Below are positions 1 through 64,000 of a DNA stretch of 64,000 nucleotides, piece after piece; the first letter of the stretch is position 1; the number at the start of each line of letters is the position of its first letter. The translations under genes and the position numbers were made by a program. The notes beneath the pieces were generated by a model. It had not been told where the DNA came from. It saw only the letters and a program-made list of their open reading frames with translations, and did no database searches. The stretch is taken from NCBI GenBank assembly GCA_026537415.1, contig JAFNMF010000027.1:1-64000 (forward strand). Reading direction: 5' to 3'. Source of the stretch: Acetobacteraceae bacterium B3987. Lineage in GTDB: Bacteria > Pseudomonadota > Alphaproteobacteria > Acetobacterales > Acetobacteraceae.

Positions 1-68
<68 letters not shown>

Positions 69-73
69 AATTA

Positions 74-94
74 CCCCCCCCCCCCACACACACA
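74..94. repeat. C12 homopolymer followed by (CA)5
   Basis: Six bases after the tRNA there is a run of 12 C residues (74-85) running into a short CA dinucleotide repeat (85-94). It is intergenic, so it cannot shift a reading frame. It could be a slippage-prone spacer or a site where sequencing length is uncertain. Confidence 0.85.
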
Positions 95-177
95 TACAAT
101 ACGATCCGTTGTTCCTTGTTTTAAATGCTAGGGCCAGAATGTGATGGGGTTGTTGTATATGGATGAATTATGTGTAG

Positions 178-217
178 AAAAATAAGCCCCTTTCTAAAAG
201 ACAAAGAGAAGGGGCTT
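178..217 (-). terminator. Rho-independent terminator of the 225-890 gene
   Basis: The arms AAGCCCCTT (184-192) and AAGGGGCTT (209-217) form a 9-bp stem. On the minus strand the hairpin is followed by five T residues (182-178). It begins 8 nt past the stop codon of the minus-strand gene. Confidence 0.85.
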
Positions 218-224
218 GTTTAGA

Positions 225-890
225 CTATTTTCTTTTTAGAAATTCACCTTCAGCCCATAAGAATTTATCAAGCAAACGTCGCTCAATGTAATTGACAGAA
301 ATTTTTGATCGGTTTGCGAGAGGGCCTGCCTGATTTTGGAAGAAGTAGTCCAATTCTTTTACTGCATGTTGAAAATCAGGTTGCTGCTGCTCTTCTTTGA
401 GAATTTTCTCACAGGCTTGATGAAAAGATGCATAATCTTTATCCTGTTTATCATTTTTGAATCTGGAGTTGACCGCTTCACGAGCTAGTGTATCCCATAT
501 ATAAACATGATCGTTAGGAAATATGAAATTCGCTAATTTAGAGGCTGCTGAAGTTGCAGTTCGTTGCAGTTTATTAGCCACTTTCAATTTAATTGCAAAA
601 GAAGGTATATCAACGACAGGATCGAAGTTTTGTGTTTTTGAAAATACTTTAACTAGACTGAGTACTTTATCATAATCCCAGCTATGACGATGAAGTCGAA
701 ATGTTGCAAAGAACTCTCGAACATCTTCTTCTGAAAGTTTATTTACTTTTTCTTTTGAAAAAATATCAATCCAATGTTGGTCTGATCGTTTTTTATCATA
801 AGACGGTACATTAGGGGGAGCGGACCATTCCTTAGTGTCCTTAATCGCATGAGTTAGTATCTCACTGCGGCAATATTCTATACGAGACAT
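225..890 (-). CDS. Uncharacterised protein, AT-rich, probably acquired
   Basis: 221-residue soluble, charged protein with no signal peptide or membrane segment. I do not recognise its family. The middle contains 'ASKLANFIFP..HVYIWD' (about residues 115-135), which loosely resembles the 'ASK..hhf.P..fpiwD' stretch of some helix-hairpin-helix glycosylase-like proteins; this is a weak resemblance and not an assignment. The frame also allows a TTG start at 896, but ATG at 890 has GGAG six bases upstream and is preferred. The gene and its flanks (about 90-960) are clearly richer in A and T than the following 60 kb, and it sits alone beside a tRNA gene with its own terminator. This fits an acquired singleton. 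No integrase or phage gene accompanies it. Confidence 0.7.
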   Translation of the reverse strand: MSRIEYCRSEILTHAIKDTKEWSAPPNVPSYDKKRSDQHWIDIFSKEKVNKLSEEDVREFFATFRLHRHSWDYDKVLSLVKVFSKTQNFDPVVDIPSFAIKLKVANKLQRTATSAASKLANFIFPNDHVYIWDTLAREAVNSRFKNDKQDKDYASFHQACEKILKEEQQQPDFQHAVKELDYFFQNQAGPLANRSKISVNYIERRLLDKFLWAEGEFLKRK

Positions 891-992
891 TATCAACTCC
901 TTTTATATTAATAACAATTTATTAAAATGTGAAAATTTCCTTCGTGTCAAATTAATATATGCACAACACTTATTATTCTTCCACGAAAATAT

Positions 993-1020
993 AAGGCGCA
1001 TCCATCATAGGATGCGCCTT
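993..1020 (-). terminator. Terminator downstream of ohr
   Basis: Perfect 11-bp inverted repeat AAGGCGCATCC (993-1003) and GGATGCGCCTT (1010-1020) with a 6-nt loop, 27 nt past the ohr stop. The minus strand continues into ATATTTTC. The hairpin is symmetrical and could also stop plus-strand transcripts, where TTTTCT follows. Confidence 0.85.
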
Positions 1021-1046
1021 TTCTATTTCAGAACAACACAAACCAA

Positions 1047-1469
1047 TCAGATGAGCGTAACAGTCGTCTTGATGTTCCCTTTAGTAGCATTAGCGTAGGG
1101 GCAGACGAACTCTGTCTTCTTCACTAGCTCAGCGGCTTTGGTCCGGTCCATACCCGGCAGGGAGACCTCAATAGCCACTTCAAGGCCGAAACCGCCATCA
1201 GAGCGGGGGCCAATGCCAACTGTTGTCTGCACATGCGTATCAGCAGGAATCTCAATCTTCTCTTCGCCAGCCACGAACTTCATGGCACCAAGGAAACAGG
1301 CTGAATAACCGGCAGCAAAAAGCTGCTCTGGATTGTTCCCCTTGCCGTTACCGCCCATTTCTTTGGGCACACCGAGGTCCACACGGAAGCTGCCGTCAGT
1401 GGTCTCGGCAAAACCGTCCCGGCCACCGGTCGCACGTGCTGTAGTTTTGTAAACAACGTTGATGGACAT
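1047..1469 (-). CDS. ohr: Organic hydroperoxide resistance protein Ohr (OsmC family)
   Basis: 140 residues, the normal length for Ohr. The family reduces organic and fatty-acid hydroperoxides in the cytoplasm, using a reactive cysteine pair re-reduced by lipoylated proteins. Visible features are the 'ATGGRDG' segment with the catalytic-site arginine (R17), 'NPEQLFAAGYSACF' with E48 and the peroxidatic C58, and 'VCPYANATKGNI' with the resolving C123. This arrangement separates Ohr from OsmC proper. The start ATG has GGGAG upstream. It is monocistronic with its own terminator. No OhrR/MarR regulator lies next to it in this window, although that pairing is common in the family. Confidence 0.93.
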   Translation of the reverse strand: MSINVVYKTTARATGGRDGFAETTDGSFRVDLGVPKEMGGNGKGNNPEQLFAAGYSACFLGAMKFVAGEEKIEIPADTHVQTTVGIGPRSDGGFGLEVAIEVSLPGMDRTKAAELVKKTEFVCPYANATKGNIKTTVTLI

Positions 1470-1583
1470 AAACCTACTCCCGACCCGCTAGGGCCCGCTA
1501 TGGTTACAGGAATCCTCCGGCCTTCATGAGGCACCAATCAGGACTTCTGCTTTAGAGATGGGCGTTATGTCAGGCCAGACAAT

Positions 1584-1616
1584 GGGGCTGCCTCATAAAA
1601 ATGTCAGGGCAGCCCC
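1584..1616 (-). terminator. Hairpin after mdoH, possible terminator
   Basis: Arms GGGGCTGCC (1584-1592) and GGCAGCCCC (1608-1616) form a 9-bp GC-rich stem just past the mdoH stop. No clear T-run follows on the minus strand, so it may act with Rho or protect the transcript end. Confidence 0.5.
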
Positions 1617-1637
1617 GCAGACGGAGAAGAGCGATTG

Positions 1638-3830
1638 TCAGCAGCTGCTTGGCTCATCCGTCAGATTGGGAGAGGTAACAGGTAAGTCCGCCAGAATGGC
1701 GATGTCACTGCCGCAGCTCAGGACAGCCGCCTTTTCGGCAGGTGTTAGTTGCGCCAGAGCTTCTTCTAATGTTGCGCTTTCCTGTAGCTTCAGAGAGCCC
1801 GTTAGAAGCGGTACGGAAATAGGCTCTCCAGCCTTACGAGGAGCAGGGAGCGTCCTCAGATGGGCATGCCTCAGTTCCGTGTTGCTACGGAGCGCATGAA
1901 AGGCCTCCACAATAACAGGATGTGGATGATTTCGTTCCTCAAGAGCACGCTGAATGATGGGCGGTGGAGCCGTTTCTTCCGGAATAAGAAGAAGGCCAGC
2001 CTTGCGGGCTGCCTGTCCGATACGACTGCTACTGGTCAGGCCAACCAGAGGAATGGCAAGCAGCAGCCCGATCAGCACCGGCAGCATCCAGAGAAACAGG
2101 GACAGGGAGACGGACCACGCTGCGGCACTCAGAATGAGGCCGAACAGGCTGTAGAACCAGTATTTTCGGACAGTATCGGCCCAGGGCAGACTGCCATCGT
2201 CACGGTTCTGGGCCTTCCAGCCAGAATCCCGCCCCAGCAGGATGGACAGAATAGCGGAGGTCTGGATCAGCATGGCGATTGGGGCGATGAGCGCACCGAT
2301 AAGTGTCTCCAGAATGATGGACCAGCCAAGCCGTACGACACCACCAGCCTGCTCACGTTCTTTCCGGTCAAAGCAGATGGCGATGAAGGCCAGAGCCTTG
2401 GGAGCCAGAAGCACAATCATGGTCTGGATGAAGACCAACCGGGCTAGAATGGGGTCCACATGCGGCCAGTGTGGATAGAGGCTGCGTTGGGTGCTGAAAT
2501 ATTCTGGATGATAGAAATGTGCCTGTAGGGCAATGAGAATGCCAAAGAGCAGGAACAGCAGCCAGAGCGGCGACATGATGTAAGAGCCAATGCCTACCAA
2601 CATGTGGGACCGGCTGACCCAGTGCATCCCCTTGGTGAAGAGGATACGGGCATGTTGGAGGTTTCCTTGACACCAGCGGCGGTCTCGTACGGCGATGTCC
2701 GTCAGGGAGGGCGGGCTTTCCTCATAGGAGCCGCTCAGACCCGGCACCATATGAATGGCCCAGCCACCACGGCGCATCAGGGCCGCTTCGATGAAGTCAT
2801 GGCTCAGAATATGCCCACCAAAGGGCGGTTTTCCGGGCAGATGAGGTAGACCGGCCTGCTCAGCAAAAGCCTGCGTGCGGATGATGGCATTATGACCCCA
2901 ATAATTGCCCTCAGAGCCGTGCCACCAGGCAATACCCTGCGCAATCAGAGGGCCATAAACACGCCCGGCAAATTGCTGCATCCGGGCAAAGAGCGTCTGC
3001 CCACCCACGATGACAGGCAGGCTTTGAATAAGGCCAACCTGTTCATGCCGTTCCATGGCGGCAGCTAAGCGGACAATCAGACCGCCATCCATTAGACTAT
3101 CCGCATCAAGGGTCAGCATGGCCGGATAGGCACCGCCAAAACGGGTTACCCAGTCGCCAATATTCCCCGCCTTGCGGTCCGTATTTTTAAAACGGCGGCG
3201 GTAGAACAGATGTCTGCGGGCATAATCCTGTTTATGTAGGTCAAGAATGGCCTGTTCTTCCTGCACCCAGATATCCGGGTCAGTCGTATCGGAGAGGATG
3301 AAGATGTCAAAATGCTCGCCCCGCCCAGTCTCCTGAAGGCTTTTGAGCATGGCCCGGAGATTGATCATCACCCGCTGCGGCGGCTCATTATAGGTTGGGA
3401 GCAGAATGGCGGTTTTGCTGGACAGTTCTGGCAGAGGGCCGGTGCGGCGGATGCCGAGACCTAGCCCGCCATGACGCAGCATGGCCCAGAATCCCCCCAT
3501 GGCCGAGGCGCAGGAAAGGGAAATCCAGAAGCTGAGGATGCTGAATAGCCCCAGCATGATGATACCCAGCGTGCTTGTTCCCAGCGAGTTGAAGACGGCA
3601 TTGATCTTCACCACGCTGTAGCCGGTCAGCAGAAAGGCCGTGCCGAAGACGGCTAGTCGCCGTAGCCAGAGCAGGGTTGGCGTTGTTGGAAGCCGCCAGA
3701 AGGACCGGCCATGACGATTGGGTGCCTTGTGCAGGTTCTGCACAGGCATGGCTAATGGGGCTTCAGGGGGAAGAAAGGCGGGTTGCTGTGGCGTGGTCAT
3801 CGTTCTCACGGAGTCCAGCGGTATAACCAT
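1638..3830 (-). CDS. mdoH: Glucans biosynthesis glucosyltransferase H
   Basis: 730-residue inner-membrane GT2 glucosyltransferase that polymerises UDP-glucose into the backbone of osmoregulated periplasmic glucans. The N-terminus carries two membrane segments (about residues 45-115), then a cytosolic GT2 domain starting at 'KTAILLPTYNEPP'. Metal-binding 'LTLDADSLMDGG', 'LSHDFIEAALMRRGGW' and 'RDRRWCQGNL' (the QxxRW-like region) are present. Several C-terminal membrane helices follow (about 400-600). It is shorter than E. coli OpgH (847) at the N-terminus, as in other alphaproteobacteria. The ATG at 3830 overlaps the end of mdoG by 25 nt. An in-frame ATG at 3800 (720 residues) is an equally plausible start with GTGAGA upstream. 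The overlap with mdoG indicates one transcript. Confidence 0.93.
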   Translation of the reverse strand: MVIPLDSVRTMTTPQQPAFLPPEAPLAMPVQNLHKAPNRHGRSFWRLPTTPTLLWLRRLAVFGTAFLLTGYSVVKINAVFNSLGTSTLGIIMLGLFSILSFWISLSCASAMGGFWAMLRHGGLGLGIRRTGPLPELSSKTAILLPTYNEPPQRVMINLRAMLKSLQETGRGEHFDIFILSDTTDPDIWVQEEQAILDLHKQDYARRHLFYRRRFKNTDRKAGNIGDWVTRFGGAYPAMLTLDADSLMDGGLIVRLAAAMERHEQVGLIQSLPVIVGGQTLFARMQQFAGRVYGPLIAQGIAWWHGSEGNYWGHNAIIRTQAFAEQAGLPHLPGKPPFGGHILSHDFIEAALMRRGGWAIHMVPGLSGSYEESPPSLTDIAVRDRRWCQGNLQHARILFTKGMHWVSRSHMLVGIGSYIMSPLWLLFLLFGILIALQAHFYHPEYFSTQRSLYPHWPHVDPILARLVFIQTMIVLLAPKALAFIAICFDRKEREQAGGVVRLGWSIILETLIGALIAPIAMLIQTSAILSILLGRDSGWKAQNRDDGSLPWADTVRKYWFYSLFGLILSAAAWSVSLSLFLWMLPVLIGLLLAIPLVGLTSSSRIGQAARKAGLLLIPEETAPPPIIQRALEERNHPHPVIVEAFHALRSNTELRHAHLRTLPAPRKAGEPISVPLLTGSLKLQESATLEEALAQLTPAEKAAVLSCGSDIAILADLPVTSPNLTDEPSSC

Positions 3831-5341
3831 GTCTCGGAAACAGGCCCTTGCGCATTCGCAAGCTGAACCTGAAGTTCACAGAGTTTCGCCCCACCCGGAT
3901 CAAGCTGGAAGAACGCACGAAGACCATTGATTTCCGGATTGGGCATGAGTGTAATAGCCCCGATAGTGCCAACTGATGTCTGGGCAACCAGATGATAGGA
4001 GGCCGGGTCAGACACGGTGCGGAACGGCTCTCCGTCAAAATCCAACACGAATTGAACTTTGTCGGGATGATCCGTTACGGCCCCGGCCCGGGTATCATGG
4101 ATGCGGGCCAGATGGGTTGGCCAAGGCGTGTCCCATCCCCAGTACATGCGGTAGGTGAAATTATAGCTCTGTCCGGCCTTCATGGGATTTTGAGGACGCC
4201 AGAACGAGACGATATTGTCGTTGACCTCGCTGGGAGTGGGGATTTCCACCAGATTGACACTGCCCTTACCCCAGTTGCCAACAGGCTCCACCCATAGGGA
4301 AGGCCGTTTCTCATAATGCAGGGCGAGGTCTTCATAATCATGGAAAGACCGTTTGCGCTGCATCAGCCCATACCCGTAAGGCCCTGCATCGCTGAAGGAA
4401 GAAAGCTGAAGGTCTGTCGGGTTTGTCAGCGGGCGGTAGATGTTCTGGCTGGCACCTGTCCATATCTGGAGAGCCTCACTGTCATGGGCAGCAGGCCGCC
4501 AGTCATTCACATGGACCCGGTCATTAGCATCGAAATAATACATGCCTGTTAGCGGGGCGATGCCACCTGCGGTGATATCCACACGGGGGAAGAAGGAGGA
4601 TTGAACATCAAATAGAGTTGTCTCCCCCGGTCGGATGGTAAAGCGGAAGGCTCCCGTAAGTGAGGGGCTGTCCATCAAGGCGTGCAGCACGAGGGATTGG
4701 CTGCCTGCTGCTGGTTTTTCAAGCCAGAAGGCACGGAAGACGGGGAATTCTTCTCCAGTCGGGGTGCCTGTGTCCTTGGCAAAACCACGGGCCGACAGAC
4801 CGTAAACCTGCCCCTTGGCAACCGCCCGGAAATAGGACGCCCCGAGGAAGACAGCACATTCTTCCATGACGCCGGGTCGGTTAAGGGCATAGCGGATACG
4901 CAGGCCGGAAAAGCCTGTTTCGGAGCTGATATTCAGCGAAGAATCCTGGCTGCTGAATGTGTCTGGCGTGCAGGTAACAGGATGCGCTGAGCCGTTTGTG
5001 ACCTCAAAAATATCGACATTCTGTTTATAGAGATAGCCACGGGGAAAGAACTGAACATCAAATGCCAGATGATCCTGCCCCCAGAGGGTCTTTTCATTAT
5101 TGAACTGGACGGATGAAAATTGGTCAAACGTCATGTGAGCCAGAGAGTCGGGCAGGTCTCTTTGTGGGGCATGGTAGCTTTTGCTAGCCAGACTCTGGGC
5201 CAGAGACCGGACGGTGCTGTCATCAAAACGTGTTGGTGCTACATCTACGGTCTGTGCCTTCAGGGAGTGTCTTCCTGCAAAGGCTAGTCCGGTTCCGAGG
5301 CCTAGCCCCGCTTTTACAATGTCACGACGATGCAGTTTCAT
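3806..5341 (-). CDS. mdoG: Glucan biosynthesis protein G (periplasmic, Tat-exported)
   Basis: 511 residues, matching the OpgG/OpgD family length. These periplasmic proteins act on beta-glucan chains made by OpgH. The N-terminus 'LHRRDIVKAGLGLGTG' is a twin-arginine signal (RRDIVK), followed by a hydrophobic stretch and a cleavage region near residue 29. In enterobacteria the Tat-exported paralogue is OpgD and OpgG uses Sec, but the operon with mdoH makes the OpgG role more likely here. Typical family stretches are 'LAFDVQFFPRGYLY', 'FWLEKPAAG', 'SVNLVEIPTP' and the C-terminal immunoglobulin-like domain ending 'ETWLYRWTP'. It is first in the two-gene operon; 135 nt separates it from bioD, which is on the same strand upstream. 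Confidence 0.93.
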   Translation of the reverse strand: MKLHRRDIVKAGLGLGTGLAFAGRHSLKAQTVDVAPTRFDDSTVRSLAQSLASKSYHAPQRDLPDSLAHMTFDQFSSVQFNNEKTLWGQDHLAFDVQFFPRGYLYKQNVDIFEVTNGSAHPVTCTPDTFSSQDSSLNISSETGFSGLRIRYALNRPGVMEECAVFLGASYFRAVAKGQVYGLSARGFAKDTGTPTGEEFPVFRAFWLEKPAAGSQSLVLHALMDSPSLTGAFRFTIRPGETTLFDVQSSFFPRVDITAGGIAPLTGMYYFDANDRVHVNDWRPAAHDSEALQIWTGASQNIYRPLTNPTDLQLSSFSDAGPYGYGLMQRKRSFHDYEDLALHYEKRPSLWVEPVGNWGKGSVNLVEIPTPSEVNDNIVSFWRPQNPMKAGQSYNFTYRMYWGWDTPWPTHLARIHDTRAGAVTDHPDKVQFVLDFDGEPFRTVSDPASYHLVAQTSVGTIGAITLMPNPEINGLRAFFQLDPGGAKLCELQVQLANAQGPVSETWLYRWTP

Positions 5342-5476
5342 AATGAGATTTAAAAACCCTGTCAGTCTGTAATGTGGACCCTGTCTAACCCGCCATCAAA
5401 GGGTGTGGGTAATGGTATTTTCATGGCAGGCTACATTAAAAGAATGTAGTTTCTTCGCCATTAAGAGACTCAATTC

Positions 5477-6160
5477 TTACCACAGGCTTTCCCATGAAGG
5501 AATCTGTGCCGCTATCTGGCTGATAGTATGCGGCTTTGGCGTTTCGGGTAGAGTGGGAATGTGATGGAGGGCACGGCATTGGCCTAGTTGCTCCAAGGTT
5601 CGGCTATTTTCCGGGACTTCTGGCCCATTGGTGATGAACCCCAGAACAGGAATCCCCCGCCGATATAAGGCTTCGAGGCTCAGTAACGTATGGTTGAGCG
5701 TCCCCAGCCCGCTACGTGTCACCAAAATGACAGGCAGCCCCAGTTGAGCGATGAGGTCGATCATCAACATGTGATCTGTCAGAGGCACCATCAGCCCGCC
5801 CGCCCCTTCCACGATCAGTGGTAAATGCGGAGCGTGGGGCAGGGTGAGATGTTCAGGCTCCAGCGTCACGCCTTCCAGAACGCTGGCAGCGGCGGGAGAA
5901 AGAGGGGCCTGAAGGGCATAGGTTGGGGGTAAAATGTGGTCTGCGGGGAGGCCTGTCAGATGCTGGACGGTGGGTGTATCACCTGCTTCTTCGGCAAGGC
6001 CGGTCTGAAAGGGCTTCCAATATGTGCCGTGCCACGCTTTTGTCAGTATGGCACTGGTGAGGGTCTTGCCGATGCCGGTATCCGTTCCCGTGATGAAGAC
6101 ACCTTTAGGTGCGGTGCGTGGCAGGTCTGGTGGAGACTGGAGTAGCATGGTGGTCAGCAC
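5477..6160 (-). CDS. bioD: Dethiobiotin synthetase
   Basis: 227 residues. It converts 7,8-diaminopelargonate, CO2 and ATP to dethiobiotin in the cytoplasm. The P-loop is 'FITGTDTGIGKT' near residue 23. 'YWKPFQTGL' supplies the conserved lysine that binds the carbamate and ATP. 'VEGAGGLMVPL' is the second signature of the family. The ATG start has AGCATGG-like upstream sequence and overlaps the end of bioC by 7 nt, so translation is probably coupled. It is the last gene of the bioA-bioF-esterase-bioC-bioD operon. bioB, whose product takes dethiobiotin to biotin, is not next to it. Confidence 0.93.
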   Translation of the reverse strand: MLTTMLLQSPPDLPRTAPKGVFITGTDTGIGKTLTSAILTKAWHGTYWKPFQTGLAEEAGDTPTVQHLTGLPADHILPPTYALQAPLSPAAASVLEGVTLEPEHLTLPHAPHLPLIVEGAGGLMVPLTDHMLMIDLIAQLGLPVILVTRSGLGTLNHTLLSLEALYRRGIPVLGFITNGPEVPENSRTLEQLGQCRALHHIPTLPETPKPHTISQIAAQIPSWESLW

Positions 6161-6942
6161 CCTTTCTGGAAGATTCCAAAGGCAACCTGATAGGTCACAT
6201 GGTTAAAATGGCTGTCAAAATGATGCATGGCCCTGCGAAGCCCGTGGGTGGGTCGGTGGCCGTCTCGTGGCAGGGATGCGCCAATCATGCGGAGGCCTTT
6301 CAGAAAGTGTCGTGCTGAGGGGGCGGGATCATGAAGTGTGTAGATGTCCCATTTCCCATCTCCCCCGGTGGGCCATTCTTTCTGAAGCTGGGTGAGAGAG
6401 GGGTAGTCAGGCACGCCACAGGGAATGGTGGTGGCTTTGCAGCTTTCCTGCCATTCATGCAGGCTGTGTTCCAGCAGGGTGCTGACCATCAGCCATCCAC
6501 CGGGCCGCAGGAGAGAGACAAGACGGCTGAAGGCTCTGGTACGGTCTTCAAACCACTGGAGGCAGAGGCTTGAAGTGATGAGGTCGAACCCCTCATCTGG
6601 TATTCCCTGTGGCTGTGGGTTTTCTCCATCCATGACATACATATGCAGGGCCGTTGGTGCGACGGGGAGCTGGGCCAGATGTCGGCGGGTCCGGTCCAGC
6701 ATGGTGGGAGCAATGTCCGTGAGATGGAACTCTGCCTCTGGGAAGGATGAGACCAGTTCCCGGCTTAATAGACCGGTGCCACAGCCAAATTCCAGAATCC
6801 GGCGGGGTGACTGTGGCGTGTGGTGGTTACGGATGCGCTCGGCCAGCATCCGGGCGCACTGTTTCTGGACGAAGGCAGCCTGTTCATAGTCGTGGGCGGC
6901 ATCAAAACGGGCGGCGATGCTGGTCTTGCGGCTGTCTGTCAT
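6154..6942 (-). CDS. bioC: Malonyl-ACP O-methyltransferase BioC
   Basis: 262-residue SAM-dependent methyltransferase that caps malonyl-ACP with a methyl ester so that fatty-acid synthase can build pimeloyl-ACP. Motif I is 'ILEFGCGTGLLSREL' (about residues 49-63), with 'FDLITSSLCLQWFED' as the post-motif region typical of BioC. 'AARFDAAHDYEQAAFVQKQ' at the N-terminus also matches the family. The start overlaps the upstream esterase gene by an ATGA quartet. Its position between a serine esterase and bioD in a biotin operon makes the BioC assignment firm. Confidence 0.92.
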   Translation of the reverse strand: MTDSRKTSIAARFDAAHDYEQAAFVQKQCARMLAERIRNHHTPQSPRRILEFGCGTGLLSRELVSSFPEAEFHLTDIAPTMLDRTRRHLAQLPVAPTALHMYVMDGENPQPQGIPDEGFDLITSSLCLQWFEDRTRAFSRLVSLLRPGGWLMVSTLLEHSLHEWQESCKATTIPCGVPDYPSLTQLQKEWPTGGDGKWDIYTLHDPAPSARHFLKGLRMIGASLPRDGHRPTHGLRRAMHHFDSHFNHVTYQVAFGIFQKGC

Positions 6943-7577
6943 GCAGAAGGGCTGCTCCTGATGATGCGTGTCAGAAGAGTGGCGCAGTCCTGTGGATGGG
7001 CGAGGGGCAGCAGATGCCCGCCAGGCAGGGTGATGCCGGGGATATCTGGTCCCAGCCCATTTCTGGCGGGAGAGAGCGGGTCATCCGGGCTGTGCAGGCT
7101 GTGGAGCCGCCCTGCCCATCGGGGCAGAAGGGGGCGATGGTCCATCGCAGCCAGTGTGGCAAGACCAGCTTTCAGGGCTTCGTGATTCAGTGTGGCAGGC
7201 AGGATGGGGTCAGTCTCGCCACACATTTGGCGGAACTGGTGCAGGACAGTCTCCGGCTGGCGGTCCAGCTGCCGGATCATGCGCTGAAGGATGCGTTCTG
7301 GCACGCCTTCCGGAAAGTCTTCGGCACTGGTGAAGCGGGCAAAGCCATTGATGCTGACAAGGCCGAGACAATGGGGTGAGTCCAGAGCCAGAAGGGAACA
7401 GGCTCCGGCAGAATGACCAACAGCCCAGAAGGGCGTTTCCGGCAGGGCAGGCTGTGTTTCAGACCCAAAATAGCCTGCATCTTCACAGATATGCCGGAAC
7501 CCTGACAGATGGCTCCGCAGGGGCGTCCAGAAGCTGGCATCATAGCCCCAGCCGTGAAGGAAATAGAGTGTCGTCAT
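6939..7577 (-). CDS. Alpha/beta hydrolase of the biotin operon, likely pimeloyl-ACP methyl ester esterase
   Basis: 212 residues, shorter than BioH (about 256). The expected role is removal of the methyl ester added by BioC to give pimeloyl-ACP. 'YFLHGWGYDASFW' forms the oxyanion-hole region, 'VGHSAGAC' carries the nucleophile S56, 'LHSPDDPLS' provides the acid (D165 or D166) and 'GGHLLPLAHP' the base H188, so the catalytic triad is complete. Four-base ATGA overlaps link it to bioF upstream and bioC downstream. BioC-dependent pathways use several unrelated or diverged esterases (BioH, BioG, BioK, BioJ, BioV). This one looks BioH-like, but I cannot name the exact subfamily, so no symbol is given. 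The function is inferred from context plus the triad. Confidence 0.82.
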   Translation of the reverse strand: MTTLYFLHGWGYDASFWTPLRSHLSGFRHICEDAGYFGSETQPALPETPFWAVGHSAGACSLLALDSPHCLGLVSINGFARFTSAEDFPEGVPERILQRMIRQLDRQPETVLHQFRQMCGETDPILPATLNHEALKAGLATLAAMDHRPLLPRWAGRLHSLHSPDDPLSPARNGLGPDIPGITLPGGHLLPLAHPQDCATLLTRIIRSSPSA

Positions 7578-8758
7578 CGGGTGCTCACACTCCGCAGGCT
7601 ATCCAGCAGGGCTTCACCCAGCCGGTCTATGGTGGTGGCGGACAGGTGGCTTTCCAAGGCGATCCGCAGGCGGGCCGTACCGGGCGGGACGGTCGGCGGG
7701 CGTATGGCAATGCTGAGGAAGCCTTTCTCTTCCAGAGAGCGGGCAACATGCAGGGCTGTTTCGCTCTCCCCGATCATGATTGGGATGATCTGCGTGCTGG
7801 AAGGTCCGGTTGCCCAGCCCGCATCATTCAGTGTCTGGCGCAGGCGGTCGGCCTGATGCTGGAGGTGTTGGCGTTCAGCCTCCAGTGAGGGGACGATGTC
7901 AAGGGCGGCATCCAGTGCCCCGAGGCAGGCGGGTGGCAGGGCCGTGCTGTAAATGAGGCCGGAGGCCTGATTGACCAGATAATCGCAAAGGGCCTGACTT
8001 CCTGTTACGAAAGCCCCCATGCCGCCAAGGGCCTTGCTGGCGGTACTCATGGTGATGTCTGCCAGCCCGTTTGACAGGCCGCATCCCCACGGTCCCAGAA
8101 CGGCAGTGGCATGAGCCTCATCGACGTAGAGGAAGGCCCCGTAATGGTTTGCCAGTCTGCGCAGGGCGGGAATGTCGGCCCGGTCTCCATCCATGGAGAA
8201 GACACTCTCGGTGATGATGAATTTCAGGCCTGGCTGGTCGGCATGGCGTTCCAGCAGGGTTTCCAGATGGACAAGGTCATTATGGCGGAAGCGCACCTGG
8301 CGCAGTCCGGCAGCCATGCAGCCGTGATGGAGGCTGGCATGATTGAGACGGTCCATGAAGAGGATGGCCGGATGGCCCACCTGTTGCCGGGACAGACGGT
8401 TGAGCGCAGGGAGCAGTGAAGCATTGGCCTGCCATCCGCTGGCAAAGAGCAGGGCGGCTTCACTTTTCTTGAAGCGGGCCAGTTTTTCTTCCAGCTGCGT
8501 GTGCAGGGGCAGTGTCCCGCTGACAAGGCGGGAGGCCCGTGCGCCCGTGCCGTAGCGTTCTGTCCAGTCCGCCGCACGCTGGCGCAGCAGGGGATGGTCG
8601 GCAAGGCCGAGATAGTCATTGGAGGTGACATCCACCAGCCTGTGCCCGTTACGGAGCAGGGACCCGCCCTGCCGCTCCACGGGGACAAGGTGGCGGCGGG
8701 TATGCTGGCGGTCCCGCTCATGCAGGGCGTCCTGAAGGGCAGACTGGAAGGCGTTCAT
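7574..8758 (-). CDS. bioF: 8-amino-7-oxononanoate synthase
   Basis: 394 residues, the usual length. This PLP enzyme condenses pimeloyl-ACP with L-alanine to give 8-amino-7-oxononanoate. 'SNDYLGLADHP' near residue 46 is the N-terminal signature. 'DRLNHASLHHG' and 'YVDEAHATAVLG' carry the cofactor-stacking His and Asp. 'STASKALGGMGAF' holds the Schiff-base lysine K242. The start overlaps the bioA stop by four bases and its stop overlaps the esterase start in the same way, so the five genes appear translationally coupled. Confidence 0.95.
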   Translation of the reverse strand: MNAFQSALQDALHERDRQHTRRHLVPVERQGGSLLRNGHRLVDVTSNDYLGLADHPLLRQRAADWTERYGTGARASRLVSGTLPLHTQLEEKLARFKKSEAALLFASGWQANASLLPALNRLSRQQVGHPAILFMDRLNHASLHHGCMAAGLRQVRFRHNDLVHLETLLERHADQPGLKFIITESVFSMDGDRADIPALRRLANHYGAFLYVDEAHATAVLGPWGCGLSNGLADITMSTASKALGGMGAFVTGSQALCDYLVNQASGLIYSTALPPACLGALDAALDIVPSLEAERQHLQHQADRLRQTLNDAGWATGPSSTQIIPIMIGESETALHVARSLEEKGFLSIAIRPPTVPPGTARLRIALESHLSATTIDRLGEALLDSLRSVSTR

Positions 8759-10011
8759 CCCAAATGGTCCTTCAGGACATGATGGATGCTGCTGGTCAGT
8801 CTGCCCAGTTCATCGGGTGTGATGGTGAAGGCGGGTGTAAGATAGACAATGTGCCGGAAGGGCCGTATCCAGACGCCTCTTTCAAGGAAGGCCCGCTTGA
8901 GAGGTTCCGGGTCATCCAGTTTTTCCAGTTCCACGACGCCGATGGCCCCCAGAACACGGACATCCTTCACGCCGGGCAGGGAGCGGCAGGGTTCCAGCTC
9001 TGCGGTCATCTGGGTACTGATGGCTCGTACCTGCTCCAGTCTTGGTTCCTGATCGAACAGGTCCAGTGAGGCATTGGCTACGGCGCAGGCCAGTGGATTG
9101 GCCATGAAAGTCGGGCCGTGCATGAGGGCATGGAGTGGGTCATCTGACAGGAAGGCCTCGAACACATGTTTTCGGGCGATGGTGGCGGCAAGGGGCATGG
9201 TGCCGCCTGTCAGGGCCTTGGAGAGAGCCATGATGTCCGGCGTGATTCCGGCCTGTTCGCAGGCAAAGAATGTTCCTGTCCGGCCGAAGCCGGTGAAGAC
9301 TTCATCAATGATGAGCAGGATGCCGTGTTCATCACAGAGGCGGCGGATGTGACGGAGGGTTTCCGGCTCATGGAAGAGCATCCCGCCTGCGCCCTGCACG
9401 AGGGGTTCGGTGATGATGGCGGCAATCTCGTGTCCACGCTCAGAGAGCAGGGCTTCCAGTGCAGTCAATGTCTCTGGTGTGGTGGGGAGATCGGCAATGA
9501 TCTGCGGTGTCAGGGCGTCTCCGAAGAGACGGTGCATCCCTTCTTCCGGGTCGCAGACGGCCATCATGGCCAGTGTGTCGCCATGATACCCGCCTCGGAA
9601 GGAGAGGAGTTTATGCCGTCCTTCCCGTCCCTGATTGAGCTGGTACTGGATGGCCATCTTGGCAGCGACTTCCATCGCTACGGACCCTGAATCCGTGAAG
9701 AAGACCCGTTCCAGGTCACCCGGCAGCCGGTCTGCCAGACGCCGGGCCAGTGTCATGGCGGGCTGATGGACCATGCCTCCGAACATGACATGCGGCATCG
9801 TTCCGGCCTGCCGGATGAGAGCCTGCCGGATATGGGGATGGTTGTAGCCGTGACAGGCGGTCCACCATGAGGCAATGCCGTCAATAAGAGTCCGCCCGTC
9901 CGTCAGGGTGATGGTGCTGCCGGAGGTGGCGGCGGCTTCCACCGGCAGGGGGGCTGTCTGCATCTGGCTGTAGGGCAGCCAGAGATGAGGGAGAGTGCTG
10001 GCAGTGGTCAT
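8755..10011 (-). CDS. bioA: Adenosylmethionine-8-amino-7-oxononanoate aminotransferase
   Basis: 418 residues, class III PLP aminotransferase that makes 7,8-diaminopelargonate with SAM as amino donor. 'HLWLPYSQMQ' at the start and 'SWWTACHGYNHP' contain the conserved substrate-binding residues of BioA. 'LLIIDEVFTGFGRTG' is the class III signature with the PLP-binding Asp, and 'MALSKALTGGTMPLA' contains the Schiff-base lysine. It is the first gene of the operon. The divergent 284-bp gap up to 10295 must hold the promoter. I could not see a convincing BirA- or BioR-type palindrome there. Confidence 0.95.
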   Translation of the reverse strand: MTTASTLPHLWLPYSQMQTAPLPVEAAATSGSTITLTDGRTLIDGIASWWTACHGYNHPHIRQALIRQAGTMPHVMFGGMVHQPAMTLARRLADRLPGDLERVFFTDSGSVAMEVAAKMAIQYQLNQGREGRHKLLSFRGGYHGDTLAMMAVCDPEEGMHRLFGDALTPQIIADLPTTPETLTALEALLSERGHEIAAIITEPLVQGAGGMLFHEPETLRHIRRLCDEHGILLIIDEVFTGFGRTGTFFACEQAGITPDIMALSKALTGGTMPLAATIARKHVFEAFLSDDPLHALMHGPTFMANPLACAVANASLDLFDQEPRLEQVRAISTQMTAELEPCRSLPGVKDVRVLGAIGVVELEKLDDPEPLKRAFLERGVWIRPFRHIVYLTPAFTITPDELGRLTSSIHHVLKDHLG

Positions 10012-10295
10012 GTCTTAAATGTCAGCCTGACAGTCATGGAGGGGGCCTCCCTTCACTATCGGACAGGAAGTGTCCCGTCAAAGTTGAGACTAAGATTAAG
10101 GAGGAAGGTCCCCTTTACGTTACCTGTAAAAATCTGACTTGACGATGAGGCCTTTCTTTCTGGAAAAAGGAAAAGGTCATGCAGCCTATAGGGGGACCAT
10201 GTGGGGGGTCATGACTTATTGAGCCTGAAATAAGGGCTTTTTCATGCAGTGCCGATTGTGCCTGTTGCGGATTATTTTGGAGATATGGAGAGACC

Positions 10296-10817
10296 ATGTT
10301 GAAAACTCGTGGCCTGATGGCTGCCATGATCGTGCCCTTTCTGGCACTTGGTGCCTGCACAACGCCGGGGCAGGAATCACGGCCTGATGTCTATGACCAG
10401 TCGCAGGTCAATACTGTGCAGCGGGGTCGGGCCGTGCAGATCATTTCTGTGTCTGCTGCCCGGGTGAATGTGGATAATTCTCGCAACCGGCAGACAGGGC
10501 AGATCATTGGCGGCATTCTGGGGGCGGCCCTAGGGAGCGGTCTGGCCGTTGGTGCTGGCGGTGCTGGCTGGGGTGGCGGTTTGGCCGCCGGTGCTGGTGG
10601 GGCCGCTGGTGGGACGCTGGTCGGCGGGCAGATTGTTGGTAGTCATACGCTCGTCGATGGTGTGACGATTGCCTATCAGGATCGTGCTGGCGGAGATGTT
10701 CTGCTGTCCACACAGGTCGGTAAAACGTGCGAGTATAAGCCTGGTACGGCACTGCTAGTCTCAACTGGCGGTAATGCGACCCGTGTCCAGCCGAATGCGG
10801 CTTGCCCGAAGAACTAA
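10296..10817 (+). CDS. Glycine-zipper outer-membrane lipoprotein, SlyB/Pcp-like
   Basis: 173 residues. The lipobox 'FLALGAC' puts the lipidated cysteine at C21. A mature region with 'RGRAVQIISVSAARV' is followed by a glycine-zipper segment (about residues 70-115) made of G-x3-G repeats, typical of the rickettsial 17-kDa/SlyB group that packs against the outer membrane. The C-terminal part (about 116-173) contains two cysteines. ATG is preceded by GGAGAGA. The next gene begins 31 nt after its stop, so it likely leads a small envelope-protein operon. The biochemical role of SlyB-like proteins is mainly structural and is not further resolved here. Confidence 0.8.
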   Translation: MLKTRGLMAAMIVPFLALGACTTPGQESRPDVYDQSQVNTVQRGRAVQIISVSAARVNVDNSRNRQTGQIIGGILGAALGSGLAVGAGGAGWGGGLAAGAGGAAGGTLVGGQIVGSHTLVDGVTIAYQDRAGGDVLLSTQVGKTCEYKPGTALLVSTGGNATRVQPNAACPKN

Positions 10818-10848
10818 TAAGGTAGGCCTGTTGCCGGAGGAAAATGGA

Positions 10849-11376
10849 ATGATACGTCCAGATAAATGGAATCTCGGGCTGTTGTGCTTAACTCTGGAGG
10901 CAATCAGCCTTTTGGGGATGGCACCTGGTGCCTATGCACAGGCAACCGACCCTGCACAGCTCGAAGCCTTGGGGCGTATTCAGGACAGCCAAGACCAGCG
11001 TCGTGTGGCACTGGAAGCTGCTGAGCAGCAGGCCGCTCAGCGGGCTGCTCAGCAGGAGGCAAGGTTGCGGGCGCAAGCTGCAGCCAATGCTGCCCGCATC
11101 GCTGCGGCCCGTAATGCCCATAGCGAAGCGGAATGGCAGGATGACCGGCAATATAAAGAGGCTAGCCGTGAGCTTGAGCTGAAGGAGCAGCAGCTCAAGC
11201 TTAAAATGTTGGAGGCCCGTGCCAGCCGGGAAGATGATCTCATCAAAGCTGAGCTTGCTCAGAAACAGGCTGAAACGGACAGTCTGCGCCAGAGTGCGCA
11301 GGGTGATGCGAAGTTGAAGGAAGATGTTGGTGAGGCGACCAAAATGAGCCAGCGGCATTGGTGGGAAGGTAACTGA
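10849..11376 (+). CDS. Periplasmic coiled-coil protein, DUF5384-like
   Basis: 175 residues from the ATG at 10849, which has GGAGG eight bases upstream; an in-frame ATG at 10774 lies inside the preceding gene and is unlikely. The N-terminus has a Sec signal ending near 'GAYAQA'. The rest is almost entirely alpha-helical, rich in Ala, Gln, Glu and Arg, predicted as a long coiled coil (about residues 35-160). Segments such as 'ASRELELKEQQLKLKMLEAR' and 'ELAQKQAETDSL' resemble DUF5384 proteins of proteobacteria, which have no known function. It sits between two other exported proteins on the same strand. Confidence 0.75.
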   Translation: MIRPDKWNLGLLCLTLEAISLLGMAPGAYAQATDPAQLEALGRIQDSQDQRRVALEAAEQQAAQRAAQQEARLRAQAAANAARIAAARNAHSEAEWQDDRQYKEASRELELKEQQLKLKMLEARASREDDLIKAELAQKQAETDSLRQSAQGDAKLKEDVGEATKMSQRHWWEGN

Positions 11377-11449
11377 CAGACTGGTGACCCGTGGGTTTCA
11401 ATGGTTTATAAGCCCGGACGGTAAAAATAGTTCAGGGGCAGGAAAGAGC

Positions 11450-12001
11450 ATGGCAAAGGGCATGAGGGTAGTGCAGCTGTTGGGGGGATTCTGGGGCCTC
11501 GTACTTCTGTTGGGGGCGTCCGCCCATGCAGCAGCCAGCCTGCCCAATGGGGCCAGCGTCCTGCGGGAACGCTATCAGGATTGGGAGGTTATCTGTCAGG
11601 CCCCAGCCGAAGGTGCGGCTAATGGCGGTGGCGTGCAGTGTGCCACGCAGCAGCAGGCGTTGGAGCCTCACTCACGCAGGCGGGTTATGACCATCCATTT
11701 TGAACCTGATGGCACGCAGGTTCATGGCGTGGCAACGGTGCCTTTCGGGCTGGATTTGGCTCGGGGGCTGACATTGACCAACGCATCCCAGCCTGTGGGG
11801 GATGTTTATTCTTTCTCAACCTGCCTGCCGGCGGGCTGTTTGGCCCCTTTGACGTTTGATGACCAGCAATGGGCCAACCTTCTGAAAGAGCCAAAGGCTG
11901 TTTTCACGGCCATGACGTTCTCCGGTAAACCGATGAGGCTCGTTTTCTCGACAAAAGGGTTGGGTCAGGCCCTTCAGCGTATCCGTAGCCTGACGCAGTA
12001 A
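11450..12001 (+). CDS. Invasion-associated locus B (IalB) family protein
   Basis: 183 residues from ATG 11450, preceded by GGAAAGAG; a longer frame from 11384 adds an unlikely 22-residue leader before the signal peptide. The signal peptide spans about residues 1-29 (hydrophobic 'GLVLLLGASAHAAA'). The mature protein shows the IalB pattern: 'RYQDWEVICQ', a second cysteine in 'GVQCATQQQAL', and a later pair in 'FSTCLPAGCLAPL', probably forming disulfides in the periplasm. IalB proteins are common in alphaproteobacteria. The name comes from Bartonella, where it aids erythrocyte invasion, but most members are general envelope proteins. It is third in the envelope-protein run. Confidence 0.8.
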   Translation: MAKGMRVVQLLGGFWGLVLLLGASAHAAASLPNGASVLRERYQDWEVICQAPAEGAANGGGVQCATQQQALEPHSRRRVMTIHFEPDGTQVHGVATVPFGLDLARGLTLTNASQPVGDVYSFSTCLPAGCLAPLTFDDQQWANLLKEPKAVFTAMTFSGKPMRLVFSTKGLGQALQRIRSLTQ

Positions 12002-12011
12002 CCCCGGGTTT

Positions 12012-12040
12012 TGCTCCCCTCTCTGTGCGATGGGGGAGCA
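12012..12040. terminator. Hairpin between convergent genes
   Basis: TGCTCCCC (12012-12019) and GGGGAGCA (12033-12040) form an 8-bp stem between the IalB-family gene and selO, whose 3' ends face each other. There is no good T-run on either strand, so termination by it is only possible. Confidence 0.4.
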
Positions 12041-12051
12041 GATGAGCGGTT

Positions 12052-13536
12052 TTACGTGCCGCAGAATGTGTAACGGACTTCTTCTTCTGGGCGGGGAGCG
12101 GCATCAAGTCCGTCTTCGGCCTCTGCGAAAGGGGTTTTCAGGGCATTATGAAGGTGATGGAATGGCTGGTAGTCACCTTTGATGGCCTGTGATAGGGCGG
12201 TTTCTATCTGGTGGTTCCGGGGAATGATGCGGGGGTTTGTAGCCTGCATGGCCTGCTGACGAGCTTCAGCAGAGCGTTTCTCAAGCGTTAGGCGATGAAG
12301 TATTTCTGTTCGGCATAGGTCAAAATGGCCTTTATTGCCGGGGAACAGCTCCCGCAAGGCTGAATAATCGTTTTTGATGGCGACCTCTGGCGACCCCATC
12401 ATGCGGAATGCATTGGTAAAATCCGCCTGCCCGGTATGCATGGTTTCCAGAATATGTTCCAGCAGGCGAATATCATGCTCATCCTGTTCCGCCAGCCCCA
12501 GTTTACGCCGGAATCCTGCCAGCCAAGCGTGATGAAACAGGTGGTCGTAGTCTTGCAGAGCTTCCTGCGCTTTTTCGATGGCTTTATCTTCATCGTCATC
12601 GAAAAGTGGGAACAGACATTCTGCCAGACGGCTGAGATTCCACAGGGCTAAGGCGGGCTGGCGGCCATAGGCATAGCGGCCATCTTTATCGATGAAGCTG
12701 AAGCGTTTCATCGGGTCGAACTGGTCCATAAAGGCGCAGGGCCCATAATCCAGTGTTTCACCGGAGAGAGCGCAGTTATCGGTATTCATGACCCCATGAA
12801 TGAATCCGACTTCCATCCAATGGGCGACGAGCTGTGCTTGTCGTTTGATGGCGACTTTCAGTAAAGCCAGATAGCGTTCCGGTCCTTTGGCGGTAAGGTC
12901 GGGGAAGAGGCGTTGGATGGTGAAATCCGCCAGCTGGCGGACATGGTCCAGACCGCCATGTGCCGCCGCATATTGGAAACTACCAACCCGAATATGGCTG
13001 CGGGCGACCCGGACGATCTGGGCACCGGGTACAGGGCCATCATTTCGCTCTACCATGTCGCCGGTAGTCAGTACGGCCAGTGCCCTTGTGGTGGGAATAC
13101 CAAGTGCATGCATGGCCTCGCTGACAAGATATTCCCTCAGGGCTGGTCCCAGCGTGTTCCGGCCATCGCCATTGCGGGAGAAGGGTGTGGGGCCTGTCCC
13201 TTTTATCTGGAGTTCCAGAGGATGGCCGTCCTTAGTCTGGCAGTCAGCAATGAGAGCCGCTCGACCATCCCCCAAAGACGGCACAAACTGGCCGAATTGA
13301 TGTCCAGCATAGGCCGTAGCAACAGGCCCCGATGAGATCCCCTCCCGGTGGGGCAGCATCCCGCAGGAGAGAAAGGCCAGCCCTTCGGCAGAATGCAGCC
13401 AGTCCACATCCAGTCCCAATTGCTGGGCTAGCTCTGTATTCAGAGCAACGATGCGGGGTGCAGGAGGAGGAGGTAGTGTGATGCTGCGGTGGAAAAAGCC
13501 CGGCAGGGATGAGGCATAATGTGGGGGCGTAAGCAT
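12052..13536 (-). CDS. selO: Protein adenylyltransferase SelO (YdiU)
   Basis: 494 residues. SelO is a pseudokinase-fold enzyme that transfers AMP from ATP to Ser, Thr or Tyr of target proteins and is linked to oxidative-stress responses. The highly conserved block from 'AGHQFGQFVPSLGDGRA' through 'QIKGTGPTPFSRNGDGR' and 'REYLVSEAMHALGIPTTR' (about residues 75-160) is plain. 'HGVMNTDNCALSGETLDYG' contains the catalytic and metal-binding residues. The C-terminus ends 'VRYTFCGT', keeping the conserved C-terminal cysteine that is selenocysteine in animal SELENOO. The preferred start is ATG 13536 with AGAAGG eight bases upstream; a TTG at 13563 would add nine residues. It appears monocistronic. 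Confidence 0.94.
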   Translation of the reverse strand: MLTPPHYASSLPGFFHRSITLPPPPAPRIVALNTELAQQLGLDVDWLHSAEGLAFLSCGMLPHREGISSGPVATAYAGHQFGQFVPSLGDGRAALIADCQTKDGHPLELQIKGTGPTPFSRNGDGRNTLGPALREYLVSEAMHALGIPTTRALAVLTTGDMVERNDGPVPGAQIVRVARSHIRVGSFQYAAAHGGLDHVRQLADFTIQRLFPDLTAKGPERYLALLKVAIKRQAQLVAHWMEVGFIHGVMNTDNCALSGETLDYGPCAFMDQFDPMKRFSFIDKDGRYAYGRQPALALWNLSRLAECLFPLFDDDEDKAIEKAQEALQDYDHLFHHAWLAGFRRKLGLAEQDEHDIRLLEHILETMHTGQADFTNAFRMMGSPEVAIKNDYSALRELFPGNKGHFDLCRTEILHRLTLEKRSAEARQQAMQATNPRIIPRNHQIETALSQAIKGDYQPFHHLHNALKTPFAEAEDGLDAAPRPEEEVRYTFCGT

Positions 13537-13837
13537 GAAGGGGCCTTCTGCTGTCAGATACAAGGGAGGCTATGGCGGGCCTTGTTCGGTTTTTCCAAAT
13601 GGGACGTTAACGGATGGAATGGAAGAGGATGAGGCAGAAAGTGAGGTGGTATTCACCATAAAAGGCCCTGTTAGAGGGTGTTTTCTCTGTGTAATCTGGT
13701 AAAAGTAAAGAGGAAATTATATTTGTGCCCTTGCTGTGCCCTGTAACTGCTTATAGATTCCCGTGAGGCATAGTGTGAGCGGGGTATCAGGTAGTAGAAT
13801 GCCTGATACAGATGACGAGACAAAGTAAGGATATTCT
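13537..13837. other. Intergenic region between selO and the type I secretion operon
   Basis: Divergent 301-bp region with no gene. It is moderately AT-rich at about 13670-13760 and must contain promoters for selO (minus) and the secretion cluster (plus). An 8-bp inverted repeat lies at 13784-13809, and TAAGG at 13825-13829 is the likely ribosome site for the GTG start at 13838. Confidence 0.6.
13784..13809. promoter_or_regulatory. Inverted repeat just upstream of the type I secretion operon
   Basis: GTATCAGG (13784-13791) and CCTGATAC (13802-13809) form perfect 8-bp arms around 10 bases, centred about 40 nt before the start codon. It could be an operator or an RNA hairpin in the leader. No T-run follows, so it is not a usual terminator. 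Confidence 0.5.
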
Positions 13838-16132
13838 GTGGAGAACCAGCCTCCAACTGGCGAACAGTCTTCCGGGCAGGGTGCTGGAGGCCGTAAGTCC
13901 GATGCCCATGTGGCAGATCATAGCAGTACCGGGCAGAAGCCGCAGGGGGTCAGTCCGGTTTATATCCGTCTGCGGGCCGTTATGGCGGCAGCACGGTATC
14001 ACGGGATCGAGCTGGACATACGGGACTTTGCAGCAGAGCCCGGTGAAGCATCACCATCTCCTGCGACCCTTGTCCGTTGGCTAAGGGATTACGGTGCCGT
14101 AGCCAAGGGTATGCGCTTACGGTGGCGGTATCTCGTCAAGCTGGGCTTTACACCGCCGGTTGTGCTGCTGTTCCGGGATGGGTCTGCTGGCCTTCTGGTC
14201 CGCACCGACCCTGAGAGGGGCATCGTCTGGCTGCGTGACCCTTTGAAAGGCGAAGGCGAGCCGCCTGTGCCGATTGATGAGCTGCGGTTGATGCAGCTCT
14301 GGACGGGTGATGTCGTCCTGATTAAGCGTCGTACTGATGAGTCGGAGGCGGATGCTAATTTCGACTTCTATTGGTTCGTCAAAATGGTTCTGCGGGAAAA
14401 GAAGGGCCTGCGGGACATTGTCTTTTCCTCGATGGTGCTGAGTATTCTTGGCCTATTCCCTGCCATGATTGTCATGCAGGTGGTGGATCGGGTCATCAAT
14501 TATCACTCCATGGCGACCCTCGTTTCTCTGACGGGCTTTGTTATCATTCTGAGTCTCTATGAGGTTCTGCTAACTTATGCCCGGCAGGAGCTGACACTTG
14601 TTGTCAGTACCCGGCTGGATGCCCGTATTTCCCTTCATGCTTTTAACCGTCTTCTGGCGTTGCCGTTGGAGTTTTATGAACGCCAGCAGGCTGGTGAAAT
14701 ACTCGGGCGGTTTAACTCCATCTTCAAAGTGCGTGACTTCCTGACCGGGCAAGTGCTGAACACCTTGCTGGATGTGTTCATGCTGATGGTTGTCATGCCG
14801 GTGCTGTTTTATATGAGCCCCTCTCTGGCGTGGTTGACGTTGGTAGCGGCTGGGGCCATCGGTTTGATCGTGGTCATCATGTTGCCTGTGGTCAGCCGTG
14901 TGGCTGGTAAAATGGTTCGTGCCGAAATGCAGCGTGGGGCTGCGCTCTACGAAACTGTGGCTGGTATCCGGACAGTCAAGACGCTGGCGTTGGAGAATAC
15001 CCGGCGGGCTACATGGGATAACCGTACGGCTGTTGTCATCCATTGGCGTCTGGCCTCCCAACGTCTGGCCAACTGGGTCAGTACGATGGTGCAGCCGCTG
15101 AACATGTTTATTAACCGGGGCATCATCCTTGTTGGTGCCTATCTGGTGCTGACGGATGCCAACACCATGCAGGGCGGTGCGCTCATGGCCTTCATGATGT
15201 TGGGTGGCCGTGTGGCGTCTCCGTTGGTCAGTCTGGCCAAGATTATGGAATCCCTCAATGAGGTGACTGTGTCTCTGGGTGAGGCTGGCGAGGTGCTGAA
15301 CCAGCCAACAGAAACCTACGCTCTGACTCATGGTATGCGTCCGCCTATCAAAGGGGCATTGAGCTTCAACAATATTAATTTCACCTATCCCGGGGCTGCC
15401 AACAGGGCATTGACGGATGTGAGCTTTGAGGTGCCAGCCGGGACTATGCTCGGGCTTGTCGGGCGTTCTGGGTCCGGTAAATCGACCATCACGCGTCTTC
15501 TCCAAGGTGTCAGTCGGGAGTATCAGGGTTATCTACGCCTTGATGGTGTCGATCTGCGGGAAATCAACCTGCATTATCTGCGACGTTCCTTTGGTGTTGT
15601 GCTTCAGGATAACTTCCTCTTCCGTGGGACTATTCATGAAAACATCACCGCCGGGCGGCCGGGCTTGACGCTGGATGATGTCATCCGGGCGGCGCGTCTG
15701 GCTGGGGCGGAAGAGTTTATTGAACGTATGCCAGCAGGCTATGAGACGTGGATCGAAGAAGGTTCGACCAACATCTCCGGGGGGCAGAGGCAGCGTCTGG
15801 CTATTGCTCGTGCCGTGATTTCTGATCCTAAACTCATGATTCTGGATGAGGCGACATCTGCGCTGGACCCAGAATCCGAAGCCCTTGTTAACGCAAACCT
15901 CAAAAATCTGGCAAAAGGCCGGACGATGGTGATTGTCTCGCACCGTTTGTCTTCATTGGTGGATTGCGATCAGATCGCCGTGATGGATCAGGGGCGGGCC
16001 ATTGATATCGCTCCACATGAAGTCCTGTTGGAACGCTGTGACGTATATCGGACATTGTGGCTCCAGCAGAACCGTCATCTTGCGCCAGAAACACAGGCGG
16101 ATGGTCGTTCGTCGGCAGGAGGACAGGAATGA
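13838..16132 (+). CDS. Type I secretion system permease/ATPase with C39-like domain
   Basis: 764-residue HlyB/LktB-type ABC exporter. Residues about 40-165 form a C39 peptidase-like domain without any cysteine at the catalytic position, so it should bind rather than cleave its substrate, as in HlyB. Transmembrane segments lie at about 190-450. The ATPase domain has Walker A 'GLVGRSGSGKST' (K548), signature 'NISGGQRQRLAIARA', Walker B 'LMILDEATSALD' and the H-loop 'IVSHR'. The start is GTG with TAAGG eight bases upstream. Its stop overlaps the HlyD gene start. With HlyD and an outer-membrane channel encoded elsewhere it would export an RTX-like or adhesin protein with a C-terminal signal. No such substrate gene is visible in the window. 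Confidence 0.93.
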   Translation: MENQPPTGEQSSGQGAGGRKSDAHVADHSSTGQKPQGVSPVYIRLRAVMAAARYHGIELDIRDFAAEPGEASPSPATLVRWLRDYGAVAKGMRLRWRYLVKLGFTPPVVLLFRDGSAGLLVRTDPERGIVWLRDPLKGEGEPPVPIDELRLMQLWTGDVVLIKRRTDESEADANFDFYWFVKMVLREKKGLRDIVFSSMVLSILGLFPAMIVMQVVDRVINYHSMATLVSLTGFVIILSLYEVLLTYARQELTLVVSTRLDARISLHAFNRLLALPLEFYERQQAGEILGRFNSIFKVRDFLTGQVLNTLLDVFMLMVVMPVLFYMSPSLAWLTLVAAGAIGLIVVIMLPVVSRVAGKMVRAEMQRGAALYETVAGIRTVKTLALENTRRATWDNRTAVVIHWRLASQRLANWVSTMVQPLNMFINRGIILVGAYLVLTDANTMQGGALMAFMMLGGRVASPLVSLAKIMESLNEVTVSLGEAGEVLNQPTETYALTHGMRPPIKGALSFNNINFTYPGAANRALTDVSFEVPAGTMLGLVGRSGSGKSTITRLLQGVSREYQGYLRLDGVDLREINLHYLRRSFGVVLQDNFLFRGTIHENITAGRPGLTLDDVIRAARLAGAEEFIERMPAGYETWIEEGSTNISGGQRQRLAIARAVISDPKLMILDEATSALDPESEALVNANLKNLAKGRTMVIVSHRLSSLVDCDQIAVMDQGRAIDIAPHEVLLERCDVYRTLWLQQNRHLAPETQADGRSSAGGQE

Positions 16133-17631
16133 TGAGCGAGAGTAAGCCCACCGGGTCCGGCCCTGCACGAGAGAAGGAGCAGCAGGCTGCCCCTAACGCT
16201 GTCCCCAATATGGATGAGGACAACCATAAAGGTCCTCGCAAGGCGGATGATCCGTTCTCTCCGGAGGATATGCCTATAGCCCTGTTGGAGTTCCATTCTC
16301 CCACGCTGGGTATGGTCAATCTGCCTATGACAGCCTCCGCCCGTTATATTACGTGGCTGGTGGGGTCGCTGGTGCTGGCCAGTGTGGCGGCTATGGCGTT
16401 GTTTCCGCTCAATAAGGTTGTGACTGTCACAGGGCGGATCATCTCAACGGCACCGATTGTCGTGGTTCAGCCCGTTGCTCCCGGGCGTGTCCGGTCGATC
16501 AATGTCAGAGTGGGTGAATATGTCCGTAAAGGGCAGGTTCTGGCCCGATTGGATCCGACATTGAGCGATGTGGATATGGACAATCTTTCCGCTCAAATGC
16601 AGTCCCTGCAAGCGGAAGTGGGCCGACTGAAGGCGCAGGCATCAGATGTGGAGTATCGCACAGATATGAGCGTGCCTGCTTCCATCCAGCAGGAGCAGGT
16701 GTTCCTGCAAATGAAGATGGACTATCAGTCCCACATTGAGGATTTCGATCGCCGTATTGCCGGGATGCAGAACGACCTCCAGCAAGCTAGAGCCAATGCG
16801 GCCATGTATGCCAGTAAGCTCAAGGTGACACAGGCTGTGTTGGACATGAGAGAGCGTGAACAGAAGGAGGCCGTAGGGTCTCGTCTGTCCACTCTTGGGG
16901 CGCAGGATGCCGTGATGGACACGGAGCGGGCATTAATTTCCGCTCAGCAGATGGCTGGTGCTACGCAGAATCGTTTGGATGCTCTCAAGGCTCTGCGGGA
17001 AAGCTATGTTCAGTCATGGAAGACGAAGATTTATGAAACGCTCGTTGCTGGTGAGCGGCGGCTGGACCAGCTGAAGAGTGACTATCGCAAAGGGCGTGTA
17101 CGGCAAAAGGAGATCGATCTCCGTGCCCAGCAGGATGGTATTGTGCTGACGATCGCCCCCATTTCCGTTGGGGCAATGGTGGAGCCTACCCTACGGGTGA
17201 TGACGCTGGAGCCAACCGGCAGCGGTCTGGAGGTGGAAGCCCTCATGAGTCCGCAGGATAGTGCTTATGTGCGGCAGGGGCATCATGCCATCATCAAGTT
17301 CGCCAGTTTCCCTTACGTCCAGTATGGGGGAGCGAAGGGTACGGTTAGCCTCATTAGTGCTGATACATTCCTGCCGCCCGAAATGGTTGAGGGGAATATC
17401 AGGGCCGGGATTGATCCATCTGCAATGGTAAAACAGGGTAATTCAGTCATTTTTTATCGGGTCCGGTTGAAAATTGATAAATATACCCTGCATGGTCAGC
17501 CTTCTTTCTTCCATCCTAGTGCGGGTATGCCGGTGACAGCGGATATTGATGTGGGTAAGCGGACTATCCTGAAATATCTGTTCAGCCATGTGGTGCCTGC
17601 GGCAACAGAGGGTATGAGGGAACCCTCTTAA
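16129..17631 (+). CDS. HlyD-family type I secretion membrane fusion protein
   Basis: 500 residues from ATG 16129, which overlaps the transporter stop as ATGA and follows AGGAGG (16117-16122); ATG 16132 is a second possible start. The N-terminal cytosolic tail is followed by one membrane helix (about residues 75-100, 'YITWLVGSLVLASVAAMALF'). Then come the first half of a lipoyl-like domain ('VAPGRVRSINVRVGEYVRKG'), a long coiled-coil hairpin (about 150-315), the second lipoyl half ('DLRAQQDGIVLTIAPISVGA') and the beta-barrel domain. This is the adaptor that links the inner-membrane ABC transporter to a TolC-type channel across the periplasm. The gene for the channel is not in the cluster. Confidence 0.93.
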   Translation: MMSESKPTGSGPAREKEQQAAPNAVPNMDEDNHKGPRKADDPFSPEDMPIALLEFHSPTLGMVNLPMTASARYITWLVGSLVLASVAAMALFPLNKVVTVTGRIISTAPIVVVQPVAPGRVRSINVRVGEYVRKGQVLARLDPTLSDVDMDNLSAQMQSLQAEVGRLKAQASDVEYRTDMSVPASIQQEQVFLQMKMDYQSHIEDFDRRIAGMQNDLQQARANAAMYASKLKVTQAVLDMREREQKEAVGSRLSTLGAQDAVMDTERALISAQQMAGATQNRLDALKALRESYVQSWKTKIYETLVAGERRLDQLKSDYRKGRVRQKEIDLRAQQDGIVLTIAPISVGAMVEPTLRVMTLEPTGSGLEVEALMSPQDSAYVRQGHHAIIKFASFPYVQYGGAKGTVSLISADTFLPPEMVEGNIRAGIDPSAMVKQGNSVIFYRVRLKIDKYTLHGQPSFFHPSAGMPVTADIDVGKRTILKYLFSHVVPAATEGMREPS

Positions 17632-17645
17632 GGCGGAGGCTGTTC

Positions 17646-19460
17646 ATGATAGGTAGGTTTGCCTTATTTTCTTCCAAGCCTCGTAGCCTCGCCCGGGCGG
17701 AACGGTTGCTGGAGGAAGGGGAGGTATCGAAGGCTTTCTCCCTCTTTGCAAAACTTGCAAAGGCGGGCATGCCAGAAGCGGCCTACAGGGTAGGTCAGTG
17801 TTATTTGTCTGGGCAGGGTACCCCTCCTTCGTTGGAGGAGGGTGCCCGCTGGACACGCATCGCTGCGGAAGCTGGAATTAAAGAAGCCAGTTTCACGTTG
17901 GCGACTCTCTTTGCCATGGGTGTGCCAGAGGGGTTTGACCTTACTCTGTCCGTTTCGGCAGGGAGAGGGCTTTATGACCAGGTCGATCCGGAAGAAACGG
18001 AATCCTATAAGCCGGATTTTGCTCAGGCTCGTATCTGGGCAGAGAAGGGAGCCGCCGCAGGATCGGTCGAGGCTCAGGCCTTGTTGGGGCATATCTTCAA
18101 TCATGGCCCCGAAGAGATTCAGGACAGGCAGGCCGCTCGCCACTGGTACGGAGAAGCCGTGCAAGGTGGCTCTCTGCAAGGTGCATTGGGGCTTGGTCTT
18201 ATCCTTCTGGAAGACGCAGAGGATGACGATCAGCGTGCGCAGGCCATGGAGTTGCTCCAGCGTGCGGCAGAGGGTGGCATTGGTCTGGCGAATGCCGCCA
18301 TGGGCTGGATATACGAGCATGGTGCCAATGGGCAGCCTCGGGATGCCGAGGTTTCTGCCCGTTATTATCTGAAGGCAGCCGAACAGAATATTCCTTCCGC
18401 ACAGGCGCGTTATGGGTTGATGCTGCTGAAGGGCGTTGGGGTGGAGACTAACGTCATTCAGGGGGAAAGTTGGCTTCGGCGTGCCGCTTATGGTGGTGAT
18501 GCCGAGGCAGCGGCCCTTCTGGGAGACCTGTATATTCGGGGAGAGGAACTCTTCCGTCGCCCTATGGAAGCTGCTCGCTGGTATCAGCTTGCTGCCGAGC
18601 AGGCACATACGCCAGCCGCCCGTGTGCTGGCTGTGCTGTACCTGACAGGTACAGGCGTACCACGGGATGAACGGAAGGCGGCCTATTGGTTCAATCATGC
18701 GGCTACTCTGGGGGACCATATGGCCGATGCGGACCTTGGCAATCTGGTTCTTGCCGGTGTGACACGCCCGGATGAAGAACAGCACAACCTTCAGCAGCGT
18801 CTTAGACAACAGGCGGAAGGTGGAAATCCTCTCGGGGCTTTTAATCTGGGTGTCTGTCTGGCGCAGGGTGTAGGCGGTACGCCTGATGAAACAGAAGCTT
18901 TTTACTGGCTTGGCCTGGCACGAGAAGGCGTCGTGAATGCCCAATATTGGTATGGTCGCTTGCTCTTCGAGGGGCGTGGCGTAGCGCAGAATAGGCAGGA
19001 TGGCCTCTCATGGATGGACAAAGCTGCCCGTCAGGGTATGCCAGAGGCCTGTGTTAGTGTAGCGCAGATGCTCGTAACGGGGCAGGTGGATGGTGTTCGT
19101 GACCATGCCCGGGCATTGGAGCTGTATCAGCAGGCCGCTGATGCGGGGCTGCCAGAGGCGTATTTCTCTCTTGGGGCGATGTATGGCGGGGGGCACGATG
19201 TGCCTGCCGATCTTCCGCGGGCCCGTGAATATTTTGAGGAGGCCGCACAACGTGGTCATGGCCTTGGCCAGATGATGCTGGGACGTTATCTGCTCAAAGG
19301 GCTGGGTGGACCAGAGGATAGTGAACAGGCCCGTTATTGGCTGGAGCAGGCGGCCCGTCAGGGGCTGGGGCAGGCACAAAAACTGTTGGACAGCTTTGCA
19401 ACTGCTTCAGCGACTTTGCCGCATGAGCCGTCTTTGGTGGAGACAAGGGCTGCTCCGTGA
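17646..19460 (+). CDS. Sel1-repeat (SLR) protein of the secretion cluster
   Basis: 604 residues built of about 14 tandem Sel1-like repeats of roughly 36 residues, each with an A-x3-LG-x2-Y..G-x-G..D...A..W...AA..G pattern; examples are 'AQARYGLMLLKGVGV' and 'AYFSLGAMYGGGHDV'. There is no signal peptide or membrane segment, so it is probably cytoplasmic. SLR solenoids act as scaffolds for protein complexes. It lies 14 nt after the HlyD gene and its stop overlaps the start of the next glycosyltransferase gene. A reasonable inference is that it organises the exporter and glycosyltransferases, but there is no direct evidence for this. Confidence 0.9.
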   Translation: MIGRFALFSSKPRSLARAERLLEEGEVSKAFSLFAKLAKAGMPEAAYRVGQCYLSGQGTPPSLEEGARWTRIAAEAGIKEASFTLATLFAMGVPEGFDLTLSVSAGRGLYDQVDPEETESYKPDFAQARIWAEKGAAAGSVEAQALLGHIFNHGPEEIQDRQAARHWYGEAVQGGSLQGALGLGLILLEDAEDDDQRAQAMELLQRAAEGGIGLANAAMGWIYEHGANGQPRDAEVSARYYLKAAEQNIPSAQARYGLMLLKGVGVETNVIQGESWLRRAAYGGDAEAAALLGDLYIRGEELFRRPMEAARWYQLAAEQAHTPAARVLAVLYLTGTGVPRDERKAAYWFNHAATLGDHMADADLGNLVLAGVTRPDEEQHNLQQRLRQQAEGGNPLGAFNLGVCLAQGVGGTPDETEAFYWLGLAREGVVNAQYWYGRLLFEGRGVAQNRQDGLSWMDKAARQGMPEACVSVAQMLVTGQVDGVRDHARALELYQQAADAGLPEAYFSLGAMYGGGHDVPADLPRAREYFEEAAQRGHGLGQMMLGRYLLKGLGGPEDSEQARYWLEQAARQGLGQAQKLLDSFATASATLPHEPSLVETRAAP

Positions 19461-22444
19461 GGATGCAGGCTAGCTTCATTCCGGGATATGGCAGGGTCCT
19501 TCGAGCGGAGGAGGAAGCCCGCTGGACATCCCGGCATATGGAGGCAATTCAGACAGCTTTTGATCGGGGTAAGGTGTGCCTGCAACAGGGGCAGCAGGCG
19601 GAAGGCCTTTTCTGGCTAAAACGGGCTGAAGCTTTATCGGGGCGTGACGATAATATCAGTTTTACTTGTGCCTTGGCCTTGCTGGAAAGTGGGGCCATTT
19701 CGCAGGCTTTACCCCGACTGGAACGCCTATGGGTGCGTTATGGCTTGCGAGAAGTCGGATTAGCCTTGTCAGGGGGATATGTGCGGTGTGGTGCTTTTGC
19801 CCCGGCGGTCCGCATTATGGGGCAGGTCCTGTCCCGGAATAGCCTGACACATGAACATTATGCGCTGGCTGATAGCCTGTCCTTTCCTGCCGGACTGCCG
19901 GGATGGGGTGTGCTGTCCAACAGGGGGGAGTTGCGTCTGCGTGTCGCTGGGCCGGTGGAATTGTCGCTGGATGGCAAATCGCTGGGCACCGTGACAGCAG
20001 GTGTGCATGATTTGTCCCGACTAGTGCCAGATGAGGCAGGACAGTGGTGGCAGGGGCAGCGGCTTGTCATGCTATGCGATGGCCGCCCGCTTCTGGGCAG
20101 TCCGATCGACATACAAGAGGTGATACGGTGTCAGTCGCTCGTCACGGCGGAGGCCGAGGGCGTGCGAGGCTGGCTATGGTATCCCGGTGAGCCGGATTTT
20201 CTGCCCTCCCTGAGGGTGGAGGGGCATGATGAGCCTTTGCTGGTGGAACGCTCTGCGGAGGGCTTCAGCAGCACAGCCCTTCTGCAACGGCCCAGAGGGT
20301 TTTATCTGCCCTATGCGGACTGGCCTCGTTTGCTGCACAGCTCAACTGGTTTTTACGATCACTATGGACGCCTGCTAAAAGGTGCCCCGCTTGATCCAGC
20401 TCTGGTAAGTCTCATGCGTCAGCCTGAGGCCAGCGGAAGCAGTCGCAAGGGTTGGACGAAGCAGGGATGCCGTATGCCTCGGAAAGGTAAGACCTCTGGC
20501 AGGCGTCGATGCTCTGTGGCAACGGGTTGTGCTGTTATTGTACCGGTCTATCGGGGGGAGAGTGAGGTACGGGCCTGTCTGGCATCTGTGCTGACGAGTA
20601 TTCCCGAGACCTGCCGCTTGATTGTTGTGGATGATGCCTCATCTGAAGCCGGAATCCGGGCTTATCTGGATGAGTTATCCGAAGCGGGACGTATCATTCT
20701 GCATCGCCATGTTACCAATCAAGGGTTTGTTGGCAGTATCAACACAGGATTGCGCCTTGTACCCGAGGGGTGGGATGTCATTCTGCTGAATAGTGATACG
20801 CTTGTTTCTGGGGACTGGACTGAACGGCTGTGCCGCTGGCTGCGTCTTGAAAAAGCCGGGACGGTCACGCCTTTTTCTAATGCGGGTGGGCTGACTTCTT
20901 ATCCGAACCATGAGCGGGATAATCCAGCGTTGGACCCCGTGGATGTTGCCGCGATGGACCGGCTTTTCCGGGAGCAGGCAGAGGGTTTCAGACCGGTGGT
21001 GGAGCTGCCAACGGCTAATGGTTTCTGCATGGGTATTGCGGCGGCCTGTCTGGCAGAGGTGGGCACTTTGAGAGGAGCCTATTTTGCCCAAGGCTATGCC
21101 GAGGAAAATGATTTCTGTCTTCGGGCTAGTGAGGCAGGTTTTCGGCATCTGGCTGCTGTGGATGTCTATGTTCTACATCATGGGCATGGTTCTTTTGGGC
21201 GGGAAGCGGCCCCTTTATTGTACCGTAATTTGGAGATTCTGAACCGCCTATATCCCGGCTATGACGCTGCCATCCAGCGTTGGAAGAAAACTGATCCATT
21301 GCGGGACTATCGCAGGATGTTGGATTGGCGCAGGGTCCGTCAGTATCGGGAGGCTTTTACCGGAGCAGTGGTGCTGTTTCAGCATCGTGGGGGTGGAGGT
21401 GTCGCTCGTGCTGTGAGGGAGCAAGCCACCCTGTTGAGGCAGGGAAGACTCTTACCTGTCATTGTGGAGCCAACTGAAACAGGGTGCCGGGTTGTCAGTC
21501 CTATAGCGGGGATGGAGGCCCCCAATCTGGTTTTTGTTTTGCCAGAAGAACAGTCCGAATTTTTGTCATGTATGAGGCAGCTGGGGGTGCGTCTTGTTAT
21601 CTGGCATCACATGCTGGGTCATGAGCCGGGATTGCGGGAACTGCACCAGCAATTGGGTGTGCCTTATGATGTTCATGTGCATGATCATATCTGGTTTTGT
21701 CCTCGCATTGCCCTGTTGGACAGGCATGGCCGTTATTGTGGTGAACCTTCCATAGAAGGGTGCAAGGCTTGTTTGAGGCACGGTCATGTGCTGGCAGATG
21801 ATGGTCTGACATTGCCAGCCTTCTTGGAGCGTTCGAAGGAGGAGTTGCATCAGGCACGCCGGATTGTGGCCCCTTCTATGGATACTGCCCGTCGGCTGGC
21901 CCGGCATATAGCCAATCTTGCCCCTATCAGCGTTGAGCCTCTGGAAGATGACCGGCAGATCAAGGCAGTTTCTCCGCCTCTGTGGGATGATAGCCTTCCG
22001 ACACGGGAGCGGCCTTTGCGGATACTGGTTTTGGGGGGCATTAGCCGTTGGAAAGGTCATGATGTGCTTCTGGCGTTGGGGCGGCACATTCAGAAGAATG
22101 AACTGCCCTTACAGCTTGTCGTTGTGGGAAGCACACATGACGATGCTGCCTGTCTGGAAGTGGGTATCAGGGTGACAGGGTCCTATGAGGATAGCAATGT
22201 TCTGGCCTTGATAGAGGACGTACAGGCGGATGTTGGCTTTGTGACATCTATCGCCCCAGAGACATGGTGCTATGCGTTGGGCTGGTTGTGGAAGGCCCGA
22301 CTTTTCGTAGTGGGGTTTGATATCGGCGCATCTGCAGAGCGCATTCGGCAGGCTGGCCCAGTATGGGGGCAGGTTGTTCCGTTGGGCCTTCCAGTTGACC
22401 AGTTGGCGGATACTTTTATGGCGATGAAGCATCGGCGTAGATGA
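19457..22444 (+). CDS. Large two-domain glycosyltransferase (GT2 plus GT4-like)
   Basis: 995 residues. Residues about 30-130 look like helical repeats (TPR-like). About 150-300 is a beta-rich module with 'GVRGWLWYPGEPDF'. A GT2 domain starts at 'GCAVIVPVYRGESEV' (about 357) with 'LIVVDDAS' and the metal motif region 'ILLNSDTLVSGDW', and ends near 600 with 'YVLHHGHGSFG'. A second Rossmann-type domain starts near 665 ('VVLFQHRGGGGVARA') and has 'RILVLGGISRWKGHDVL', typical of GT4 sugar transferases. The GTG start overlaps the Sel1 gene stop (GTGA); ATG 19463 is the alternative. The two catalytic domains suggest that it adds two sugars in sequence, to a polysaccharide or to a secreted glycoprotein. 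The substrate is unknown. Confidence 0.85.
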   Translation: MRMQASFIPGYGRVLRAEEEARWTSRHMEAIQTAFDRGKVCLQQGQQAEGLFWLKRAEALSGRDDNISFTCALALLESGAISQALPRLERLWVRYGLREVGLALSGGYVRCGAFAPAVRIMGQVLSRNSLTHEHYALADSLSFPAGLPGWGVLSNRGELRLRVAGPVELSLDGKSLGTVTAGVHDLSRLVPDEAGQWWQGQRLVMLCDGRPLLGSPIDIQEVIRCQSLVTAEAEGVRGWLWYPGEPDFLPSLRVEGHDEPLLVERSAEGFSSTALLQRPRGFYLPYADWPRLLHSSTGFYDHYGRLLKGAPLDPALVSLMRQPEASGSSRKGWTKQGCRMPRKGKTSGRRRCSVATGCAVIVPVYRGESEVRACLASVLTSIPETCRLIVVDDASSEAGIRAYLDELSEAGRIILHRHVTNQGFVGSINTGLRLVPEGWDVILLNSDTLVSGDWTERLCRWLRLEKAGTVTPFSNAGGLTSYPNHERDNPALDPVDVAAMDRLFREQAEGFRPVVELPTANGFCMGIAAACLAEVGTLRGAYFAQGYAEENDFCLRASEAGFRHLAAVDVYVLHHGHGSFGREAAPLLYRNLEILNRLYPGYDAAIQRWKKTDPLRDYRRMLDWRRVRQYREAFTGAVVLFQHRGGGGVARAVREQATLLRQGRLLPVIVEPTETGCRVVSPIAGMEAPNLVFVLPEEQSEFLSCMRQLGVRLVIWHHMLGHEPGLRELHQQLGVPYDVHVHDHIWFCPRIALLDRHGRYCGEPSIEGCKACLRHGHVLADDGLTLPAFLERSKEELHQARRIVAPSMDTARRLARHIANLAPISVEPLEDDRQIKAVSPPLWDDSLPTRERPLRILVLGGISRWKGHDVLLALGRHIQKNELPLQLVVVGSTHDDAACLEVGIRVTGSYEDSNVLALIEDVQADVGFVTSIAPETWCYALGWLWKARLFVVGFDIGASAERIRQAGPVWGQVVPLGLPVDQLADTFMAMKHRRR

Positions 22445-22576
22445 CAGGGCAGACAAAAATGCTTAGGGGTTTTGCAGAATATTTTGAAATCGGCTATAAT
22501 TACAGCAATCTTTTAGATGTTTTTGTGCAGCGCATGCACCTCATCCTCAGGCAGGAAAATGGTTACCGGAGTTAAG

Positions 22577-23458
22577 ATGCCAGAAACGGACGCAGGACAG
22601 CCCCGTCATCGTGTAGTGGATCTGAAGGCAGGAGCCCACGTGATGACGTTGGACGCCGGCGTTTTTTGTGTGTTCCATGCGCCGGGCCAGATGGAAGCCG
22701 GACCAAATGGATTGCCGGGTGTGCGGATTTCGCGGGCACCGGGCGTACCGGAGGATGCCGTTGAGGTTGTCACATTTACAGCAGATGGCTGGATGGGTGC
22801 GGCTAATAGTGCTGCGCTAGTGCGGGTGCGCCGTGGCCCCGCTGGTGTGATGGTGACCACATATCAGGACGGGCAGGTTGGAAGCGAGGCTCCTCGCCTT
22901 CAGGTGATTCGTCTTATCAGTGGTGTTCCGGCAGACCCGGCTGCTGCGGAAGCGGCGGCAGAAGCAGGTCAGGTAAGCGGTAGCAAGGAGTCTGTCTCTG
23001 GTGCTGTTGGTGGTGCCGCCCGAGAGGTCATCGCCCATATTCAGCGTCGTGGTGATGTTGGTAGTGCTGTAGGTGAATGGGTCGGACAGGAAGGCAGCAA
23101 ACGCTGGATAGAGGGTTTCTCTATTCGCCCTGAAGGTAAGGTCCGGGCTGAGGATGTTGAATATCAGGCCGTGCTGGGCCGTGGCTGGCTCTCCCCGTGG
23201 GTTGAAGGGGGACAGTTCTGTGGGTCACGCGGCATGTCTTTGCCGATTCTAGGGCTGCGGGTTCGCCTGAAAGAGGAAGCTGCCCGTAAGTGGTCAGTCC
23301 GTTTGACAGCTAGCTTTACAGATGGGACGAAAGTAGGCCCGTCTGAAGATGGAGATGATGCGCTGCAGGCCGAGAGCCTTGCCCCGTTGGAAGGTTTCCA
23401 ACTGGAGTTTGTTCCTGTGAAAAAACGGGGCAAAGAAGCACCTGTCAAGCGCGGGTAA
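22577..23458 (+). CDS. Unknown protein with a ChW-like (hydrophobic W) module
   Basis: 293 residues from ATG 22577, which has GGAG five bases upstream; in-frame ATGs at 22559 and 22517 are alternatives. There is no signal peptide. A beta-rich N-terminal half (about residues 10-110) precedes an Ala/Gly linker (about 115-150). Then come 'RGDVGSAVGEWVGQEGSKRW' and 'WIEGFSIRP', followed by 'VEYQAVLGRGWLSPWVEGG' and 'CGSRGMSLPILGLRVRL'. The last segment follows the pattern of ChW repeats known mainly from clostridial surface proteins (Y.A.....GW..WV..G...GT.G..L.I..L.I.L). I infer a carbohydrate- or protein-binding surface role. It lies between two glycosyltransferase genes of the secretion cluster, 70 nt before the next gene. 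Confidence 0.7.
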   Translation: MPETDAGQPRHRVVDLKAGAHVMTLDAGVFCVFHAPGQMEAGPNGLPGVRISRAPGVPEDAVEVVTFTADGWMGAANSAALVRVRRGPAGVMVTTYQDGQVGSEAPRLQVIRLISGVPADPAAAEAAAEAGQVSGSKESVSGAVGGAAREVIAHIQRRGDVGSAVGEWVGQEGSKRWIEGFSIRPEGKVRAEDVEYQAVLGRGWLSPWVEGGQFCGSRGMSLPILGLRVRLKEEAARKWSVRLTASFTDGTKVGPSEDGDDALQAESLAPLEGFQLEFVPVKKRGKEAPVKRG

Positions 23459-23527
23459 GGCTGTAGAGAGAGGAGTTGCGGGCAACGGCTTTAATGGAGA
23501 GCCGGGACGATAGGCAAGCCGGGGGAA

Positions 23528-24763
23528 GTGGTGCGTTTTCTTTTCATTCATCAGAGCTTCCCAGCGCAATATGCTCATATAGTGGCTCGTTTGGCCCGTA
23601 AGCCTGAACATGATGTCGTGTTTATTACTGCGGGCAAAGGGCCAGATATTCCCGGCGTTCGTAGGGTTCTGTATCGCCCGCCAGAGGTAAACCGAGACGG
23701 GCCGCATCCATTTGTCCGAGAGTTGGATCATGCTATCCACCGTGCCGAGGCCATTGCTGTAGTGGCTCGGTCTCTAAAGGACTTGGGCTTTCAGCCAGAT
23801 ATCATCATTGGCCATCATGGTTGGGGAGAATTGCTGAATATCGATTCAGTATATCCCGGTGTGCCCGTATTGGGTTACTTCGAGTTCTATTACGGTTTGG
23901 AAGGCCGGGATGTGGGGTTTGACCCAGAGTTTCCCATGCCGAAGGAAGCGGGGCTTTTAATTCGCTGTAAAAATGCGATCAATTTACAAGCTCTGATTGG
24001 TCCGGGTGTGGGGCAGACGCCAACACGATTCCAGCGAGGGACATATCCTTCTTGGGCGCAGGAAAAAATTACGCTCTTGGATGAAGGGGTAGACCTGCAA
24101 AAATATCGGCCTGATCCCTCAGTACGTCAGAAGCCATTCCAGTTGGGTAAAATTACCATTGCTCCTTATGAGAAATTGGTGACATACGCTGCCCGTAATC
24201 TGGAGCCGTATCGTGGTTTTCACAGCATGATGCGGGCTTTACCTGCTTTGATGAAGGCTCGTCCGGATTGTCAGGTTATTTTGATGGGTCGGGAGGATGT
24301 TAGCTATGGCCTTCCACCAGCGGATGGCAGCACATGGCGGCAGACGATGTTGAAGGAGCTGAAGGGAAAGCTTGATCTGTCTCGCATCCATTTTGTTGGC
24401 TGGTTGGAACGGGATGAGATGATCCGTGTTCTGCAACGCTCGGATGCTCATGTTTATCTGACTTATCCTTTCGTTTTGTCATGGTCGTTGAGAGAAGCTA
24501 TGGCGGTGGGGTGTCCGCTTGTGGGGAGTGATACAGCACCGGTAAGAGAATATCTGACCCATGAGAAAACAGCCCTTATGGCTCCGTTCCTTCAGCCGGA
24601 TGCCATAGGCGATGCTATTCTGCGCTTGCTGGAGAGCAGGACACTCGCAGAGACACTGGGGCATAATGTGCGGCAGCGTGCGGAAAAGTTGCTGGATATG
24701 CAACAGTATCTTGCCCAGTATGAAGCTCTGATAAGCAGAGTGACAGGTCGTGAGGTGATATGA
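23528..24763 (+). CDS. GT4-family glycosyltransferase
   Basis: 411 residues with a two-Rossmann GT-B fold. The N-terminal domain begins 'FLFIHQSFPAQYAHIVARLA' and includes 'PDIIIGHHGWGELL'. The C-terminal nucleotide-sugar domain starts near residue 215 ('VTYAARNLEPYRGFHSMM') and has 'LSWSLREAMAVGCPLVGSDT', the E-x7-E-like GT4 region. There is no signal peptide or membrane segment. The start is GTG 23528 (or GTG 23531), with a GGGGGAA stretch upstream. The stop overlaps the start of the next small gene (ATGA), so both are in the same transcript as the secretion cluster. Donor and acceptor are unknown. Confidence 0.88.
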   Translation: MVRFLFIHQSFPAQYAHIVARLARKPEHDVVFITAGKGPDIPGVRRVLYRPPEVNRDGPHPFVRELDHAIHRAEAIAVVARSLKDLGFQPDIIIGHHGWGELLNIDSVYPGVPVLGYFEFYYGLEGRDVGFDPEFPMPKEAGLLIRCKNAINLQALIGPGVGQTPTRFQRGTYPSWAQEKITLLDEGVDLQKYRPDPSVRQKPFQLGKITIAPYEKLVTYAARNLEPYRGFHSMMRALPALMKARPDCQVILMGREDVSYGLPPADGSTWRQTMLKELKGKLDLSRIHFVGWLERDEMIRVLQRSDAHVYLTYPFVLSWSLREAMAVGCPLVGSDTAPVREYLTHEKTALMAPFLQPDAIGDAILRLLESRTLAETLGHNVRQRAEKLLDMQQYLAQYEALISRVTGREVI

Positions 24764-25281
24764 ACATGGCGGAGATGGATAAGGCTGCCCTGCAGGCGTT
24801 GGTAGCAGGTTGGATTGTTAAGAAGTCGCCTTCCTCTGCCCCGCAGAGGCTGACAGCGGAAGATTGCGCCCAACTAGAGGATGCCGCATGGCGGAGCTGG
24901 TGGGCCACGCAGGCCGGGCCTGAGGGCGATCCCGCCGAAAAGGCTATGTTGCAGACTGTAACAGAGGGCTGGATTGTTCAGCGGGAGCGGGGGGGGATGC
25001 CCGGCCACCTGCTGGAAGAGGATTTCAAGGCCATTACGAACAGTTTGAAGCCGGAGAGGGTTCCCCCCACCGTGCCAGAGCCTGTTGTAGAGAATGAGCC
25101 AGAGCCGCCTGTTGCTCCGGTTCTGCCTACCGATGCCGATATTGAGGATTGGCGTGCCGATTACATGCCTGATGATCTGGGCGCAGGGAACAATGTGCTG
25201 CCGGATGGGCGTGCCGTAAAGGACGTGCTGAAGGAAGATCCGTTCTATTTCGCACGGCTGCATCTGGCTCTGTCTCTCTGA
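24760..25281 (+). CDS. Unknown small protein with an internal repeat
   Basis: 173 residues, acidic and proline-rich in the middle (about 97-122, 'VPEPVVENEPEPPVAPVLP'). The N-terminal half contains two similar units: 'LQALVAGWIVKKSPSSAPQR' (about 11-30) and 'LQTVTEGWIVQRERGGMPGH' (about 65-84), each followed by an 'L..ED' stretch. The C-terminus has 'DIEDWRADYMPDDLGAGN' and 'KEDPFYFARLHLAL'. No signal peptide or known domain is visible. It overlaps the GT4 gene by ATGA and is the last gene before the strong terminator at 25308, so it closes the secretion/glycosylation cluster. It might be an adaptor protein; no function is assigned. Confidence 0.75.
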   Translation: MNMAEMDKAALQALVAGWIVKKSPSSAPQRLTAEDCAQLEDAAWRSWWATQAGPEGDPAEKAMLQTVTEGWIVQRERGGMPGHLLEEDFKAITNSLKPERVPPTVPEPVVENEPEPPVAPVLPTDADIEDWRADYMPDDLGAGNNVLPDGRAVKDVLKEDPFYFARLHLALSL

Positions 25282-25307
25282 TAGCGGAGGAACAACAGCA
25301 TATCGGA

Positions 25308-25335
25308 GGGGGCGGTTATTTCCGTCCCCTTTTTT
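25308..25335 (+). terminator. Strong Rho-independent terminator of the secretion/glycosylation cluster
   Basis: GGGGGCGG (25308-25315) pairs with CCGTCCCC (25322-25329) around TTATTT, with one G:T pair, and is followed at once by six T residues. It lies 27 nt after the last gene of the cluster. Confidence 0.92.
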
Positions 25336-25373
25336 GTGGCTGGAGCGTGCGAGCGTGGCGAAGCTCAAAAGAA

Positions 25374-25405
25374 AAGGCATGTCCCCTGAGGAGACATGCC
25401 TTTTT
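25374..25405 (-). terminator. Terminator downstream of dps (bidirectional)
   Basis: AAGGCATGTC (25374-25383) and GACATGCCTT (25393-25402) form a 10-bp stem with T-runs on both sides (TTTTT on plus; TTCTTTT on minus). It stops dps on the minus strand and backs up the plus-strand terminator. Confidence 0.88.
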
Positions 25406-25446
25406 CCATTCAGCTGAAGGTCTTAAGACCCTCTGCGAGACCGCTC

Positions 25447-25956
25447 TTAGCGCGGACCTGTTTCAGCCTGAAGGTGAGCTTCAAGGAACCAAAGGTTCTT
25501 ATCCAGCCCACGGGAGATTTCCGTGAAGATGTCGGATGTGTCTTCATCGCCAGCTTCGGCTGTCACCTTGATGGCTTCACGAATCTTGTTGGCGACAACG
25601 CCGTAACGCTCTGCCAGAGCCTTCACATGGTCATGAACCGTGTAGATGTCTGTGGGGTACGGGGCGCAGTTTGTGTGCTTCTGCACGGTCTGCACGGTAC
25701 CAAGAGCCACGCCGCCCAGCTGGACAGCACGCTCAGCAGCGGTGTCGACAAAGCCATCAAGCCCGGAACGGAAGCCATCCAGCATTTCGTGAACACCGAT
25801 GAAGTTGACACCCTTAAGGTTCCAATGAGCTTGCTTGGTCACCAGAGCTAGGTCGATAAGGTCGGCCAGACGGGCATTCAGCGTTTCAATGGAAACAGCC
25901 TTCGTGTTGTCCGGGGTGTTGTTGCTGGTGTGATAATGATTGATCTTGCTCATCAT
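25447..25956 (-). CDS. dps: Dps-family DNA-binding ferritin-like protein
   Basis: 169 residues (or 168 from the second of two adjacent ATGs at 25956 and 25953; AAGGAG lies four or seven bases upstream). The family forms dodecamers that oxidise and store iron with H2O2 and protect DNA in starvation. The ferroxidase signature 'KQAHWNLKGVNFIGVHEML' is clear, followed by the acidic ligands in 'DGFRSGLDGF.DTAAER'. The short polar N-terminal tail has few lysines, so DNA binding may be modest. It is downstream of a glycosyltransferase gene on the same strand but separated by 85 nt with hairpins, and probably has its own promoter. Confidence 0.93.
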   Translation of the reverse strand: MMSKINHYHTSNNTPDNTKAVSIETLNARLADLIDLALVTKQAHWNLKGVNFIGVHEMLDGFRSGLDGFVDTAAERAVQLGGVALGTVQTVQKHTNCAPYPTDIYTVHDHVKALAERYGVVANKIREAIKVTAEAGDEDTSDIFTEISRGLDKNLWFLEAHLQAETGPR

Positions 25957-26013
25957 GATACTCCTTCGTTTTCTTCCCTCCTTCATGGAAGGGAGAAAAA
26001 CCTTTTAGAAACC

Positions 26014-26026
26014 GGGAGGGACTCCC
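26014..26026 (-). terminator. Small hairpin after the 26042 glycosyltransferase
   Basis: GGGAG (26014-26018) and CTCCC (26022-26026) with a 3-nt loop lie 16 nt past the stop. The minus strand then reads GGTTTCTAAAAGGTTTTTC. It is a weak terminator candidate. Confidence 0.35.
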
Positions 26027-26041
26027 CCAAACTTCCTACCT

Positions 26042-28546
26042 TTAGGACCATAAATCCTCTGGGGCGTGGAGGTCAAAGAAGGTCCGCAGATCCTGTCGGA
26101 AATAATGTGGGTATGCCGGATCTTTTTTAAAGAGCGGATTGTCTTTCCATCGTTCCAGCATGACCTGTTTTTCATTGAAAAAGCGGGCTTCATGCTCTGG
26201 GCGATCGTCACTCCCTCGGGAGTAACTCTCATGATGGACAGCCTCTGCTTCCGCACAGAAGATGATGCGATGGCCACTATCCCTGATTTTTAAGCAGAGA
26301 TCGACATCGTTATAGGCTACGGCAAGGTTGGCTTCATCAAAACCGCCCACCTCATCAAAGAGCGGATGAGATACAAGCAAGGCTGCCCCGGTGACGGCCG
26401 TTACCTCATGGTTGAGGCGCAGTCGACCGATATAACCGAAGTCCTTTGAGGACTGGAGACGATGAACATGCACCCCGATGACTTCCGGCCCAACAGCCAC
26501 GCCAGCATGCTGGATGGTTCCGTTGGGGTAGAGAAGCCGTGCCCCTACGGCACCAACATCCGGTGAGGCCAGCGTTTCCAACACCATTTTCTTGAGGAAG
26601 TCCGGCTGAGTGATGATGACATCGTTATTGAGGAAAAGCAGCAGATCGCTTTGGCTCTGTCTGGCAGCCAGATTGTTGAGCCGGGCATAATTGAATGGCT
26701 CTTCCACATGCAGGACGCTGACCTGCTCGTGTGTTTTGATATCATCCAACCATGCCAGCGTGTCCTTTTGGACGGAGAAATTATCTACAAGGATAATCTC
26801 AAACTTGCCGTAGGTCTGCGACTTCAGAAGGGATTGGACACAGTTTCGTGTCATATCCAGCTGGTCCCGGAATGGGATGATGATGCTGACAGATGGCTGT
26901 TCAGCGAAAGGCCAGTTGATGGCATAGAGGCTTAGACGCTCCACGGAGGAGACCGCAGCTTCAATTCCTTTTCGCTTCAGATGATCTGTAACACAGTTCA
27001 CACCCGCTTGGACGGCATAACCTTTGTTGCCGATATTGCTGGCGGTGGAATTGGGCGTCTTACGCCAGTGATACAGAATCTCCGGCACATGATGGATGGC
27101 CTCACGCGGGATGATTTCCACGGCACGGAGGAGGAAATCATGGTCTTGCGCCCCGTCATAACGGCTTTCCAGTGCGCCGACCTGACGGACCGTGTCCGCC
27201 TCCATGAAAGTGAGATGGCAGATATAGTTGCAGCCCAGAAGGTAGCGGTAATCATAAGCCGGTTTAAGGTTCGGCTCGAGGAAGTGGCCGCCAGCATCCA
27301 CTTTGTCTTCATCGCAGTAGAGCAGCTTGGCACCGGTTTCCAGCGCAGCACGCACCATGCGTTCCAAGGCGACATCAACCAGCAGATCATCATGATCGAA
27401 GAAGGCGATATAGTCGCCTTTGGCATGGCTGATGGCCTTGTTGGTGGCTCCCGCAATGCCCCGGTTCACCTTTAGTGTGAAGGTGCGGATACGCTTATCT
27501 TTTTTGCGATATTCTTTGAGAAGGTCACGGGTCTGCTCACACTGGCTGCCATCATCAACAAGGATGAGTTCCCAGTTTTCATAAGTCTGATTCAGGACAG
27601 ACTCGATAGCCGCCCGGAAATCAGTCTCATTCGGTCGCCATGTCGGGCAGAGGACGGAGACGAGCGGCGCATTCTTCAATGGGTGGGCTTTACGCAGAAG
27701 AGCGGTCTGCTCTCGCAGGAGGGGGTAATAGCTCTTTGCCCATCTGTCATAGTGCTGGAGGTTGAGTGGCTTGCGGGGGATCAGTGAGCGTGTGGTGTTT
27801 CGCAGGGCTGTCAGTTGCTGGTGCAATGCGGCGATGCTGTTTTCGATCTGCACGAGCTTGGCGGTCAGCTGGTCGTCTGCCAGAGAGGTGACCAACGGGC
27901 TGCCAGACAGGGGCGTATTATCCGGTACGCTGGTAACGGTGATCTCATGGGAGAGACCATCATGGTACTGCTGCGGGATAGGCACTTCGAATCCACAGTT
28001 GGGCGGCCCTTTTAGAGCCTCGGAAACATCGCCCCGATAGCAGTCGGCCCGGACGGTCCTGATGGGCATACCATCAATCCGGACAGATACGACAATACCG
28101 CCTGACCATTCAGCATTTGGATGGTCACGAGAGATAATCCAGCCCCGAAGAAGACCTTCAGAAATACCATCTATACAGCTCTGATAGTCAGTATGTGGCA
28201 TGCGGGTAAAGGGGAGGGATTCGTGGCCTTTTTCAGGCTGGTCCTCATTGGGGAAAAGGAGGGCAGTACGGTCGGAAAAGCGGATGGAGATGTTATGGGA
28301 CTCGCCATCGAAAGCCTCTTGAGGAAGCTTGAACCGGAAACCCAGTTTGTCACTGGAAAGCCGCAGAACTTGGCGGACATCATCACGTGGCAGGTCACAG
28401 AGAACCTGCATGACTTCCTGACCATCCATCAGGATGTGAAGGAGGACAACACGGGCCGGGTTATGCAGGTTGACAGCCCAACCACTGATGATGCCGTTTT
28501 GGCTGTCTACGGTCTCAACAAAACCGTGGAATTGGTCTGTAGGCAA
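26042..28546 (-). CDS. Large glycosyltransferase with two GT2 domains and two N-terminal beta modules
   Basis: 834 residues from the TTG at 28546, which has a perfect AGGAGG six bases upstream; a longer frame to ATG 28750 has no such site and an unlikely leader. Two similar N-terminal modules ('GIISGWAVNLHNPA', about residues 5-95, and 'GLLRGWIISRDHPNAEW', about 120-205) are followed by a short coiled coil (about 225-255). The first GT2 domain starts at 'PLVSVLCPTWRPNETDF' (about 293) and has 'YIAFFDHDDLL'. The second starts at 'SVSIIIPFRDQLDMTRN' (about 551) and has 'LLLFLNNDVII'. It resembles O-antigen or rhamnan-type polysaccharide synthesis proteins. It stands opposite and close to the secretion/glycosyltransferase cluster and may serve the same surface structure. 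Confidence 0.85.
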   Translation of the reverse strand: MPTDQFHGFVETVDSQNGIISGWAVNLHNPARVVLLHILMDGQEVMQVLCDLPRDDVRQVLRLSSDKLGFRFKLPQEAFDGESHNISIRFSDRTALLFPNEDQPEKGHESLPFTRMPHTDYQSCIDGISEGLLRGWIISRDHPNAEWSGGIVVSVRIDGMPIRTVRADCYRGDVSEALKGPPNCGFEVPIPQQYHDGLSHEITVTSVPDNTPLSGSPLVTSLADDQLTAKLVQIENSIAALHQQLTALRNTTRSLIPRKPLNLQHYDRWAKSYYPLLREQTALLRKAHPLKNAPLVSVLCPTWRPNETDFRAAIESVLNQTYENWELILVDDGSQCEQTRDLLKEYRKKDKRIRTFTLKVNRGIAGATNKAISHAKGDYIAFFDHDDLLVDVALERMVRAALETGAKLLYCDEDKVDAGGHFLEPNLKPAYDYRYLLGCNYICHLTFMEADTVRQVGALESRYDGAQDHDFLLRAVEIIPREAIHHVPEILYHWRKTPNSTASNIGNKGYAVQAGVNCVTDHLKRKGIEAAVSSVERLSLYAINWPFAEQPSVSIIIPFRDQLDMTRNCVQSLLKSQTYGKFEIILVDNFSVQKDTLAWLDDIKTHEQVSVLHVEEPFNYARLNNLAARQSQSDLLLFLNNDVIITQPDFLKKMVLETLASPDVGAVGARLLYPNGTIQHAGVAVGPEVIGVHVHRLQSSKDFGYIGRLRLNHEVTAVTGAALLVSHPLFDEVGGFDEANLAVAYNDVDLCLKIRDSGHRIIFCAEAEAVHHESYSRGSDDRPEHEARFFNEKQVMLERWKDNPLFKKDPAYPHYFRQDLRTFFDLHAPEDLWS

Positions 28547-28803
28547 TGTCTTCCTCCTCAACAAGGCCCGACGAAAGAGAGGCGTTTCATAATTATGCAA
28601 TATTTCTATGCCAGGCACATGGCGTTTTCTGCTCCAGAATGGGGAATATAGAAAAAAGCGGGCAGTTCCACCCCTTAAAGTGGGATAATCGCTTTTTCTG
28701 ATGGTTGTTCTTTGCGGATAGGGGCGGTAATGCACGAAGGCAGGAGGCATCCTGCATCAAAGGGTGATGCCGCTGCAGTTGAAACGGTCAAGGCTTCGGA
28801 CAC

Positions 28804-29748
28804 ATGCGCATGACGCCCGTATCGCGTTCATCACACGGTAGAGCGGGGTTTGACACCGTTTTCCATGGGCTTCTTTTGCTCTGCTCGCTCTTGGTTCTGG
28901 CCATGCTCGGTGGGTTAATCCTGCTGATGGCAACAGGAGGCTGGCAGGCTTTTACGAGATTTGGCCTTTCCTTTTTCGCCACGACATCGTGGAACCCCGT
29001 AAAGGATGTGTACGGGGTGCTGGCTCCTCTGCTGGGGACGCTTGTCAGTACGCTCATCGCTATGTTGATTGCCGTTCCTATGGCCTTCGGTACGGCATTC
29101 TGGCTGACCTATATCGCTTCGGGGCGGTTTTCTTCCATTGTTGGAACAACCATCCAGCTTTTGGCTGCCGTGCCCTCCATCATCTTCGGTATGTGGGGCT
29201 TTCAGACGATTGTCCCTTTCATCGCCCGTGATGTGCAGCCTTTCCTCAATCACCATTTTCGCCACACACCCATCATAGGGCCGCTCCTGTCTGGCCCGCC
29301 TGTGGGTACAGGGCTTGTGACATCCGGTATCATACTGGCCGTGATGATTGCGCCTTTCATTACGGCTGTCATGGTGGATGTGTTTAGTGCCGTGCCCCCG
29401 ATGTTGCGGGAGAGTGCCTATGGGCTAGGGGCGACACGTTGGGAGATGATGCGCAAGATTGTCGTGCCGTGGTCCCGCAATGGCATGATTGGGGCCGTCG
29501 TGCTGGGCATGGGGCGTGCGCTGGGTGAGACTATGGCGGTGACTTTCATCATCGGTAACGTGACAACGGTTGGGTGGTCCCTGTTTGCACCACGTAGCAC
29601 CGTGGCTTCTTTGATCGCCCTTCAGTTTCCAGAAAGCCCGGAAGGGTCTCTGCGCCTTTCTTCCCTTATGGCGTTGGGCTTTATTCTCATGCTTCTTTCT
29701 TGTGTCAGCCTGATTCTGGCACGTTGTCTCAGAGGGAAACGTCAATGA
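28804..29748 (+). CDS. pstC: Phosphate ABC transporter permease PstC
   Basis: 314 residues with about six membrane helices. It is one of two permease subunits of the high-affinity phosphate importer in the inner membrane. The family features are 'FFATTSWNPVKDVYGVLAPL' (about residues 58-77), 'AAVPSIIFGMWGF' and the EAA loop 'ESAYGLGATRWEMMRKIVVP' that contacts the ATPase. ATG 28804 has no strong ribosome site; a second ATG two codons on is possible. The stop overlaps pstA as ATGA. The upstream neighbour is the divergent glycosyltransferase, so pstS, normally first in this operon, is missing here. No clear Pho box was found in the 257-bp gap. Confidence 0.93.
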   Translation: MRMTPVSRSSHGRAGFDTVFHGLLLLCSLLVLAMLGGLILLMATGGWQAFTRFGLSFFATTSWNPVKDVYGVLAPLLGTLVSTLIAMLIAVPMAFGTAFWLTYIASGRFSSIVGTTIQLLAAVPSIIFGMWGFQTIVPFIARDVQPFLNHHFRHTPIIGPLLSGPPVGTGLVTSGIILAVMIAPFITAVMVDVFSAVPPMLRESAYGLGATRWEMMRKIVVPWSRNGMIGAVVLGMGRALGETMAVTFIIGNVTTVGWSLFAPRSTVASLIALQFPESPEGSLRLSSLMALGFILMLLSCVSLILARCLRGKRQ

Positions 29749-30656
29749 CGGAACCTGTAATCTCTCCGGCGTCCGCTGGTAAGGAAGGCAGTGCCGGCTC
29801 CTCCGAACCGGGACAATGGCGTCCGAGCCGCAAGGCCATGCGGCGGCAGATACTGGATTATGTGGCAACGGGTGTCAGTATTGCGGCGGGGAGTATCCTG
29901 CTGCTGGTTCTAGTATCCATTCTCTGGACATTGCTTAGTCGTGGCCTGCCTGGTCTCTCATGGGCGACACTGACTCATAGAATGGGCCCGCCCGGTTCTG
30001 GTGGCGGATTGGCCAATGCCATTGTGGGCAGCGTGTTACAGACAGGCCTTGCCCTGTTAATGGCTGCTCCGGTCGGGTTGATGTGCGGCATCTATCTTTC
30101 CGAGTATGGACGCAAGGGGAATCACTTCGCCAGTGCCGTGCGGTTCGTAGCGGATATGTTGATGTCCGCCCCGTCCATCTTGATCGGCCTTTTCATCTAT
30201 CAGCTTTTTGTTGTGCCTTTCGGCCATTTCTCGGGTTTTTCTGGAGCGGTGGCACTGGCGGTTCTGGCTCTTCCCCTCATTGTGCGGACAACGGAGGACA
30301 TGCTTCGTCTGGTTCCGACAGCCATGCGGGAGGCTGGGGCCGCTTTGGGTGCAGCACGTTGGCGAGTTATCCTGTTCCTCTGCCTGCGGTCTGCCCGTAA
30401 GGGGGTGACGACGGGTATTCTGCTGGCTCTGGCCCGTATGGGAGGAGAGACAGCTCCGCTACTCTTTACCTCGCTGGGCAACCAGACCATGTCCACAGAT
30501 ATGACCCGTCCCATGGCCAGCTTGCCCATTGCCATCTACCAGTATGCTGGAGCCTCTTATGAGGACTGGGTGCAACTGGCTTGGACAGGCGCGCTGCTGG
30601 TGACCTTTGGTGTGCTGATTATCAATATTACCGTGCGGCTTTCCTCCCGTCACTGA
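29745..30656 (+). CDS. pstA: Phosphate ABC transporter permease PstA
   Basis: 303 residues from ATG 29745, which overlaps the pstC stop. A polar N-terminal tail of about 45 residues precedes six membrane helices. '[16 protein letters not shown]' and the EAA loop '[20 protein letters not shown]' are typical, as is '[15 protein letters not shown]' near residue 240. It pairs with PstC to form the phosphate channel. The next gene, pstB, starts 20 nt downstream. Confidence 0.94.
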
Positions 30657-30676
30657 AATCAAGGGAAAAGATCTTC

Positions 30677-31483
30677 ATGACTCCTGCTTCGATGTCGTCT
30701 ACCGAGCCGTCAGGTAAGGCACCTGCTCAGGATGTGGCCCTTGCAGTGCGGGACCTGAACTTCCATTACGGTAGTCATCATGCCCTGCATGGCATCTCGC
30801 TGGATTTCCCCGCCCGTTGCGTAACGGCCATGATTGGCCCCAGCGGTTGCGGCAAGTCCACTCTGTTGCGTGTCTTCAACAAGATATACGCTCTTTATCC
30901 CGGCCAGCGGGCCACGGGTGAAGTAATGTTTGATGGTCGCAATATCCTCGATGATTCCATCAATCTGGACATGCTGCGCTCTCGCATTGGGATGGTGTTT
31001 CAAAAGCCGACCCCGTTTCCCATGTCCATTTACGACAACATCGCTTTTGGTGTGCGCCTGCATGAGAAGCTGAGCCGGACGGAAATGGATGAGCGTGTGC
31101 AGGATGTGCTGACCCGTGTTGCCCTTTGGAATGAGGTGCGGGACAGGCTGAATGCCCCGGCGACTGGTCTTTCCGGTGGGCAGCAGCAGCGTCTTTGCAT
31201 TGCCCGCAGCATTGCTACTCGGCCAGAGGTTCTTTTGCTGGATGAGCCAACCTCCGCCTTGGACCCGATCTCCACGGCCCGCATTGAAGAACTGCTTGAT
31301 GAGCTGAAAGAAGAGTTCACCATTGCGATTGTAACGCATAACATGCAGCAGGCTGCACGCTGCGCCGACCGTGTTGCTTTCTTCTATCTCGGCAGGCTGG
31401 TGGAGGTGGATACGGCGGACCGTATCTTCACCAACCCCCGTGAAAAGCAGACGCAGGACTATATTACCGGCCGGTTTGGATAA
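30677..31483 (+). CDS. pstB: Phosphate ABC transporter ATP-binding protein PstB
   Basis: 268 residues from ATG 30677, preceded by AGGGAAAAG. ATPase subunit of the phosphate importer. Walker A '[18 protein letters not shown]', signature '[16 protein letters not shown]', Walker B '[13 protein letters not shown]' and the H-loop '[15 protein letters not shown]' are all present. '[20 protein letters not shown]' is the PstB-specific Q-loop region. A frame extension to 30581 lies inside pstA and is rejected. Confidence 0.96.
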
Positions 31484-31500
31484 GCGAAGGGAGAGAGACC

Positions 31501-32226
31501 ATGCCTCATGAGCGTTCTCACATTGTCTCAAGCTTTGAGCAGGAGCTGGAACAGCTCCGGGCGATGATGGTGAAGATTGGCCGCATTGTGGAGGAGCAGG
31601 TGGAGCTTGCCCTTCGTGCCATTTCCGACCATGACGAATCGGCAGCCGAGGAGGCCACACGCCTCGACCCGGAAGTGGATGAGTTGGAGCGGGAAGTGGA
31701 AGGGTTGGTTATCCGTCTGCTGGCCTTGCGTAGCCCGATGGGGGCAGACCTGCGGGAGATTGTTGCTGCTCTTAAGATAACGGGTGATTTAGAGCGTATT
31801 GGTGATTATGCGGCGTCCATCGCCCGTAAGGCGATCAAGGCGGCCTCAGGCGATGGTCAGATTTCTCTATCTGGCCTGCGGAGCATGGGCCGTCTAGTGC
31901 GGGATAATCTGGGCCGGACAGTAGATGCTGTCATTGAGCATGACGCCCATCAGGCTATGGAGGTTTGGCACGCTGATCGTGGTGTGGATGAGCATTATGT
32001 GACCGTGTTCCGTGAGTTGGTGACGTACATGATCGAAGATGCCCGGAATATTCGTGCTTGTACGGAACTGCTGTTTATTGCGAAAAATCTGGAGCGTATC
32101 GGCGATCATGCCACGAATGTGGCGGAACGTGTCTATTACGCTGTAACAGGTGAGAATCTGCCAACAACCCGCCCTCGTGGGGGAAGCCCGACGCGGAGCG
32201 GTGGGTTGGGAGAAGATCTGGACTGA
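31501..32226 (+). CDS. phoU: Phosphate-signalling protein PhoU
   Basis: 241 residues made of two homologous three-helix bundles, each with the metal-binding E/D-x3-D pattern. 'RLDPEVDELEREVE' near residue 50 and 'ALKITGDLERIGDYAASIAR' (first), and 'CTELLFIAKNLERIGDHATN' (second), are signatures. PhoU links the state of the PstSCAB transporter to PhoR/PhoB signalling and restrains phosphate uptake. ATG follows GGGAGAGA and lies 17 nt after pstB. A phoB gene, often next, is absent: the operon ends at the terminator at 32276. Confidence 0.95.
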   Translation: MPHERSHIVSSFEQELEQLRAMMVKIGRIVEEQVELALRAISDHDESAAEEATRLDPEVDELEREVEGLVIRLLALRSPMGADLREIVAALKITGDLERIGDYAASIARKAIKAASGDGQISLSGLRSMGRLVRDNLGRTVDAVIEHDAHQAMEVWHADRGVDEHYVTVFRELVTYMIEDARNIRACTELLFIAKNLERIGDHATNVAERVYYAVTGENLPTTRPRGGSPTRSGGLGEDLD

Positions 32227-32275
32227 GCCGCCATCAGAGCGGCTCATGATAGAGCCATAACGCTCCAAAATATGG

Positions 32276-32313
32276 AAAACCCCCGGCAGGCTCAGAACCT
32301 GCCGGGGGTTTTT
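32276..32313. terminator. Bidirectional terminator between phoU and the permease
   Basis: AAAACCCCCGGCAGG (32276-32290) and CCTGCCGGGGGTTTT (32298-32312) form a 15-bp perfect stem around CTCAGAA, with T5 on plus and T4 on minus. It serves the two convergent genes. Confidence 0.95.
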
Positions 32314-32331
32314 CGTTAGAAGCTTTCTCTA

Positions 32332-33756
32332 TTAGGCTTCGGAGTCGCTATCCTTATCATTGCGTTTGAGAATCAACCACCCACCGTAGAAGATCAATGC
32401 CAGAACAGGGATGGAGCCAACTGTGATGGTGCCAGACGGATAATCAAATGCCATCATGACAAGAACGAGCAGCAGGAAGGCCAGAGTCAGCCAGCCTGTA
32501 TAGGGTGCCCCCGGCATGGCAAATCCTGTTCTGGCGATACGACCTTGTCTGATAGCCTTATGTAGGCGTAGCTGGCAGAGCAGGATGGTGGCCCATGTAC
32601 CCAGAATCCCCAGAGACGAGATGCTCAGCACGATCTCGAAAATCTGTGTCGGGTAGAGATAGTTCATCAGCACGCCGACAAGATAGATGAAGAGCGTTGC
32701 GCCAATTCCTACATAGGGGACGGCATTGCGGTTCAGCTTGCCCATGGCCTGCGGAGCGGAGCCACCGAGGGCCAGAGCCCGCAAAATGCGTCCGGTGGAA
32801 TACAGGCCGGAATTGAGGCTGGAGAGGGCTGCTGTCAGTACGACAAAGTTCATGATGCTATCAGCAGCAGGCAGGCCCAGCTTGTGGAAGAAGGTCACAA
32901 ACGGGCTTTCCCCAGCGTGATAGGCCGACCACGGCATCAGGCAGACTAGAAGGGCAACAGAGCCGACATAGAAGACGACAATACGCCAGATCACGCTGTT
33001 GACGGCATTAGGGACAACTTTGCGTGGGTTTTCGCACTCACCGGCAGCAATGCCGATAAGTTCTGTTGCGGCGTAGGCAAAGACGACACCCTGAATCAGC
33101 ATCAGAGAGGCAACAACGCCATGAGGGAACAGACCACCAGACTCGGTAATGAGATGAAGACCCGGCGTGTAAGGGCCAACATGTGTTCCACTCAGCAAGA
33201 CATAGCCGCCCACGCCCAGAAAGATGACCAGCGTGAGGACTTTTACCAGTGAAAACCAGAACTCAATCTCACCGAAATAACGCACACCAGTAAGATTGAC
33301 CGCCCCGACTACAAGGAGTGCCCCCAGCGCAATCAGCCATTGAGGGATATGGCCGAAGAGGGGCCAGTAATGGATGTAGAGCGCAATGGCCGTAATATCG
33401 ACAATGCCGGTCATGGCCCAGTTGAGGAAAAAGAACCACCCTGCTGCATAGGCGGCTCCCTCACCGAGGAACTCACGCGCATAGGTGACAAAGCTGCCAC
33501 TGCTGGGGCGGTACATCACCAGCTCCCCCATGGCCCGAAGGATCATGAAGGCGCAGAGACCACAGATGGCGTAGGTGATGGCAAGGGAGGGACCGGTAAT
33601 CTGGAGACGGGACCCCGCTCCCAGAAACAGCCCGGTACCGATGGCACCACCAATGGCGATCATCTGCACATGCCGGCGGCTTAGGTCTTTTTGATAGCCT
33701 TCATCTGCCGCATTGGCCTGTTTGGGGAGATTCTGGTCGGGAGGAGAAGTAGTCAT
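32332..33756 (-). CDS. Amino-acid permease, AnsP/CycA-like (APC superfamily)
   Basis: 474 residues and about 12 membrane helices. It imports an amino acid with protons across the inner membrane. 'QMIAIGGAIGTGLFLGAGSR' near residue 30 is the amino-acid-permease signature. Long stretches such as 'YAREFLGEGAAYAAGWFFFL' and 'NWAMTGIVDITAIALY' are close to E. coli AnsP (L-asparagine permease), and 'SPFVTFFHKLGLP' and 'AALSSLNSGLYSTGRILR' also agree. Substrate choice within this group (Asn, Gly/Ala/Ser, aromatic) cannot be decided by eye, so no symbol is given. Start ATG 33756 has AGGA nearby; a TTG at 33771 would add five residues. It appears monocistronic. Confidence 0.87.
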   Translation of the reverse strand: MTTSPPDQNLPKQANAADEGYQKDLSRRHVQMIAIGGAIGTGLFLGAGSRLQITGPSLAITYAICGLCAFMILRAMGELVMYRPSSGSFVTYAREFLGEGAAYAAGWFFFLNWAMTGIVDITAIALYIHYWPLFGHIPQWLIALGALLVVGAVNLTGVRYFGEIEFWFSLVKVLTLVIFLGVGGYVLLSGTHVGPYTPGLHLITESGGLFPHGVVASLMLIQGVVFAYAATELIGIAAGECENPRKVVPNAVNSVIWRIVVFYVGSVALLVCLMPWSAYHAGESPFVTFFHKLGLPAADSIMNFVVLTAALSSLNSGLYSTGRILRALALGGSAPQAMGKLNRNAVPYVGIGATLFIYLVGVLMNYLYPTQIFEIVLSISSLGILGTWATILLCQLRLHKAIRQGRIARTGFAMPGAPYTGWLTLAFLLLVLVMMAFDYPSGTITVGSIPVLALIFYGGWLILKRNDKDSDSEA

Positions 33757-33947
33757 GCGATGATCCTGCAATGGTCGGTCTGGAGGGCCATAGCCCGGGC
33801 AGGTAGTACCTTTTCGCTTCTGTCTGGTCTGCCATGTGTTTTACGAATAGATTCTATAACCAACGCTCAAGGCTTTGCCAATGCGCCGTATCATGAAAGC
33901 AGTTTTTAACAGGCGATTATTATGTCGTTATTGATCTATCCCGTTTT

Positions 33948-34556
33948 TTATGTGGGGGGTGTGCGGCAGCCATGTAGGAAGATACGCAAGCCTTCTTCAA
34001 GATAGCGGCGTAGGCCGTCTCTATCTCGTGCTGGCCCGCAATGGGCGAGTCGACAAATCATGGGAGCTCCAATGGTCAGGCCAAAAAGGTGGTCTGCCGT
34101 ATCCGCTGCATTTTCGAACTGTAGTAGCCCAGCTTTTTTCTGTTCATCCAGCCAGTTTTGAATGTTCGTTTTACTGTCAGCTGTATGAAATAATTCAGTC
34201 ATGAGTTGCTGAATGGAGGGTGAGCGGTTTGTCTCACCAATAATAGTCCGCAGCAGGCCAAGGCGTTTCTCGCAGAGGAGGATTTCCGCCATTTGGAAGA
34301 TCATGGCCCGGAGTTGCTCTTCTAGTCCGGCCTTCGGGGTGGAGGAGGGAGTCAGCGGGACGAAAAGCTCGGTAAGCAGGAGCTGTTCCACTAAGGCCCG
34401 CTTAGAGGGGAAGAAAAGATAGAGCGTTTTTTTGGACATCCCCGCATGGTGGGCGATGTGATCCATCGTGGTGCGGTGATAACCCTGTTGTTGCAACAGG
34501 GTGCAGGCTACCCGGAGAATGGTTTCACGGCGGTCCGTGTCATCATGAGGCTGCAT
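33948..34556 (-). CDS. TetR-family transcriptional repressor of the RND efflux operon
   Basis: 202 residues. The N-terminal helix-turn-helix (about residues 8-52) reads 'ILRVACTLLQQQGYHRTTMD' and 'AGMSKKTLYLFFPSKRALVE', the canonical TetR pattern. The C-terminal ligand-binding domain has 'LRTIIGETNRSPSI', as in the AcrR C-terminal families. It is transcribed away from the efflux genes starting at 34813, and a perfect palindrome lies between them at 34697-34718. The inference is that it represses the efflux operon and is released by a pump substrate. Confidence 0.9.
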   Translation of the reverse strand: MQPHDDTDRRETILRVACTLLQQQGYHRTTMDHIAHHAGMSKKTLYLFFPSKRALVEQLLLTELFVPLTPSSTPKAGLEEQLRAMIFQMAEILLCEKRLGLLRTIIGETNRSPSIQQLMTELFHTADSKTNIQNWLDEQKKAGLLQFENAADTADHLFGLTIGAPMICRLAHCGPARDRDGLRRYLEEGLRIFLHGCRTPPT

Positions 34557-34684
34557 AGCACCACACTCCCTGTGAGATGGAAAGGAAAGTCAGCTTTTGC
34601 CCGATTCCTGCATGGGGCTGTCAAGTCTTATAAAAGAAGCTGTTTCCCGCATGATATTTTTAATCTTGTTGAAAAGAGGTGGGA

Positions 34685-34718
34685 TTGACCAGCAGAGTGG
34701 AAACTGATTAGTTTCCAC
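34685..34718 (+). promoter_or_regulatory. Efflux operon promoter with palindromic TetR-type operator
   Basis: GTGGAAACT (34697-34705) and AGTTTCCAC (34710-34718) are perfect 9-bp arms around GATT. A -35-like TTGACC lies at 34685-34690, and an approximate -10 (TAGTTT, 34709-34714; spacing 18) falls inside the right arm, so a bound repressor would block polymerase. The -10 is a weak match. It is in the divergent gap between tetR and the efflux operon. Confidence 0.6.
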
Positions 34719-34812
34719 CCCTATTTGTTTTTTCATGATGGTACATGGTGCAGGTTGGCTTATTTTCTAGCCCTGTTGTTCCATGTTCATTTCTTAGAGA
34801 GCCTGCCCGTCT

Positions 34813-35988
34813 ATGCCCATAATCCGCCCGAAATTGGCTATATACCTGTCCCAAACGGTATTTTATGGCAGTGCGGCTTTGCTGGGCCTTGGGACTCTGG
34901 CCGGGTGCCAGAAGAAAACCCCGCCAGTAGCACCGCCGCAATCTGTAGCTGTTATGACCCTGCATGCGCAGAGCGTTCCGCTGGAAACATCTTTGCCGGG
35001 ACGGACTGATGCTTATGAACAGGCGCAGATACGCCCGCAGGTCAGCGGTGTTCTGGTGGCCCGTATGTTTGAAGAGGGCAAAGACGTTCAGGCGGGACAA
35101 CCTCTCTATCAGATTTATATTGCGCCTTTTCAGGCAGCGTTCGATCAGGCTCGTGGTCGGCTGATGGAAGCACAGGCCAGTGCCATCCGTGCCCATGCTC
35201 AGTTGAAGCGGTATAAGGCTCTTGTTGGTCCAAGAGCTATCAGCCGTCAGGATTATGATAATGCGCTGGCAACAGCCCGGCAGGCGGATGCCGAAGTGGT
35301 GCAGGCGCAGGCCGCTGTGGAGACGGCGCAGGTCAATCTGAACTATACCCATGTCCAGTCACCGATTGATGGCCGCATTGGTAGGACACTCTACACGGCA
35401 GGGACGTTGGTTACGGCGAATCAGAGTGCCCCGATTGCGGTGGTCACACGGCTGGACCCGATTTATGTGGATGTTAATCTGGCAGCAGAAGACATGATCC
35501 GCCTGCGGCGTGAACTGGCATCCGGCCAGCTGGAGCGTAAAGGTAATGAAGCTGCCGTGACGCTGGAGCTGCCTGATGGGTCTAGCTATGGCCAGACGGG
35601 CCAGCTGAAGCTCTCCGAAGTTACGGTCGATCCCTCCACGGGGACGCTGGTGATGCGTGCTGTTATGCCCAATCCGGACAAGCTGCTTCTGCCGGGCATG
35701 TTCGTCCATGCCCACATCAAGGAGGGAAGCGACCCGAATGCGCTGCTTCTGCCGCAGGTTGGTGTGCAGCGGACCCCTAAAGGTGAGCCTTACGTCATGG
35801 TGGTGGACGGGCAGAACCATGTTCATATGCGCATGGTTTCACTGGGCCAGACGGTCGGTGCCCGCTGGATGGTCTCCAAAGGGCTGAAAGACGGGGAAAG
35901 GGTGATCGTACAAGGGTTGCAGAAAGTCCATCCTGAGGGAGAGGTCAGGCCGCATGAGGTCAGTCTGGCTGATCTGGGGATGGAGTAA
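34813..35988 (+). CDS. RND efflux periplasmic adaptor lipoprotein (AcrA/MexA type)
   Basis: 391 residues. A lipoprotein signal ends 'LGTLAGC' with C32 as the lipidated residue. Then come the split lipoyl domain ('RPQVSGVLVARMFEEGKDVQ' and 'TYVQSP'-like 'YTHVQSPIDGRIGRTLYTAG'), an alpha-hairpin (about residues 110-180), a beta-barrel domain with 'LDPIYVDVNL', and a membrane-proximal domain. It bridges the inner-membrane RND pump and the outer-membrane channel. The pump gene starts 6 nt after its stop. ATG 34813 has a GAGAGCC stretch upstream. Confidence 0.93.
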   Translation: MPIIRPKLAIYLSQTVFYGSAALLGLGTLAGCQKKTPPVAPPQSVAVMTLHAQSVPLETSLPGRTDAYEQAQIRPQVSGVLVARMFEEGKDVQAGQPLYQIYIAPFQAAFDQARGRLMEAQASAIRAHAQLKRYKALVGPRAISRQDYDNALATARQADAEVVQAQAAVETAQVNLNYTHVQSPIDGRIGRTLYTAGTLVTANQSAPIAVVTRLDPIYVDVNLAAEDMIRLRRELASGQLERKGNEAAVTLELPDGSSYGQTGQLKLSEVTVDPSTGTLVMRAVMPNPDKLLLPGMFVHAHIKEGSDPNALLLPQVGVQRTPKGEPYVMVVDGQNHVHMRMVSLGQTVGARWMVSKGLKDGERVIVQGLQKVHPEGEVRPHEVSLADLGME

Positions 35989-35994
35989 CGGCCC

Positions 35995-38900
35995 ATGTCA
36001 CTCTCACGTTTCTTCATTGACCGCCCCGTTTTTGCCTGGGTGGTGGGGCTGATCATTATGCTTGTGGGTGGTGTGTCCATCACCCGGATGCCTATTGCCC
36101 AGTATCCGACTATTGCTCCGCCGCAGATTGCCGTTGCTGTGGATGACCCCGGTGCCTCGGCCGATACGGTCAATAATACGGTGGTGCGGCCCATTCTTCA
36201 GCAGATGTCTGGGCTGGATCATCTGGAATATTTGTCTGCCCAGTCCTATGGCAGTGGCCACATGGAAATTGACCTGACCTTCGAGCAGGGGACCAATCCC
36301 GATATTGCTCAGGTGCAGGTGCAGAACAAGCTTCAGCTTGCCCAGCCACGTCTGCCGCCGGAGGTGGTTAGTCAGGGGCTGAGTGTTACCAAGGCTGCTA
36401 AGAACTTCATGCTTGTCATCGGGTTCATCTCCACAGATGGCAGCATGAACGGGAAGGATATTTCGGATTACGTGGCATCCAACGTGATGGATCCGCTTTC
36501 CCGTATTTCCGGTGTGGGGGATCATACACTTTTCGGCTCCGAATATGCCATGCGTATCTGGATGGACCCGGATAAACTGTACAAATATGGCCTGACTGTC
36601 GGTGACGTGCAAAGTGCCATTCAGAGCCAGAATATTCAGGTGGCGTCCGGTGAATTAGGTGGCCTGCCTGCCCGTAAGGGAATCGGGTTTGATGCGAACA
36701 TCATCGGTCCAGTCCGTCTGACAGAGCCGGAGCAGTTCAGTAACATGCTGCTGAAGGTCCAGCAGGATGGTAGTCAGGTCCGTATGAAGGATATCGGGCA
36801 TGTGGAGTTGGGCGCACAGAGCTACAATTTTACATCCCGCTATAACAACCAGCCTGCCACGGCTATGGCTCTGAAGTTGGCTCCGGGTGCCAATCAGATG
36901 GTGACGGAAGCGGCTGTCCGGGCCAAAATCACCCAGCTTTCCCAGTTCTTCCCTAAAGGGCTGAAGGTTGTGTACCCGTTGGATACAGAGCCTTTCATTA
37001 CTCACTCCATTGAGGAGGTGATTGAGACATTGCTTGAGGCCATTGCGCTGGTCTTCATTGTGATGCTCGTTTTCCTTCAGAATTTTCGGGCCACGTTGAT
37101 TCCAACCATTGCCGTACCTGTGGTGTTGTTGGGGACGTTCGGTATCCTGTCGGTGCTGGGCTATAGCATCAACACGTTGACCATGTTGGCGATGGTGCTG
37201 GCTGTGGGGCTGCTGGTGGATGATGCCATCGTGGTGGTGGAGAATGTCGAACGTGTGATGAGTGAGAAAAAGCTCTCACCACGGGAGGCAGCTCGTGAAT
37301 CCATGGATGAAATCTCCGGGGCACTGGTGGGTATCGTGCTGGTTCTCAGTGCGGTCTTCCTGCCGATGGCGGCTTTTGGCGGGTCGACAGGGGTGATTTA
37401 TCGGCAGTTTTCCATCACGGTGGTGGCGGCTATGTGGCTGTCTGTTCTGGTGGCGATGGTCATGACACCGGCCCTTTGTGCCACCATGCTCAAGCCGACC
37501 CAGCATGAGGTGCATTTTCGCCCGGCTGTCTGGTTCAACCGGCAGTTCGAGCGACTGACGAACCGCTATATTGGCGGGGTGCGGCACATGCTGCGCTTGC
37601 GTAATCTGGCAATGGTTATTTTCGCTGGTCTGACGGTTCTAGTCGGTTTCCTGTTTATGAAGGTGCCAACGGGCTTCTTGCCGGATGAAGATCAGGCCCT
37701 CATTTTCGGGCAGGTCAGCATGCCTGCCGGGGCGACTGATGCGCAGACAGGGGCCGTCAATCGCCGCATCACGGATTATGTGCTGAAGACCTATGGCCGG
37801 GATGTTGAATCCGTTTTCACCATGAATGGCTTCAGCTTTGCCGGACAGGGGCAGAATGCCGGGGCGTTCTTCATCCGTCTCAAGCCGTGGGATGTGCGGC
37901 CGGGTTATGAACATTCCAGCATGGCCATTGCCAACAAGATTATGAAGCATTTCTGGGGCGACCCGGCAGCACAGATTTACGCCCTGAACCCACCTGCGGT
38001 GATGGAGCTTGGTAACGCCACAGGTTTTGATCTGGAGTTGGAAGATAACGGTCATATCGGTCATCAGGCCTTCCTTGCGGCTCGGAATAAACTTCTGGCA
38101 GCAGCCTCCAAAAATCCGCTGCTCTCCGCCGTGCGTCCGATGGGGCTGGAAGATGCACCTCAGTTCGTGCTGGACCTGAATCGTGAGAAGGCCAATGCAC
38201 AGGGCATCAGCAATGCGGACCTCAATACGACCATTCAGGGGGCGTTCGGGTCCATCTATGTCAATCAGTTTACCCGGAATGACCGCGTAAAGCAGGTCTA
38301 TATTCAGGGTGAGCCGTTCTCCCGTATGACACCGGAGGATCTGAACCGCTGGTATGTCCGCAACAATGTGGGGGACATGGTGCCTTTTAATGCTTTCGCG
38401 TCGGGGCATTGGGTTGTCGGCCCGCAGAAGGTGGAAAACTATAACGGTCTGAACTCTTATGAGATTCAGGGTGTGCCTGCTGTGGGGGTTAGTTCCGGTC
38501 GTGCCGTGGCGGAGATTGAGAAGATCATCAAGACCCTGCCTCCGGGTGTCGGGTATGAATGGACGGGTCTGACCTTCGAGCAGTTGGCCTCTGGCAATGC
38601 TACAGGGCCGCTTTATGCGCTGGCTGTCATCGTGATTCTGCTCTGTCTGGCGGCTCTTTATGAGAGCTGGGCTATTCCGTTTGCCGTGCTGCTGGTGTTG
38701 CCGTTGGGCGTGCTGGGGGCTATCGGCTCGACCCTGTGGCGTGGGCTGAGCAATGACGTGTATTTTCAAGTCGGGCTGCTGACAACGGTCGGTCTGGCCG
38801 TGAAAAATGCCATCTTGATCGTGGAATTTGCCAAATTCTTCTACGACCAGGGCGATACATTAGAAGATGCTGTGCTGAAGGCCGGGCGGGAGCGTCTGCG

Positions 38901-39138
38901 TCCTATCCTGATGACTTCCATTGCCTTTGTCTGTGGTGTGTTTCCGCTGGCTATCGCGACAGGTGCGGGTGCAGCCTCCCGTGTGGCCATCGGTACCTGC
39001 GTGGTGGGCGGGATGATTACCGCTACTGTGTTGGCCGTCTATTTTGTGCCGCTGTTCTTTGTGGTTGTGCTGCGCCTCTTCAAGGTCAAACGGCTTTCGG
39101 AACAGCACAAAGCAGAGCAGGAAGGAGACCACGCATGA
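35995..39138 (+). CDS. RND efflux inner-membrane transporter (AcrB/MexB, HAE1 family)
   Basis: 1047 residues, normal for hydrophobe/amphiphile RND pumps. It begins 'MSLSRFFIDRPVFAWVV' and 'ITRMPIAQYPTIAPP', both diagnostic. The proton relay is intact: 'LAVGLLVDDAIVVVENVERV' holds D409 and D410, and 'TTVGLAVKNAILIVEF' holds K937. Twelve membrane helices and two large periplasmic loops with pore and docking subdomains follow the family plan. It exports drugs, solvents or bile-like compounds; substrate range cannot be read from sequence. The stop overlaps the outer-membrane gene start by four bases. Confidence 0.96.
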   Translation: MSLSRFFIDRPVFAWVVGLIIMLVGGVSITRMPIAQYPTIAPPQIAVAVDDPGASADTVNNTVVRPILQQMSGLDHLEYLSAQSYGSGHMEIDLTFEQGTNPDIAQVQVQNKLQLAQPRLPPEVVSQGLSVTKAAKNFMLVIGFISTDGSMNGKDISDYVASNVMDPLSRISGVGDHTLFGSEYAMRIWMDPDKLYKYGLTVGDVQSAIQSQNIQVASGELGGLPARKGIGFDANIIGPVRLTEPEQFSNMLLKVQQDGSQVRMKDIGHVELGAQSYNFTSRYNNQPATAMALKLAPGANQMVTEAAVRAKITQLSQFFPKGLKVVYPLDTEPFITHSIEEVIETLLEAIALVFIVMLVFLQNFRATLIPTIAVPVVLLGTFGILSVLGYSINTLTMLAMVLAVGLLVDDAIVVVENVERVMSEKKLSPREAARESMDEISGALVGIVLVLSAVFLPMAAFGGSTGVIYRQFSITVVAAMWLSVLVAMVMTPALCATMLKPTQHEVHFRPAVWFNRQFERLTNRYIGGVRHMLRLRNLAMVIFAGLTVLVGFLFMKVPTGFLPDEDQALIFGQVSMPAGATDAQTGAVNRRITDYVLKTYGRDVESVFTMNGFSFAGQGQNAGAFFIRLKPWDVRPGYEHSSMAIANKIMKHFWGDPAAQIYALNPPAVMELGNATGFDLELEDNGHIGHQAFLAARNKLLAAASKNPLLSAVRPMGLEDAPQFVLDLNREKANAQGISNADLNTTIQGAFGSIYVNQFTRNDRVKQVYIQGEPFSRMTPEDLNRWYVRNNVGDMVPFNAFASGHWVVGPQKVENYNGLNSYEIQGVPAVGVSSGRAVAEIEKIIKTLPPGVGYEWTGLTFEQLASGNATGPLYALAVIVILLCLAALYESWAIPFAVLLVLPLGVLGAIGSTLWRGLSNDVYFQVGLLTTVGLAVKNAILIVEFAKFFYDQGDTLEDAVLKAGRERLRPILMTSIAFVCGVFPLAIATGAGAASRVAIGTCVVGGMITATVLAVYFVPLFFVVVLRLFKVKRLSEQHKAEQEGDHA

Positions 39139-40628
39139 GCATGAAACTGCATGGCAGAAACAGGGCTGTTCTTGCGGGGGTGATAGGGCTTGGCAGTCTG
39201 CTGCTCTCTTCCTGCAATATGGCTCCAAAATATCAACGGCCTGACCCGGCAGTGGCGAAGACATACCCGGCAGATGCGGAGATTAAACCGGGTCAGCCAG
39301 TTCATCAGCAGGTGTCTGACCTTGGCTGGGAAGATTTCTTCACGGACCCACGGCTGAAGGCCCTGATTGGCCTCTCCCTTGCCAATAACAGGGATCTTGC
39401 CGCTCAAATGGCGGCTGTGGCCGCCGAACGGGGGCAGTATCAGGTTCAGAATGCGGCTTTGTTTCCGACCATTTCGGTGGGGGCTGGAGCGCAGTATGCA
39501 GGGCCTTCCGATACGGCGGGGTTCTCCTTTGCGCCAGGGGCCGGTGAATCCGTTTCCACCCTGCGTTTCTATCAGACCTCCATCGGTTTCTCGTCGTATG
39601 AGATCGATCTCTGGGGCCGTATCCGCAACATGAGTCAGGCTCAGAAGCAGCAGACATTAAGCACGGCGGAGAATCTACGGAATCTGTGGATCACGACCGT
39701 GTCGCAGGTGGCAAGTACCTACATTCAGTGGTTGGCGGATCGCCGTTTGCTGGACCTTGCCCGGCGTACGGCCCGCACGAGGGCGGATACGTGGCGTTTA
39801 AATAAGCTAGAATATGACCATGGCGAGCTTGATGCCCTGACTCTGGCCCAGAGTGCGGCGGAACTTGAGCAGGCTCGTTCGGATGAGGAAAAAGAAACAC
39901 GGGCAGTCGCAGATGATGAACATGCGTTGCAGCTGCTTGTAGGCGTTCCATTGCCTGCTGATCTGCCTCCTCCTCTGCCTATGGGACGGCAGACGATGAT
40001 TGCTGATCTTCCTGCTGGTTTGCCATCTGACCTGTTGCAGCAGCGACCAGACATTATGGCGGCTGAACATAGCCTGCTAGGAGCTCATGCCTCTGTGGGC
40101 GCAGCACGGGCGGCTTTCTATCCCCGTGTGACGCTAACAGCGAGTGAAGGGACTAGCTCCCTCCAATTTCGTCGCCTGTTCAGTCGCCTAGCGGAAACAT
40201 GGGGGGTATCGCCCAATATCAGCATTCCGTTGCTGACATGGGGTGTCAATGAAGGGAACTTGCGGACAGCCAAGGCCAAGCTGAAACAGAGCGTTGCGGA
40301 ATATCAGAAGGCCATCCAGTCGGCCTTCCGGGAAGTCTCTGATGCTTTGACAGCCCGGGAAACCTACCGCAGGCAGGATAGTCATATGATCGTGTTGGAG
40401 ACACAGGCCCAACGGGCTTACGATCTCGCCCGGATGCGCTATCATGCTGGCATTGACAGTTACCTGACCACATTGGTGCAGGAACGTCAGCTTTATCAGG
40501 CCCAGCAGACCCGTATCATGGTTGAGGCGGCACGTTTCCAGAACATGGTGACCTTGTATCGTGCGTTAGGTGGTGGCTGGAGCCAGAAAAGCCGGGGTGT
40601 ATCTGACACGCCTCCCGGCCATCTATAA
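39135..40628 (+). CDS. RND efflux outer-membrane lipoprotein channel (OprM/NodT family)
   Basis: 497 residues. The signal peptide ends in the lipobox 'LLLSSC' with C27, followed by 'NMAPKYQRPDPAV', typical of NodT/OprM proteins. Two repeated outer-membrane efflux domains follow (about residues 80-270 and 290-485), with 'ISFSSYEIDLWGRIRN'-type motif ('GFSSYEIDLWGR') in the first and 'LLQQRPDIMAAEHSLLGAHA' in the second. It forms a trimeric barrel and periplasmic tunnel. It overlaps the pump gene by ATGA, completing the three-gene operon. Confidence 0.94.
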   Translation: MSMKLHGRNRAVLAGVIGLGSLLLSSCNMAPKYQRPDPAVAKTYPADAEIKPGQPVHQQVSDLGWEDFFTDPRLKALIGLSLANNRDLAAQMAAVAAERGQYQVQNAALFPTISVGAGAQYAGPSDTAGFSFAPGAGESVSTLRFYQTSIGFSSYEIDLWGRIRNMSQAQKQQTLSTAENLRNLWITTVSQVASTYIQWLADRRLLDLARRTARTRADTWRLNKLEYDHGELDALTLAQSAAELEQARSDEEKETRAVADDEHALQLLVGVPLPADLPPPLPMGRQTMIADLPAGLPSDLLQQRPDIMAAEHSLLGAHASVGAARAAFYPRVTLTASEGTSSLQFRRLFSRLAETWGVSPNISIPLLTWGVNEGNLRTAKAKLKQSVAEYQKAIQSAFREVSDALTARETYRRQDSHMIVLETQAQRAYDLARMRYHAGIDSYLTTLVQERQLYQAQQTRIMVEAARFQNMVTLYRALGGGWSQKSRGVSDTPPGHL

Positions 40629-40654
40629 GCGGTCGTGTCGAAGGGAGAGGGCAT

Positions 40655-41008
40655 ATGCGTTTTGTAAAAAAGGCCGGTCTGCTGGTGGGAGCTGGTGTGA
40701 TGTTGGTGAGTGCGGCAGGACTGGCCCCAGCGCAGGCTGATGATTTTAATACGGTCATTAGAAAGCCTATGCCCACCTCTAGCCTGCCTCGGATGCATGC
40801 TGATTACAGCATGTTTCATTTCGTGCCACGAGGTGACGAGGTAACTGTGCAGCCCGAGCGTAACCGCCTTCTTTTTCGTAAGAAAAGTGGTCAGCCGGAT
40901 GGCTATGCGGAACGTCGTGGGGCTGCCATTGTCTATTATGATGCTAGTGGTAAGCCCATTCGCATTCAGCGTCTCACCCCGGAAGAGCTGGATCGGATGA
41001 ATCAGTAA
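40655..41008 (+). CDS. Small secreted protein of unknown function
   Basis: 117 residues. A Sec signal peptide spans about residues 1-28 ('LLVGAGVMLVSAAGLAPAQA'). The mature part of about 90 residues contains 'FHFVPRGDEVTVQPERNRLL' and ends 'QRLTPEELDRMNQ'. It has no cysteines in the mature part and no recognised domain. It begins 26 nt after the efflux channel gene with AGGGAGAGG upstream, so it may be the last gene of the efflux operon. A hairpin GGAGC/GCTCC lies right after its stop (41010-41023). The function is unknown. Confidence 0.75.
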   Translation: MRFVKKAGLLVGAGVMLVSAAGLAPAQADDFNTVIRKPMPTSSLPRMHADYSMFHFVPRGDEVTVQPERNRLLFRKKSGQPDGYAERRGAAIVYYDASGKPIRIQRLTPEELDRMNQ

Positions 41009-41032
41009 GGGAGCCGTAGCTCCGAACCGGCT

Positions 41033-41605
41033 TCAGCGTTTCCACTTCCAGTAGCCATAAAGGCCAAGGCCGGTATAGCCTGCATAAAGCAACGCCGTGA
41101 TGGTGAGTGAGCGGTTGAGGAACAGCCCTGTATAGATCACATCAATGCCCGACCAGAGCAGCCAGCTGACCCGGTGGCGGCGGGCTGTCCAGAGTTGGGC
41201 GAGCAGGCTGGCCCCGCTCAGCCCACCATCCAGCAGGGGTGTAGGGTCATCACTCCAGCGTTGCAGGGCTAGAATCCAAAGGATGGAGAGGATCAGGAAG
41301 AGGCCTGTTTCCAGCATGGCCCGACCAAGGGAAAGAGGTTGGGTCGGAAGTTCGTCAGCCGGTAAGGTGGGGAGATGTTCTGCACCTTTTACGCTTTTTC
41401 TTTTTTCCCGTGCCCACAAGGCCCAGCCATAGAGAATGGCAACGCTGAACACGCCCTGTAGCACTGTGTCTGCGTAGAGATGGGCCTGAAAGAATACCGT
41501 GCCGTAAAAGAGCGTGGCCAGCAGAGAGATGGGCCAACCAATCATGCGGCGTTGTGCGGTCAGCCAGACGCCAGAGGCACTGAACAGGGCGGCGATTAGT
41601 TCCAT
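41033..41605 (-). CDS. PnuC-family vitamin transporter, probably PnuT (thiamine)
   Basis: 190 residues with about seven membrane helices. PnuC-family carriers import a vitamin by facilitated diffusion, followed by trapping through phosphorylation. 'YADTVLQGVFSVAILYGWALW' region (Q49 and the following W motif) and the C-terminal 'YTGLGLYGYWKWKR' match the family. PnuC itself takes nicotinamide riboside, while PnuT takes thiamine. Here the operon is led by a TPP riboswitch and contains a kinase-fold gene, so thiamine is the likely substrate. This is an inference from context. It is the last gene of the operon, three bases after the kinase gene stop. Confidence 0.85.
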   Translation of the reverse strand: MELIAALFSASGVWLTAQRRMIGWPISLLATLFYGTVFFQAHLYADTVLQGVFSVAILYGWALWAREKRKSVKGAEHLPTLPADELPTQPLSLGRAMLETGLFLILSILWILALQRWSDDPTPLLDGGLSGASLLAQLWTARRHRVSWLLWSGIDVIYTGLFLNRSLTITALLYAGYTGLGLYGYWKWKR

Positions 41606-41608
41606 GGG

Positions 41609-42733
41609 TCAGCCTCCTTTCAGCAGCGTTAGCAGAGCTTGTCCTCTGGCTGTATGGAACCACCGGGCATGACCGATGAGATAGTCCCTACGGGAGACTT
41701 CTGCTGCTTCCCTGTTTCCAAGGATATGGCCGTAATAGGCGATCTCCGAGAGGGCAAAGGTGACATGGCAGAGGGGCAGCCAGTAGACTGTGAGCTGTTT
41801 TTCAGTGGCAGTGCGGGGCCGTTGGGCATCATAGGCGTGTAGGAAGGCCAGAAGCTGTTCTTCATGCACGGCTGGAGTACCATTCGGGTCCAGCCAGCTG
41901 ATGAAGCTGCGTTCTATGGCGACGGCGAGGTCAAAAGCTGCACTGGTCAGATCACACATGCCGAAATCGAACGCACGGACCGCCGAGATGTCCTGCCCTT
42001 CCTTGCGCCAGAGCAGGTTGGCCCCATGCCAGTCCCCATGCCCCCAGAGTGGACGGTCATTCGGGAGTAGAGGGAGCAGGGCCTCATGAAAAGGAACCAG
42101 CGGGGGCAGGACATCCCGATATAGGGCCGCAGGTGGGCAGAAGGCCGTCAATCCGGCCTGTTCTGCGGTCCACGGGATGAGACTGTCGGCCAGCCTGTAG
42201 CCTAAGAGGGGATGACGGGCAGAGATGAGCGGCGGATTGTGGCGTGGTGGTGCCTGATAGGTTTCACTGGCTTGATGCAGCCGTGCCAGAAGCGCACCGC
42301 TGGAAGCGGCCTGTGCCGTGCTGTGATAAGGCCGCCATGAATCTAGTCCTCGATAGGCGTCTTGCTCTGTAAAGAGGGGGAAGGCTTCGTAGGTATAATC
42401 AGGCGTGGCGAGGGCTGTCTTTCCATCCTGCATGGGCAAGGGGGCGGCAACGGGCATCCCCTGTTGTGCTAGGTGGGTGGCAAAGCGGTGTTCTTCCGTC
42501 AATGTGTCCGCAGAGCGCAGGGCGCGTCCGTGACGTTTGAGGAACAGCCTTCCACCATCTTCCAGTGCTATGATGGCTGAGGCAGAAAACGGGCGGTGGC
42601 TATGCCAGAGGATGGGATCGTGAGTGGGTCGGACGCCCCAGTGTGGTAGCAGAGGGGGTAGGTCGCTGGCGGCCAAGGGGGGCCAGGCACAGCCATTATA
42701 ACCACTCTCCAGACCAAGGGGGCGTGCCGACAT
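41609..42733 (-). CDS. APH-fold phosphotransferase, candidate thiamine kinase
   Basis: 374 residues. An aminoglycoside-phosphotransferase/choline-kinase fold is shown by 'LFLKRHGR' (ATP-binding Lys, about residue 66), the catalytic loop 'LWGHGDWHGANLLW' (H-G-D...N) and the metal-binding 'VRAFDFGMCDLTSAAFDLA'. Antibiotic resistance is unlikely: the gene sits between a TonB receptor and a PnuC-like carrier under a TPP riboswitch, so a role in phosphorylating imported thiamine, as ThiK does, is the best inference. Gaps to both neighbours are two or three bases, so the three genes form one translational unit. Confidence 0.82.
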   Translation of the reverse strand: MSARPLGLESGYNGCAWPPLAASDLPPLLPHWGVRPTHDPILWHSHRPFSASAIIALEDGGRLFLKRHGRALRSADTLTEEHRFATHLAQQGMPVAAPLPMQDGKTALATPDYTYEAFPLFTEQDAYRGLDSWRPYHSTAQAASSGALLARLHQASETYQAPPRHNPPLISARHPLLGYRLADSLIPWTAEQAGLTAFCPPAALYRDVLPPLVPFHEALLPLLPNDRPLWGHGDWHGANLLWRKEGQDISAVRAFDFGMCDLTSAAFDLAVAIERSFISWLDPNGTPAVHEEQLLAFLHAYDAQRPRTATEKQLTVYWLPLCHVTFALSEIAYYGHILGNREAAEVSRRDYLIGHARWFHTARGQALLTLLKGG

Positions 42734-42735
42734 AC

Positions 42736-45123
42736 TCAGAATCCAGCGGTTAGGCTGGCAAGGGCGGCGAAGGGGGCACCGATATAATAACCCGGGGCCG
42801 AACCGCTAATTCTTGTGCCATGCAGGCCGGTCGTATCATGAGCATTCAGGGCGGTGGAATTGACCCCGGAGAGGTAACGTTGGTTGCTGATGTTGCTCAG
42901 GTTGAGCCGTAATGTGGGTTGGTGCAGGAAGCCTACATCGTTGAAGCGATAACCAAGGCTCAGATCAGCCGTCATGATGGAAGGGATACGCTCGTCATTC
43001 ATAAAGGTGGAATATTGGCGGCTCATGTAATGCATGGTGATCATGCTGAAGAAATGCCCGTCATCATAGCGTAACCCAGCCCCGACCTGAAAATGAGGGC
43101 TACGGATTGCCGTTTTGCCTGCCGTTGGAAGGATGTCCCCTCCCGTAGCAATGTTATTATCGATGCTCGTATGCAGATACTCGAAGGAGGCATAGGGGCT
43201 GATATGGTGCCAAGGGCGTGTGCCAAGCTCCACATCCACGCCACGGGAGGTTTGCTTACCGGCATTGATGGTTGTGATGATGTTGGGGTTATTCGCTTCG
43301 CCTGTCTGTATCTGCCGGTTGCGGAAATTATAGTTGAAGAAGGTCAGGCTTGCCGTTAGCCAGTCTCCCGTGCGGCGGTAACCGAATTCTTCGGCGACGG
43401 AATATTCATTCTTCAGATGGGTAGTCCCGGCCTGACTGATGGAGCCATTGGCGGCCCCGTTCGCATCCACACCGGCATAGCTGTTGTAATAGGCGGAGAC
43501 AGCCGGGGCCCGGAAATTGGTATTCACATTGAGGAAAATTTGATCCTGTTTTGTGACGTTCCAGCGCAGGCCGAAACGGGGCAGAGGCTCTTGCCTGTTG
43601 CTGGTAACGTTGCGCTGCGAACCCGGTACGTCGTTCGTCCCCCAGCGATGCAGCATGACTTCCTTGAAGCCGATATCCATGGCCAACCTGTCATCCATCA
43701 GGGAGATATGATCGCCTACATAGAGGGCATTGGTCTGCGACATGGTATGAAAAGCCCCAGCTAGATAGGGGTTACCATCTGGCATGAGGATGCGGTTACG
43801 CCTTTTGTCTGCCCAGATATTGGCGGCGGAGCCATCATTTCCCACGATGGTGAAGGGCTGACGCTCATTATCATCGGAGTAATCGTACCAGTAGCCCATG
43901 ACGAAGTCATTCCATCTGTAATGAGCATGGAAGGCCATGTTCACGCCAGATCGGTAGCTGCGCTGGGTATAGTCAGCCCGGACAGTTTGATTATCACCCA
44001 CAGGCAGGGAGGAAACGGGCTGGGAGCCGTAAAAGTTCCCTGTGCTGGAGAGTGTGGAGCCAGAGGGGAAGTTGCCATAGGCACTCTGGGCGTAGGGGGT
44101 GATGTCGAAAGAGAAACGCCGGTTGAAGCGCAGATGCACTGGTGCGCCGACATAGAGCGTTTCTTCCGGGTCACGGGCAAGACGCCAGTAGTTTGTGCTG
44201 TTTTCCCCGGGCTGGAAATGCTGGGTCAGCTTGCCGCTATGGGTGCCGTAGGTTTTCCAGTCCTCAAGGGAGGTAAAGGGGTAGTAGCTGGTATCGGCTT
44301 TGTTCCATGACCCCAGAAGGCTAGCGTGACTTCCCTGGCCCCATTCTTTGAGGAGCCTGAAGTCGATATGCTGGCGGGTGTCATAGCCCCCGCTGCGCCA
44401 GTTATCCGCATGGGTGTTGGAATAGGAAACGAACCCCCTTACGCCGCTATGGCCTATTTCTCCTGTTTCCAGCCGGATGAAGCCCCGCCTTGTGTTGAAG
44501 GAACCATAGGAGAAGGACGCAAAGCCGCCGGGCTTTAAGGCTGGGTCGAGAAAGGAGAGTTTCATCAATCCGCCTGCGGCATTGAGGACCGGGCTGTCCA
44601 AATCGGCTGACCCCTGCTGTAGGCCAATTTTGCTGTAATTTTCTGTATCGGCGAACTGGTTAGGGTAGCCGTTATAGGCGGCAATGTCGTTAAGGGGCAT
44701 ACCCTCCAGCACATAGCCCAGTGCATCCCCATTCAGGCCACGCACGCTGATGTTGGTGTTGGGAGAAATACCGAACGGGTCGGATGTCATGACGTTGGCA
44801 CCCGGTAGGATCGATACAAGCTGAAAGGCCGATGCCATGGGGGCTTGTATGTCCATATAGCTGCGGCCCACCTCACTGATGGACTGTGTGCCATGTTGAG
44901 GGCGGATCAGCCCGCCGCCACGTTGGACAACCTCTGGGGCGGCATGGGTGGTGATGTATTCCACTTTTTTAGCCTGCACGGCATGAGGTGCCTGATGTTT
45001 GGGGGGCTGATGGGGGGTGGTGGGTTTCTGAGTCTGTTTTTCGGAGGTTGCCAGTGCCCAGCTGGGGCTGCACAGGAGCAGGAAAAGAGGGGCTGTTTTT
45101 CGGCCAGAGAAAAATGAACGCAT
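42736..45123 (-). CDS. TonB-dependent outer-membrane receptor, probably for thiamine
   Basis: 795 residues. A signal peptide of about 25 residues ('LFLLLCSPSWALA') is followed by a His/Pro/Lys-rich stretch. The plug domain (about residues 80-220) includes 'PNTNISVRGLNGDALGYVLEG', and a 22-strand barrel follows, ending in phenylalanine ('ALASLTAGF'), as expected for outer-membrane assembly. The C-terminal part has 'LRLNLSNISNQRYLSG', a common TonB-receptor motif. Because a TPP riboswitch leads the mRNA, the ligand is inferred to be thiamine or a thiamine phosphate. It is the first gene of the three-gene operon. Confidence 0.9.
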   Translation of the reverse strand: MRSFFSGRKTAPLFLLLCSPSWALATSEKQTQKPTTPHQPPKHQAPHAVQAKKVEYITTHAAPEVVQRGGGLIRPQHGTQSISEVGRSYMDIQAPMASAFQLVSILPGANVMTSDPFGISPNTNISVRGLNGDALGYVLEGMPLNDIAAYNGYPNQFADTENYSKIGLQQGSADLDSPVLNAAGGLMKLSFLDPALKPGGFASFSYGSFNTRRGFIRLETGEIGHSGVRGFVSYSNTHADNWRSGGYDTRQHIDFRLLKEWGQGSHASLLGSWNKADTSYYPFTSLEDWKTYGTHSGKLTQHFQPGENSTNYWRLARDPEETLYVGAPVHLRFNRRFSFDITPYAQSAYGNFPSGSTLSSTGNFYGSQPVSSLPVGDNQTVRADYTQRSYRSGVNMAFHAHYRWNDFVMGYWYDYSDDNERQPFTIVGNDGSAANIWADKRRNRILMPDGNPYLAGAFHTMSQTNALYVGDHISLMDDRLAMDIGFKEVMLHRWGTNDVPGSQRNVTSNRQEPLPRFGLRWNVTKQDQIFLNVNTNFRAPAVSAYYNSYAGVDANGAANGSISQAGTTHLKNEYSVAEEFGYRRTGDWLTASLTFFNYNFRNRQIQTGEANNPNIITTINAGKQTSRGVDVELGTRPWHHISPYASFEYLHTSIDNNIATGGDILPTAGKTAIRSPHFQVGAGLRYDDGHFFSMITMHYMSRQYSTFMNDERIPSIMTADLSLGYRFNDVGFLHQPTLRLNLSNISNQRYLSGVNSTALNAHDTTGLHGTRISGSAPGYYIGAPFAALASLTAGF

Positions 45124-45188
45124 GGAATCTTCGCCCTCGGGATACGATGGTGAAGGTTCGCGGTAGAGGCGTCAGTTCAGGGGAAGTG

Positions 45189-45205
45189 ACGGGCAAAAGG
45201 CCCGT
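45189..45205 (-). promoter_or_regulatory. Hairpin after the riboswitch, candidate expression platform
   Basis: ACGGGC (45189-45194) and GCCCGT (45200-45205) form a 6-bp stem just downstream of the aptamer on the minus strand, about 65 nt before the start codon. No T-run follows, so it may be part of a structural switch rather than a terminator. Confidence 0.4.
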
Positions 45206-45218
45206 TCAATGTTGTGTC

Positions 45219-45314
45219 CTGTCCCTTCGCCGGTACGAACCGGATCAGGTTCAAAGGGTTGGATGAACGAATAGCCATCCTCTCAGCCTTACGCCATGAA
45301 GGCACCCCTCGGAA
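45219..45314 (-). ncRNA. TPP (THI element) riboswitch
   Basis: Read on the minus strand, the leader contains the hallmark sequences in order: GAGGGGTGCC, GGCTGAGAGGATGGC, a variable stem (TATTCGTTCATC), ACCCTTTGAACCTGATC, then CGGTTCGTACCGGCGAAGGGA. CTGAGA and the 'GAACCTGATC...CG(A)AGGGA' block are the pyrimidine- and pyrophosphate-sensor strands of the thiamine pyrophosphate aptamer. It ends about 95 nt before the TonB-receptor start. High TPP should turn the thiamine uptake operon off. Confidence 0.95.
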
Positions 45315-45470
45315 CATGTCTTTCCGTTAGCAGAGAGGGCGGCTCATGTCCATTTGCTTTCCCGTTTGTAAGGGTGGTTGTTATGGCTCATGGGATTCCC
45401 TTGTAAAAAAGCCGTATTCTGCCAATATCGAATGGAAATGTGCATTTTCGGTTCGTTAAATGGAGGTTAC

Positions 45471-46148
45471 ATGCCCATCATTGCACCAAGCCTGCTTGCT
45501 GCTGATTTCTCCAATCTGCGTCATGAGATGGACGCTGTTGCGGATGCACCGTGGCTGCACCTTGATGTCATGGATGGGCATTTTGTGCCGAATATTTCCT
45601 TTGGGATGCCTGTCATCAAAGCGTTGCGCCCTCATAGCAAGGCCCGTTTTGATGCTCATTTGATGATTGAGCCGGCAGACCCCTATTTGGCTGCTGTGGC
45701 GGAGGCTGGTGCGGATCATATCACCGTGCATGTGGAGGGGAATGCCCATCTCCATCGTACGTTGCAGACCATTAAGGCCTTGGGCTGCAAGGCAGGCGTG
45801 GCTATCTGCCCGGCCACACCACCGGAGGCTCTGTCGGAAGTGATGGACATGGTCGATATCATTCTGGTTATGACGGTTAATCCTGGTTTCGGGGGACAGA
45901 AATTCCTGCATGGTCAGTTAGCCAAGATACGGACCCTTGCCGGGATGATTCGTAAGAGCGGGCGTGACATTGTGCTGGGTGTTGATGGCGGTATTGATGA
46001 GATTACCACCCCGCTGGTGACAGAAGCCGGTGCGACCATGTTGGTGGCGGGCTCTGCCATTTTTGGTAAGGATGATCGCAAGGCAGCGATTGAAGGGCTG
46101 CGTGCCGTAGCCCGGCCAGCTCAGCTGGCAGTCTCCTCAGGGGAATGA
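45471..46148 (+). CDS. rpe: Ribulose-phosphate 3-epimerase
   Basis: 225 residues from ATG 45471 with GGAGG eight bases upstream; a longer frame to 45378 adds 31 residues without family similarity. This TIM-barrel enzyme interconverts ribulose-5-P and xylulose-5-P in the pentose phosphate pathway, the main sugar route in acetic acid bacteria. 'APSLLAADF', the metal site 'HLDVMDGHFVPNISFG', 'HLMIEPADPYL', 'MTVNPGFGGQKF' and 'GVDGGI' are all present. The heparinase-family gene starts three bases after its stop. Confidence 0.96.
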   Translation: MPIIAPSLLAADFSNLRHEMDAVADAPWLHLDVMDGHFVPNISFGMPVIKALRPHSKARFDAHLMIEPADPYLAAVAEAGADHITVHVEGNAHLHRTLQTIKALGCKAGVAICPATPPEALSEVMDMVDIILVMTVNPGFGGQKFLHGQLAKIRTLAGMIRKSGRDIVLGVDGGIDEITTPLVTEAGATMLVAGSAIFGKDDRKAAIEGLRAVARPAQLAVSSGE

Positions 46149-46151
46149 TGG

Positions 46152-47792
46152 TTGTTTAGGTCTTGCTGGCGGTATTTCAGGTTGCTGCTGGTCTCTTTGC
46201 CCCGGCGGCGGCATAAGGGAGTAAGCCCCGTCTGTCTTTATCAGGACAGAGAAGAAGGCGATGTGGATCAGGGTGCCCTGCTGACAGGGGGCGTGTTCCG
46301 TTTTGGCCAGAAGACCTATAGCCTGCCCCTGCGGGGTGTCTGGCAGACCAATAGCTGGCCGGAAGATGTTCGCCGCTGGTTCTATGGGTTTGACTGGCTA
46401 AGGGATTTACGGACATTCGGGACGAACGGTGCCCGGCTTTTGGCTCGGTCCATGGTGGCCTCATGGGCGGATCGTCCGCCAACCGACCCGGTCGCACGGG
46501 AAAGTGGCGTGATGGGGCGGCGGTTGGCAAATTGGCTGGCGCATTATGAATTCTGCCTCTCCACCGCTACGGAAGGAACGCAGCAGCTGGTGCTTGATGC
46601 TGCTGTGCGGGAGGCCCGCCGTCTTTCAGCTATGTTGCCTCTGCCGCCCATAGGCTGGGAGGGGCTGGCGGTCCTAAGGGGGCTGTTGGCTGTTTATATG
46701 GCCGTACCGTATTATGATGGTTTCTTCAAAAGATTTGAGCAGCAGCTCCCGCTAGAGCTGAAGCGTTTGATGGGCGAAGATGGCATTACAGCCGAGCGCA
46801 GCCCGGAAGCGCAATATCGGTGTGTGCAGGAGCTGACGGCCATTCAGGGCATGTTCAGCACCTTGCAATGGATGCCGCCGGACTGTGTGCCGGTGATGCT
46901 GGGACGTGCCTGCGCTGTGCTACGTGCCTTCTGTCATGGTGATGGTGGGCTGGCTCTGTTCAATGGCTCTCAAGAGCGTGGTGCAAAAGCTGTGCAGGAC
47001 CTGTTGGAGCAGGCTGAACGCTACAGGGTTGTTGCGTCTAGCCTTAACAGAGGCGGGTTTGTCCGTTTGACGGCAGAGCGGTCATTATTGCTGGTGGATG
47101 TTGCTGCGCCACCTTCGGCTGGTATGGACCGTTTAGCCCATGCTGGGACTTTGTCTTTTGAGTTTTCTCACCATCGGCAGCGGTTGTTCGTGAATTGTGG
47201 TGCGGCGGAAGGCGGGGCATGGCAACGGGCTTTGCGTGGTTCTGCTGCTCATACGATTTTGGTCGTAGATGGGGAGTCTTCGTCTGATTTTGGAGAGGAT
47301 GGCCATGTAACCCGCCGTCCCTCACAGGTGCGCTGCGAACAGAAGCGTCAGGGCCGCACGCAGGAGCTGCACCTGTCACATAATGGATATTATCCATCTT
47401 ATGGGGTCATTTGGTTCCGTTCTCTATTTCTGGCTCCCTCCGGTGAGGAATTAAGGGGACAGGAAGTGGTGGAAGGGGAACGGGATGTTCCGTTTACGTT
47501 GCGGTTCCATATTCACCCCGATGTTCGTGTGGAGAGGGAGGATGACGAGATCCTGCTCCATGCTCCGTCAGAGATATGGCGTTTCCATCAGACAGGCGGT
47601 GTGATTGCTTTGGAGGAAGACCTGTATATGGGCCGTGGTGCGCCAGAGCAGACCTCCCAGATTATTGTCCAGTCTCTTCCCGGCCGGACCGTACCTGCGC
47701 CAGTCGATGCGGCTGATGCCGGGAATAGGGCATCAAAGCCCCCAAAACGCCAGCAGAAGATTGAATGGGTGTTGGAGTATGTCCCCCTTTAG
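46152..47792 (+). CDS. Heparinase II/III-family protein
   Basis: 546 residues. The N-terminal half is an alpha-helical toroid ('SWPEDVRRWFYGFDWLRDLR', about residues 68-87), and the C-terminal half (about 300-540) is the beta-sandwich heparinase II/III domain with 'HAGTLSFEFSHHRQRLFVNC' and 'AAHTILVVDG'. Family members are polysaccharide lyases, but this alphaproteobacterial group next to rpe has no proven substrate. There is no signal peptide, so a periplasmic role would need another route. The only in-frame start near the rpe stop is TTG 46152, three bases away, which suggests translational coupling. Confidence 0.85.
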   Translation: MFRSCWRYFRLLLVSLPRRRHKGVSPVCLYQDREEGDVDQGALLTGGVFRFGQKTYSLPLRGVWQTNSWPEDVRRWFYGFDWLRDLRTFGTNGARLLARSMVASWADRPPTDPVARESGVMGRRLANWLAHYEFCLSTATEGTQQLVLDAAVREARRLSAMLPLPPIGWEGLAVLRGLLAVYMAVPYYDGFFKRFEQQLPLELKRLMGEDGITAERSPEAQYRCVQELTAIQGMFSTLQWMPPDCVPVMLGRACAVLRAFCHGDGGLALFNGSQERGAKAVQDLLEQAERYRVVASSLNRGGFVRLTAERSLLLVDVAAPPSAGMDRLAHAGTLSFEFSHHRQRLFVNCGAAEGGAWQRALRGSAAHTILVVDGESSSDFGEDGHVTRRPSQVRCEQKRQGRTQELHLSHNGYYPSYGVIWFRSLFLAPSGEELRGQEVVEGERDVPFTLRFHIHPDVRVEREDDEILLHAPSEIWRFHQTGGVIALEEDLYMGRGAPEQTSQIIVQSLPGRTVPAPVDAADAGNRASKPPKRQQKIEWVLEYVPL

Positions 47793-47798
47793 GGGGAC
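47781..47798. terminator. Hairpin covering both convergent stop codons
   Basis: GTCCCCCT (47781-47788) and AGGGGGAC (47791-47798) form a tight 8-bp stem that contains the heparinase-family stop (TAG, 47790-47792) and reaches the first base of the facing stop. No T-run is present. Confidence 0.4.
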
Positions 47799-49012
47799 TA
47801 GGGGGTTTCCTTGCGGATGATAGTTTGCTGGTGGGGGTTATACTCGTAAAGGTGGAGTGTGCCCTTCTGTATGAGGTGGGCTGCCTGACCAATCAGGTCA
47901 GTGGGCAGCAGGAACCATTCCTTCGGGTAGATCAGCTTCCCCATACGATCACGGACGTGAAGTATCGCCCGTGAGGGAGCGAAAAAGCGGTGAAGGCAGT
48001 CTTCCACCTTGCGGTGGGAGAGATTGACCAGCGTATAGGTGGCTACAATGTCCACGGGGGCCATAAGAAAGGTGGGGTCATTGCGGGCATCGGCTATTCG
48101 GCGGCGAACATCGCCGCTTGTGACGCCAATTTTATAAAGTTTTCCACGTAGGTTACGGATGGCCGGCACATCGGAGAGAGAACGGGCAACATAAATGGTG
48201 CCAGTGGCGTTGGTTACAGCCTCACTACCGGCGAGTGGCCCAAGGCCGGTACGAGAGATAAAGCGTGCCGTTTTATCTTCCGTCAGAGATTTGCGGAAGG
48301 ACGACATGAGTGGATCGCTCTCTGTCCCGTTAGAAAAGATGATACGCAGGCGATGTTCTCGGTCGCCGTGGCGGTAGGTCTTTTCGTATTTCTCGGCGAC
48401 ATAGGCAATCAGGCCGTTACGGATGAAGAAGTCACCTTCCGCAGGTTCAAGAATCTGCTTCTTCCTTACACGCTTTGCTGTACGGATTCCGTTAGCCACA
48501 TCTTGCTGTACGGCTTCGAACAGGGCCGCATAATCCTGAAAATTGGCGCAGGGCGTGATGACGGCCTGATGCTCGGGCACGGCTCGTTCTGCGGCGGGGC
48601 TGGAATGGCGGAGCTTGAAGATGCTGGTATCCATGTCCAGACTATCATCATTGAGAATGTCATCTAGCGATTGAGGGACATCCGTAAAGGCTTGTTCATC
48701 CCGCCAGTCCGGCAGGGGGGGAGATGATGGAGTGGGCTTGGCCAGCAGCCCCAGCCTGTCAGCCTCTTTTGTATCTGGGGATGGAGCCTGCGCCAGACGA
48801 TCCCAGGCGGCAGCAAGGCACATTTCATCGTGATCTTCAGCGCGAATATCCGGCAATCTGCCGTGGTCTTCAAAAAAGCGGCTCACTCGGTCCAGAAGGT
48901 CCAACGCCGTTTTGCCGGTGCTTCGCCCTTGCCGGGGGGATGACGTAGCACCCATCAGCAGGCCCAGTTCGTCATCCTCAGCGAAAATATCTTCCAGTGT
49001 GAGACGCTTCAT
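47798..49012 (-). CDS. GIY-YIG (T5orf172/MUG113-type) nuclease of a defence-like island
   Basis: 404 residues from ATG 49012, four bases after the helicase stop; a longer frame to 49096 overlaps the helicase and is unlikely. The N-terminus has 'FFEDHGRLPD' (GRLPD at 51-55), matching a stretch in the helicase C-terminus. A low-complexity Pro/Ser/Asp linker (about 75-150) follows. The C-terminal nuclease domain (about 270-375) has 'GTIYVARS' (Y274), 'KLYKIGVTSGDVRRR' (Y293, R304/R305), 'KVEDCLHRFF' with the metal-binding E337, and 'KEWFLL'. These are the catalytic positions of GIY-YIG enzymes of the T5orf172 group. It is last in the operon behind methyltransferase and helicase. I infer the DNA-cutting subunit. 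Confidence 0.85.
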   Translation of the reverse strand: MKRLTLEDIFAEDDELGLLMGATSSPRQGRSTGKTALDLLDRVSRFFEDHGRLPDIRAEDHDEMCLAAAWDRLAQAPSPDTKEADRLGLLAKPTPSSPPLPDWRDEQAFTDVPQSLDDILNDDSLDMDTSIFKLRHSSPAAERAVPEHQAVITPCANFQDYAALFEAVQQDVANGIRTAKRVRKKQILEPAEGDFFIRNGLIAYVAEKYEKTYRHGDREHRLRIIFSNGTESDPLMSSFRKSLTEDKTARFISRTGLGPLAGSEAVTNATGTIYVARSLSDVPAIRNLRGKLYKIGVTSGDVRRRIADARNDPTFLMAPVDIVATYTLVNLSHRKVEDCLHRFFAPSRAILHVRDRMGKLIYPKEWFLLPTDLIGQAAHLIQKGTLHLYEYNPHQQTIIRKETP

Positions 49013-49016
49013 CAGG

Positions 49017-51104
49017 TTAGCCTTGTTGCTGACGTGCCTTGGCTTTAGCCTTGGCAAGATGGAGCCGGGCAATAGCCAGACGCTGTTCCCGCTCATCGGG
49101 CGAATGGGGATCAGGCAGGCGGCCTTCCTGCGCTATGAAGGCTCGGAGCCGGGGCCAGAGGAGCATGGCCTCCTCATCCGTCATGGGGTAATTCTGGGCG
49201 GTGAAAGCGGTCTTGATCTGCGCTAGCAGAGGGGCATCCATATCACGGGAGATGATTTCAAACCGTTCCTGGAAGCAGTTGACGCTGTCGATCAACTCAA
49301 TATCGAGCTCTTTTACATTGATGAGTCGCCTGACGAGGCTGAGCAGGGTATTGGGTGCGCTTTCGGGAGAGGTGTCTCCGTCTTCCCGTGTGTGGGATGT
49401 GTTTTCTGCCCCGGGTGATGTGGGAGCCTCATGCGGTTGTAGCGGGGCGGTTTCTTCCTCCGGGAGGGTTTGCCGGGCCAGTGTGGAAAGATTGATGCGG
49501 GCGGAAAGCTGCTGCCGGACAGATTCCGTCTCATCCTTTGTCAGATCAGGGTAGCGTTGCTCGATGATGCCCGTCAGCACAGGCTGGTTGATGGCCTCTG
49601 GGATTATGCCAGGGTTGAGGGCACGGCTGGACATATGCTGGTGAGTGGCGGCGACGAGGTCGTTCATGTCTCTTTCGCAGATGTCACGGGCACGCTGGGT
49701 CGGTGGTTCATCAAGGTTGTGAATACCAATAGTGACATGCCCCTGCTCATCCGTGCTGACAGGGGCCCGGATGTCGCCATCCTCCCGCCGGTAGAACTTG
49801 AAGTTCGGTGCTAGAACTTGTTCCATCAGCAGGGAGCCGGAAATGGCTTTGAGCATGTCATTCACGGCATCCTGCACGGCCTGTGTTTCCACCCCCGGCT
49901 CGGCGACTAGATTGGTGAAGACAGCCCGTGTCTTGGCGGGGGCATCTCGTGTGGCTCGGCCGATGATCTGCACAATTTCCGTCAGGGAGGAGCGGTAGCC
50001 GATGGTCAGGGCATGTTCGCACCAGACCCAGTCGAATCCTTCCTTAGCCATGCCTAGAGCAATGATAATGTCCACTTTGGCCCGGTCGGCTTCGTCATCC
50101 CGTTTGCCATCCGGCCCATTGATGGTTTTGGCAAGGCTGGCTTTTACCCGTTCCCGGTCGGGGCCATCATCTACAAGGTTGGCCAGTTTGATGAGCCGGC
50201 CATCCGGGCGGCGGATGAGGTCGAACCCAGTTTCAGGGTCCCGTTTTTCAACCGTGCCGATGAGGTCGATGATCCTCCCGACCTCATTATATTTGTCGTC
50301 AAAGGCCTCGGATGACCCACGATGCGGAATATGGATGATGGTCTTGCGTGTGGGGTCCAGAACATCCTTCAGCCCGTTGATGTAGGTGCCTTTGTAGAAT
50401 TCGTAGGAAATGCCCAGCTTCTTGAGGAACTCATACCCCTCCAGCTGTTCGTAATAGCTGTAGGTGATGGGGGTGAAGCGGCTTTCATCCTCCGGACGGA
50501 GAACAGGGACGGAATCCCCCCGGAAGTAACTGCCCGTCATCGCCATGAGATGGCAGCGGTCCCGGCTCAGCAGCTCTCGTAGGATGGAGCCGAGGCGGTT
50601 ATTATCCCCCGCTGAAACATGATGGAACTCATCCACGGCGATGAAGCAGGAATCAAAACGCTCTACACCATCCTGTGCGATGACGGCATCATACCCAAAG
50701 CGGAAGGTGGCATGGGTGCAGACCAGCACCTGCGCCGCATCATCCTGCAAGAAGTCCTGAAAAGCCTGCACCTTGCGGGGGGAGCTTTCGTCACTGTCGA
50801 GACAGAGGTTCCAGCGGTCTTCCACCACCCAGTCACATTCAAAACCGACAAGGGCCGTACTGCGGAAGGAGCCTCCGATGGAGGTCTCCGGCACGCAGAT
50901 GATGGTCTTCTTCACATGCTGGTGGCGCATCTTGTCCAGCGCAACGAACATGAGGGCACGGCTCTTCCCGGCGGCGGGTGGGGCCTTGAGGAGAATATGC
51001 TGGGCCTGCCGGACCTTATAGACACGCTCCTGCATGGGGCGCATTCCCTGTGCGTTAGTGCCGGCCTTGCTGTGGCCATAGGTCATGGTGAATGTGGTCG
51101 CCAT
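49017..51104 (-). CDS. Superfamily 2 DEAD/DEAH-type helicase of a defence-like island
   Basis: 695 residues from ATG 51104 with AGGAGG-like sequence (AGGAGGG) upstream, four bases after the methyltransferase stop. Walker A 'LLKAPPAAGKSRAL' (K47), motif II 'IAVDEFHH' (158-162), motif III-like 'MAMTGSYFRGD' (187-197) and motif VI 'VQIIGRATRD' (378-387) show a complete SF2 core of the type I/III restriction and DISARM class. Beyond residue 430 is a large accessory region with a charged linker (about 580-620). The C-terminus has 'FIAQEGRLPDPHSPDE' (GRLPD at 661-665), shared with the GIY-YIG partner. I infer DNA translocation for target search or cutting. Confidence 0.88.
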   Translation of the reverse strand: MATTFTMTYGHSKAGTNAQGMRPMQERVYKVRQAQHILLKAPPAAGKSRALMFVALDKMRHQHVKKTIICVPETSIGGSFRSTALVGFECDWVVEDRWNLCLDSDESSPRKVQAFQDFLQDDAAQVLVCTHATFRFGYDAVIAQDGVERFDSCFIAVDEFHHVSAGDNNRLGSILRELLSRDRCHLMAMTGSYFRGDSVPVLRPEDESRFTPITYSYYEQLEGYEFLKKLGISYEFYKGTYINGLKDVLDPTRKTIIHIPHRGSSEAFDDKYNEVGRIIDLIGTVEKRDPETGFDLIRRPDGRLIKLANLVDDGPDRERVKASLAKTINGPDGKRDDEADRAKVDIIIALGMAKEGFDWVWCEHALTIGYRSSLTEIVQIIGRATRDAPAKTRAVFTNLVAEPGVETQAVQDAVNDMLKAISGSLLMEQVLAPNFKFYRREDGDIRAPVSTDEQGHVTIGIHNLDEPPTQRARDICERDMNDLVAATHQHMSSRALNPGIIPEAINQPVLTGIIEQRYPDLTKDETESVRQQLSARINLSTLARQTLPEEETAPLQPHEAPTSPGAENTSHTREDGDTSPESAPNTLLSLVRRLINVKELDIELIDSVNCFQERFEIISRDMDAPLLAQIKTAFTAQNYPMTDEEAMLLWPRLRAFIAQEGRLPDPHSPDEREQRLAIARLHLAKAKAKARQQQG

Positions 51105-51108
51105 CGGG

Positions 51109-53862
51109 TCAGCCCTCCTGTGTCTTTGTTGCGGAGCGTTTTTTGCGGACAGTCCGTTTCTTCTGGTCCTGCTCCACACGGGCAGCATAGCGGCGGAAGA
51201 GATGCTCAAGCCGCTGTGTATCGTTGGTAAAAGCCTGCCCCTTGTTATACAGCCCTTCCAGCAGGGCATCATTGGCCCGATGGGCCGCCCAGAGGTCGGC
51301 AGGCATTTTGTCCGGGTCGTACAGATCGGCCAGAGACTTGTCGAAATAGGACGCCCGCACCCGCATGATCGCCCGGCCGGACTGTTTCAGGGCTTCCTTG
51401 TCCGCCTCCGTGAGGGCAGGCACGGGGAAGGTGTGCCAGCCAAGCGTGTTGGAATATTGGAAGTCCGTTTTTAGGCGGCTACAGACCGTGCCCCCCCAAA
51501 CCCAATGCATACGGGAAACCAGCAGGGCAAAGCACCATTCCGGCGCATCATAGAGGACGAAGTTCCTGTCCCCGGAAATAACGTCCGAATTGACCCGGAT
51601 GGTCGGGAGATAGGGGCGGCGTTCCGAGCTGACACGGGGGATGAGGTAGGCGTGATTCTGTGGGGCATTATGCTCCCTGAACTGCCATGGGCGATCCAGT
51701 AGCTTCTGGTTTTTCTGGGCTTCTTTGATTTTGAAGGTGCGGGCCTCAAGGGTGGCTTCAATGCGGTTTTTAATTGGAACAATTGCTTGAGCTTTTTTAA
51801 TATCCGCATCATCAATCCAGAGGCAGTAACGGTCTAGATCATTGATGGCCTCTCTGGACCCCATGAAACGCCGGATGAAGGGTTCTGCCTGTGGGGCCTG
51901 TTGCAGGAGCAGGTCTCTTTCCTCTGGTGAGAGAAGGAGATGGCCATTATCGGCAGGCATGTTGCCGAAAAGCATTTCTGGCAGCCCAAAGAGGCTTTTA
52001 CTGGCTTTTTCTACAAAGACATACGGGGCATCCAGCAGATAGGCATTGATGTTCTGGGCCTGATGTTCCGTCTCCCCCATGAAGAGCCGTTTTGGTGCTG
52101 TGGTGGTTTTGGGATTCGGGCGGTTTCTCAGCCCGACAATGATGCAGATGACAGCGGCATTATGGCTGGCATTGTTGCGCCATTTGAAGGAGGTATGAGC
52201 AAAGCTGATCTCTAGCCCTTCTCCCAGCAGGTCGGGCCAGAGGGCATTGACGGCTTGTCCCTGACAGAGCGAATTGGTGGCGACCAGCGCAGCCTCTGCC
52301 TGTCGCCCCTGAATATAGCGGGCCGCCTTGAAGTACCATGCCGCCACATAATCCAGCCCCTTATAGTTTTTCACGGAGCCGGAAAAGACGGTAGTCATGT
52401 CGGCTTTCTGCTCCGCATTCTGGTATTGTTTGCCCAGAAAAGGCGGGTTGCCGATGATGTATACGAGGTCCTCCGCCTTTGGTGGCGGGCAGACCGTATC
52501 CCAGTCGAGCCGCAGCGCATTGCCGCAGACGATATGGGCAGCCTCCCGCAGTGGCAGGGGGGCAATGGCACGGCCAAAATGTTCGGCAAAAATGGCGTTG
52601 GCCTGATATTCCGCAATAAACAGGGCCAGCTTGGCCGTCTCAGCAGCGAAATCGGCACATTCTATGCCGTGAAAATTGGCAATCGGGATGACAGAAAACA
52701 GCTCCATCGTGTCATTGCCGTTCAGTGTGGCCAGCCGTTGCAGGATGGTCATTTCCAGCTCTCGCAGCTGGCGATAGGCAATGACAAGAAAGTTCCCGGA
52801 GCCACAGGCGGGGTCAAATATATGGATATGCCCGAGTTTCCGCAGGAGCTTTTGCAAAGCAGCGGGTTTGTCCCAGTTTTTTTGGATGTCGCTGCGCAGA
52901 CCATCGAGGAAGAGAGGGTCGATCACCTTCCGAATATTGGGAACAGACGTGTAATGCATCCCCAGTTCGGCCCGGATGCCCGTATCCGCAACGGACTGGA
53001 TCATGGAGCCGAAAATATCGGGGTTGATGTCCTTCCAGTTCAGTTCGCAGGCGTCTTTCAGATAGCGGAAGGCTGTGACATCAAAGGTCGGTATGTTGAT
53101 GTCACCCGCAAACAACCCGCCATTGACGTATTTTAAAGGGGCAGTCCAGTCTGGTAGATGGTTACGTTCGTCCTGCGGTAAGTTCATGGCCTCAAACCCG
53201 GCCTGAAGGACTGTATGCAGGGCCTCGCCTTTTTTCCCGCCATAATCCAGCACAAGGCGTGTGAACTGGCCTTTGGGGAAGATGCCGACATCCTCGGAGA
53301 ATAGGCAGAAGATCAGCCGCATCATGAACTGGTTCATGATGTGGGTGTGGCTGGGATTTTTCCACGCAGGGTTATGTCGAATGAGGGCATCGTACAGTCT
53401 GGCCAGCTTGCCAGTAGCCTTCACATCAACAGGGTTTTCCTCCACAGCCCGGTAACGCTCTTTACCAGCAGCAGGGAGGAAGAAGCCAAAATGTTCCGCC
53501 AGTTCATCAAACCGGCAATGCAGGCTTCCCCCACTGGCAGGGTGAAAAGCGGCTAGCATGGTGCCGTCTGTTGTGAGGAGAATGGCCGGTTTTGCCTGTT
53601 TGTTGCGGCTGGATGTTTTCAGCTGATCGAGAACGGAATCTACCGTAGTTTGTTCTGTCTCTCCTGCTGGGGCAAAATGAAAACGGCGACTCAACAGAAT
53701 CCCACCGGGGAGGTCGGAGCGGTTGGAAGCCCCTTTGCGTAGCCTGTCTATGGTTGCTTTTGCAGCATCCGTAGCAAGTGCGAAGTCGTAGGGAAATGAA
53801 CTGGCATTATAGGGCTGAGATGCGAGGTCCGAGAGAGCGTCATAGATTTCAGTCGGATTCAC
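51109..53862 (-). CDS. MmeI-like class I SAM-dependent DNA adenine methyltransferase
   Basis: 917 residues. Motif I 'FDPACGSGNFL' (349-359), 'GIECADFAAETAKLALFIAE' (399-418) and motif IV 'IGNPPFLG' (470-477, NPPF) mark an N6-adenine methyltransferase of the gamma order seen in MmeI/type IIL enzymes. The region about 540-870 fits a target-recognition domain ('WGGTVCSRLKTDFQYSNTLG') and helical spacer. Residues about 90-135 ('AKPAILLTTDG...') resemble the end of the MmeI N-terminal nuclease-like domain, but I see no D...ExK motif before it, so cleavage activity seems lost. It leads an operon with helicase and GIY-YIG genes. ATG 53862 has AGGGTTG upstream. Likely role: host DNA marking for a restriction-like system. 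Confidence 0.88.
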   Translation of the reverse strand: MNPTEIYDALSDLASQPYNASSFPYDFALATDAAKATIDRLRKGASNRSDLPGGILLSRRFHFAPAGETEQTTVDSVLDQLKTSSRNKQAKPAILLTTDGTMLAAFHPASGGSLHCRFDELAEHFGFFLPAAGKERYRAVEENPVDVKATGKLARLYDALIRHNPAWKNPSHTHIMNQFMMRLIFCLFSEDVGIFPKGQFTRLVLDYGGKKGEALHTVLQAGFEAMNLPQDERNHLPDWTAPLKYVNGGLFAGDINIPTFDVTAFRYLKDACELNWKDINPDIFGSMIQSVADTGIRAELGMHYTSVPNIRKVIDPLFLDGLRSDIQKNWDKPAALQKLLRKLGHIHIFDPACGSGNFLVIAYRQLRELEMTILQRLATLNGNDTMELFSVIPIANFHGIECADFAAETAKLALFIAEYQANAIFAEHFGRAIAPLPLREAAHIVCGNALRLDWDTVCPPPKAEDLVYIIGNPPFLGKQYQNAEQKADMTTVFSGSVKNYKGLDYVAAWYFKAARYIQGRQAEAALVATNSLCQGQAVNALWPDLLGEGLEISFAHTSFKWRNNASHNAAVICIIVGLRNRPNPKTTTAPKRLFMGETEHQAQNINAYLLDAPYVFVEKASKSLFGLPEMLFGNMPADNGHLLLSPEERDLLLQQAPQAEPFIRRFMGSREAINDLDRYCLWIDDADIKKAQAIVPIKNRIEATLEARTFKIKEAQKNQKLLDRPWQFREHNAPQNHAYLIPRVSSERRPYLPTIRVNSDVISGDRNFVLYDAPEWCFALLVSRMHWVWGGTVCSRLKTDFQYSNTLGWHTFPVPALTEADKEALKQSGRAIMRVRASYFDKSLADLYDPDKMPADLWAAHRANDALLEGLYNKGQAFTNDTQRLEHLFRRYAARVEQDQKKRTVRKKRSATKTQEG

Positions 53863-53950
53863 AGTATCAACCCTTTATTAAGAATGAGGGAAGAAGCGAA
53901 TCACATGCCGTCAGTTTTGTCCAGATCCGTTACTGCATGACATGTAATCA

Positions 53951-53970
53951 GAGAGGGTTGTGGCCCTCTC
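53951..53970 (-). terminator. Hairpin downstream of tyrS
   Basis: GAGAGGG (53951-53957) and CCCTCTC (53964-53970) form a 7-bp stem around TTGTGG, 19 nt past the tyrS stop on the minus strand. There is no T-run, so it is a weak terminator candidate. Confidence 0.45.
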
Positions 53971-53988
53971 CGACTGTATAAAGTGGCT

Positions 53989-55239
53989 TTACCCCACCCG
54001 GACGAGGATGTGTTTCTTCTTGCCGGAGGAGAGTTTCAGCGCACCATCGGTCAGGTCGGCAGATGTGATGATCTGGTTTTCATCCTTGATGACCACATCA
54101 TTCAGCCGGGCACCACCACCACGGATGAGGCGGCGGGCTTCACCACCACTGGCAGCTAGTCCGGCTTCTGCAAAGAGCTTGAAGGCGGGCATCCCCTCGG
54201 CTGGCAGGCCGGAAGATAGCGTAACTTCCGGTAGAGCAGCTTGAACACTGCCCTGTTCAAACACCTTGCGGGCTGTCTCGGCGGCGTCTTCTGCGGCGGC
54301 ACGGCCGTGGCAGATGGCCGTAGCTTCGGTAGCCAGAATTTTTTTGGCCTCGTTGATTTCCGCACCTTCTAGCGCACCGAGACGCTCACATTCCTCCACG
54401 GGAAGGTCAGTGAACATCTTGAGGAAGCGGCCTACATCGGCATCCTCGGTATTGCGCCAGAACTGCCAGTAATCGAAGACAGGCCGCCGTTCTTTGCGAA
54501 CCCATACGGCCCCATTGGCGGACTTGCCCATTTTCGCCCCGGAAGAGGTAGTGACAAGCGGCGTTGTCAGCCCGAACAAGCGTGCCCCATCAGTGCGACG
54601 GGCAAGGTCGATGCCGGAGACGATGTTGCCCCACTGGTCGGAACCACCCATCTGGAGGATGGCACCGTGGCGGCGATACAGCTCCCGGAAGTCGAAGGCC
54701 TGAAGGATGGAGTAGTTGAACTCTAGAAAGGTCAGGCCCTGTTCACGGTCCAGACGCTGCTTCACGCTCTCGAAAGATAGCATCCGGCTGACAGAGAACT
54801 GCACTCCGACATCCTGAAGCAGGTTGATGTAAGAGAGCTTGTCCAGCCAGTCCGCATTATTGACGAGGCGGCATTTGCCATTATCAAAGTTCAGGAACTG
54901 TCCCAGCGAGGCCCGTAGACCGGCGAGATTGTGGGTGATGGTCTCATCTGTCATTAGGGACCGGGCTTCATCACGGAAGGACGGATCACCGATCTTTGCC
55001 GTCCCCCCACCGATCAGGGCGATGGGATTATGACCGTGTTTCTGGAGTAGGCGCAGCATCATGATTGACATGGCATTACCCACATGCAGGGAGTCCGCCG
55101 TGGGGTCGAAACCAATATAGGCCGTGATGGGGCCTGCTAGCATCAGTTCGTCCAGCGCTTCGAAATCCGTACATTGGAAGATCATGCCACGGGCTTTGGC
55201 TTCCCGCAGGAATGGGCTTTTAAGTGATGTATCGGTCAT
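53989..55239 (-). CDS. tyrS: Tyrosine--tRNA ligase
   Basis: 416 residues. Class Ic synthetase that charges tRNA-Tyr. '[20 protein letters not shown]' carries the HIGH-like motif HVGN. '[18 protein letters not shown]' binds tyrosine. '[12 protein letters not shown]' is the KMSKS loop. An S4 RNA-binding domain occupies the C-terminus (about residues 345-410, '[20 protein letters not shown]'). ATG 55239 is preceded by GAAGGCC. It is upstream of the defence-like island on the same strand but separated from it by 126 nt, and follows the hydrolase gene by 47 nt. Confidence 0.97.
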
Positions 55240-55286
55240 GAAGGGCCTTCTTCCTGAATTTGGATGTCCTGTCAGCAGGGTGATGG

Positions 55287-55982
55287 TCAGCCGACTGCTT
55301 CTGCGGCGGGTTCGGGCATCAGGGTGTCTTCGGGGGCGAAGTGGTTCCGCTGCCGGGTTGTCACATGGTCTTCCAGCGCATCGGCAATCAGTTCGGCCTG
55401 CTGGGAGAAGATGTGGTCGGCATTGTCGAAGACACGATAATCGACTGTGACATTCTTCTGTGTGTTGAGCTTGTCCACCAGCTTGCGGATGACAGGCTCA
55501 GGGGCCATGCTGTCTTTTCCACCGGCAATCATCAGGCCGCTGCATGGGCAGGGAGCAAGGAAGTTGAAGTCATAATCATCAGCCGGAGGGGCAACGCTGA
55601 TCCAGCCACGGATTTCCGGGCGGCGCATGAGCAGCTGCATCCCCACAAAGGCACCGAAGGAATAACCGGCAATCCACAATTCGGAGGAGTTGGGGTTAAT
55701 CATCTGCATCCAGTCCAGCGCAGCAGCGGCATCGGAGATTTCCCCAATCCCACCATCATAACGCCCTTGGGAGCGACCTACCCCACGGGAGTTGTAACGC
55801 AGAACAGAAAAACCCATTGTCTGGAAGCGTCGATACATGGTGTAGGCGATGCGGTTGTTCATCGTCCCGCCATGCAGCGGATGTGGATGGATGATAAGAG
55901 CGAGAGGGGCGTTTGGGTCTTCAGAATGATGGTAATGGCCTTCTAGCCGCCCGTCCGGGCCGGCAAACATGACTTCAGGCAT
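55287..55982 (-). CDS. Alpha/beta hydrolase (dienelactone-hydrolase-like fold)
   Basis: 231 residues from ATG 55982 with AAGGTGAGAG upstream; the frame extends to 56102 but the extra 40 residues look non-coding. '[18 protein letters not shown]' forms the oxyanion loop, '[14 protein letters not shown]' and '[12 protein letters not shown]' hold the nucleophile serine, and later Asp ('AGGKDSMAP') and His ('NADHIFSQQ') complete the triad. This short hydrolase family is very common in alphaproteobacteria, and its substrate is unknown. It is divergent from the cysteine desulfurase gene at 56304 and upstream of tyrS. Confidence 0.88.
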
Positions 55983-56303
55983 GCGTCTCTCACCTTCTTG
56001 TCCACCCATTGCCCATTGGAGGCCCGGAGTGGTTGTGCAAACCGACAATGCCCGGGTCCTGTCCGGGCCCGGGCATAATTTAACGCCCCGGTCAGAAGGC
56101 ACAGCCCCAGTCCGGGAGGAACATACCGGCGTTGTATATCGGTTCCACCCTCGTAATTTCTACCAAATTCGACTCTTCTGCTTTGGTTTTTTCAAAATAG
56201 TAAAGAAGGTTGTATCTATCGTCCTTCATGGGCATGGCTTGTCGTAGAGTGTTCGGGCGGGGCATGGCTCCATGCGTGTCGGGCAGAGCAGAAGGGTTTT
56301 TCC
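55983..56303. other. Divergent intergenic region
   Basis: 321 bp with no gene between the alpha/beta hydrolase and the first cysteine desulfurase. An AT-richer stretch at about 56150-56215 probably holds the promoters. I see no clear IscR-type palindrome. Confidence 0.5.
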
Positions 56304-57509
56304 ATGGTTCAGAAGACCATCTTGCAGCAGAGTCCTGTCTATCTTGATGCCAATGCAACCGAGCCTCTGCGCCCTGCGGCTCGGGAGGCTGTATTGGCCG
56401 GATTGGAGCAGACAGGGAATCCGGCTTCTGTTCATGCGGCGGGGCGAAAGGCCCGTATCATGCTGGAAGAAGCCCGCAGGCAGATGGCTGCTGCTTTCGG
56501 CAGGGAGGCCGATTGCTGCATTTTTACGTCAGGGGGAACAGAGGCGGATACGCTTGCCTTGCATGGCTTTGGACGCATGGAAGGCCGTACCATTTTTATT
56601 GGTGCTACTGAGCATGATGCCATTCGTAAAGCTGCTCCTGATGCGGCCCTTATCCCAGTGGATGGGCAAGGTGTGATTGACTGCACGCTATTGGAAGAGA
56701 TGTTGGTGACCCACATCGCCGGGTCGGGGGATAAGCCGGGGCCACTGGTCTGCGTCATGGCAGCGAATAACGAGACAGGGGTTTATGCTCCCTTGCGGGA
56801 CGTGGCTGCTCTTTGTCGCCGTTATGGTGCGTTCCTTCACGTCGATGCCGTACAGGCCGCAGGGAGAATGCGGGAACAGGATGAGTTCTCACAGGCATTG
56901 AAGGATGGTTCGCTGGCAAGGGCCAGTCTAGTCTTGTCTGCCCATAAGATGGGTGGTCCCAAGGGAGCAGGGGCATTGCTTCTGCCAGAAGATAGACCCT
57001 TGTCTCCTCTGTTGCCCGGTGGTGGGCAGGAGCGGGGGCGGCGGGGTGGTACACCCGCTCTTGCTCTCCATAGAGGCATGGCCGTCGCTTTTGAGGAAAG
57101 CCAGAAACAGGATTGGGCTATGTTGGAAGCCCTTCGGGACGAACTGGAGTCCGTCATGGTGCAGGCCGGGGCCATCATTATGGGGCATGGTGTGGCCCGT
57201 TTGCCTAATACCGTCAGTGCCGTTTTGCCCGGTGTGACGGCCCAGATGCAGCTTATGGCGTTGGATATTGAGGGTTATTGCGTGTCCGCTGGTTCAGCCT
57301 GTTCATCTGGTAAAGTGACTCGGTCTCATGTGCTGGAGGCCATGGGGCAGGGCGAGGGGGCTGGGCAGGCTATCCGTGTTTCCTTGCCGTGGAATGTCAG
57401 GGCTACTGATGTCAGGGCGTTTGGAGAGGCCTATGCACGCATGGCGCAGCGTTTTGCCGAACGTGGCCTGTTAAGGAGGCTCGCCTCATCAGGAGGAACG
57501 CATGGTTGA
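56304..57509 (+). CDS. Cysteine desulfurase, first of a tandem pair
   Basis: 401 residues, class V PLP aminotransferase fold. It takes sulfur from cysteine as a persulfide. 'VYLDANATEPLRPAA' is the N-terminal signature, 'LSAHKMGGPKGAGAL' carries the PLP lysine K215, and 'CVSAGSACSSGKV' the active-site loop with C333. It differs from the following gene in several blocks and is probably an ancient duplicate rather than a recent copy. Its end overlaps the second desulfurase gene by 8 nt. The upstream region has no clear strong ribosome site, but ATG 56304 is the first usable start. Confidence 0.9.
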   Translation: MVQKTILQQSPVYLDANATEPLRPAAREAVLAGLEQTGNPASVHAAGRKARIMLEEARRQMAAAFGREADCCIFTSGGTEADTLALHGFGRMEGRTIFIGATEHDAIRKAAPDAALIPVDGQGVIDCTLLEEMLVTHIAGSGDKPGPLVCVMAANNETGVYAPLRDVAALCRRYGAFLHVDAVQAAGRMREQDEFSQALKDGSLARASLVLSAHKMGGPKGAGALLLPEDRPLSPLLPGGGQERGRRGGTPALALHRGMAVAFEESQKQDWAMLEALRDELESVMVQAGAIIMGHGVARLPNTVSAVLPGVTAQMQLMALDIEGYCVSAGSACSSGKVTRSHVLEAMGQGEGAGQAIRVSLPWNVRATDVRAFGEAYARMAQRFAERGLLRRLASSGGTHG

Positions 57510-58668
57510 TACTGTGGGAAATCCAGCAGGTGATGTAATCTATCTGGATTATCTTGCTACGACGCCATGCGACCCTGCCGTCGTGGAGGCGATGTTGCCG
57601 TGGTTCACGCACTATCCTGCCAATGCGGGGAGTCTGCACTTACCGGGGCGGAAGGCGGAAGAAGCGGTGGAGCAGGCTCGGGCGGAGCTTGCCGATGCTC
57701 TGGGAATTAGCCCGCAGGAATTGATCTGGACTTCCGGGGCGACGGAATCCAACAATCTGGCCATCAAGGGAGTAGCCCGTTTCCTGAAGGAGCAGGGTGA
57801 CAGACGGCGACGCATCATTACTGTGGCTACGGAACATAAATGCGTGCTGGAGAGTGTTCTCTCTCTGGCGGATGAGGGGTTTGAGCCTGTCATTCTGCCA
57901 GTGGAGTCGGATGGCCGCTTGTCGCTGGATTGTTTGGAAGATGCTCTGAAGACTCCTACTTTATTGGTTAGCATCATGGCAGCGAATAATGAGACGGGCG
58001 TTGTGCAGGACCTTGCCCATCTCATGCCATTGGTAAAGCAGGCCGGTGCCTTGTTGCATGTGGATATGGCCCAGATGTTCGGCAAGCTGCCTTGCACGCT
58101 AGAGGGTGTCGATCTCGCTTCAGTCTCGGCACATAAGATATACGGCCCTAAGGGAGTCGGTGCCCTATATGTCCGGCGGCGACCCCGTGTGCGGCTTATG
58201 CCTCTGTTTTCGGGAGGTGGGCAGGAGCGTGGCGTGCGTTCTGGCACGTTGCCTGTGCCGCTGATTGTCGGCATGGGGATGGCTGCTCGCCTCGCTGTAG
58301 AGCAGCAGCCTACCGAAGCAACCCGCCTTGCGGGCTTGCGGGATAGGCTGTGGCAGGGTATGCGGCAGCTGTTCCCGGTGGTGCGTCTTAATGGTGCATC
58401 GGCCCTGCGGCTACCGGGCGTCTTGAATATATGCCTGCCCACCGGGCCAGAGGCACGGCAGGTTCTGGCCACCGTGCCGGGGGTTGCTTTTTCATCAGGT
58501 TCGGCCTGTTCGGCAGCATCCGGGGCTTCGTCCTACGTTCTGAAAGCGATGGGGCTGACGGATGCAGAGGCACGCAGGAGCTTGCGCCTGTCGGTGGGAC
58601 GTTTTACCTCGGCAGGTGATGTGGAGTGCGCAGTGGCCCGTTTTGGGCAGGGCTTTGCCGGGAGGTAA
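57502..58668 (+). CDS. Cysteine desulfurase, second of a tandem pair (IscS-like)
   Basis: 388 residues. 'IYLDYLATTPCDPAVVEAML' is the IscS-type N-terminus, 'SVSAHKIYGPKGVGAL' has the PLP lysine K212, and 'FSSGSACSAASGASSYVL' the catalytic C336. It is closer to IscS than the preceding gene. With ferredoxin and mnmA downstream it likely supplies sulfur for tRNA 2-thiouridylation and perhaps Fe-S assembly. ATG 57502 has AGGAGGA upstream. IscU, HscA and HscB genes are not nearby. Confidence 0.92.
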   Translation: MVDTVGNPAGDVIYLDYLATTPCDPAVVEAMLPWFTHYPANAGSLHLPGRKAEEAVEQARAELADALGISPQELIWTSGATESNNLAIKGVARFLKEQGDRRRRIITVATEHKCVLESVLSLADEGFEPVILPVESDGRLSLDCLEDALKTPTLLVSIMAANNETGVVQDLAHLMPLVKQAGALLHVDMAQMFGKLPCTLEGVDLASVSAHKIYGPKGVGALYVRRRPRVRLMPLFSGGGQERGVRSGTLPVPLIVGMGMAARLAVEQQPTEATRLAGLRDRLWQGMRQLFPVVRLNGASALRLPGVLNICLPTGPEARQVLATVPGVAFSSGSACSAASGASSYVLKAMGLTDAEARRSLRLSVGRFTSAGDVECAVARFGQGFAGR

Positions 58669-58701
58669 GGCTGCTGCATGGATACAGGGAGTGAGGGATT
58701 T

Positions 58702-59016
58702 ATGCCTCGGATGGTTTTTGTTGAGCGTGATGGTAGCCGCCATGAGGTGGAGGCACAGTCTGGTCTTTCCGTACTGGAAATCGCCCATGAGAATAATATT
58801 GATCTCGAGGGTGCCTGCGAAGGGTCACTTGCTTGTGCGACCTGCCATGTGATTGTGGACCCGGCCTGGGCGGACAAGCTGAAAAGCCCGACCGATGATG
58901 AGGAAGATATGCTTGACCTCGCTTTCGGTCTGGAAAAGACATCCCGGCTTGGCTGTCAGATCGTCATGACGGACGAGCTGGATGGTCTTGTCGTCCATCT
59001 TCCCAAGGCTGGCTGA
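58702..59016 (+). CDS. 2Fe-2S ferredoxin (adrenodoxin/Isc type)
   Basis: 104 residues from ATG 58702 (GAGTGAGGG upstream); ATG 58678 is an alternative that adds eight residues. The cluster ligands fit C-x5-C-x2-C...C: '[18 protein letters not shown]' supplies three cysteines and '[10 protein letters not shown]' the fourth. '[13 protein letters not shown]' is the acidic recognition helix of adrenodoxin-type ferredoxins that donate electrons in Fe-S assembly. It lies between cysteine desulfurase and mnmA, 11 nt before the latter, consistent with a sulfur-handling operon. Confidence 0.93.
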
Positions 59017-59027
59017 GGCGTCTGACC

Positions 59028-60110
59028 ATGCGTATCCTTGTGGCTATGTCCGGTGGGGTGGATAGTTCCGTCGTGGCAGCACTGCTGAAACAGCAGGGCC
59101 ATGAGGTTATTGGGGCAACGCTTCAGCTCTACGATCATAGCGGCCCGGCTAAACCTGGTGCCTGTTGCGCTGGACGGGACATCATGGATGCCCGCATGGT
59201 CGCCGAGCGTATCGGTTTTCCGCATTATGTCATTGATGCCGAAAATCGCTTTCGGGAAAGCGTGATCGAGAGTTTTGCCGATTCTTACGCCAGAGGGGAG
59301 ACACCGGTTCCCTGTGTGGCCTGCAATCAGGGGGTCAAATTCACGGACCTTCTGAACATGGCACGGGACCTTGGCTGTGAGGCCATGGCGACCGGCCATT
59401 ATGTGCGCCGGGTGGAAGGTCCAGAGGGGGTGGAGATGCACCGTCCTGTGGACCGGGAGCGGGATCAGAGCTGGTTCTTGTTCGCTACTACCCGTGAGCA
59501 GCTTGAATTTCTGCGTTTCCCGCTGGGCGAGATGCCAGACAAAGCTCATGTGCGGGCCTTGGCGGAGGAGCTGGGGCTGGATGTAGCGACGAAGCGGGAT
59601 AGTCAGGATATCTGTTTCGTAACCAACGGCTCTTATGCAGGGCTCGTGGAGAAGATGCGGCCGGAGATTCAGGGGCCGGGCGACATTGTAGATGAAGAAG
59701 GTCGTGTGTTGGGCCGTCATGAGGGCATTGCCCGTTATACGGTCGGGCAGAGTCGCCGTCTGGGGGATATTCATACCGGTACGGGTGAGCGGCAGATGGT
59801 CACGGCCATTGATGTCCCCTCCCGCCGCATTATCGTTGGCCCTCGCCAGACATTGAGCAGCGATGAGAGCCGGCGGACTGTCCGCTTGCGGGACATGAAC
59901 TGGCTGATTGATGCCCCGGCAGAGGGTGTGCGTTGTGGCGTGCAGCTTCGGGCACGGGAGGGGCTGCGTCAGGCTCTTGTGCGCCCTCTGGAAGGAGGAC
60001 AGGCTGAAGTACGGTTGGAGGAACCGGCTTTGCCAGCTCCGGGGCAGGCCTGCGTGATGTATGATGGTGACCGTGTGCTGGGTGGGGGCTTTATTCTCGC
60101 CGATCGGTGA
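59028..60110 (+). CDS. mnmA: tRNA-specific 2-thiouridylase MnmA
   Basis: 360 residues. It puts sulfur on the wobble uridine (U34) of tRNA-Lys, -Glu and -Gln. The ATP-pyrophosphatase loop is 'VAMSGGVDSSVVAALL' (residues 5-20). Catalytic cysteines are C99 in 'VPCVACNQGVKF' and C196 in 'DSQDICFV'. 'ATGHYVRR' and 'YTVGQSRRLG' are further family blocks. The sulfur donor, directly or through relays, would be the desulfurase genes upstream. It ends the four-gene run; 299 bp then separates it from putA. Confidence 0.96.
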   Translation: MRILVAMSGGVDSSVVAALLKQQGHEVIGATLQLYDHSGPAKPGACCAGRDIMDARMVAERIGFPHYVIDAENRFRESVIESFADSYARGETPVPCVACNQGVKFTDLLNMARDLGCEAMATGHYVRRVEGPEGVEMHRPVDRERDQSWFLFATTREQLEFLRFPLGEMPDKAHVRALAEELGLDVATKRDSQDICFVTNGSYAGLVEKMRPEIQGPGDIVDEEGRVLGRHEGIARYTVGQSRRLGDIHTGTGERQMVTAIDVPSRRIIVGPRQTLSSDESRRTVRLRDMNWLIDAPAEGVRCGVQLRAREGLRQALVRPLEGGQAEVRLEEPALPAPGQACVMYDGDRVLGGGFILADR

Positions 60111-60409
60111 AGAAAATGCCTTAAAAAGGAGCGGCTGGTTCCACTTTTATCACGCATTCTTTACATCTGATTAAAAAGTGACGTTTTTCCGCCATTTTTT
60201 GTTGAGCCTTCCAAGGTGAGGAATGGGTATTCCTTATCTTGGGAGAAGGCTGGCTTTTAGGAATGTTTCGACTTCCAAATATATTTTGCAGGAATCCTGT
60301 TTTTGGATATGGACAAAGCCCCATGTTTCATGGTCTGGCTGGGCGCAGAGAAGTTCTTTCTCCACAACAACAGGAAGTGATTGTCACGCTCTCAGCTTGA
60401 AGGTTTGGT
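60111..60409. other. Intergenic region upstream of putA
   Basis: 299 bp without a credible gene. It is AT-rich at about 60140-60210, contains an imperfect inverted repeat at 60213-60240, and carries GAAGG (60398-60402) as the likely putA ribosome site. A short frame running from 60223 into putA has no support. Confidence 0.55.
60213..60240. promoter_or_regulatory. Imperfect inverted repeat upstream of putA
   Basis: AAGGTGAGGAAT (60213-60224) faces ATTCCTTATCTT (60229-60240) across GGGT, with ten Watson-Crick matches of twelve and two possible G:T pairs. It may be an operator (for example for an Lrp-type PutR regulator) or an RNA hairpin. There is no T-run after it. Confidence 0.45.
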
Positions 60410-63400
60410 ATGGCTTATTTTGCACGTCATTTTGGTTCATTGCCGGAACGTTCTGCCCTGCGGAAGGCCATTGCCGAGAAGATACGGTACCCGGAGCAGG
60501 CTTGTGTGGAAGCTCTGCTTCCTGATGCCGAACTGAAGTTCGATGAAGAACGGGTTGCCGGAAGAATCAGCTTGGCACTGGCTCGTGCCTTGCGGGATCA
60601 TCGCAAGCCCGGCCTGGTGGAAACGCTGGTGCAGGAATTCAGCCTGGGTTCTGCCGAGGGTGTAGCCCTGATGAGCATGGCAGAAGCCCTGCTGCGGACC
60701 CCCGACCACGAAACACGCGATGCTTTGATACGGGATCAGGTCGGTGTAGGTGACTGGCTCTCCCATATGGGGCGGGATAGTGGCCTGATTATCAATGCCG
60801 CCTCATGGGGGCTGGATATTACAAGTCGCCTGATTGCTCCCCAGAAGCGCATGAGCGTGATTCATGGTATGCTGCGCAAACGTGGTGAGCCGGTCGTCCG
60901 CAAGGCGGTGCAGTTTGCCATGCAGATGATGGGCCAGCAGTTCGTGCTTGGTCAGACCATCGAGGGAGCCCTGAAGGATTCCAGCAAGCGTCAGGCACAG
61001 GGTTTCACCTATTCTTACGATATGCTGGGTGAGGCCGCATTGGACCGTGCCGATGCCGAGCGTTATCAGGCCTCCTACCATGCCGCTCTGGAAGCTATCG
61101 GTAGCCGTGCCAAGGGTGATGCGGTCTATGATCGGCCCGGTCTTTCCATCAAGCTGTCTGCTCTGCATCCTCGTTATGAGCGTGCTAAGCGCGAGCGTGT
61201 GCTGGGTGAACTGCTGCCGACCGTCAAGGCTTTGGCCGTGCGTGCCAAGCATTACAATATCGGCCTGAACATTGATGCCGAAGAAAGTGAGCGGCTGGAT
61301 ATCTCTCTGGATATTCTGGAATCCCTCTGCCACGACCCTGAGCTGGCTAACTGGGATGGTATTGGCTTTGTTGTGCAGGCCTATGGCCGCCGTGCTGCTA
61401 CTGTGCTGGATTACATCATTGCTCTTGGGCGTGAGACCGGGCACCGCATCATGGTCCGTCTCGTCAAGGGTGCCTATTGGGATACCGAGCTGAAGAAGGC
61501 TCAAATTGATGGGGTGCCGGACTTCCCGGTTTTCACCCGCAAATGTCATACAGATGTCAGCTACATCGCCTGTGCCCGCAAGTTGCTGGGTGCGACGGAT
61601 GCTGTCTTCCCACAGTTTGCTACGCATAATGCCCGTACGGTGGCTTCTATCTATGCGATGGCTGGGCAGGACTTCCAGGAAGGGCAGTACGAGTTCCAGT
61701 GTCTGCATGGCATGGGCGAGGCTCTTTTTGAACGTGTCGTAGGCCCGAAGAATCTGGACCGTCCGTGCCGTATCTATGCTCCGGTTGGAACATATGACAC
61801 GTTGCTGGCCTATCTGGTCCGTCGTCTGCTGGAGAACGGGGCTAACTCCTCCTTCATCAATCTGCTGGGCGACCCGAACATCTCTCTTGAGAAACTGGTG
61901 GAAGATCCGGTTCAGGTTACACGTTCCTACAGCCCGGTCGGTGCGCCGCATCGTGAGATTAAAAAGCCGCTGGACATGTTCGAGCCAGAGCGGCGGAACT
62001 CAAAGGGTCTGGACCTGAATGATGATTTCGTTCTGGCCCATCTCGGAAAAGAGCTGGACACCCTGCCAGAGACCTATGAGGCTGTGCCGCTCGTACCGGG
62101 TCTTGGTCAGGCAGAGCGTCCTGTTCATCCGGTAACCAACCCGGCAGAACGTAGCGATCAGGTTGGTCAGGTAACCTTTGCCATTCCAGCGGATATCCCT
62201 CACGCTGTGGATGTGGCGGAAGGGGCCTTTGAGGAATGGGCCGCACGCTCTTCCGATGAGCGTGGTGAGATTCTTGAGCGGGCTGCTGATCTGCTTGAAG
62301 AACGTTACATTGCCTATATGGGTCTGGCCGTGCGTGAGGCTGGTAAGTCTTACCCCAACGCTGTGGCAGAGGTGCGTGAAGCAATCGACTTCCTGCGCTA
62401 TTACGGCGGTATGGTCCGGCGGGAATTCAGCAACAAGACACATCTTCCGCTGGGGACGGTCGTCTGCATTAGCCCGTGGAACTTCCCGCTGGCTATCTTC
62501 CTCGGACAGGTCTCCGCAGCTTTGGCCGCTGGGAATACCGTTCTAGCCAAGCCAGCCGAGGAAACACCGCTGATTGCTATGGAGGCCGTCAAGCTTCTGC
62601 ACGAAGCTGGTGTGCCGAAAGAGGTTCTCCAGTTCCTTCCCGGTGAAGGTGATGTCGGTGCCGCCATGGTGGCCGATGAGCGTGTTGCCGGGGTGATGTT
62701 CACTGGCTCCACAGTCGTGGCGCAGATCATTGCTCGTCAGCTTACGGGCCGTCTGGGTCGGAATGGTCAGCCTGTGCCGCTCGTGGCGGAGACAGGCGGG
62801 CTGAATGCGATGGTGGTTGATTCCTCTGCTCTGCCGGAGCAGGTGGTCAAAGACATCGTATCCTCCGCATTCGACAGTGCTGGTCAGCGTTGTTCGGCTC
62901 TGCGTGTCCTCTGTGTTCAGGACGATGCAGCCGACCGCATCATTTCCCTTCTAAAGGGGGCGATGGAAGAGCTGCGTATCGGTATCCCTGCTAAGTTGGC
63001 TACGGATGTCGGGCCGGTCATTAGTGAAGTGGCCCGTAAAGGGATTGTGGACCATATCGAGGCTCTGCGTGCCCGGAATCATCCGATCTTCCAAGCCCCG
63101 GTTGTGGAAGATGAAACCAAGGGTGGAACCTTCGTTCCGCCGACCCTGATTGAGGTCAACTCCATCGCCGATGTGGGTGGTGAGATTTTCGGGCCGGTGC
63201 TGCATGTGCTGCGGTATCGGCGTGAAGAACTTGAGGCCCTGATTACCCGCAGCAATGCTGGTGGTTATGGTCTGACCTTTGGTGTGCATAGCCGTGTGCC
63301 GTCCCGGATTGAGTATCTGGTTGAGCGGGTCGAAGCAGGGAATATCTACGTCAACCGTAACATCGTTGGAGCCATTGTGGGTGTTCAGCCGTTCGGTGGG

Positions 63401-64000
63401 CATGGTCTTTCCGGTACAGGGCCAAAGGCTGGTGGTCCGCTGGCTCTGCGTCGTCAGCTGGCTTATGCACCGCGTACACCGCTGGTTAAGGCTGATGCTA
63501 TGCCTGCTATGGCCCGTTCATGGCTGTTGTGGCTGGGCACGGATGATCGTGAGCTGTCCCGTGAGGTAGCGCCGTGGATGGATCATGGTCTGCTGGATTG
63601 CCGTTTGGAGCTGCCGTCTCCAGTGGGTGAAAGCAACACTTACACGCTGGAACCCCGTGGCCGTGTGTTGATCGTGGCTGAGACCGTCCGTGGTCTGAAG
63701 CGCATGATTAGCTATGCTGTTAGCTGTGGTAATGAGGTTGTGGCCTTGGCTGCTCCGGCAGTGATTAAGTCTCTGGATACGCTGCCAGACGTGTTGCGGA
63801 ATGTGATTCATCCGGCGGATTCTCTGGAAGATGTGGGCAGCTGCTCCCTCATCCTGACGGAAACCATCAATGAGGGTCTGTGGCAGATCGTCAGTGACCA
63901 TCTGAAGAATCCGGATGCTCCTGTGCCGCTGGTTTATTGGGCTGATGAAGAGACGCTTCAGCCGGAAGCTCTGCTTCAGGAGAAGCTGGTTAGCATCAAC
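60410..64000 (+). CDS. putA: Bifunctional proline dehydrogenase / P5C dehydrogenase PutA (3' end beyond the window)
   Basis: 1197 codons are visible and open to the window end. PutA oxidises proline to glutamate in two steps, feeding electrons to quinones and NAD. The N-terminus ('MAYFARHFGSLPERSALRKA') has no ribbon-helix-helix domain, so it should not act as its own repressor. The FAD proline-dehydrogenase barrel shows 'MVRLVKGAYWDTELKKAQ', 'FATHNARTVASIY' and 'EFQCLHGMGE' (about residues 345-445). The aldehyde dehydrogenase domain has 'SPWNFPLAIFLGQV', 'AETGGLNAM' (E794) and 'SAGQRCSALR' (C828). A C-terminal Rossmann-like region (about 1040-1190) follows. The final 'EKLVSIN' suggests that only a short tail is missing. 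GAAGG precedes the ATG by seven bases. Confidence 0.96.
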   Translation, partial: MAYFARHFGSLPERSALRKAIAEKIRYPEQACVEALLPDAELKFDEERVAGRISLALARALRDHRKPGLVETLVQEFSLGSAEGVALMSMAEALLRTPDHETRDALIRDQVGVGDWLSHMGRDSGLIINAASWGLDITSRLIAPQKRMSVIHGMLRKRGEPVVRKAVQFAMQMMGQQFVLGQTIEGALKDSSKRQAQGFTYSYDMLGEAALDRADAERYQASYHAALEAIGSRAKGDAVYDRPGLSIKLSALHPRYERAKRERVLGELLPTVKALAVRAKHYNIGLNIDAEESERLDISLDILESLCHDPELANWDGIGFVVQAYGRRAATVLDYIIALGRETGHRIMVRLVKGAYWDTELKKAQIDGVPDFPVFTRKCHTDVSYIACARKLLGATDAVFPQFATHNARTVASIYAMAGQDFQEGQYEFQCLHGMGEALFERVVGPKNLDRPCRIYAPVGTYDTLLAYLVRRLLENGANSSFINLLGDPNISLEKLVEDPVQVTRSYSPVGAPHREIKKPLDMFEPERRNSKGLDLNDDFVLAHLGKELDTLPETYEAVPLVPGLGQAERPVHPVTNPAERSDQVGQVTFAIPADIPHAVDVAEGAFEEWAARSSDERGEILERAADLLEERYIAYMGLAVREAGKSYPNAVAEVREAIDFLRYYGGMVRREFSNKTHLPLGTVVCISPWNFPLAIFLGQVSAALAAGNTVLAKPAEETPLIAMEAVKLLHEAGVPKEVLQFLPGEGDVGAAMVADERVAGVMFTGSTVVAQIIARQLTGRLGRNGQPVPLVAETGGLNAMVVDSSALPEQVVKDIVSSAFDSAGQRCSALRVLCVQDDAADRIISLLKGAMEELRIGIPAKLATDVGPVISEVARKGIVDHIEALRARNHPIFQAPVVEDETKGGTFVPPTLIEVNSIADVGGEIFGPVLHVLRYRREELEALITRSNAGGYGLTFGVHSRVPSRIEYLVERVEAGNIYVNRNIVGAIVGVQPFGGHGLSGTGPKAGGPLALRRQLAYAPRTPLVKADAMPAMARSWLLWLGTDDRELSREVAPWMDHGLLDCRLELPSPVGESNTYTLEPRGRVLIVAETVRGLKRMISYAVSCGNEVVALAAPAVIKSLDTLPDVLRNVIHPADSLEDVGSCSLILTETINEGLWQIVSDHLKNPDAPVPLVYWADEETLQPEALLQEKLVSIN

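Follow-up and report, generated by a model that had tools for sequence, protein, structure and literature searches.

A DnmA-YeeB-YeeC-like methyltransferase-helicase-nuclease trio in Bombella and exchange of its recognition cassette beneath a near-constant helicase and nuclease

RESULTS

The window, the whole stretch of 64,000 nucleotides analyzed here, belongs to a bee-associated Bombella genome and carries on its minus strand a trio of genes for an MmeI-like adenine methyltransferase, an SF2 helicase, and a T5orf172/GIY-YIG nuclease. The first gene (51109 to 53862) encodes an N6-adenine DNA methyltransferase of the DnmA/YeeA type with 917 aa; the second (49017 to 51104) encodes a helicase/translocase of 695 aa in the YeeB position; and the third (47798 to 49012) encodes a T5orf172/MUG113 GIY-YIG nuclease of 404 aa in the YeeC position. 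The gaps between them are 4 bp each (51105 to 51108 and 49013 to 49016). The open reading frame list put the helicase and nuclease starts further upstream; the starts at 51104 and 49012 match the conserved proteins, and the lengths of both products are typical of their relatives. Outside the system lie tyrS (53989 to 55239, minus strand), which flanks the insertion site, and on the other side a heparinase II/III-like gene convergent with it (46152 to 47792, plus strand), both assigned by Pfam. A preliminary description of this DNA had reported three minus-strand genes of these types, four bases apart, between a heparinase-family gene and tyrS, and the gene positions and Pfam matches bear this out.

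The methyltransferase matches all five MmeI Pfam domains above the cut-off (Mtase, 1.9e-103; TRD, 2.1e-76; N, 1.3e-22; spacer, 2.3e-21; C, 5.6e-18) and aligns with the MmeI structure 5hr4 with an E-value of 1e-150 (phmmer), the alignment beginning only at MmeI residue 144. Relatives were taken from the best 80 of 122 confirmed loci, a choice that biases the sample to close relatives. In this sample DPACGSG and GNPP occur in 76 of 76 methyltransferase rows, with the preceding F in 75. The PD-(D/E)XK pattern (D-x6-14-[DE]-x-K) lined up by alignment column in no more than 4 of these 76 rows and, judged by its sequence, the methyltransferase is without MmeI's own nuclease motif, which is missing from its MmeI_N-type N-terminal domain (aa 1 to 162; 53377 to 53862, minus strand). 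The proposed PADLOC search returned Type IIG REase_MTase as the top match of the methyltransferase (4.4e-275), followed by weaker matches to DrmMI (5.5e-34) and PglX models (1.5e-7). Profile searches of the genome for HsdS (Methylase_S), PglZ, and MZB (PF09369), which we take to be the DrmB/DUF1998 of DISARM, gave 0 matches each, in agreement with the absences noted in the preliminary description. Because these hallmark parts had no match in the genome, DISARM, BREX, and Type I were rejected.

Although the Pfam scores of the helicase lie slightly below the cut-off (DEAD, 1.2e-5; ResIII, 6e-4), its SF2 motifs are conserved in relatives: among the best 80 of 122 loci, 78 rows out of 79 keep GKS and 1 has a gap there, and DEFH, TGS, and QIxGRxxR are kept in all 79. 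The nuclease matches MUG113 (6.8e-10) and T5orf172 (5.9e-7), both above the cut-off, and its GIY-YIG catalytic domain was placed by Pfam at aa 271 to 376 (47885 to 48202, minus strand). Residues G271, Y274, K294, G296, R305, and E337 are present in 78 of 78 nuclease rows from the same best 80 of 122 loci. Key active-site residues of the trio are conserved in the aligned relatives. Ten Bombella pairs gave w values of 0.11 to 0.18 for the helicase and 0.12 to 0.29 for the nuclease, which at the sequence level is purifying selection on both genes.

The helicase C terminus (aa 640 to 691; 49032 to 49187) and the nuclease N terminus (aa 30 to 81; 48770 to 48925), both on the minus strand, have in common a homologous module of about 52 residues with the pattern F-x7-P-x8-E. 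Comparison by hhalign gave a P value of 1.7e-5 over 52 columns with 35% identity, against 0.31 to 0.74 in four control comparisons. The hhalign probability is only 78.6, and the module could bind DNA instead of protein. Its key residues are conserved among the best 80 of 122 loci, in the helicase in 78 of 79 rows with 1 gap (F656, P664, and E673) and in the nuclease in 78 of 78 (F46, P54, and E63). Pfam gave no match above the cut-off on either stretch. Structure models were made with alignments of 74 sequences (A1) and 56 sequences (A2); that of the helicase was poor (pLDDT, 67.5), and a Foldseek search with the nuclease model returned weak SH3-like matches only, none at an E-value of ≤0.001.

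A search for co-occurrence had been suggested, and the trio does recur as a unit: in 76 of 80 helicase loci (best 80 of 122 confirmed), both partners are found on the same strand and in the same order, which excludes a chance grouping. More than 200 bp of extra DNA separates methyltransferase and helicase in 22 of 77 loci from this sample, and in some relatives the space holds extra defense genes. Among the irregular loci, L060 and L061 have partial helicases and lack one or both partners, L049 has a frame-broken helicase, L035 has a methyltransferase fragment, and L054, at a contig end, is without the nuclease. L061 and L049 were excluded from the alignments for their partial or broken helicases; L035 was excluded from the pair and correlation analyses and, for the methyltransferase only, from the residue counts; L054 was excluded wherever all three proteins were required; and L045 was also excluded from the correlation.

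Helicase relatives also occur on plasmids, where 262 records match, 154 of them covering at least 80%, and the trio itself is annotated on three plasmids, from Ligilactobacillus, E. coli, and Synechococcus. A phage origin is not supported, as only 2 phage records match, each over just 18% of the helicase, versus the 262 plasmid records. The systems of Aliihoeflea and Paracoccus are 99.9% identical in the helicase and 100% identical in all other parts, and by this measure the three genes seem to move together.

Of 11 Bombella genomes, 5 carry the trio, all at a single site; the carriers include B. intestini, B. favorum, B. dulcis, and B. apis. In 5 of the 6 noncarriers, tyrS and the heparinase gene are only 11 to 96 bp apart, and in the sixth they are on separate contigs. 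The locus therefore shows the patchy presence and empty sites of a horizontally moving defense cassette, as expected from the suggestion that it was inserted next to tyrS and would be absent there in close relatives. It is not a compositionally foreign island, since the GC content inside the trio (0.54 to 0.58) matches that of the flanking DNA. An apparent different insert of about 1 kb at the site in noncarrier G005 was dropped, the extra length being an in-frame insertion within tyrS. In a DNA tree, the other noncarriers (G006 to G010) group as one clade (0.901). G005 lies outside it with the five carriers, as the partner of carrier G002 (0.643); this topology makes a single loss of the trio in Bombella likely. 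The protein tree likewise pairs G002 with G005 (0.999) and puts carrier G001 among the noncarriers (0.703 to 0.707), which would require one more event.

Systems with closely related helicases differ in their recognition domains. We picked 19 disjoint system pairs with helicase identity of at least 95% from the best 80 of 122 loci, and in 15 of them the TRD is at most 85% identical. Median identities in these 15 pairs are 55.9% for the TRD, 92.9% for the nuclease, 97.4% for the helicase, and 95.0%, 95.7%, and 95.1% for the N, spacer, and C domains of the methyltransferase. Because the pairs were selected on helicase identity, the high helicase median is itself no evidence; the evidence for exchange is the nuclease, the methyltransferase ends, and correlations made without that selection. 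Across 74 systems taken without it, helicase identity correlates at 0.974 with methyltransferase aa 1 to 300 and at 0.529 with the cassette, and in the 333 pairs with helicase identity of at least 80% the corresponding values are 0.884 and 0.146.

The mean sliding identity of the 15 pairs falls to 38 to 80% in methyltransferase windows starting at aa 451 to 781 and stays at 85% or above elsewhere in all three proteins; no helicase or nuclease region was seen to vary with the TRD. The exchangeable specificity cassette (aa 451 to 800; 51463 to 52512, minus strand) runs from the last part of the MTase domain, which includes NPPF, through most of the TRD. Bombella intestini and B. favorum, for example, are 99.0% identical in the helicase, 97.5% in the nuclease, and 80% in the TRD, and Tropicimonas and Rhodovulum 99.3%, 97.3%, and 36%, respectively. 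No two of the five Bombella copies share a residue set at the MmeI contact positions. Read with the contact code described for MmeI (PMC4833311), these residues predict m6A in (C/G)-A-G-C-mA-G for the copy in the window; G at position 6 (K-D pair) is the firmest assignment and G at position 3 (R-D pair) the second, A at position 2 and C at position 4 are tentative, and position 1 is ambiguous. For B. apis, an E-R pair predicts C at position 6.

DISCUSSION

The trio probably encodes a restriction-modification system of the DnmA-YeeB-YeeC kind that depends on ATP, has three subunits, and draws its specificity from the methyltransferase only. The divergence of the cassette next to unchanged partners supports such a Type I-like machine, and on these comparisons the methyltransferase, which we propose to be the modification and specificity subunit, is most likely the sole source of specificity. 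Going by its family, it would recognize an asymmetric site of about 6 bp and mark one adenine on one strand, and the exchange of the cassette beneath unchanged partners suggests that its TRD guides both of these partners to sites that lack the mark. Their motifs suggest that the helicase travels along the DNA and that the GIY-YIG protein cuts. The pair is likely to dock on the conserved N-terminal, spacer, and C-terminal domains of the methyltransferase, with the F-x7-P-x8-E module as a likely contact between helicase and nuclease. Least certain, cutting may need two opposed unmodified sites or meeting motors, like in Type ISP or III; this would be expected because, with only one strand marked, replication yields one daughter whose sites carry no modification at all.

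An orphan methyltransferase next to a dead restriction relic, in which only the m6A mark matters (for gene regulation) and helicase and nuclease are leftovers, is the conclusion reached for B. subtilis in the published accounts (PMC9973331, PMC7261158). For the Bombella trio we consider it unlikely, given the purifying selection on helicase and nuclease (w, 0.11 to 0.29), their conserved active sites, and the cohesion of genes that remain linked in 76 of 80 loci (best 80 of 122) and, judging by Aliihoeflea and Paracoccus, seem to move jointly.

It is very improbable that, as in CglI or NgoAVII, site recognition lies within a helicase-nuclease complex and the methyltransferase works on its own. 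CglI, as described, likewise brings together a methyltransferase and a DEAD helicase with a nuclease that is separate, and its R2H2 complex has DNA-binding domains of its own (PMC5737866, PMC4267653). However, a pair that finds its own target would need to vary together with the exchanged TRD, and neither helicase nor nuclease shows a variable patch; the loss of the methyltransferase's own nuclease motif also argues against this reading. A block of phage replication without cutting, as in BREX or DISARM, with the GIY-YIG domain structural or serving later nucleic acid processing, would fit the weaker DrmMI and PglX likeness and the extra defense genes in some relatives but has very little probability in view of the top match to a Type IIG enzyme, the unmatched PglZ, MZB, and HsdS, and the conserved GIY-YIG catalytic residues.

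Returning to the three-subunit restriction-modification system, what is new here is the exchange of the recognition cassette beneath a near-constant helicase and nuclease. If this reading is true, one gene could change the specificity while the cutter stays constant. The natural swaps between B. intestini and B. favorum and between Tropicimonas and Rhodovulum are ready-made experiments on whether the methyltransferase aims the helicase and nuclease. More tentatively, with slightly less than an even chance in our estimate, the trio may be a mechanistically undescribed "split Type ISP" system, in which a nuclease-dead MmeI provides plug-in specificity to a constant effector pair held by the shared module; the methyltransferase would then be swapped by recombination.

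Among known systems, Type I (HsdRMS) has a comparable proposed logic, in which a modification and specificity part gives the target to a motor-nuclease part, whereas the trio has one TRD, places motor and nuclease on separate chains, and comes without an HsdS match in the genome. The Type ISP enzymes LlaGI and LlaBIII, as described (PMC4872093), combine an MTase-TRD organized like that of Type IIL with a helicase motor and a nuclease, but do so in one polypeptide with an Mrr-type nuclease, unlike the three genes and GIY-YIG nuclease found here. With the Type IIL MmeI family, the methyltransferase shares the five domains, the close match to MmeI, and the same TRD contact positions described for that family (PMC4833311); it differs by the lack of PD-(D/E)XK and by partner genes for a motor and a nuclease. 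CglI and NgoAVII also have methyltransferase, SF2 helicase, and nuclease as separate genes, but their helicase-nuclease complex is reported to recognize the site itself (PMC5737866, PMC4267653), and no variable domain fit for this role was seen in the helicase or nuclease of the trio.

The closest likeness is to the dnmA(yeeA)-yeeB-yeeC architecture described in Bacillus subtilis (PMC7261158, PMC9973331), where the protein types and their order are the same, an MmeI-like methyltransferase without nuclease motif followed by the helicase and then the T5orf172/GIY-YIG protein. Similar trios had been expected in databases and are there (76 of the best 80 of 122 loci), but the trio as such has already been described. 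A trio on a Bacillota plasmid has a helicase 43.8% identical to that of Bombella, and the PF20473 profile matches in B. subtilis. Compared by description, YeeB and YeeC of B. subtilis lack C-terminal stretches present in Vibrio homologues, whereas the Bombella proteins have typical lengths. Systems of this kind are reported to lack activity in B. subtilis and to give protection in a Vibrio (PMC9973331). According to that account, deletion of dnmA in B. subtilis left transformation unchanged, cluster deletions left sensitivity to three phages unchanged, and the DnmA motif is not underrepresented in phage genomes, and its authors use the term relic; as cited there, deletion of the dnmA/yeeB homologues made Vibrio crassostreae more sensitive to some phages.

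Organization and recurrence of the trio

The preliminary description proposed a three-gene island between tyrS and a heparinase-family gene, and coordinates and Pfam domain matches bear this out. The minus strand encodes, with 4-bp gaps, a methyltransferase resembling MmeI (51109-53862), a helicase of superfamily SF2 (49017-51104) and a GIY-YIG protein of the T5orf172/MUG113 type (47798-49012), and the two flanking genes are convergent. The 2.04-Mb genome contains a single helicase match and a single MmeI_Mtase match; the named species closest to it, with helicase identities of 87-90%, are Bombella intestini, B. favorum, B. dulcis and B. apis. The window also carries tandem, overlapping class-V aminotransferase genes (56304-57509 and 57502-58668, both matching PF00266), which we read as cysteine desulfurases.

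The three genes do not co-occur by chance. Among the best 80 of 122 confirmed helicase loci, the methyltransferase was found at 77, the nuclease at 78 and both at 76, always on a single strand and in constant order where both were present; the four misses lie close to contig ends (L054 and L077) or have partial helicases (L060 and L061). The repeated association for which a search had been suggested was thus found. Plasmids of Ligilactobacillus salivarius, E. coli and Synechococcus likewise have the trio in their annotation, and 23 of 249 genomes sampled from the family have a helicase match.

The helicase gene overlaps the nuclease gene or is at most 15 bp away from it, except at L080 (134 bp) and L049 (broken helicase frame), while 22 of 77 loci from the same best 80 of 122 have a gap of more than 200 bp between methyltransferase and helicase. 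This latter junction seems to be favored for insertions; the helicase-nuclease junction, by contrast, is almost never interrupted. An ~275-aa gene recurs in the gap (L014, L018, L024, L025, L032, L041, L045, L054, L055 and L065), preceded at 5 of the 10 loci by a member of a second family (~259 aa) that no Pfam model matches over the cut-off; the sole copy scanned, from L014, is Abi_2-like (E-value of 7.7e-5, below cut-off) and also HEPN-like. Other gap cargo, at L071 (4893-7993), L082 (4319-7970), L078, L075 and L115, consists of defense or toxin-antitoxin genes that differ by locus: across these loci we found DarT with a macro domain and Fic, GmrSD_N with PDDEXK_4, RhuM, KilA-N and RelE/ParE.

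Conservation of active sites and a shared module

The catalytic residues are kept almost without exception: DPACGSG and GNPP in 76/76 methyltransferase rows; DEFH, TGS and QIxGRxxR in 79/79 helicase rows, with GKS in 78 (one gap); and G271, Y274, K294, G296, R305 and E337 in 78/78 nuclease rows. Over 10 Bombella pairs, w was 0.11 to 0.18 for the helicase and 0.12 to 0.29 for the nuclease, and hence both are being maintained. The nuclease motif of MmeI itself (D70, E80 and K82; PMC4833311) is missing from the methyltransferase: D-x6-14-[DE]-x-K occurred at shared columns in at most 4 of 76 rows, and the alignment with MmeI begins only beyond most of its nuclease domain. A [DE]-x-K pair by itself is seen in 63 of the 76 rows; in the window it corresponds to D146-K148, which aligns with NIK of MmeI, and we interpret it as the beginning of the spacer, not as a nuclease motif.

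The C-terminus of the helicase (49032-49187) and the N-terminus of the nuclease (48770-48925) share a module of ~52 residues with 35% identity (hhalign P of 1.7e-5, probability 78.6; four control comparisons gave P of 0.31 to 0.74). Both copies have a conserved F-x7-P-x8-E and two predicted helices, and the module may be a docking or dimerizing element.

Insertion site and probable transfer

Helicase and methyltransferase are present in 5 of 11 Bombella-genus genomes, in each case with the trio between tyrS and the heparinase gene. The absence of the island from this locus in relatives, also put forward as a check, was seen in five of the six noncarriers, in which these genes lie 96, 74, 11, 13 and 13 bp apart; in the sixth they are on separate contigs. 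The tyrS-heparinase DNA tree groups the five carriers with one noncarrier, G005, which pairs with the carrier G002 (0.643), making one gain and one loss the simplest reading; the protein tree places carrier G001 among the noncarriers with low support (0.703 to 0.707). The base composition of the region bears no mark of foreign origin. In G005, tyrS is lengthened close to its 3' end by ~300 aa inserted in frame (L100, 2689-3603), within or beyond the S4 domain, and encodes 718 aa rather than 416; the insert has no Pfam match over the cut-off and occurs in 1 of 11 genomes. Near-identical copies are shared by Aliihoeflea and Paracoccus (helicase 99.9%) and by Thalassospira and a Sneathiella metagenome bin (helicase 100.0%). 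These genera belong to different orders, and the copies point to recent transfer.

Exchange of the recognition cassette

Differences in the target recognition domain (TRD) among MmeI-family enzymes are already known; what is added here is that the helicase and nuclease partners do not follow them. From 75 complete systems (74 loci and the window) we drew 19 disjoint pairs whose helicases are at least 95% identical, taking the best pairs first. TRD identity was at most 85% in 15 pairs and at least 95% in 4. In the 15 pairs, median identities were 97.4% for the helicase, a value made high by the choice of pairs, and, not so chosen, 92.9% for the nuclease and 95.0%, 95.7% and 95.1% for the N-domain, spacer and C-domain of the methyltransferase; the catalytic domain fell to 74.8% and the TRD to 55.9%. 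Mean sliding identity dropped below 85% solely in methyltransferase windows starting at residues 451 to 781, and never below 85% in the helicase or 86% in the nuclease. In the most extreme pair, Tropicimonas and Rhodovulum, helicase and nuclease are 99.3% and 97.3% identical and the TRD 36%. Across 74 systems (L045 also left out), helicase identity correlated at 0.974 with the N-terminal part of the methyltransferase and at 0.529 with the exchangeable cassette (residues ~451 to 800); for the 333 pairs with at least 80% helicase identity, the values were 0.884 and 0.146. On the basis of these sequence comparisons, helicase and nuclease evolve with the methyltransferase ends, largely independently of the cassette. 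In DNA of B. intestini and B. favorum (300-base windows), the trio outside the cassette is ~97 to 100% identical, the flanks 89 to 99.7%, and the TRD part down to ~82%.

We mapped the window residues, via alignment with MmeI, onto the contact positions given in PMC4833311, obtaining F/M (642/645), R/D (751/773), R/Q (774/810) and K/D (806/808). There, a K-D pair specifies G at position 6, an R-D pair G at position 3, and M at 645 in engineered MmeI favors A at position 2, although that enzyme has Y at 642 where the window enzyme has F. We read R/Q as possibly C at position 4, by analogy with K774/S810 only, and position 1 stays ambiguous, with R at 737, E at 738 and a gap near 723. The contact residues therefore predict the motif (C/G)AGC(m6A)G. 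The five Bombella copies (the window and the four named species) have five different sets of contact residues.

Proposed mechanism and relation to known systems

We propose that the methyltransferase would mark self and aim the system, the helicase would move along DNA and the GIY-YIG protein would cut. A helicase and nuclease that recognized the site on their own would have to change alongside the cassette; their constancy under a changing cassette supports the Type I-like idea credited to Morgan et al. 2009 in PMC7261158. Since one strand would be marked, a single unmodified site should not suffice for cutting, much as Type ISP enzymes need head-to-head sites (PMC4872093); this is the least certain step.

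Searches of the partly accessible literature on such systems, not aimed at these points, found neither cassette exchange with constant partners nor the shared module, and earlier mention is possible. The dnmA(yeeA)-yeeB-yeeC cluster of Bacillus subtilis has the same make-up as the trio; according to PMC9973331 and PMC7261158, it had no effect on transformation or three phages, and the V. crassostreae homologues are reported there, with reference to another paper, to be protective. Hence, the trio is a known architecture, and what is new is the evidence on the division of work among its parts.
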